Of a stretch of DNA of 23,899 bases, positions 1-23,899 are shown piece after piece. The notes beneath the pieces are model-generated. The model saw only the letters and a program-made list of their open reading frames with translations, did no database searches and had not been told where the DNA came from. Position 1 is the first letter of the stretch. Each line of letters starts with the position of its first letter. The stretch lies in the IMG/VR virus record IMGVR_UViG_3300017516_000033, positions 1 to 23,899 of that record; one strand, written 5' to 3'. The translations under genes and the position numbers were made by a program. This stretch comes from a virus.

Positions 1-25
1 AGATATTTTAAAAAAGATTTTTATA

Positions 26-583
26 ATGATTAAGCTAAACCAAATAACAGGACTACCCAGCTTACAATGGCACTTAGATCAAAATCGCTTACTTTCAGAG
101 AATGTTTATAGATACTCAAGTCAGTCGTTTCTAGATCTGTTTACTGAAGCAAGAAAAGCATACAATCAGGGTTTAATACAATTGCAAGGTCTAGATAAGA
201 TTTTAATTGAAGAAACACAAATAGGAGAGTATGGTAGATTTGATAATAAATTAGTACCTTTAGATCTACCTATGTTAAATGAAGCAAAGTATCAAGGCAG
301 AGAGGTGGAACTAAATAAACCAATGCGAGGAGGTTCAAAAGCATACTATGTTTATGTAAATTCTGGTAAGAAGACCAAAGATGGTGAAATTAAAGCTAAA
401 AAAGTTTCATTTGGCTCTGGAATGAGAGCAAAACTAAACGATAAAGAGGCTCGCGATGCTTATGCTAAACGTCACGACTGTAAAAACAAAAAAGATAGAA
501 CTAAACCAGGATATTGGAGTTGCAGATTACCTAGATACGCTAAACAGTTAGGAATGAAATCAAACTATACAGGATTCTGGTAA
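26..583 (+). CDS. conserved T4-like phage protein with GGSK-YYVYV and GYWSCRL motifs
   Basis: This 185-residue protein has a pattern I recognise from T4-like marine phages and for which no function is known. The N-terminal half carries an EARKAY...G.I.L segment followed by IGEYGRFDNKLVPLDLPM. The C-terminal half has MRGGSKAYYVYVNSGKK, then KKVSFGSGMRAK, KRHDC and TKPGYWSCRLPRYAKQLG. The C-terminal part is basic and has two Cys (KRHDC, WSCRL), so nucleic-acid or metal binding is possible but unproven. The start ATG at 26 is preceded by an A/T run without Shine-Dalgarno. It is the first gene seen in a tightly packed + strand run; its upstream context lies outside the window. I regard it as a probable virion or head-associated protein by analogy only. 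Confidence 0.8.
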   Translation: MIKLNQITGLPSLQWHLDQNRLLSENVYRYSSQSFLDLFTEARKAYNQGLIQLQGLDKILIEETQIGEYGRFDNKLVPLDLPMLNEAKYQGREVELNKPMRGGSKAYYVYVNSGKKTKDGEIKAKKVSFGSGMRAKLNDKEARDAYAKRHDCKNKKDRTKPGYWSCRLPRYAKQLGMKSNYTGFW

Positions 584-593
584 AAACTATACA

Positions 594-851
594 ATGAGTA
601 ATTATTACCATCCATATCAAGATCAAGGTGATACAAGAGTATTTTCAAGCAATGTATCACAAGATCAGTTAGTTTGGCATAGAGATAGAGAAGATAGAGT
701 AGTAGAGGTGGTAGGTGAAACAGATTGGCAATTTCAATTCGATAATCAATTACCTCAACCACTAAAAACAATACTATTTATACCAAAAGGAGTTTATCAT
801 AGATTAATAAAAGGAAACAACACATTAGAAATAAAAATAACTAAGCTATGA
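594..851 (+). CDS. small cupin-like conserved phage protein
   Basis: An 85-residue protein. The core VWHRDREDRVVEVVGETDWQFQFDNQLP followed by FIPKGVYHRLIKG is a well-conserved small phage protein pattern. The alternating hydrophobic strands and the closing motif IPKGVYHRLIKGNNTLEIKI resemble the second half of a single-domain cupin (beta barrel), with His residues in WHRD and YHR as possible metal ligands. The function is unknown. The gene begins 10 bases after the previous one and its stop overlaps the next start (ATGA, 848-851), which suggests translational coupling. The cupin reading is an inference from motif shape and was not tested by structure. Confidence 0.75.
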   Translation: MSNYYHPYQDQGDTRVFSSNVSQDQLVWHRDREDRVVEVVGETDWQFQFDNQLPQPLKTILFIPKGVYHRLIKGNNTLEIKITKL

Positions 852-1246
852 AGATAACAAATATCATCTTAGAAAGCAATAAAAAAACCAAGCGTAAAAC
901 CAATAGGACAGCTTTGCAAAGAGAATCTAAAATTCAAGAAATCACTGAAAATGATGTTGAATTTTTAGAAAGCTCTATGCAAAATGAACTTCAACAAAAA
1001 TACAACGATAGAATTGCTGGAAGAGTTGTAGTAAGTTTAATCAAAAAACTTAGATCAAACACTATTGTAGGTACAGTGAAGTTTTTAACAGATACAGATC
1101 TCCCACCTAAAATTAGTTCTGAAGTAGTAGACTATTTAAAAAATAAGGATTTTGAAATTGAACATATATGGGATAAATATGAGGTAGACCCAGGCGAAAG
1201 AATATACTATCCAGAAGTTAGTTTTTATAAGGAGTCAGAGCAATAA
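848..1246 (+). CDS. hypothetical protein, charged, with LxE-type N-terminus
   Basis: A 132-residue protein with no family I recognise. It starts with a short hydrophobic N-terminus, MKITNIILES, that resembles the head-targeting peptides seen in other genes of this window. A Lys/Arg-rich stretch follows (about residues 11-28), then a mixed alpha/beta body containing GRVVVSLIKKLRSN and VGTVKFLTDTDLPPKI. It overlaps the upstream gene by 4 bases (ATGA), so it is read as the last gene of a three-gene run that ends before the 109-base gap at 1247-1355. Coding status is supported by length, overlap and balanced composition. Function is not assigned. Confidence 0.7.
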   Translation: MKITNIILESNKKTKRKTNRTALQRESKIQEITENDVEFLESSMQNELQQKYNDRIAGRVVVSLIKKLRSNTIVGTVKFLTDTDLPPKISSEVVDYLKNKDFEIEHIWDKYEVDPGERIYYPEVSFYKESEQ

Positions 1247-1355
1247 CAGTATAAGCAATCCAAAAAGGATCGTTGTTATAATGACGTTAGTAAAAAAAAC
1301 ATTAAAAAGTTGTATATTTAAAATATAATCTGTATAATATTAACCAATAGTTTAT
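1247..1355 (+). promoter_or_regulatory. intergenic gap with candidate sigma70-like promoter (about 1310-1338)
   Basis: This 109-base A/T-rich gap separates the first three genes from the primase gene. It holds TTGTAT at 1310-1315 and a perfect TATAAT at 1333-1338, with 17 bases between them and TG directly before the TATAAT. The primase ATG follows 17 bases later. The -35 box matches only TTG, and A/T-rich DNA gives such hits easily. A Bacteroidota-type TAnnTTTG box is not seen. A short ATCC-AAAAA-GGAT hairpin near 1258-1271 is too weak to call a terminator. Confidence 0.3.
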
Positions 1356-2291
1356 ATGGATTATTCCTTATTATTAGCAGGACTAGAAGGAGTGTTAGGA
1401 AAAAGCTACAAAAGAGCAAGAGATAACTATGCTTTCAAATGTCCTTCGTGCAATCACAGAAAACCTAAATTAGAAATAAATCTAAAGACAAACCACAAGG
1501 GGGAAAATCCTTGGGAATGTTGGGTTTGTGGTCAAGAAGGGATGAGAGGTCGTACTGTTCACTCTTTACTTAAAAAAATCAATACACCTAAAAACCAAGC
1601 TGTTGAAGTTCTACAATATGTAAAAAAAACCAAAACTCATCAGTATAAACAAGACAACATATTAGAACTACCAAAAGGTTTTACACCTTTATACAAAGCT
1701 ACTACAACCTCAGTATTAGCGAATAAATACAAAAAATATTTATATGACAGAGGACTTAACGACAATGATATTATTAAATATAACATTGGATACTGCAGAA
1801 CTGGAAAATATCAAGAAAGAGTTATTATACCAAGTTATTCACAATCCAACACTATTAATTACTTTGTTGCAAGATACGCAGGATCTGCCTATATCAAGTA
1901 TAAAAATCCTCAAGTAGATAAAGATATTATATTTTTTGAAAATTTAATAAATTGGAGTAAGCCAATTATAATATGTGAAGGAGTGTTTGATGCGATGGCA
2001 ATTAAAAGAAATGCTATACCTGTTTTAGGAAAAAAAATTCCAAACAGTCTAAAACTTAAAATAATTCAATCTGATGTTGAAGACATTTATATAGCATTGG
2101 ACCAAGACGCATTGAAAGTAGCAATTAGTTATTGTCAAGAGTTTATAAACTTAGGTAAAAATGTATATTTAATAAACCTAAAACAACAAGATCCAGCAGA
2201 ATTAGGATTCGAAAAATTTACACAACTAGTTCAATCATCAGAAAAACTACAATTCTCAGATCTGATGAAGCACAAGATTAAAATGATATGA
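1356..2291 (+). CDS. DNA primase (zinc finger plus TOPRIM)
   Basis: A 311-residue DnaG-type primase that would make RNA primers for lagging-strand synthesis together with a replicative helicase encoded elsewhere. An N-terminal zinc-binding module is visible: C29-P-S-C32-N-H34 and W53-ECWVCG with C55 and C58. The TOPRIM domain follows: PIIICEGVFDAMAI with the catalytic-type Glu at 208, then IALDQDA with Asp 249 and Asp 251. KYNIGYCRTGKYQERVIIPSY (about 142-161) is the segment that typically precedes TOPRIM in this family. The length is close to compact phage primases without a fused helicase. The stop overlaps the start of the next gene by ATGA (2288-2291). No Shine-Dalgarno precedes the ATG. 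It is the functional counterpart of T4 gp61. Confidence 0.92.
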   Translation: MDYSLLLAGLEGVLGKSYKRARDNYAFKCPSCNHRKPKLEINLKTNHKGENPWECWVCGQEGMRGRTVHSLLKKINTPKNQAVEVLQYVKKTKTHQYKQDNILELPKGFTPLYKATTTSVLANKYKKYLYDRGLNDNDIIKYNIGYCRTGKYQERVIIPSYSQSNTINYFVARYAGSAYIKYKNPQVDKDIIFFENLINWSKPIIICEGVFDAMAIKRNAIPVLGKKIPNSLKLKIIQSDVEDIYIALDQDALKVAISYCQEFINLGKNVYLINLKQQDPAELGFEKFTQLVQSSEKLQFSDLMKHKIKMI

Positions 2292-3070
2292 TAAAGCAAG
2301 GAACAGATATTTTTAAACACAATTCAAAGAATAGACTAGACTTTGATCCTGAACTAAAGCAAATAAACTTTTTAGATTCAAGAGTTTATAAAAGAGATGA
2401 AGATGTTTATTACCCATCAGTTACATCAATTCTTCAATATATGCCTAAAAATAGGTATTTTGAATCTTGGTTAAAAGATGTAGGACATAATTCTGATATT
2501 ATTAAGAATAAAGCTGCAAAGGAAGGTACACAAGTACATGAAGCTGCTGAAAGACTGGTAGTAGGGGAAGAAGTTAACTGGTTAGATGACTACGGTAAAG
2601 CCAAATACAGCCAACTTGTATGGGAAATGATATTAAAGTTTGCAGATTTTTGGAAAACCTACAAGCCAGAGTTGATAGGGGTGGAGGATTTCGTATACTC
2701 AGATGAATATCAATATGCAGGTACTGCTGATCTTTTAGTTAAAATGGATAAAGAGGTTTGGCTATTGGATATAAAAACTTCAAATTCCTTACACAAAACT
2801 TACGACTTGCAACTAGCATCTTACGCTAAGGCAATAAAAGAAATCAAGGATATAGAAGTTGAAAGAACAGGAATATTATGGTTAAAAGCAAGCACTAGAG
2901 GACCTTCAAAAAAACAAGGAGTATATCAAGGGAAAGGTTGGCAAATAAAACAAGTAGATCAAATACAAAAAAATTTCGATTTATTCCTAAACATATATCA
3001 GCTATATAAAATCGAAAATCCACAAGTTGAACCGCAATACAAATCCTATCCAACTAGTATAAAACTTTAA
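2288..3070 (+). CDS. PD-(D/E)XK exonuclease, RecB/Cas4-like
   Basis: A 260-residue single-domain nuclease of the RecB/Cas4 type. The family motifs are in order: EGTQVHEAAERL with His 84, GVEDFVY with Glu 133, YAGTADLLV with Asp 148, WLLDIKTS with the Asp 161-Ile-Lys 163 core, and the LQLASYAKAI motif (Gln 175...Tyr 179). I see no four-Cys iron-sulfur cluster of the Cas4/AddB kind, so this is a cluster-free version. It probably processes DNA ends during recombination-dependent replication. It overlaps the primase by 4 bases, which implies co-expression with replication. Identification of the fold is firm; the exact substrate is not. Confidence 0.9.
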   Translation: MIKQGTDIFKHNSKNRLDFDPELKQINFLDSRVYKRDEDVYYPSVTSILQYMPKNRYFESWLKDVGHNSDIIKNKAAKEGTQVHEAAERLVVGEEVNWLDDYGKAKYSQLVWEMILKFADFWKTYKPELIGVEDFVYSDEYQYAGTADLLVKMDKEVWLLDIKTSNSLHKTYDLQLASYAKAIKEIKDIEVERTGILWLKASTRGPSKKQGVYQGKGWQIKQVDQIQKNFDLFLNIYQLYKIENPQVEPQYKSYPTSIKL

Positions 3071-3073
3071 CAG

Positions 3074-3082
3074 CTATTTATA
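3074..3082. promoter_or_regulatory. CTATTTATA intergenic motif (candidate phage promoter element)
   Basis: CTATTTATA lies 4 bases after the nuclease stop and 60 bases before the ATG at 3142. It is one of six near-identical intergenic copies in the window. TATTTATA is also the exact reverse complement of the T4 late -10 box TATAAATA, so its working orientation is uncertain. A separate TATCTTTA at 3115-3122 resembles a Bacteroidota -7 box (TAnnTTTG) and lies 20 bases before the same ATG. Confidence 0.35.
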
Positions 3083-3141
3083 GTAGAATATTAGGTACAG
3101 TTAAATTATTTTTGTATCTTTACAAAAAAAAAACTATTGTA

Positions 3142-4053
3142 ATGGGAGGAAATATTTTTGATAGAACAGCACCAATAAAAAAAGAACATATTGAACCAAC
3201 ACTAGAGGTGTTCTACCAGCAATTAGGTTCTATCTTTCCAAACGCTAAAAAGCACTTCACAACAATACAAACTTTAGGGTCGGTAGGTAAAAAAGATTAT
3301 TCTGGAGACATTGACTTAGCGTTATCAGGCAGTACTTTTAAAAATATTAAAGATTGGGGGTTAGAGCAGCAAGAAGTTGAAGATTTATTTAATAAGTTCA
3401 AAAAAAGAGCAAGATCAGCAACAGATAAGCAACTGATTAAAAGGGCTGTTATAGTTGCAATTGCTGATCACATAGAAGCAACAAATTCAGATATAAAAAC
3501 AGATACTAAAGGATCAAGTTCAGGAGCACTGTTTTTATCATTCCCACAGTATGACGAAGAAGAACAACAGCTAGATCAACGAGTACAAATAGATCTAAAT
3601 GTAGGAGATTTAGATTGGTTATCATTCACCTACTACTCCAGTACATATAAGGGTAATGTAAAGGGACTGCACAGAACACAACTAATGTTAGCATTGTTTA
3701 GTAACAAGCAGCATACTTTTTCTCACAACTACGGAGTGAAAGACAAACAATCAGGAGAAATAGTAGCAAATTCACCAAACGAAGCAATTGAACTGCTATC
3801 ACAACTATATCAAGTAGACTTTACTAAACAAATACTACAAGATTATTTTAAGCTATTTGACTTTTTAAGAAACAACTTACAACAATCGGATTTACAAGAT
3901 GTTTTAGATATATATATAAAAATACTAGACAGAACCAGAGCTGATATTCCAGAAGATTTACAAAAGTATTGGGTAGACAACCAGGAAAGATTGCAACTAA
4001 CAGGAAAGTTTTTACCGGATGATTCAAAACTATCTTCTTTTAAAAAGCAATAA
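3142..4053 (+). CDS. polymerase-beta-type nucleotidyltransferase-like protein
   Basis: A 303-residue protein starting at ATG 3142 (MGGNIFDRT). An in-frame TTG at 3112 lies inside the presumed promoter area and is rejected as start. The segment LGSVGKKDYSGDIDLAL matches the pol-beta NTase signature: Gly 46-Ser 47, then Asp 56-x-Asp 58. A plausible third metal-binding Asp is in QRVQIDLNV (Asp 151). The fold transfers NMP groups to protein, RNA or small molecules, so the substrate cannot be told. The next gene opens with another domain bearing the same signature, so the two may be diverged duplicates or partners. A stretch of alternating charged and polar residues at the C-terminus has no recognisable domain. 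Confidence 0.75.
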   Translation: MGGNIFDRTAPIKKEHIEPTLEVFYQQLGSIFPNAKKHFTTIQTLGSVGKKDYSGDIDLALSGSTFKNIKDWGLEQQEVEDLFNKFKKRARSATDKQLIKRAVIVAIADHIEATNSDIKTDTKGSSSGALFLSFPQYDEEEQQLDQRVQIDLNVGDLDWLSFTYYSSTYKGNVKGLHRTQLMLALFSNKQHTFSHNYGVKDKQSGEIVANSPNEAIELLSQLYQVDFTKQILQDYFKLFDFLRNNLQQSDLQDVLDIYIKILDRTRADIPEDLQKYWVDNQERLQLTGKFLPDDSKLSSFKKQ

Positions 4054-4083
4054 TGCATTACAATTTTATAAAACATAAGTAAT

Positions 4084-6105
4084 TTGAGTGGAGTAGCAGG
4101 GGGTACCCGAATACAAAAAGCAGATGTACAAAAGACTTTTGACAAATACGTCAAGGAGATCTTAAATAATATTGATGGGTTTAAAAAAGCAACATTATCA
4201 GGTAGTGTTAAAGTAGGAGCTAAACCAGACTATGGTGATTTAGATATAATAACGCATTTCCAAGCTAGTGATAAAAAACAAGCAAAACAAAACATAATTT
4301 CACTAGTAAAATCTAAGCCAGACAGTTTAATAGTACCTTTCAAAAGTGAAAGATATCAAGGTAGGAAATATTACAACTCAGGAGAAATAATAACAGTATT
4401 ATATCCAATTGAAGGAAAACAAGACCAATTTATACAAATAGATAATATTATTGCTCTGTCTGACGAGGAGCATGGATTCAAAAACAACTTTCTTGACGTA
4501 CCAGCTGCAAAACAAGGATTGATATTAGGATTAGCAAAGGTAATCTTACTTGAAGAAAACCCATCACAAGTGTTTAGTAGGTTAGGTATTAAAGATATAC
4601 CAACATTACAAGACGATGAAGAGTTGGAATTTAATTTAAGTTCAAACAAACTAACTTTAAGAAAGGTAAAATTACAAAACTTTAAAACAATAAGTAAGCA
4701 GGAGGTATGGTCATCTACTGATTGGAGTTTAATAAATAAGTTATTTAAAAACTATAATATAGATGGATCTTTTGAACAACTATTACAACAAATAAAATCC
4801 AAAGTAAAAAATCCAAGATCAAAAAAAAGGATCAAAGGATTATTTAACAGCATGGTTTCAATTAAGTCAGGAGAAGTTGGAACACCGAAAGGACAAGGTA
4901 AGCAACAAGCGTTGGATGCTGTTAACTCGTTATTAGAGAATACTGAAACAACCAAATCTGTAGGATTGTATGCTGGTGGATTCAAACCACCACATAAAAT
5001 GCATTTTAAAAATGCACAGTTGCTAGGATCTAAAGTAGACAAACTTATAGTATTTGTAGGACCTAAAGTAAGAGAAGGAATCAAAATTACTGCTAAACAA
5101 TCTAGAGATATATGGCAAATATATAGTTTATATCTTAATGTTCCTGTTGAAATAATTATTAGCCAAACTTCACCAATAAAAGATTTGTATGATTGGGTTG
5201 ATCAAAATAAGGATCAATACAAAGAAGTAGTAACAGGAGCAATGGCTTCTGAAATGAGTAAGTTTAAATATTTTGAAAAAAATAAACAAAACTACTCAAA
5301 TATACAAGTAGTAACTTTACCAGAACTCAAGCTTAAAAAGCAAGATAGTAAATTCTCTGCATCTACTATAAGATCATCTAAGGATTATGTCAAATCAGCA
5401 GAATGGATACCAAACAAAATTAGCTCACCTGATAAAAAAAATATAGTTAACATAGCATTGCAAAATGCACCTACAGAAAAAGAAGTTAAAATGCAAGAGG
5501 CAATGGAACAGACCTTAGATGAGCTATTTACAAATAAAAAACAAAAAATGAAAAACGAAGGATCATCTGGGACACATATAGGTCCTAACAGCGTAACCAG
5601 ATCAGAAAATAGGCAACAACTGGTTAATGCTTATAAAATGCTAAACAGAACTTTAAATACTGATAATTTTGATATCAATTTTAATCAAGATCATATAATA
5701 GTAAAAGTCAGGCAGGAAGGAGAAAGATTTGATTTTGACTACACTCCATATATGTCTTCTATTTTAGAACACATGATGAATGAAGAAATTAAAATTACAC
5801 CATTACCAGAAATAAAAATAAGAAAAGACATAAAAGAATCAGCAAATTTTTTTGGTAGGACAGCTCACTACAATCCTAATGAAAACACAATTGTACTATA
5901 CACTCACAATAGACATCCAAAGGATGTAATGAGGTCTTTTACTCACGAAATGATACATCATAAACAAAATTTAGAAGGAAAGTTAAAAGAAGTACAAACA
6001 GCAGATACAAATAATGATAGTTCATTGTTGGAGTTAGAAAAAGAAGCTTACCTCGAAGGAAATATTGTTTTTAGGAATTGGGAAGACGGAGTGAAAAACT
6101 CATAA
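4084..6105 (+). CDS. three-domain fusion: pol-beta NTase, HIGH-type nucleotidyltransferase, HExxH zincin
   Basis: A 673-residue protein beginning at TTG 4084 (reads MSGVAGGTRIQ); no in-frame ATG precedes the first domain, so the TTG is accepted. Domain 1 (about 1-200) has LSGSVKVGAKPDYGDLDI, a pol-beta NTase signature with Gly 40-Ser 41 and Asp 52-x-Asp 54. Domain 2 (about 292-440) has GLYAGGFKPPHKMHF, a GxFxPxHxxH nucleotidyltransferase motif with His 304 and His 307, and FSASTIRSS (424-432), the matching C-terminal motif of NadM/cytidylyltransferase-like enzymes. Domain 3 (about 505-670) has RSFTHEMIHHKQ, a zincin HExxH at 621-625, with a possible third ligand in LELEKEAYLEGN. Between domains 2 and 3 lies QEAMEQTLDELFTNKKQ, similar to the helical peptides at many N-termini in this window. 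Substrates are unknown. A polyprotein cut into separate enzymes is an alternative. Confidence 0.8.
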   Translation: MSGVAGGTRIQKADVQKTFDKYVKEILNNIDGFKKATLSGSVKVGAKPDYGDLDIITHFQASDKKQAKQNIISLVKSKPDSLIVPFKSERYQGRKYYNSGEIITVLYPIEGKQDQFIQIDNIIALSDEEHGFKNNFLDVPAAKQGLILGLAKVILLEENPSQVFSRLGIKDIPTLQDDEELEFNLSSNKLTLRKVKLQNFKTISKQEVWSSTDWSLINKLFKNYNIDGSFEQLLQQIKSKVKNPRSKKRIKGLFNSMVSIKSGEVGTPKGQGKQQALDAVNSLLENTETTKSVGLYAGGFKPPHKMHFKNAQLLGSKVDKLIVFVGPKVREGIKITAKQSRDIWQIYSLYLNVPVEIIISQTSPIKDLYDWVDQNKDQYKEVVTGAMASEMSKFKYFEKNKQNYSNIQVVTLPELKLKKQDSKFSASTIRSSKDYVKSAEWIPNKISSPDKKNIVNIALQNAPTEKEVKMQEAMEQTLDELFTNKKQKMKNEGSSGTHIGPNSVTRSENRQQLVNAYKMLNRTLNTDNFDINFNQDHIIVKVRQEGERFDFDYTPYMSSILEHMMNEEIKITPLPEIKIRKDIKESANFFGRTAHYNPNENTIVLYTHNRHPKDVMRSFTHEMIHHKQNLEGKLKEVQTADTNNDSSLLELEKEAYLEGNIVFRNWEDGVKNS

Positions 6106-6108
6106 TAT

Positions 6109-6480
6109 ATGAACAAACAGGTTACAGTAGATCAAATAGCACAGTATACAAAGCAGGTGTTAATTTTAATAGAAGATTACTATGGGTTTTCTAAACACTA
6201 CAACGATCCTCCTTATATATTTTTAAGTCAAGAAAGGGCAGAGGGACGTAAAGGTGAATTTTGTGATGAAATAAATGAAATTATTTTATATTATAAAAAC
6301 TTAACTAGTTTAGAAGATCTAATTAAAACACTAATACACGAATACCAACACTATTTGCAGTCACCATCATGGTTTACAAGATACTATAATATGGGATATA
6401 GCTATAACAACCATCCTTATGAGGTGCAAGCATACAATGAAGAACAAAAATGGAAACAAATATGCAACAAAGCCTTGTAG
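6109..6480 (+). CDS. small HExxH zinc metallopeptidase-like protein
   Basis: A 123-residue minimal zincin. LIKTLIHEYQHYLQSP carries HEYQH at 77-81 (two His ligands and the catalytic Glu). HPYEVQAYNEE, 24 residues on, offers Glu 105 as third zinc ligand in the E-x-x-A pattern of gluzincins such as the SprT and ImmA-like groups. The protein has no signal peptide or membrane segment, so it acts in the cytoplasm or inside the virion. It begins 3 bases after the three-domain gene, which itself ends in a HExxH domain, so two zincins sit back to back. It overlaps the next gene by 31 bases. The peptidase activity is inferred from the motif and the target is unknown. Confidence 0.8.
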   Translation: MNKQVTVDQIAQYTKQVLILIEDYYGFSKHYNDPPYIFLSQERAEGRKGEFCDEINEIILYYKNLTSLEDLIKTLIHEYQHYLQSPSWFTRYYNMGYSYNNHPYEVQAYNEEQKWKQICNKAL

Positions 6481-7007
6481 ATTTATTAGATGCTCATCCT
6501 CAACCTGAGCAAAAGCAGCTACCACAATATAGAATTTATTGTGACATGGATGGAGTATTGACTGATTTTGAAGCAAGGTTCGACTATTTTACAGGAATGC
6601 AACCAAAGCAGTATAAGCACAAGTATGGGCAAACAGCATTTTGGCACTTAATTGATGTTGAAATAGGATTGAATTTTTGGTCAAAAATGCCATGGATGCC
6701 ACAAGGCAAGCAGCTATGGAACTACATATCACGATACAACCCAGTTTTATTGACGTCACCATCAAAAGACAATAATTCAAAATTAGGAAAAAATCTATGG
6801 GTTAAAAACAATCTCAACCCTCAACCAAAGGTAATATTTTCCTACTCGGCAGATAAATGTAGATATTCTCAAACAGATGCAATTTTAATAGATGATAAGA
6901 AATCTAACATAGCTGAATGGATAGCAAAAGGAGGAATAGGATTAAGATGTAAAGATGGAAATATACGACCAATAATCAACAAACTAAAACAATTAGGATA
7001 TGAGTAA
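6450..7007 (+). CDS. HAD-superfamily phosphatase, 5'(3')-nucleotidase-like
   Basis: A 185-residue HAD hydrolase. Motif I is YCDMDGVLTDF with Asp 32 (nucleophile) and Asp 34, motif II is PVLLTSPS with Thr 102-Ser 103, a Lys in KLGKNLW serves as motif III, and motif IV is AILIDDKKSN with Asp 148-Asp 149. The layout and size fit the deoxyribonucleotidase-like branch, which removes phosphate from nucleotides. The annotated ATG at 6450 overlaps the previous gene by 31 bases; an in-frame ATG at 6462 would shorten the overlap. The first 25 residues are Gln/Pro-rich and precede the domain. The stop overlaps the next start by 8 bases. A role in nucleotide salvage or beside the nearby nucleotidyltransferases is inference. 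Confidence 0.82.
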   Translation: METNMQQSLVDLLDAHPQPEQKQLPQYRIYCDMDGVLTDFEARFDYFTGMQPKQYKHKYGQTAFWHLIDVEIGLNFWSKMPWMPQGKQLWNYISRYNPVLLTSPSKDNNSKLGKNLWVKNNLNPQPKVIFSYSADKCRYSQTDAILIDDKKSNIAEWIAKGGIGLRCKDGNIRPIINKLKQLGYE

Positions 7008-7578
7008 AGAAACTTTACTTAAAAAAGAATTTAAACAATCAGATGTTCAAAGAGTTAGAAACATCATAAACAAAGATGCTACATCAAAAACTAAGCAACA
7101 AGTAGGTTATCAAAAACAAACAAAACGTCACAAAGAGGGAGATGTATGGGAAGAATTTGGTAAGAAATGGACAATAAAAAACGGTATAAAGCAGAATATA
7201 ACCAAATTACATAATATCAAAAAGCAAGTAATAGTTCCTTTGAAATGTCCAAAATGTGGAGGATCAATGAAACACCACTTAGCTAAAAAAATGTACAAAA
7301 TACATGGATTTTGTTTTGATCCTTGCACTGTAGAGTATGAAGCTTCTTTAAGGAAAGCAGGATTGTATCAGCAATATGAAAAAAGAATGATGCAAGGGAA
7401 TATAAAACAATTTATAAAAGACATAGAGCAGTGGGCACAGGATCATATAAACACCTCGTCAAACTTTGTAACTGAAGATGGAGAGATTGAATCTTGGAAA
7501 GGAAATGACAATCATAAACAAACGATTCTTAATAATATAAAACAATATACTGACAAGCTAGCTGAACATATTAATTAG
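7000..7578 (+). CDS. conserved T4-like phage zinc-ribbon protein
   Basis: A 192-residue protein of a type I recognise from T4-like marine phages. It opens with MSKETLLKKEFKQSDVQRVRNII, continues with KEGDVWEEFGKKWTIKNGIKQ (46-66), and has a four-Cys zinc-ribbon made of CPKCGG (Cys 83, Cys 86) and CFDPC (Cys 105, Cys 109). A helical, charged C-terminus follows. The function is unknown. The zinc ribbon and basic N-terminus suggest nucleic-acid or protein binding. It starts inside the HAD gene (8-base overlap) and ends the enzyme block; the next gene begins after a 40-base gap with a promoter-like motif. Confidence 0.8.
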   Translation: MSKETLLKKEFKQSDVQRVRNIINKDATSKTKQQVGYQKQTKRHKEGDVWEEFGKKWTIKNGIKQNITKLHNIKKQVIVPLKCPKCGGSMKHHLAKKMYKIHGFCFDPCTVEYEASLRKAGLYQQYEKRMMQGNIKQFIKDIEQWAQDHINTSSNFVTEDGEIESWKGNDNHKQTILNNIKQYTDKLAEHIN

Positions 7579-7581
7579 ACA

Positions 7582-7589
7582 TATTTATA
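7582..7589. promoter_or_regulatory. ACATATTTATAAG intergenic motif (candidate phage promoter element)
   Basis: TATTTATA lies 4 bases after the zinc-ribbon stop and 30 bases before the ATG at 7619. The surrounding ACATATTTATAAG is repeated exactly at 22575-22587 upstream of gp22. Shared flanking bases beyond the 8-base core argue against chance similarity. Confidence 0.4.
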
Positions 7590-7618
7590 AGTAAAATACC
7601 AAACCTTTTACTTATATT

Positions 7619-7966
7619 ATGGAACAAACCAAGCTGCTTGAAAAGGTACTTTTCGAGCTCTCACACATAAAGAAAGGCTTACCCAACGGAGAGTTGAAGC
7701 AGGTCAGAGAATCAACGAAAGAGATTAAAGAGGATCTAACAGAATTGAAAAAACTACTACTTGATCCTGAGAATGGAATAGTCGTAAAAGTAAATAAAAA
7801 TACTGAATTTAGATTAGAAGAGGAAGCAGCAACTAATGAAAACATTAAGTACATACAAGATTTGGAAGCTCTTAAAAAATGGAGAGATAACGTAACTAGA
7901 GCATTGTGGATAATCTTTACTACTTTAGTAGGTATTGGTATTAAAATTATATTTTTTAATGGGTAA
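7619..7966 (+). CDS. coiled-coil protein with C-terminal membrane segment
   Basis: A 115-residue protein. Residues 1-90 are highly charged and predicted helical or coiled coil. A single membrane segment, ALWIIFTTLVGIGIKIIFF (95-113), sits at the very C-terminus after the basic-aromatic KKWRDNVTR. This architecture resembles small phage membrane proteins of the XhlA/hemolysin-like or holin-accessory type, in which a cytoplasmic coiled coil is tail-anchored. No lysozyme or endolysin is next to it, so a lysis role is uncertain. It follows the TATTTATA motif by 30 bases and overlaps the start of the next gene by 8 bases if that gene begins at ATG 7959. Confidence 0.75.
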   Translation: MEQTKLLEKVLFELSHIKKGLPNGELKQVRESTKEIKEDLTELKKLLLDPENGIVVKVNKNTEFRLEEEAATNENIKYIQDLEALKKWRDNVTRALWIIFTTLVGIGIKIIFFNG

Positions 7967-9554
7967 AGAAAATAATAAAAAAAATATAGGTATTGAGGCT
8001 TTTATGAGAGAGTTAGTAAGAGAGTCTCTAAGAGATTGGTTTCAAAAAGAAGATTGGGTTAGAATTACAACAGCAGGTAACATAGCAGGTCCATGTGGTA
8101 CATCTAAAAACGACAAGAATCCCGATAGATGCCTACCTCGTAAAAAAGCTAAATCATTAACAAAATCAGAGAGGGCAGCAACAGCTAGAAAAAAGAAAAA
8201 AGCAGGATCAAAAGGAAAAACAGTTGTCAAAAATACAAAGAAGGCAACAGTTCAAAATGAAACAGCTGATTCACAGGATGGTAAAGCAGCACCTTACGGT
8301 TCAGGATTTAAAAAAATAACAAAAGAAGACATTAAGAACTTAGTAACAGGTACCGTCAATGAACTAAAAAACCAAAATGCGTTAGAAGAGGATAAAGATG
8401 ATAGATGTACTAGAATTGCAAAACGTAAATATGAGACTTGGCCTTGTGTTCCTTTACACAGTGAAGCATTAACTAGGACAGGTTGGAAAACCTACAATCA
8501 ATTATCTATTGGAGAAGAGATTCTTGCCTTCGATATACAGTCGGGAACTTTAAAGTACACTCCAATAGAACATCTACACTTTTATAAAAACGCAGACATA
8601 ACAAAACTAGAAAAACAGAATCACCTAATAGAAGCAACTCCGAACCATAGATGGCTTACATACAGCACTGCAAATAGAGATGAAGAACTATACTCGGAAG
8701 GGTACAACAAAGCTGTTTTTATATACGAATGTATAAGAGAGTATGAGCGTAGTGGAAATATTAATAAATCTATAAATAATTTTAAAACACACATATATCC
8801 TATGTACAAGGATTGTACTATTTGGGAAATATTTGATGTGATCAAACCTCCAGAAGGTAGTCTTAGATTTAAAACCACAGAAGATTTAAAATCTGGAGAC
8901 TTGATAAAATCAGCAGCACCATTAGATGATAGTTATAGTGGTATAGATACTTCTCCTTTTAGAAAATATGATCAGCATAACAACCTACACAAAGTTTTAA
9001 ATTTTAGTAGAAAACAAGCAGAAGCTTACCTATACTCAGCAATAATGTACGATGGATGGGATAATACCAACGATTCGAGATATAGAGATTGTTCAACCTA
9101 CAACAAATTTGCACTAAAACAGAAGGATAGTACACATTCTGATATGTTTGAGATTGCATCAATATACAGTGGATATAATGCAACTAGAGGACGTGACAGC
9201 TCAGGTATGCGAAGCTGCTATGTAGAAGAAAATGACTATATATCTTGTAATGTTTTAAAAAAAGCACAAGGAGACTCTCAAGATGTTTGGTGCCCTACTA
9301 CCCAGTATGGGACTTGGGTAATGAGACAGCATGGTAGAGCTATGATAACAGGAAACTCAGCTTATGCATCGGGAGCAGTGGTAAGATGCAGGAGAGGAGA
9401 AATTTGGAAGGATCTTAAAGAAGATTTAACAGAATCTAAAGCAACTTGCTGTGGTAGATGTGGTAGAGTGCATATACCTAAAAGCAAAGGTGGTCACGGA
9501 TGCAAAAAACCTTATATAAGTAAAGAATCATCAAAACATTGTAAAAACAAATAG
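7959..9554 (+). CDS. conserved phage protein interrupted by an in-frame intein
   Basis: The open frame encodes 531 residues from ATG 7959; an ATG at 7935 in the same frame would add eight residues inside the upstream membrane-segment gene and is less likely. The host protein, once residues 163-466 are removed, is 227 residues. Its N-terminal part has WVRITTAGNIAGPCGTSK, RCLPRKKAKSL and SERAATARKKKKAG, a basic pattern I associate with DUF5872-like phage proteins. The later part is DRCTRIAKRKYETWP joined to SAYASGAVVRCRRG, a motif usually uninterrupted in T4-like marine phages. The C-terminus has Cys pairs (CCGRCG, HGC). An N-terminal helix IEAFMRELVRES resembles head-targeting peptides. Function is unknown, probably nucleic-acid binding or virion-associated. 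Splicing is required for the conserved motif to be continuous. Confidence 0.88.
   Translation: MGKENNKKNIGIEAFMRELVRESLRDWFQKEDWVRITTAGNIAGPCGTSKNDKNPDRCLPRKKAKSLTKSERAATARKKKKAGSKGKTVVKNTKKATVQNETADSQDGKAAPYGSGFKKITKEDIKNLVTGTVNELKNQNALEEDKDDRCTRIAKRKYETWPCVPLHSEALTRTGWKTYNQLSIGEEILAFDIQSGTLKYTPIEHLHFYKNADITKLEKQNHLIEATPNHRWLTYSTANRDEELYSEGYNKAVFIYECIREYERSGNINKSINNFKTHIYPMYKDCTIWEIFDVIKPPEGSLRFKTTEDLKSGDLIKSAAPLDDSYSGIDTSPFRKYDQHNNLHKVLNFSRKQAEAYLYSAIMYDGWDNTNDSRYRDCSTYNKFALKQKDSTHSDMFEIASIYSGYNATRGRDSSGMRSCYVEENDYISCNVLKKAQGDSQDVWCPTTQYGTWVMRQHGRAMITGNSAYASGAVVRCRRGEIWKDLKEDLTESKATCCGRCGRVHIPKSKGGHGCKKPYISKESSKHCKNK
8445..9356 (+). mobile_element. intein, 304 residues, with degenerate LAGLIDADG-like insert
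   Basis: A protein-splicing element lying in frame in the gene at 7959-9554. It starts with Cys 1 (TGT 8445-8447) in CVPLHSEALTRTGWKTYNQL, a block A sequence, followed by GEEILAFD. Block B is LIEATPNHRWLT with Thr 65 and His 68. The end is VWCPTTQYGTWVMRQHGR then AMITGN, with Asn 304 (AAC 9354-9356) before the +1 Ser, a block F/G of a type common in phage inteins. The penultimate residue is Gly rather than the usual His. Between B and F, AEAYLYSAIMYDG (about 192-204) and FALKQKDSTHSDMFEIASIYSGY resemble one LAGLIDADG repeat with poor conservation. The homing endonuclease is therefore probably degraded. Confidence 0.9.
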
Positions 9555-9555
9555 A

Positions 9556-10032
9556 ATGGAATTTAAAAGCATAATAAAGGATTTGGTGAAAGAAGGGAAG
9601 TTATCAGACTATGGAGACAACAACACACCAGCAGCACTAGAGAAAGAAAAAGAAATAAAAAATAAAAAAGTTAAACCTAAGGATGCTATAAAAGATTTAG
9701 ATCTAAATACATTAGGTAGAAATCAAACTATAAAAGAGTATCGGTATGGACCACTTAATCCGGACGATGAACAAGGAACAAAGGAATTCTGGGAAGATAA
9801 AGCACACATGTGGGATACTACAGTAGAGCATGCAAAAACATCAAGATGTGCTAATTGTGTAGCTTTTAATCAAAAACCAGAAACGTTAAAAAAAATAGCT
9901 GACGGTATAGGAGAGCAAGGTAAACAGATAGTAAAAGAAGCTAACTTAGGCTTTTGTGAATTTTTTTGGTTTAAATGTGCAGGTGCAAGAACTTGTGATG
10001 CATGGGTCGGAGGAGGTCCTTTGGACAAATAA
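9556..10032 (+). CDS. conserved Cys-rich phage protein (possible metal or Fe-S binder)
   Basis: A 158-residue protein of a type conserved in T4-like marine phages. The N-terminal helix MEFKSIIKDLVKEGK resembles the shared targeting peptides. A charged linker leads to YRYGPLNPDDE and FWEDKAHMWDTTVEHAKTS. The C-terminal part holds five Cys: RCANCVAF (98, 101), GFCEFF (134), FKC (141) and RTCDAW (147), ending in GGGPLDK. The Cys spacing suggests a bound metal or a small iron-sulfur cluster, which I cannot confirm. It begins one base after the intein-carrying gene, so the two are probably co-translated. The next gene starts 4 bases after its stop. Confidence 0.75.
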   Translation: MEFKSIIKDLVKEGKLSDYGDNNTPAALEKEKEIKNKKVKPKDAIKDLDLNTLGRNQTIKEYRYGPLNPDDEQGTKEFWEDKAHMWDTTVEHAKTSRCANCVAFNQKPETLKKIADGIGEQGKQIVKEANLGFCEFFWFKCAGARTCDAWVGGGPLDK

Positions 10033-10036
10033 ATCT

Positions 10037-10525
10037 ATGAAAAGATTTGAATTAAATCAAATTGTTAGGCAAGTTTTAAACGAAACTATTCGTAAAGTAG
10101 ATGGAAAGTATGCTGTATATCCTCAAAGAGGTGGTAAGAGGTTAGGAACTCACTCTACAAAAAAAGCAGCTGAAAAACAACCAACTGCCATCCATTTAAA
10201 CAAAGAGCAATCAGAACAAGGAACTGTAGATATAACATTACAGAATATTAAAGGAAATAAAGTCGTTCTTGCGATTATGGATGGTGAAAAGTTAGGAGCT
10301 TTGAGATTAAAACCATACCTTAGTTCATATCAAGTAGACTCAGTACTTGTAAGAGACGAATACCAAGGAATGGGAATTGGTACAGAAATGTATAGGCTAG
10401 CTCATCAAAAGCTAGGACCTTTATATTCTGATCAAAATCCTAGCAACCAAGCTGAGGGTTTATGGAAATCTTTAGTATATAAAGGAGAAGCACAGCAGAA
10501 GGGACAGAGGTACGTAATGAAATAA
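10037..10525 (+). CDS. GNAT-family N-acetyltransferase-like protein
   Basis: A 162-residue protein from ATG 10037; upstream in-frame ATG 9956 lies inside the Cys-rich gene and is rejected. The N-terminus MKRFELNQIVRQVLNETI is another targeting-type helix. It is followed by KYAVYPQRGGKRLGTHSTKK, a short segment seen attached to various phage virion proteins. The catalytic part has VDSVLVRDEYQGMGIGTEMY (about 100-119), which fits GNAT motif A with a Q-x-x-G-x-G/A acetyl-CoA loop (QGMGIG). YSDQNPSNQAEGLWKSL follows as motif B. It would transfer an acetyl group from acetyl-CoA to a protein or small molecule. The substrate is unknown, but the N-terminus hints at action in the prohead or on host proteins after injection. 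Confidence 0.78.
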   Translation: MKRFELNQIVRQVLNETIRKVDGKYAVYPQRGGKRLGTHSTKKAAEKQPTAIHLNKEQSEQGTVDITLQNIKGNKVVLAIMDGEKLGALRLKPYLSSYQVDSVLVRDEYQGMGIGTEMYRLAHQKLGPLYSDQNPSNQAEGLWKSLVYKGEAQQKGQRYVMK

Positions 10526-10539
10526 TAACAACAGATAAT

Positions 10540-11166
10540 ATGATTTTAACAGATAACCAATTAGACTCTAATCCGTATTTTACACAAAAAACAGACCAAG
10601 TAGATATTCTTTTAGATCCACACAGTGTAGATCTTTTTGATCAAAATGGGTATCATTTAACAAAAGCAGAACAAGCATTTTTACAACCAAACGGATACAA
10701 TCCTATTAAAAGAAGGCACGAAGATTGTTTAAGATATGATTGGCTAAAGTGGGATAAAAAGCACAAAGCACATATTAACCACTCAGATTTATTTCAAAGA
10801 AAAGGATTTAAAGAAGGTGCAAAAGATCAATTATTGGAATATGCTCAATCTAATCCTATGCTGTATAAGTTAGTTAAAATGAAACCTAAGTGGGGAATTG
10901 ACATTTCTATAGACTATGTATCAAAAGACAACGTATTTGAAGTTTTTCATTATGAATGGGATTCGTTTAAGTTCGATGAGGTTATACAAAAAAAGAAACA
11001 AATAGAAGATTTTATTTTAAGTAGGGACTGGGATCACGAAGCAGAAAAATTACTACAAATTAAAGATCAGTGGTACGACTTACCTTTTTTTAAACAAACA
11101 GAATGGAGGACAGATTACTTTGGACTTGAGCCAGAAAATTTTAAAAATGTAATCTGGGAGAATTGA
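10540..11166 (+). CDS. conserved T4-like phage protein of unknown function
   Basis: A 208-residue acidic/aromatic protein. Its core reads RRHEDCLRYDWLKWDKKHKA, HINHSDLFQRKGF, AQSNPMLYKLVKMKPKWGID, VFEVFHYEWDSFKFDEV and ends in FKNVIWEN. I know this pattern from cyanophage- and pelagiphage-type T4-like genomes, where it is annotated only as hypothetical. It has no signal peptide, membrane segment or catalytic motif that I can see. It begins 14 bases after the GNAT gene and is followed by a CTATTTATA motif, so it probably ends a transcription unit. Confidence 0.75.
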   Translation: MILTDNQLDSNPYFTQKTDQVDILLDPHSVDLFDQNGYHLTKAEQAFLQPNGYNPIKRRHEDCLRYDWLKWDKKHKAHINHSDLFQRKGFKEGAKDQLLEYAQSNPMLYKLVKMKPKWGIDISIDYVSKDNVFEVFHYEWDSFKFDEVIQKKKQIEDFILSRDWDHEAEKLLQIKDQWYDLPFFKQTEWRTDYFGLEPENFKNVIWEN

Positions 11167-11168
11167 AA

Positions 11169-11177
11169 CTATTTATA
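11169..11177. promoter_or_regulatory. CTATTTATA intergenic motif (candidate phage promoter element)
   Basis: CTATTTATA lies 2 bases after the stop at 11166 and 21 bases before a GTG that opens a 37-codon frame. It is the same motif found at the other gene-block borders. The orientation is unproven. Confidence 0.35.
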
Positions 11178-11197
11178 TTATACAAAGTCAGAGCACA

Positions 11198-11311
11198 GTG
11201 ACCTATACTGAAATTAAGAACAAACTAACTAAACATCAAATTGCTTTAACACAACTACAAAGACAATTATTTAAATACGAACAATCAACACAAACTAAAC
11301 AAAAAAAATAA
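11198..11311 (+). CDS. small coiled-coil protein, 37 residues
   Basis: A frame opening with GTG 11198 and closing with TAA at 11309-11311 encodes a 37-residue, entirely helical and charged peptide (start MTYTEIKNKLTKHQIALTQL, then QRQLFKYEQSTQTKQKK). The heptad-like spacing of Leu/Ile suggests a short coiled coil. It fills a gap between two larger genes that would otherwise be 157 bases long, and follows the TATTTATA motif closely. Similar tiny TY.E-IK..L peptides occur in T4-like marine phages as far as I remember. Size and a GTG start keep confidence moderate. Confidence 0.5.
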   Translation: MTYTEIKNKLTKHQIALTQLQRQLFKYEQSTQTKQKK

Positions 11312-11323
11312 ATTCTTTTGAAA

Positions 11324-12625
11324 ATGAAAAATAAACTACGCAATAAGCTAAATTTAATAAAAGAGGAGGGTGTTGTATCAACAGACGATCCAGGTGAAGC
11401 TGAAGATTTAGCAAAGAAAGGGGTTAATGTTAAGTTAACTAATGAAGAAGAAGAAGGTGTACAGTTCTCAAAACAAGAAACAAAAGACATAGCTAAGAAA
11501 GTAGGAAGAGCGTTGATAGAGGCGCTTCGAGCAGCTGGTGATGAGATAGATAGTACCAAAGTCCATAATATACAACCTAATTCTTTTGATATATATGTTA
11601 AATACAAAAACAATTTTGAGGATGATTTTGTATTTTATATTCATAATGATGCATTGCATTTAGTAGATTTTTCATTTGACAAGCAGATAGGTCAAGTAGG
11701 TATAAAACCATCTGGACAAGGGATGATTCATGCTGATGTTGTTGAGAACGAGCTGTTGAAACACTTTAAATCTTTGAACGAGCAAGACAGTAAAATCAAC
11801 AAGCTTTCTAAGCTACTAGAGGCATACAAAGCAGCTCCAGAAGAAAAAAGGGTACAAATTAAGCCAAAAGTACAAAAAGCAGTTAAGCATTTGAAAGACA
11901 ATCTAAGCACAGATAATATCACTGAAAATAGTAAAAGTCAAAATATTTTAAACAAGTTATCTGAAGATTTAGACATAGGTCACCAAGATGATGAGCCAGA
12001 AATGCTAAAGAGGTATGCTTACGACACAGCAACTTATGCTGTGAAGTTGTATAAGTTGTTAAATAAATACGATCAACTACAAGGGGAAGTAGATTTTCCA
12101 AATTGGTGGCAAGAGAAAGTAATGAGAGCTAGGCAAGATATATCAAAAGCTCAACATTACTTAGAATTTAAACACAAACAACCAAAATTAGATAAATTAG
12201 CATTACAAGAGCAAAAACCAATTAAAGAGGTAAAATCCTTTGAAGAATCTGGTTTAATGATCAAAGGATCAACTGAAGCAGATAACTCTGAAATAGGAGA
12301 TGTGCTAGAAGATTTAGATCTATATGGAGAATGGAATCCTAGAGAAGGTTATTGGCTAGTACCTGAGGAAGAGGATATGTACGATCAATTGGAATCAATT
12401 TTACAAAAACAGTTTAATAAACGAGATATATCTGCTTATTTTGAAGGTATCTTTGAGAATATAATCAGAGAGCAGTTTGAACCTAATATAGCACCAGGAT
12501 CAATATGGGCAATACAAATAGATGATATAGGAAAAAAAGTAACCTTAAAGCAAGACAACGGACAAATGGTAGTGATTCATAAGGAGGATTTGCACAATGT
12601 AGTGAAAATGTTAGATAGTATGTAA
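11324..12625 (+). CDS. large helical phage protein, probably virion-associated
   Basis: A 433-residue protein starting at ATG 11324; TTG 11318 is two codons upstream in the same frame. The N-terminus MKNKLRNKLNLIKEEGVVST is a targeting-type helix. Residues about 20-150 are mixed alpha/beta (FDIYVKYKNNF, FVFYIHNDALHLVDFSF). A helical region KINKLSKLLEAYKAAPEEKR follows. Residues about 222-280 hold EPEMLKRYAYDTATYAVKLY, GEVDFPNWWQEK and AQHYLEFK, a motif I recognise in several phage structural proteins. The C-terminus has SGLMIKGSTEADNSEIGDVL and ends with a small beta domain (IWAIQIDDIGKKVTLKQDNG). It looks modular, as if several small domains were joined. No enzyme motif was found. Confidence 0.72.
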   Translation: MKNKLRNKLNLIKEEGVVSTDDPGEAEDLAKKGVNVKLTNEEEEGVQFSKQETKDIAKKVGRALIEALRAAGDEIDSTKVHNIQPNSFDIYVKYKNNFEDDFVFYIHNDALHLVDFSFDKQIGQVGIKPSGQGMIHADVVENELLKHFKSLNEQDSKINKLSKLLEAYKAAPEEKRVQIKPKVQKAVKHLKDNLSTDNITENSKSQNILNKLSEDLDIGHQDDEPEMLKRYAYDTATYAVKLYKLLNKYDQLQGEVDFPNWWQEKVMRARQDISKAQHYLEFKHKQPKLDKLALQEQKPIKEVKSFEESGLMIKGSTEADNSEIGDVLEDLDLYGEWNPREGYWLVPEEEDMYDQLESILQKQFNKRDISAYFEGIFENIIREQFEPNIAPGSIWAIQIDDIGKKVTLKQDNGQMVVIHKEDLHNVVKMLDSM

Positions 12626-12637
12626 AATGTGGTTTTC

Positions 12638-13234
12638 ATGAACAGAGCACAGATAAAACAAGTAATAAAGCAAGCATATTTAGAAGTATTGCTAGAACAA
12701 GATCTAAAACAAGATTCTGATCAATCAACACCATCTAACGAAGGTGCAGTGTTAGATGATGCAACAGATAAAATACTACAAAAATTTCCTACAGTCAAAA
12801 AAGTACTTACTAGATTAATGACAGAAGACTTTAAGGAATTTGTAGATACCATTAAATGGGTCTCACCAAAACCAACAACATTTAACATAGTATTAGCTAA
12901 TGGTCAAGATTTTACACTAACTTGGATGGGTAAAAACTTTCAAGCAACAGTACTAGGAAAAGACTATTACTTAGGAAAAGTATCTGAATTCCAACAAGCG
13001 TTAGATAAATTAACATTGCTATACCAACAAGCACCAATGCCAGGAGAGCAAGAGGAGGAAGAGCCTGAGAGCATGGATAGTGAATTTGCAGATGACTCAT
13101 CCGGAGGAGGAGGTCAAGCAGATTTTTCAGGAGAAGAGCCACCAGAAGGAGGATCAGATCAGCCTGACGATCAAGGTGAAGATTTAGGAGATGAAGAATT
13201 AGATTTTGAAGAACCAGATGAGGAACCGAGCTAA
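12638..13234 (+). CDS. phage protein with targeting-type N-terminus and acidic tail
   Basis: A 198-residue protein from ATG 12638 (an in-frame GTG at 12629 gives only three more residues). It starts MNRAQIKQVIKQAYLEVLLE, a clear amphipathic helix ending in Leu-Leu-Glu. A compact middle domain (about 45-130) has FKEFVDTIKWVSPKPTTFNI, then LANGQDFTLTWMGKNFQATV and KDYYLGKVSEFQQAL. From about residue 137 the tail is extremely acidic and Gly-rich (EQEEEEPESMD, DDSSGGGGQ, DLGDEELDFEEPDEEPS). Acidic tails of this kind are found in scaffold and internal head proteins. The function is unknown; a core or neck role is an inference from composition and place just before the packaging genes. Confidence 0.7.
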   Translation: MNRAQIKQVIKQAYLEVLLEQDLKQDSDQSTPSNEGAVLDDATDKILQKFPTVKKVLTRLMTEDFKEFVDTIKWVSPKPTTFNIVLANGQDFTLTWMGKNFQATVLGKDYYLGKVSEFQQALDKLTLLYQQAPMPGEQEEEEPESMDSEFADDSSGGGGQADFSGEEPPEGGSDQPDDQGEDLGDEELDFEEPDEEPS

Positions 13235-13247
13235 AATCAACTAATCT

Positions 13248-13598
13248 ATGAAAAAAGTAATATCAACACTTCTACACTCAGTAACACAAACTCACGTATT
13301 TCATCTACAAACAAAGTCTTATTCTGAGCATGAAGCATTGAATGAATTTTATGATCAAATGACTGAATTAGTAGACAGATTAGCTGAGGGTTATCAAGGT
13401 AAATATGGTATACAAAACTATCATAGTAATTTAGATATAATACCTTACAAAGACAAGCAGCAAGTAATCAACTATCTACTACAGTTAGATGAGATTATAC
13501 AATATAATAAGCCAAGTGAGAGTTTTTTAGTTTCAATCTTAGATGATATTCAAGAATTAATATACTCTACAAAATATAAATTAGATAATTTACAATAG
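13248..13598 (+). CDS. Dps/ferritin-like phage protein (DUF5856-type)
   Basis: A 116-residue all-helical protein. THVFHLQTKSYSEHEALNEFYD followed by MTELVDRLAEGYQGKYG is the signature of a small phage family I recall as DUF5856, and resembles helices A and B of Dps-like ferritins (His 16, His 19, His 28, Glu 34, Asp 43 and Glu 47 could be metal ligands). The rest, LLQLDEIIQYNKPSESFLVS, supplies the remaining helices. A metal- or DNA-binding role is possible but unproven. Its stop TAG shares a base with the GTG start of the next gene (13598), indicating tight coupling. Confidence 0.75.
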   Translation: MKKVISTLLHSVTQTHVFHLQTKSYSEHEALNEFYDQMTELVDRLAEGYQGKYGIQNYHSNLDIIPYKDKQQVINYLLQLDEIIQYNKPSESFLVSILDDIQELIYSTKYKLDNLQ

Positions 13599-14764
13599 TG
13601 GATCTGTTAGATAAAGTTATACAAGAGTGGTCATACAGAACTAACAAGGGATATCCTGATATCAATAGCAAACACGATATGGATTTATTTGAATCTATGT
13701 TTGGATTTAGACTAGATAGTAGTTCAAAACAAATTCAAGATCAAAAACAAAACAGTGGTTTTGATAGAGTAGATTACTATAAACAGTACTTTACTAACTT
13801 AGCACCTTCTCCAATGCAAGTAGCAAGAGGTCAAAATTCCATTGTTATTTCAAATATAGTAAATAATAAAACATTAAGCGAGCAAGAAGAGACAGAGATA
13901 TCTGTTGATTCTATTATAGATTTAGTTAGAAGTAACAAAGACAATCAAAAACTTTTAAAAAGAGTTTATAGAACATTAAGTTCCACTAGTGATGTTGACA
14001 GAGTAAAAAAACTACTTAATAAGGTTGGTATAGATAAAAATACGTTTTCAGACAGAAACCTACCTGCTGAGATAGTGTCAATACTACTTGGAGGTTCCAC
14101 AAATAATATCAAAGAGTTTCTAAAATCAACTACTTCTACATTTAACCCTAACAGTACAGGGAGAACAGTAGAGTATTTTGACGAAAACTTTCCTAAACAA
14201 AAAATATCTGCCTTATCAGGATTAGATGGTTACAAAGACGGTGTTGCTATGGGTAAAGGTGAAATCTTATTTCCTTTGCTGTTTAGCAACGTCAAACTTA
14301 ATAAAACATCAGCAGGAGATTTTGTAATCAACGGAAAGATTGCAGAGTTAAAAAAGAGTCCAAGTGCAAGACTCTCAGGTAGTAGGAAGAATGTAGCATA
14401 CGAGCCTTACTACAACGAAGCTAAGGGTAGTTGGGCAGAAAGCATTAATAAGGATTTTAAACTCGGTAAGCAAAGAGGTGAAGTTGAACAAGTGGTTAAA
14501 ACTATGAACAACTTTATAAAGCAGACGTATCCTAAGAGTACTGTTTTTGTACAACCTAGCAGTAAAACTCCTGTTATAGATTTTGCAAAAGCTGCAGTAG
14601 ACAGTTATATTAGAAAAAAAGAAATAGAAGTATATATACTATTTGACAGCAAAACAGGAAAATACAGATCCTTTTCTCCAGCAACAGGACTACTCGATGC
14701 TATAGAGGATGGATCTGTTAAACTAGGGATAATGACAAACCCACAGATTAGAAGCTTTTCATAA
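13598..14764 (+). CDS. phage protein with possible PD-(D/E)XK nuclease core
   Basis: A 388-residue protein starting at GTG 13598, which overlaps the previous stop by one base. The N-terminus MDLLDKVIQEWSYRTNKGYP, followed by FESMFGF, is common among T4-like marine phages just upstream of the terminase. The middle is helical and low in motifs. At 221-260, GEILFPLLFSNVK, then GDFVINGKIAELKKS and ARLSGSR, match a PD-(D/E)XK nuclease core: Glu 222, Asp 241, Glu 250-x-Lys 252. The C-terminus, EVYILFDSKTGKYRSFSPAT, would complete the beta sheet. A role in DNA packaging or end processing is suggested by position next to gp17. I recognise no small terminase (gp16) in this place. Confidence 0.72.
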   Translation: MDLLDKVIQEWSYRTNKGYPDINSKHDMDLFESMFGFRLDSSSKQIQDQKQNSGFDRVDYYKQYFTNLAPSPMQVARGQNSIVISNIVNNKTLSEQEETEISVDSIIDLVRSNKDNQKLLKRVYRTLSSTSDVDRVKKLLNKVGIDKNTFSDRNLPAEIVSILLGGSTNNIKEFLKSTTSTFNPNSTGRTVEYFDENFPKQKISALSGLDGYKDGVAMGKGEILFPLLFSNVKLNKTSAGDFVINGKIAELKKSPSARLSGSRKNVAYEPYYNEAKGSWAESINKDFKLGKQRGEVEQVVKTMNNFIKQTYPKSTVFVQPSSKTPVIDFAKAAVDSYIRKKEIEVYILFDSKTGKYRSFSPATGLLDAIEDGSVKLGIMTNPQIRSFS

Positions 14765-14779
14765 AAAAACTAAAAGGCT

Positions 14780-16357
14780 ATGAGTCAAAAAGATATTAAA
14801 AAAATAATAGCACAAGAATACGTAAAGTGCAAAAACGATCCAGCATATTTTATGAAAAAGTACTGCTACATACAGCATCCACAAAGAGGTCGGATACTTT
14901 TTAATTTATATCTTTTTCAACAAGAAGTTTTACATTTATTTAATAGCAAACAGTTTTTAATTACATTAAAATCAAGACAATTGGGGTTGTCTACTTTATC
15001 TGCAGGCTACTCAATATGGTTGATGCTTTTTCATAAGGACAGAAACGTACTAGCATTAGCAACGACACAAGCTACAGCTAGGAACTTAGTTTCTAAAACA
15101 ATTTTTATGTACGAGCAGTTACCTAAATGGTTGAAACTGCCTTATGAAGAAAAAAATAAACTATCACTAAGATTAAAAAATGGGTCAAAAATACAAGCAA
15201 AATCATCTAACACAGACTCAGCTCGTTCTGAAGCAGTGTCGATGTTAATTATAGATGAGGCAGCCTTTATAGACAACGTAGAACAAACTTTTACAGCAGC
15301 ACAGCAAACACTAGCTACAGGAGGTAGATGCATAGCTTTATCAACTCCAAATGGAATAGGAAATTGGTTTCACAGAACTTGGGTCAAAGCAGAAACAAAT
15401 GAAAACTCTTTTACAGCAGTTAGATTGCCTTGGACAGTCCATCCTGAAAGAGATCAAGCATGGAGAGACCAACAAGATAAAGATTTAGGACTTAGAATGG
15501 CTAGGCAAGAATGTGATTGTTCGTTTTTGGCATCAGGAGATACAGTATTTGAGCCAGATGATTTAGCATTTTATGAAGAAACTTATCAAAAAGAAGCTTT
15601 AGAGAGAAGAGGTGTAGATAGTAATTTATGGATTTGGGAACAACCAGATTATAGCAAATCTTATATGGTGGTAGCAGACGTCGCCAGAGGAGATGCTACA
15701 GACTACTCTGCTTGCCATGTCATAGAATTAGAGGAATGCATTCAAGTTGCAGAGTATAAGGGAAAATTATCACCAAAAGAATATGGTAACGTATTGGTAG
15801 GATTAGCTTCAGAGTATAACGATGCTTTACTTGTAGTTGAAAATGCTAATATAGGATGGTCAACTATTGAACAAATACAAGAAAGGCAGTATAAAAATCT
15901 CTATCACAGTGCTAAATCTAACACAGAGACAGTAGAATCCTACATGCAAAAGTATGAAAGAGATAGATTAGTTCCAGGATTTACTACAAACCTTAAAACA
16001 AGACCTTTAATAATAGCGAAGATGATGGAGTACTTGAGGGAAAGGTCAGTAATAATACAATCAAAAAGACTACTACAAGAATTAAGAGTTTTTATCTGGA
16101 AAAATGGTAAAGCACAAGCACAGGTAGGATACAATGACGATTTAGTCATGGCTTTTGCTATAGGACTGTATGTTAGAGATACAGCACTAAAACTTAGAAA
16201 CGAAGGTATGAATCTAACAAGGGCTCAGTTAAGCACTTTCTCTTCAATGAACAATTCTAAGAGTTCATCAGGAGTAGTAGTTGCTAACAATAAAAAAAAT
16301 CCTTATACTACCAAGACCAAACATGGCGACCATGACTACTCTTGGGTGTTAAAATAA
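14780..16357 (+). CDS. terL: terminase large subunit (T4 gp17-like)
   Basis: A 525-residue packaging motor that pumps DNA through the portal and cuts concatemers. ATPase domain: the Walker A region is LKSRQLGLST (63-72), in which the canonical Lys of T4 SRQLGKTT is replaced by Leu, so Lys 64 probably serves as in deviant Walker A sequences. The Walker B and catalytic Glu are MLIIDEAAFID (Asp 159, Glu 160), and the coupling motif is ALSTPNG (186-192). Nuclease domain (RNase H fold): VVADVARGDATDY with Asp 300, LLVVENANIG with Glu 354, and YNDDLVMAFA with Asp 453/454. The length is somewhat shorter than T4 gp17 (610). Spacing to the upstream gene is 15 bases, and the portal gene follows. Confidence 0.96.
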   Translation: MSQKDIKKIIAQEYVKCKNDPAYFMKKYCYIQHPQRGRILFNLYLFQQEVLHLFNSKQFLITLKSRQLGLSTLSAGYSIWLMLFHKDRNVLALATTQATARNLVSKTIFMYEQLPKWLKLPYEEKNKLSLRLKNGSKIQAKSSNTDSARSEAVSMLIIDEAAFIDNVEQTFTAAQQTLATGGRCIALSTPNGIGNWFHRTWVKAETNENSFTAVRLPWTVHPERDQAWRDQQDKDLGLRMARQECDCSFLASGDTVFEPDDLAFYEETYQKEALERRGVDSNLWIWEQPDYSKSYMVVADVARGDATDYSACHVIELEECIQVAEYKGKLSPKEYGNVLVGLASEYNDALLVVENANIGWSTIEQIQERQYKNLYHSAKSNTETVESYMQKYERDRLVPGFTTNLKTRPLIIAKMMEYLRERSVIIQSKRLLQELRVFIWKNGKAQAQVGYNDDLVMAFAIGLYVRDTALKLRNEGMNLTRAQLSTFSSMNNSKSSSGVVVANNKKNPYTTKTKHGDHDYSWVLK

Positions 16358-16362
16358 TAGTA

Positions 16363-16370
16363 TATTTATA
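16363..16370. promoter_or_regulatory. TATTTATA motif upstream of portal gene
   Basis: TATATTTATAATAAATTC fills the short gap between the terminase stop (16357) and the portal ATG (16385). The core TATTTATA ends 15 bases before the ATG, the shortest distance of the six copies. That leaves almost no room for a leader if this is a -10 box on the + strand. Confidence 0.35.
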
Positions 16371-16384
16371 ATAAATTCAAATAA

Positions 16385-18298
16385 ATGGCAGAAAAAGGGC
16401 TTTTTCAAAGACTAAAGAAAGTATTTTCTTCAGACTCAGTAATACGAAATGTAGGAGGGGATCAAATAAAAGTAGCTGATGTAAATAAAATACAAACTAC
16501 AGGTAAGTATCAAACCAATTCTTTAGTTGATAGATTTACTAGGCTTTATATATATAATAATAAAAATATATTTAATCCTAACTTAAACTATCAAACTCTT
16601 AGGATCCAATTATATTCCGATTATGAAGCAATGGATACAGATCCATTGATAGCATCAACTTTGGATATAATTAGTGATGAAGCAACATTAAAAAGTGATA
16701 AAGGAGAAGTCTTAGCAATAAACTCATCAGATGAGAATATACAAAGAGTATTATATAATTTATTTTATGACGTACTTAACATAGAATTTAATTTATGGTC
16801 ATGGACTAGGAATATGTGTAAATATGGAGATTTTTTCTTAAAATTAGAAATCTCAGAGGAGTTTGGAGTATACAATGCACTACCTTATACTGTATATCAC
16901 ATTGTAAGACACGAAGGGAGAGACCCTAGTAATCCATCTAAGGTTACTTTCCAATTAGATCCAGACGGTTTAGCATCATCACAGGACCCTAATTACCTAC
17001 CTAAAGACAACAAAAAAGTAATAGAATTTGATAACTATGAAGTTGCACATTTTAGATTAATATCAGATACAAACTATCTACCTTACGGAAGATCCTATAT
17101 CGAGCCTGCAAGGAAAATATTTAAACAACTTACTTTGATGGAAGATGCGATGCTAATACATCGTATAATGAGAGCTCCAGAAAAAAGAACATTTTATATA
17201 AATGTAGGTCACATTCCTGCTAATGAAGTAGAACAGTTTATGCAAAGAACTGTAGATAATATTAAAAAAACACCTTATGTAGATCCAGAATCAGGGGACT
17301 ATAATCTAAGATTTAATATGCAAAATATGATGGAGGACTTCTACCTACCAGTAAGAGGAGGAGATACTTCAACAAAAATTGACACTACTAAGGGATTAGA
17401 GTATGATGGTACTAATGATATTGAATATCTAAGAGATAAGATGTTTGCAGCGTTAAAGGTACCAAAGGCATACTTTGGATATGAAGGAGACCTATCAGGA
17501 AAAGCAACATTAGCAGCCGAAGATATAAGGTTTGCAAGAACCGTAGAGAGAATCCAAAGAATAATGGAAAGTGAGTTAACTAAAATAGCACTAGTACATC
17601 TATATTCTCAAGGATTTCAAGGAGAAGGTTTGACTAATTTTGAAATCAAGCTAACTAACCCATCTGTTATCTTTGAACAAGAAAAAGTTGCGTTGCTTAA
17701 AGAAAAAATTGATTTAGCCGAACAAATGAAAACTTCAGGTTTGTTTCCAACTGATTACATATATGAAAGACTATTTGACATATCGGAGGATAAGTACATG
17801 GAGTTTAGAAACCTAATGAATGAAGATAGTAAGAGAGAGTTTAGGAAAGCTCAAATAGAAAATGAAGGTAATGATCCTGCAAAATCAGGTAAATCTTATG
17901 GCACTCCTCACGATTTAGCAACAATCTATGGTAAAAGCTCTGGTGTAGGGGAAAAAGCACCTGCATTAGGAGAAGTACCAGCAGGATATGAAGATCATCC
18001 AAAACCACCTAAACATGGAGAACCAGGACCAGAAGGAGGAAGACCTAGAGAAAAAATGTCAACTTATGGTACGCAAAAAGCAGCTATGGGTAGAGATCCT
18101 TTAGGTAAACATGATATGCATGGGGGCTACCCTAGCGATTCACAAAATGTTAGTGAAGAGGATACTAACAATATTCTTACAAAATCAGTGTACTATAAAA
18201 ATCAAGATCTATTTAAAAATTCTGATAAAAAAATTATATTTGAAAAGACCAATAATTCTAAACAAGATAATCTACTTAATGATAACAAGTTGAAATAG
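16385..18298 (+). CDS. 20: portal vertex protein (T4 gp20-like)
   Basis: A 637-residue portal subunit; twelve copies form the DNA channel and nucleate prohead assembly. Recognisable stretches run in T4 order: YEAMDTDPLIASTLDIISDE (80-99), WTRNMCKYGDFFLKLEI (140-156), LMEDAMLIHRIMRAPEKRTF (251-270) followed by YINVGHIPANE, EDFYLPVRGGDTSTKIDT (317-334), and KVPKAYFGYE (358-367). These are the best conserved segments of myovirus gp20. The C-terminal 130 residues are Gly/Pro-rich and charged, ending in Asn/Lys-rich sequence, and are longer than the conserved core needs. The gene is preceded by a TATTTATA motif and followed by a 77-base gap. Confidence 0.96.
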   Translation: MAEKGLFQRLKKVFSSDSVIRNVGGDQIKVADVNKIQTTGKYQTNSLVDRFTRLYIYNNKNIFNPNLNYQTLRIQLYSDYEAMDTDPLIASTLDIISDEATLKSDKGEVLAINSSDENIQRVLYNLFYDVLNIEFNLWSWTRNMCKYGDFFLKLEISEEFGVYNALPYTVYHIVRHEGRDPSNPSKVTFQLDPDGLASSQDPNYLPKDNKKVIEFDNYEVAHFRLISDTNYLPYGRSYIEPARKIFKQLTLMEDAMLIHRIMRAPEKRTFYINVGHIPANEVEQFMQRTVDNIKKTPYVDPESGDYNLRFNMQNMMEDFYLPVRGGDTSTKIDTTKGLEYDGTNDIEYLRDKMFAALKVPKAYFGYEGDLSGKATLAAEDIRFARTVERIQRIMESELTKIALVHLYSQGFQGEGLTNFEIKLTNPSVIFEQEKVALLKEKIDLAEQMKTSGLFPTDYIYERLFDISEDKYMEFRNLMNEDSKREFRKAQIENEGNDPAKSGKSYGTPHDLATIYGKSSGVGEKAPALGEVPAGYEDHPKPPKHGEPGPEGGRPREKMSTYGTQKAAMGRDPLGKHDMHGGYPSDSQNVSEEDTNNILTKSVYYKNQDLFKNSDKKIIFEKTNNSKQDNLLNDNKLK

Positions 18299-18316
18299 AT
18301 TTGTATAATCTTACAC

Positions 18317-18324
18317 TATTTATT
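18317..18324. promoter_or_regulatory. CTATTTATT motif in gap after portal gene
   Basis: The 77-base gap 18299-18375 holds ACTATTTATTAAC, matching the motif at the other block borders except for the last core base. Flanking ACACT (about 18313-18317) and AGTGT (about 18330-18334) could pair over it as a weak five-base stem. The gp20-downstream gene starts 52 bases further on. This is the weakest copy of the set. Confidence 0.25.
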
Positions 18325-18375
18325 AACAAAAGTGTTAGTTGTTATCTGCAAAATTAAACATTATAACAGACAATA

Positions 18376-19236
18376 ATGCATATAAAACATAGCAAGTATA
18401 AAAACACAGGGTTAATTTTTGAATTGTTGGTAAAGCAGGTAACTGCTGACATCTTGAATCAAAAAAGTTCACCAGCAGTATCAATAATTAGAAATTTTTT
18501 TACAAAAAACACTTCTTTAACTAAAGAGTTTAAACTTTATGAGTATGTTAGTAGAAACAGCAACCTATCTCAGAACAAGGCAGAGTCGATAGTATCTACA
18601 ATCACAGAGATAGCGAGAAGCTTAAATGTTGACAGTTTAAAGTCTCAAAAATATAATTTAATTAAGGAAGTAAAACAACATTATGATTTAGATGAGTTTT
18701 TTTCGATTAAAATAGATAATTATAAGCCACTAGCAGCTTTATATTGTTTGTTAGAGGCATACAAACAGCAAGATGTAGGAGTTGTAGATCCACAGTTTCT
18801 AATAAACAACAAAACAACACTACTTGAACATTTTACTCAAGATAAACAAAACAAAAACCAAGTTAAAGATAGCTTGATACAGGAATACTCTAAATACAAC
18901 AAAGATTTAAAACTTTTGACATTTAAAATTTTATTAGAAAAATTCAATACAAAGTATGCTGAACTACTACCAGAGCAAAAAAGAATACTGAGAGAGTTTA
19001 TCAACTCAGTAAATTCATCTAATAGACTAAGAACTTTAGTTAATTCAGAGTTTAGCAATATTAAAAGTAAATTACAAGAAAGTATAAAACAAACTCCAGA
19101 CGAAGTAACTAAAATTAAATTAAAAGAAACTGTTAAAGGAATAAACCACGTTCCTAAATCAGCTACTATAAAAGATCAGCATTTAGTTAATTTATTGCAA
19201 TACTATCAACTTGTAGCAGAATTGAAAAATTTATGA
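18376..19236 (+). CDS. conserved head-region protein between gp20 and gp21
   Basis: A 286-residue, mostly helical, Lys/Asn-rich protein. The start MHIKHSKYKNTGLIFELLVK, followed by QVTADILNQKSSPA, is a conserved motif I know from the same gene position in T4-like marine phages, where it is usually called structural. It has no enzyme motif, signal peptide or membrane segment. By position it corresponds to the T4 67/68 interval, whose products are prohead core proteins, so a scaffold-core function is plausible though not shown by similarity. The stop overlaps the next ATG by 4 bases (ATGA, 19233-19236). Confidence 0.75.
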   Translation: MHIKHSKYKNTGLIFELLVKQVTADILNQKSSPAVSIIRNFFTKNTSLTKEFKLYEYVSRNSNLSQNKAESIVSTITEIARSLNVDSLKSQKYNLIKEVKQHYDLDEFFSIKIDNYKPLAALYCLLEAYKQQDVGVVDPQFLINNKTTLLEHFTQDKQNKNQVKDSLIQEYSKYNKDLKLLTFKILLEKFNTKYAELLPEQKRILREFINSVNSSNRLRTLVNSEFSNIKSKLQESIKQTPDEVTKIKLKETVKGINHVPKSATIKDQHLVNLLQYYQLVAELKNL

Positions 19237-19505
19237 AAACAAGCGAATTAAAAGAAATTGTAAAACAGTGTATGTTGGAAGTTGCACAACAAATAAGTGA
19301 ATTAAGTGCAACATCTTCTGGTGGAGCAGGTTTTTCAGCTGGAGCAGGAGCACAATATGCAACACCTGCTGCTTTTGCAAAAAAAGGTAAAGTTAATAGA
19401 GCAACTAAGTATTTAAAAAAGTTAGGATATACTGAAGCAAAGCCTAAAAAAAGGCCATATAATACTAAATTATTTGATTATTTACATGAGAACACTACAA
19501 GATAG
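19233..19505 (+). CDS. small Gly/Ala-rich head protein with targeting-type N-terminus
   Basis: A 90-residue protein. It starts MKTSELKEIVKQCMLEVAQQ, an amphipathic helix with Met-Leu-Glu. It then has SGGAGFSAGAGAQYATPAAF (about 31-50), a flexible Gly/Ala segment whose QYATPAAF end I recognise in several phage virion proteins. A basic C-terminal part follows (KKGKVNRATKYLKKLGYTEA). The layout, a cleavable N-terminal helix followed by a flexible linker, is like T4 internal head proteins. It overlaps the gene before it by 4 bases, and the next gene starts inside it (ATG 19486), a 20-base overlap. Confidence 0.7.
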   Translation: MKTSELKEIVKQCMLEVAQQISELSATSSGGAGFSAGAGAQYATPAAFAKKGKVNRATKYLKKLGYTEAKPKKRPYNTKLFDYLHENTTR

Positions 19506-21204
19506 ATACAACGCAGTACAAGAAGGAAATTATTCTAGATCTCAATTTGTTAGGGATAGTAGTATGCAACTACCAAATGTAATTTCACAAACAAATTCTT
19601 ATGATGATGTGGTAAGAATTTTAAAAAGTAAGCGAATGCTATCTGAAGATAAGCAGCAGGAAACCACTCAGTATGAGAAACCGCATGCAGGAATACCATT
19701 AGAGGCTTTTGACAGAGCAGTTGATTATGAATTGGAAGCAGCAGGCGTTGACACAGCAACTGAAACTCCTTCAACGGAACAGTACAACAAGGCTGCTGAA
19801 AAAGCCAATAACAACTTAGATAAAGATATAAACCATTATTTACATTTAATGTCCAATGACTCTAACAAAGTTGATAAGCATGACCAATTGGTACAATATA
19901 GCGATAAGGATAAAGTAGATACAATTAACGGATTAAAAAAAGTTGATTTAAAAGAAATCTACAACCTATCCGAGCAAGAAGATAAAATGTCAAAAGATGA
20001 AGTGATAAATTCATTTGAAGAAAACATTCTACCTACTATCGAAAAGGCAGAGAAAGGTGAGATAGACGTTTCAATGCGAAGACAGGAGTTTAATAACTAT
20101 ATAGATATGTTACATTCAAATGGAGAAATTTCTGATGAGCTGGTCGATAGTATAACATTGCCGGATAGGTTGGAAAAAGTTCAAGAAGAAGAAGTTCCTG
20201 TAGACAAGAGGATATCTGCAGATCAGGCATCAAAAATTGCAAAGTTGGCAAACAAAGTAGAACCAGATGCTAGTGATAAAATACAACAGTTAATTAACTT
20301 TTATCAAGACCAGATACCAAACCATAAAGTTAAAAAGATACTTAACAAGTATGACTTATCTCAAATTAAATTAAAGGAAGCTATGACCAAACAACCTTTA
20401 AAGGAAGCAAGACGTAAGAGAATACAAGGTGGTAAAGCTGTAAAAGAAAACGACTACGATTCTGGAGGATATGTAGACACAATGCAACCAAAGCTTGACG
20501 ATGCAGTGAACAGAGTATTAAAAGTTTGGAATCAATGGAAAAATGCACCTGACACACAACCAGGAATGATTCCTCATGCAAAAAAGGATTTGATAGAATA
20601 CTTTACAAATAGACTTGATCTAAACGTAATAGAAGATCAAAAAGCAAATAAAGACTACGATGGAGACGGTCAAATAGAAACACCAGAGCAGGAGTATTTA
20701 GGATCTAGAGATAAAGCTATTAAAAACAATATTAAAGAGCAAAGTGTTGATCAACTTAAACAAATGTTTAAGAAAAAGATCGTCAATATTCTTAAAGAAA
20801 ACAATCAAATTCTAAGTGAAGCCAAGACAGAAAACTTAGAAGAGTTTTTACATTATGAGAACGAGGATAATGAAGATTTAGCAGCTAGAATAAGAAAAGC
20901 AGCAGCTGATTTGCAAGATATAATTGGTTCGTTAGAGAAAAGTCATATAGATGTTAGGGAAAAAGTTGAAAGTGTTTATAAAAACATAGGGTCGTTTATG
21001 GCACCTGCAGTAGAAGCAGCGTTCAAAAAAGATCTACAACCTGTACTAAATAAGTTGTATAATATACAAGTACCTAAAGGTAAAAGAATGTCAAGAGAAG
21101 AGATGGAAGAGTTGGGTATAAATCCATCGAGTACAACAGGAACAGTGTTTTCTTTGAAGGAAGGCAAAAAACGTAAAAAAACTAAATATACTAAAAGAAA
21201 GTAA
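19486..21204 (+). CDS. large head-core protein candidate with EF-hand-like loop
   Basis: A 572-residue protein from ATG 19486; an in-frame TTG at 19474 adds four residues. The start MRTLQDRYNAVQEGNYSRSQ, followed by FVRDSSMQLPN, is a conserved phage pattern at this position. The body is long, charged and helical. Residues about 390-404 read DYDGDGQIETPEQEY, very close to a calcium-binding EF-hand or dockerin loop with Asp, Asp, Asp and Glu at ligand places. Internal helices such as LKQMFKKKIVNILKENNQIL resemble the targeting peptides of its neighbours. The C-terminus is basic (KKRKKTKYTKRK). It lies directly before gp21 with a 1-base overlap, in the T4 67/68 interval. A core-scaffold role is an inference. 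Confidence 0.75.
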   Translation: MRTLQDRYNAVQEGNYSRSQFVRDSSMQLPNVISQTNSYDDVVRILKSKRMLSEDKQQETTQYEKPHAGIPLEAFDRAVDYELEAAGVDTATETPSTEQYNKAAEKANNNLDKDINHYLHLMSNDSNKVDKHDQLVQYSDKDKVDTINGLKKVDLKEIYNLSEQEDKMSKDEVINSFEENILPTIEKAEKGEIDVSMRRQEFNNYIDMLHSNGEISDELVDSITLPDRLEKVQEEEVPVDKRISADQASKIAKLANKVEPDASDKIQQLINFYQDQIPNHKVKKILNKYDLSQIKLKEAMTKQPLKEARRKRIQGGKAVKENDYDSGGYVDTMQPKLDDAVNRVLKVWNQWKNAPDTQPGMIPHAKKDLIEYFTNRLDLNVIEDQKANKDYDGDGQIETPEQEYLGSRDKAIKNNIKEQSVDQLKQMFKKKIVNILKENNQILSEAKTENLEEFLHYENEDNEDLAARIRKAAADLQDIIGSLEKSHIDVREKVESVYKNIGSFMAPAVEAAFKKDLQPVLNKLYNIQVPKGKRMSREEMEELGINPSSTTGTVFSLKEGKKRKKTKYTKRK

Positions 21205-21782
21205 TGAAAAATCTACTGATTGATACAACTGCTTTTAAACCTACAATAAGGGAGTCTAAAACTAAACCAGGTGTGTTTGAAGTTGAAGGACTATTGCAAA
21301 AAGCAGGAGCAAAAAACCAAAATGGAAGAGTATATGAAAAGTCAATCTTAAAGAGAGAATGCGATAGGTATACTAATGAGTTTATAAACAATGGCAATGC
21401 TTTTGGAGAATTGGACCATCCTGAATCAGCAATAGTATCATTAAAAAACGCATCACATATAGTAAAAGAAATTTGGTGGGAAGGAGAAGACTTAATGGGT
21501 AGAATTGAGCTTCTAAACACACCTTCAGGTAATATAGTTAAACAAATTATACAAGCGGGACATACAGTAGGGATTTCATCAAGAGGTACTGGTTCAGTAC
21601 AGCAAACCAATGAAAGTACTTTAGAGGTACAAGATGATTTTGAGTTGGTTTGTTGGGACTTTGTATCCAATCCATCAACCCATGGAGCTTTCATGAATCC
21701 GATATCATTAAACGAAAGCAAAGAAACATTAGACAAATACGCTAGAGTACATTCAATAATAAACGATATATTAAGATCATAA
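21204..21782 (+). CDS. 21: prohead core protein protease (T4 gp21-like)
   Basis: A 192-residue serine protease that matures the prohead by cutting scaffold and capsid proteins, in T4 after Leu/Ile-x-Glu. Catalytic landmarks are FGELDHPESA with His 72 and HTVGISSRGTG with Ser 125/126. CWDFVSNPSTHGAFM (150-164) holds the conserved Asp-Phe-Val region. NQNGRVYEKSILKRE (38-52) is a further family motif. The size is close to T4 gp21 (212). The start ATG 21204 overlaps the preceding stop by one base. A long antisense frame over this gene is a compositional shadow. The many neighbours with hydrophobic-x-Glu N-termini are its predicted substrates. Confidence 0.94.
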   Translation: MKNLLIDTTAFKPTIRESKTKPGVFEVEGLLQKAGAKNQNGRVYEKSILKRECDRYTNEFINNGNAFGELDHPESAIVSLKNASHIVKEIWWEGEDLMGRIELLNTPSGNIVKQIIQAGHTVGISSRGTGSVQQTNESTLEVQDDFELVCWDFVSNPSTHGAFMNPISLNESKETLDKYARVHSIINDILRS

Positions 21783-21794
21783 CAAAAAAAAACA

Positions 21795-22220
21795 ATGGAA
21801 ACTAATTTTAACTTAAAAAAATTCTTAACAGAAAACAAACTAACATCGTTAAGTAAACAACTAAATGAACAGGAAAACATACCAAACGACATTGTATGGA
21901 CAGATGAAGATGAAGATACATCTGGTAGTGGAACTTTTAATCAATTAGGTCTAGATGCATCTGAATTAGATTCTTATGAAGTAACACTACTAGGATATAG
22001 TCCTAGTACAGGGAAAGCATATAGTGGAACAACTTCCGGAGAATATGGTGAAGTAGACTACGACAATATAGATCAAGTAGAGGAAATGAATCCAAGACTT
22101 ACTAAAAACTACATAGAAGATTTAAAGAAATACCAACCAGAACACTATAAAAGATTTACAAGGACTACTAGAGGAGTGGAAGAAGGAGAGAAAAAGATGT
22201 CAAAGAGAGAAAACAAATGA
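21795..22220 (+). CDS. head-region protein with LTEN N-terminus
   Basis: A 141-residue protein. The start METNFNLKKFLTENKLTSLS is a targeting-type helix ending in Leu-Thr-Glu. An acidic stretch follows (IVWTDEDEDTSGSGTF), then TLLGYSPSTGKAYSGTTSGE and a charged C-terminus (PEHYKRFTRTTRGVEEGEKK). I do not recognise the family beyond the N-terminal pattern, which occurs in small head-region proteins of T4-like phages. It lies between gp21 and gp22, where T4 has no extra gene. Its TGA stop overlaps an ATG (ATGA, 22217-22220) that begins the frameshifted gene described next. Confidence 0.65.
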   Translation: METNFNLKKFLTENKLTSLSKQLNEQENIPNDIVWTDEDEDTSGSGTFNQLGLDASELDSYEVTLLGYSPSTGKAYSGTTSGEYGEVDYDNIDQVEEMNPRLTKNYIEDLKKYQPEHYKRFTRTTRGVEEGEKKMSKRENK

Positions 22221-22484
22221 AGATTATCAAGGAAGTGACTAAACGAAGGTGGATCTGACCCTACAGAGATGATAGGATACCTATATCAAGAGGCAATAGA
22301 AGACTATTTAGGGATACAAGGTAAAACCTACAAAGATAATAGAAAGCTTTATAATAAATCTTATCAGATTTACGATGCTATGTATGATGCAGGATTAATA
22401 GACAGCACAGATCGTGCATTTATTGATGATCAAGTAGAAGATTTTATAAAAGCAAACATGCCTGAATTAGCACAAGAACAGTAA
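22217..22484 (+). pseudogene. small head-region gene with apparent one-base frameshift near 22238
   Basis: The frame from ATG 22269 (71 residues, MIGYLYQEAIEDYLGIQGKT, ending ...MPELAQEQ) is open upstream to 22239 as LNEGGSDPTE, with no start codon. The frame from ATG 22217 reads MKIIKEV and soon stops (TGA at 22256). Skipping one base at about 22238 joins them into MKIIKEVLNEGGSDPTEMIG, an 88-residue protein whose N-terminus has the same targeting pattern as its neighbours. The ATG 22217 also overlaps the preceding stop in the usual ATGA way. A sequencing or assembly insertion, a true mutation, or a programmed +1 frameshift could explain this. If only 22269 is used, the protein lacks the targeting helix. 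Function unknown. Confidence 0.6.
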
Positions 22485-22530
22485 TATTATACAAACTTCC
22501 TTTCGGACGCTACCGATGGACTTTTACCGA
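22485..22530 (+). other. structured segment after small gene, before terminator
   Basis: Between the last codon at 22484 and the terminator stem lies a segment with TCGG and CCGA complementary blocks (TTTCGGACGCTACCGATGG and a second CCGA before the terminator), unusually G/C-rich for this window. It may form a small hairpin that stabilises the 3' end of the upstream transcript or competes with the terminator stem. No known RNA family is recognised. Confidence 0.3.
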
Positions 22531-22567
22531 CCCTTATATTTTTATAAGGGTTTTTTTGTTTTTTTGT
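22531..22567 (+). terminator. strong intrinsic terminator between gp21 block and gp22
   Basis: CCCTTATA (22531-22538), loop TTTT, then TATAAGGG (22543-22550) gives a perfect eight-pair stem, extended by A22530-T22551. It is followed by a T-run (TTTTTTTGTTTTTTT). It is the only clear rho-independent terminator in the window and ends transcripts from the genes upstream before the gp22-gp23 unit. Confidence 0.85.
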
Positions 22568-22574
22568 AAAACGT

Positions 22575-22587
22575 ACATATTTATAAG
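22575..22587. promoter_or_regulatory. ACATATTTATAAG motif upstream of gp22 (candidate promoter)
   Basis: The 13-base sequence ACATATTTATAAG, core 22578-22585, is identical to the copy before the 7619 gene. It lies just after the intrinsic terminator and 93 bases before the gp22 ATG, exactly where a new promoter is needed to express gp22 and gp23. This is the best-supported copy of the motif as a promoter element. Confidence 0.5.
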
Positions 22588-22592
22588 CAAAT

Positions 22593-22655
22593 ATGTCGTC
22601 TCTTATACGGCATTATACAAAACACAACTTTCCTATTACGATTTAAATAATCGTA
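22593..22655 (+). promoter_or_regulatory. structured 5' leader of gp22 mRNA (two hairpins)
   Basis: Hairpin 1: ATGTCGT (22593-22599) pairs with ACGGCAT (22607-22613), seven pairs with one G-U and a 7-base loop. Hairpin 2: TACGATT (22637-22643) pairs with AATCGTA (22649-22655), seven perfect pairs around a 5-base loop. Both lie between the promoter-like motif and the gp22 ATG at 22678, which is preceded by an A/T-rich stretch without Shine-Dalgarno. They may stabilise a highly expressed late mRNA or regulate translation. Confidence 0.45.
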
Positions 22656-22677
22656 CAATCGAAAAACAATTTTTAAA

Positions 22678-23724
22678 ATGACAAACAACAAAGATTTATT
22701 TAAGCAAGCTATTGCTGAAGCAAAGTCTGTACGCGAAGCTGCTATTACAAATGCAAAAGATGCTTTAGAAGAGACTGTAACACCTCACTTAAAAGACATG
22801 TTAGCTACCAAACTTCAAGAAATGAACGACGACGACATGGAAGAGGAGGTAGATGATCAACAAATGCATGATGACGATGATCACGAAATTGAGGATGACT
22901 CAGAACAATCTGATGACGAGATGGAAGATCATGAGGAAGAAGAAGAAGTTGAGGATATGTCTGTTGAGCAGTTAAAAGACCTTATTAAAGACATAGTTGC
23001 TCAAGAAATGGGTGAAGAAGAGTCAGAAGAAGAAATCGATGGTCAAGATATGGTGGATTCTGAAGACGAGGAACAAGAAGAAATTGACTTAGACGAACTA
23101 CTTTCTGAACTAGATCAAGAGGTAGAAGAAGGTAGTGCAAACAAAATGAAAAAAGATGAGATGGAAGAAGGCCATTTCAGCGGAGACCAAAGTGATATAG
23201 CAGGAGCTGCTGGAGGACTGGACAACATCGTTAAAGCTTTTGAAAAACTTCTTAAAAAAGGAGGACAAGTAGGCAAAAAAGCTCAAAAAGAACTAGAGCA
23301 ACTAGCTGCTGCAAACGCTAGTGTTCGAGGATCAAAGGGCTCTTCTATGTTTGAAAGCAAAAGTCAATTAAAAGAAGCTGTTAAAACTATTAAGAAGCTA
23401 CGAACTGAATTAAATGAAGTTAATGTATTTAATGCAAAACTACTTTATTTAAATAAAATTTTAAAAGCTTCAAATCTAAAAGAAAGTCAAAAGGTTAATA
23501 TTATTGCAGCATTTGATAATGCTGAGACAGTAAAAGAAGCAAAACTAATCTACAACACAGTTCGTGAGAATACATCTAAATCTAAAGACAAAAACAACAG
23601 AGTTTTAGAATCTAGATTAGGAAGAGCTTCTAAACCAACAGGTACAACTGCTACAAAGCCTAATACAATTACAGAATCATCACAGACTGTAAAAAGAATG
23701 CAGAAATTAGCAGGAATAATTTAA
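22678..23724 (+). CDS. 22: prohead core scaffold protein (T4 gp22-like)
   Basis: A 348-residue scaffold around which gp23 assembles and which gp21 later degrades. The N-terminus MTNNKDLFKQAIAEAKSVRE, followed by ALEETVTPHLKDMLATKLQE, is a recognisable gp22 signature. Residues about 50-155 are extremely acidic (runs of Asp/Glu such as MEEEVDDQQMHDDDDHE), as in other phage scaffolds. The C-terminal half is helical (QLKEAVKTIKKLRTELNEVN, ASNLKESQKVNIIAAFDNAE) and ends TVKRMQKLAGII. It is slightly longer than T4 gp22 (269). Arg codons are partly CGN, unlike the AGA-dominated upstream genes. It lies behind its own terminator-promoter-leader region and is followed by gp23 after 26 bases. Confidence 0.93.
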   Translation: MTNNKDLFKQAIAEAKSVREAAITNAKDALEETVTPHLKDMLATKLQEMNDDDMEEEVDDQQMHDDDDHEIEDDSEQSDDEMEDHEEEEEVEDMSVEQLKDLIKDIVAQEMGEEESEEEIDGQDMVDSEDEEQEEIDLDELLSELDQEVEEGSANKMKKDEMEEGHFSGDQSDIAGAAGGLDNIVKAFEKLLKKGGQVGKKAQKELEQLAAANASVRGSKGSSMFESKSQLKEAVKTIKKLRTELNEVNVFNAKLLYLNKILKASNLKESQKVNIIAAFDNAETVKEAKLIYNTVRENTSKSKDKNNRVLESRLGRASKPTGTTATKPNTITESSQTVKRMQKLAGII

Positions 23725-23750
23725 TAAAAATTTAAATAACACAATTAAAC

Positions 23751-23899
23751 ATGGAAATTAATAATTTACTTGAAGGCTCAAACGACTACAAAAGCGTAAT
23801 GAAAGACGCTGAGCGTTTAGCTGGAAAATGGCAAAAATCTGGTCTTTTAGAAGGTATTTCTAACGAGATCGAGAAAAACAACATGGCTACGATTTTAGA
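23751..23899 (+). CDS. 23: major capsid protein (T4 gp23-like), N-terminal fragment, cut by window end
   Basis: The 49 complete codons from ATG 23751 read MEINNLLEGSNDYKSVMKDA, then ERLAGKWQKSGLLEGISNEI and EKNNMATIL. The segment SGLLEG...NMATIL matches the N-terminal region of T4-type gp23, in which a propeptide is removed by gp21 after a Glu. The exact cleavage site lies beyond what can be judged here. Gene order after gp22 fixes the identity. The frame is open to the last base and the gene continues outside the window. No strong Shine-Dalgarno precedes the ATG (AACACAATTAAAC). Confidence 0.92.
   Translation, partial: MEINNLLEGSNDYKSVMKDAERLAGKWQKSGLLEGISNEIEKNNMATIL

What the first reader, a model, noticed from the sequence alone, without database searches (positions are those of the whole stretch)
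4084..6105. Three-enzyme fusion: pol-beta NTase, HIGH-motif nucleotidyltransferase and HExxH zincin
Three separate catalytic signatures lie in order within one 673-residue frame: GS..GDLDI, GGFKPPHKMHF with SASTIR, and HEMIHH. I know of no characterised protein with this combination. It could be a multi-step modifying enzyme (for example nucleotidylation plus proteolysis) or a polyprotein matured by its own zincin or by gp21.
Basis: partly seen in the sequence, partly recalled or inferred. Interest (0 to 1): 0.72.

Follow-up and report, generated by a model that had tools for sequence, protein, structure and literature searches.

The report
Phage three-enzyme fusion, predicted capsid cargo
A virus of aquatic bacteria makes one protein containing two different nucleotide-transferring enzymes and a metal-dependent protease, most likely a package of host-attack enzymes that relatives cut apart inside the virus head and inject with the DNA.

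Summary
Window 4084-6105 is one open frame (673 aa, TTG start) with three domains: pol-beta-type nucleotidyltransferase (NT1), HIGH-superfamily nucleotidyltransferase (HIGH) and HExxH zincin (ZIN). It is not an assembly error. The fusion recurs over its whole length in cultured Flavobacterium phage immuto (52.6% identity) and in about 43 distinct complete ORFs of viral contigs. All three catalytic motifs are conserved, and each domain is under purifying selection (dN/dS about 0.1).

It lies in a conserved locus between primase/exonuclease and terminase/portal/gp21 of T4-like phages. In most relatives the inter-domain linkers carry gp21-type (hydrophobic-x-E|A/G) sites that resemble N-terminal capsid-targeting tags on neighbouring genes. 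Stand-alone HIGH relatives carry that tag at the same spot. In three T4-like cyanophages, tagged HIGH-type proteins were found in virions by mass spectrometry. In 68 loci the two pol-beta genes are replaced by a tagged zeta-toxin-like kinase upstream of HIGH-ZIN, and the two arrangements never co-occur.

Best reading: a modular, injected-effector polyprotein, akin to "polyvalent proteins" but with a new domain set and probably gp21 processing. Weak points: no N-terminal tag, degenerate linkers in this window's own copy, and substrates unknown.

The parts
4084..6105 (+). three-domain fusion ORF, 673 aa, TTG start (homologs mostly ATG at the same MSGVAGG)
   Evidence: full-length homologs
4084..4935 (+). 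domain 1 (NT1), pol-beta-type nucleotidyltransferase, residues 1-284
   Evidence: invariant GS/GDxD/D120 in 30 relatives; Foldseek to DNA polymerase beta/lambda E 1e-4; occurs as a gene of its own in L062
4201..4248 (+). GSVKVGAKPDYGDLDI motif (first two catalytic acids D52, D54)
4441..4443 (+). D120, likely third catalytic carboxylate (QIDN)
   Evidence: invariant; role inferred from pol-beta superfamily knowledge
4921..4959 (+). linker 1 (SLLE|N here; TLSE|A, TLAE|A or VLTE|A in relatives), gp21-type site
   Evidence: the window's own copy ranks only 26 of 46 Glu
4957..5472 (+). domain 2 (HIGH), HIGH-superfamily adenylyl/cytidylyltransferase, residues 292-463
   Evidence: VIA-align Z 12-13 to PPAT and NMNAT; PF01467 in 24/30 relatives; profile hit to M. 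jannaschii NMNAT 1f9a E 1e-4
4975..5004 (+). GGFKPPHKMH (HxxH motif of HIGH NTases)
5353..5373 (+). FSASTIR (counterpart of ISSTxIR)
5473..5595 (+). linker 2 (KMKNE|GSSG here; VVKE|G, TIKE|G or QLKE|A in relatives), low pLDDT
   Evidence: the window's own copy ranks 13 of 46 Glu
5596..6102 (+). domain 3 (ZIN), zincin-like metallopeptidase domain, residues 505-673
   Evidence: H621, E622, H625, E652, E654 invariant; structural hits to IrrE-like and SprT-like viral proteins
5944..5961 (+). HEMIHH zinc-binding and catalytic motif
6037..6045 (+). E652 and E654, candidate third zinc ligand
   Evidence: invariant in A5; role inferred
3142..4053 (+). UP, partner gene: second pol-beta-fold NTase (GSVGKKDYSGDIDLAL, VQID), upstream of NT1 in every locus where both are readable
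   Evidence: AF2 pLDDT 87.7, pTM 0.81; Z 9-10 to ASFV PolX and pol beta; co-occurrence
6109..6480 (+). Z2, small HExxH gene (LIHEYQHY) downstream; in immuto-type phages a different HExxH domain (IMCT) is fused here instead
848..1246 (+). example of a neighbour with an N-terminal capsid-targeting-like tag (MKITNIILE|S)
   Evidence: statistics
21204..21782 (+). gp21-like prohead protease, the predicted processing enzyme
   Evidence: PHROG 207, E 4e-53

Best explanation
A modular effector polyprotein of a T4-like phage of aquatic bacteria (host inferred as Bacteroidota from immuto). SHOWN: the three-domain fusion is real and conserved. NT1 has a pol-beta-type fold, HIGH a PPAT/NMNAT fold, and ZIN an invariant zincin motif. 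The locus is modular: domains occur alone, split, or with extra domains at the linkers, and the UP-NT1 pair is swapped for a zeta-toxin-like kinase. INFERRED: the protein is made late and enters the prohead core. In most relatives gp21 then cuts after Glu in the linkers, releasing separate NTase(s), adenylyltransferase and zincin, which are injected with the DNA to modify host nucleotides, NAD, RNA or proteins at the start of infection. In this window's own copy the linker sites are weak, so it may be delivered with domains still joined or cut by its own zincin. The substrates of each domain are not known.
For: (1) Real conserved fusion: immuto 52.6% over 673 aa; 43 distinct complete NT1-HIGH-ZIN(-IMCT) ORFs; dN/dS about 0.09-0.11 per domain. 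(2) Tag clustering: in immuto, 22 of 30 genes of the 101-127 kb block that holds this gene have [ILVMF]xE within residues 5-18, against 38 of 181 elsewhere, where the rate does not exceed internal background (Fisher P 4e-8). Across all loci, 292 of 1441 N-termini match [ILVMF]xE|[GAS] against 52 of 1441 internal windows. (3) The presumed gp23 cleavage site of immuto is QIVSE|A, like linkers TLAE|A, VVKE|G and VMAE|G. (4) Scored with a profile made only from tags of other genes, the linker Glu are among the best of 50-90 Glu per protein in most relatives; linker 2 is often first. (5) Stand-alone HIGH genes carry a tag exactly there (L147 MKTFKQFVTE|A; L062 LILE|G), and tblastn aligns the L147 tag onto the immuto linker. 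(6) Domain inserts in L020 and L027 and the split in L019 fall at these linkers and bring further LxE sites. (7) HIGH-type proteins found in virions by mass spectrometry in S-CREM2, S-SZBM1 and S-SCSM1 begin MKNFSSFLTE|A, MRFRQFIIE|A and MKSFLQFLKE|A. (8) UP-NT1 and the tagged kinase never co-occur (136 loci with both UP and NT1, 68 with the kinase; overlapping loci counted).
Against: NT1 and UP in this window have no N-terminal tag (only some UP homologs do), so entry of NT1 into the prohead must use an internal or other signal. The window's own linkers are degenerate: SLLE|N ranks 26 of 46 and KMKNE|G 13 of 46. The site motif is short; 10 other conserved matches lie inside folded domains. 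Mass-spectrometry data concern distant HIGH relatives only, and their authors warn of co-purification. No cleavage product has been observed.
Confidence: 0.5

Rival explanations
1. Cytoplasmic multi-enzyme: the fused NTases and zincin work in the infected cell, not in the virion (for example NAD or nucleotide salvage, or nucleic-acid end repair by UP, NT1 and HIGH), and fusion only secures co-expression.
For: No N-terminal tag on UP or NT1. The locus sits next to primase and exonuclease and before a 5'-nucleotidase. UP and NT1 resemble family X polymerases in fold. HIGH NTases serve NAD salvage in other phages (PMC9503650).
Against: Most genes of the block are tagged, linkers look like tags, and HIGH relatives of T4-like cyanophages were found in virions. 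A metabolic reading leaves the zincin and the zeta-kinase swap unexplained.
Confidence: 0.25
2. Polyvalent-type protein that is processed by its own zincin, as proposed for phage P1 DdrB, rather than by gp21.
For: The zincin is the commonest domain of polyvalent proteins and is proposed to process them (PMC5512222). ZIN catalytic residues are invariant. The window's own gp21-type sites are weak.
Against: Most relatives keep good gp21-type linker sites, and ZIN is present even where the other domains are separate genes (L122, L019), so it is not needed only for self-processing.
Confidence: 0.15
3. One or more domains are catalytically dead and serve as binding or structural modules of the head core.
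For: Variant motifs: HxxH without the usual Gly of HxGH in most members, and SAS in place of SST. No close characterised homolog.
Against: All expected catalytic residues are kept in nearly every member, with dN/dS about 0.1.
Confidence: 0.07
4. Artefact: separate genes joined by sequencing or assembly error, or chance motifs.
For: None found.
Against: Full-length conservation in a cultured phage and in about 43 distinct complete ORFs.
Confidence: 0.01

Closest known systems
Flavobacterium phage vB_FspM_immuto gp183 (QQO91862, 'nicotinamide mononucleotide adenylyltransferase')
   Same: Full-length homolog, same three domains in the same order, same UP gene upstream
   Different: Carries a fourth C-terminal HExxH domain (IMCT); annotated as a simple NMN adenylyltransferase
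Polyvalent proteins (Iyer et al. 2017, PMC5512222)
   Same: Phage multi-domain polypeptide joining unrelated enzymes, zincin included; predicted to be injected
   Different: Pol-beta NTases were reported there only in conjugative-element proteins and HIGH NTases are not mentioned; here processing by gp21 at linkers is predicted in most relatives
T4 internal proteins and Alt (capsid-targeted, gp21-processed, injected)
   Same: T4-type head module with gp21; tags of L/I-x-E type on neighbours and at linkers
   Different: T4 cargo proteins are single genes; here several enzymes form one chain and the N-terminus has no tag
Cytidylyltransferase/NMNAT-like virion proteins of T4-like cyanophages (S-CREM2 gp154, S-SZBM1_140, S-SCSM1_91)
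   Same: HIGH-superfamily NTase of a T4-like phage, tag at the N-terminus, found in virions by mass spectrometry
   Different: Stand-alone; only weakly similar in sequence (hhalign E 5e-5 over 30 columns for S-CREM2 gp154)
NMN adenylyltransferase / phosphopantetheine adenylyltransferase (NadM, NadR, CoaD)
   Same: Fold of domain 2
   Different: No Nudix or kinase partner domain; substrate unknown; 10-18% identity
Family X DNA polymerases (pol beta, pol lambda, ASFV PolX)
   Same: Fold of NT1 and UP and the three acidic residues
   Different: Polymerase activity not shown; sequence similarity negligible

Membership tests
Pol-beta nucleotidyltransferase superfamily (NT1) | hG[GS]...DxD plus a third Asp | tested here: met
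   G40, S41, D52, D54 and D120 invariant in 30 relatives
Pol-beta nucleotidyltransferase superfamily (NT1) | pol-beta palm fold | tested here: met
   AF2 model, Foldseek to pol beta/lambda E 1e-4, TM to target only 0.34-0.46; PF01909 in 7/30, best E 0.007
HIGH-superfamily NTases (PF01467) | HxGH/HxxH and ISSTxIR-type motifs | tested here: met
   H304 and H307 at least 90% conserved; SASTIR variant
HIGH-superfamily NTases (PF01467) | Rossmann-like fold of PPAT/NMNAT | tested here: met
   Z 12-13, 140-150 residues aligned
NMN adenylyltransferase | adenylation of NMN | not testable with these tools
   needs an assay; PPAT and NMNAT are about equally close in fold
Zincin metallopeptidases (ZIN) | HExxH plus a downstream third ligand | tested here: met
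   H621, E622, H625 and E652/E654 invariant
Zincin metallopeptidases (ZIN) | zincin fold | tested here: inconclusive
   Hits to viral IrrE-like/SprT-like predicted structures; no PDB hit; domain not folded alone
Polyvalent proteins | several unrelated enzymatic domains in one phage polypeptide | tested here: met
Polyvalent proteins | domains from the published polyvalent set with relatedness to its MPTase clades | not tested
   published alignments not available here
Polyvalent proteins | packaged and injected | not testable with these tools
   needs proteomics and injection assays
T4-type capsid-targeted gp21 substrates | N-terminal capsid-targeting tag ending L/I-x-E | tested here: not met
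   NT1 starts MSGVAGG with no tag in any member
T4-type capsid-targeted gp21 substrates | gp21-type site in internal linkers (most relatives) | tested here: met
T4-type capsid-targeted gp21 substrates | gp21-type site in the window's own linkers | tested here: inconclusive
   SLLE|N fits the bare L/I-x-E rule but scores low; KMKNE|G lacks the hydrophobic P3

The most novel reading that the evidence does not exclude
Many aquatic T4-like phages use a virus-style effector polyprotein: host-directed enzymes are strung on one chain, separated by built-in capsid-targeting/cleavage linkers. The head protease cuts them into a set of enzymes to be injected, and the upstream slot is exchanged between a pol-beta NTase pair and a zeta-type kinase.
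Probability: 0.4. Interest if true: 0.8.

Novelty: new variant of a known kind. Interest (0 to 1): 0.6.

Why it matters
If right, it extends T4-type head cargo from single internal proteins to multi-enzyme polyproteins whose linkers double as targeting and cleavage signals. It gives a sequence rule (hydrophobic-x-E|A/G at domain borders plus N-terminal tags) for predicting injected enzymes in abundant, mostly unannotated aquatic phages. It also adds the pol-beta plus HIGH NTase plus zincin combination to phage effector biology. A cultured host-phage pair (immuto with Flavobacterium sp. LMO8) makes it directly testable.

Tried and rejected
A single-sequence scan of viral contigs with the whole protein found nothing, probably because its peptide patterns were poorly chosen; a two-sequence alignment found 22 loci. 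Pfam gave no hit above its cut-offs for the window's protein, PHROGs only weak ones, and sequence search of PDB none. Profile search of PDB with the zincin domain gave none. hhalign between ZIN, Z2 and IMCT gave only weak motif-level matches, so I do not claim they are one family; UP against NT1 is suggestive (E 7e-4 over 48 columns), not proof of paralogy. The bare gp21 motif by conservation alone was judged non-specific (13 conserved matches, 3 at linkers), hence the tag-profile test. S-CBWM1 NMNAT, also reported from virions, has no obvious tag. The pdb_via list for the fused protein was filled by the HIGH domain, so it says nothing on ZIN. Literature searches found no report of this domain combination, but the library held is incomplete.

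Full report
OBSERVATION. The window is a 23.9-kb virus record with a T4-type head module: terminase, portal, gp21-like protease (PHROG 207, E 4e-53) and scaffold-like genes. ORF 4084-6105 is open for 673 codons. Relatives turn them from pattern into evidence: in an alignment of 30 sequences G40, S41, G51, D52, D54 and D120 are invariant, H304 and H307 nearly so, and in the zincin domain H621, E622, H625, E652 and E654 never change. Pfam CTP_transf_like matches 24 of 30 members and NTP_transf_2 7 of 30.

STRUCTURE. AF2 gives mean pLDDT 79 with low-confidence stretches at 287-289 and 485-504, between the three domains, and pTM 0.43, so domain arrangement is not fixed. The N-terminal part matches DNA polymerases beta and lambda (Foldseek E 1e-4). 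Residues 289-465 match PPAT and NMNAT (Z about 13 over some 147 residues). The zincin part has only matches to viral IrrE-like and SprT-like predictions. The upstream gene 3142-4053 gives a good model (pLDDT 87.7) and matches family X polymerases, ASFV PolX first (Z 9.7). A shared fold shows no function.

THE FUSION IS REAL. Flavobacterium phage immuto encodes a full-length homolog (52.6% identity, 100% of the query) with an additional C-terminal domain that has its own HEIEH motif. Viral contigs supply 43 distinct complete NT1-HIGH-ZIN or NT1-HIGH-ZIN-IMCT frames, the window's own included. Median dN/dS among close relatives is 0.088 (NT1), 0.091 (HIGH) and 0.113 (ZIN), against 0.215 in linker 2. 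So all three domains are selected for.

THE LOCUS IS MODULAR. L062 has NT1 and a separate HIGH-type gene. L019 splits between HIGH and ZIN. L030 and three others end after HIGH. L045 has the C-terminal domain as a gene of its own. L020 and L027 carry extra domains inserted exactly at the linkers; the insert of L027 weakly resembles PF24591 YunG-like. In 51 further complete frames HIGH-ZIN stands without NT1. In those phages the place of UP-NT1, after primase and exonuclease, is taken by a Zeta_toxin-family kinase (PF06414 E 6e-11 and 3e-13). Of the loci counted (overlapping ones included), 136 have UP and NT1, 68 have the kinase, and none has both.

WHY CAPSID CARGO. T4 gp21 cuts after L/I-x-E, and T4 internal proteins carry short N-terminal capsid-targeting sequences that gp21 removes (PMC9026906). 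The presumed gp23 site of immuto is QIVSE|A. In immuto, 22 of 30 genes between 101 and 127 kb carry such a motif in residues 5-18, against 38 of 181 elsewhere (Fisher P 4e-8), and the latter does not exceed the internal background. Over all loci, 292 of 1441 N-termini have hydrophobic-x-E|G/A/S against 52 of 1441 internal windows. The swapped-in kinases nearly all start with such a tag, for example MIKLSDLILE|A. The fused protein has its counterpart at the linkers: TLSE|A or TLAE|A, VVKE|G or TIKE|G, VMAE|G. A profile made only from tags of other genes puts these linker Glu among the best of 50-90 Glu per protein in most relatives; linker 2 is often first. The stand-alone HIGH protein L147 begins MKTFKQFVTE|A, and tblastn aligns that tag onto the immuto linker.

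INDEPENDENT EXPERIMENTAL HINT. Mass spectrometry found cytidylyltransferase/NMNAT-like proteins in virions of the T4-like cyanophages S-CREM2 (PMC10665884), S-SZBM1 (PMC9146016) and S-SCSM1 (PMC9602691). I read their genes: they begin MKNFSSFLTE|A, MRFRQFIIE|A and MKSFLQFLKE|A, textbook T4-type tags. The authors themselves warn that co-purification is not excluded. Sequence similarity of S-CREM2 gp154 to the window's HIGH family is weak (hhalign E 5e-5 over 30 columns).

WHAT DOES NOT FIT. NT1 never has an N-terminal tag. The window's own linkers are among the weakest of the set: SLLE|N ranks 26 of 46 and KMKNE|G 13 of 46. Ten other conserved motif matches lie in folded parts. So for this particular phage, cleavage at the linkers is less certain than for immuto-type relatives, and the zincin could do the cutting or act on host proteins.

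COMPARISON WITH THE KNOWN. The nearest concept is polyvalent proteins (PMC5512222): multi-domain injected proteins with zincins as hub domain and proposed auto-processing. There, pol-beta NTases occur only in proteins of conjugative elements, and HIGH NTases are not mentioned. Phage NAD-salvage reviews describe HIGH NTases fused to Nudix or kinase domains, not to a pol-beta NTase or zincin. Hence 'new variant of a known kind'. It works like a polyvalent protein; membership in the published families was not tested.

CONFIDENCE. Three-domain fusion and fold identity of NT1 and HIGH: about 0.95. Zincin identity: about 0.9. Capsid cargo: about 0.55. gp21 processing in immuto-type relatives: about 0.5; in this window's own copy: about 0.35. 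Substrates: unknown.

Noticed in passing
7935-9554: A 539-aa ORF looks like an intein-type insertion. Orthologs (L019 12468-12959; immuto 111184-111654) read on through KY..PSAY.SGA.VRCR, whereas here about 300 residues that begin with Cys (CVPLHSEALTRTGWKTYNQLSIGEEIL) and end GN|S interrupt the motif just before SAYASGA. No Pfam hit.
   Followed up: partly
L178:3400-4344, L202:3332-4276 and 66 further loci: A Zeta_toxin-family P-loop kinase with a capsid-targeting-like N-terminus (MIKLSDLILE|A) replaces the UP-NT1 NTase pair upstream of HIGH-ZIN; the two arrangements never co-occur.
   Followed up: yes
L027:8972-12220: 1083-aa version with an extra domain between NT1 and HIGH (conserved-looking Cys and GHVWLEYKGKYYDAE; weak PF24591 YunG-like) and about 90 aa before the C-terminal HExxH domain.
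   Followed up: partly
9956-10525: GNAT acetyltransferase (PF00583) in the same block; a likely internal start gives an N-terminal tag-like MKRFELNQIVRQVLNE.
   Followed up: no
3142-4053: Distant relatives of the UP NTase occur in jumbo phages of Rhizobiales (Agrobacterium phage Atu_ph07, Sinorhizobium phage Phosso; 26-27% identity).
   Followed up: no
3095-3142: A Bacteroidota-type promoter-like stretch (TTTTTGTATCTTTAC) just upstream of the likely ATG start of UP at 3142.
   Followed up: no
immuto MW353175 101-127 kb; L171, L178, L202, L210: A large set of small unknown genes with MK(L/I)S(D/Q)(I/L)ILxE|G/A N-termini, probably an extensive repertoire of capsid-targeted proteins in this phage group.
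   Followed up: partly
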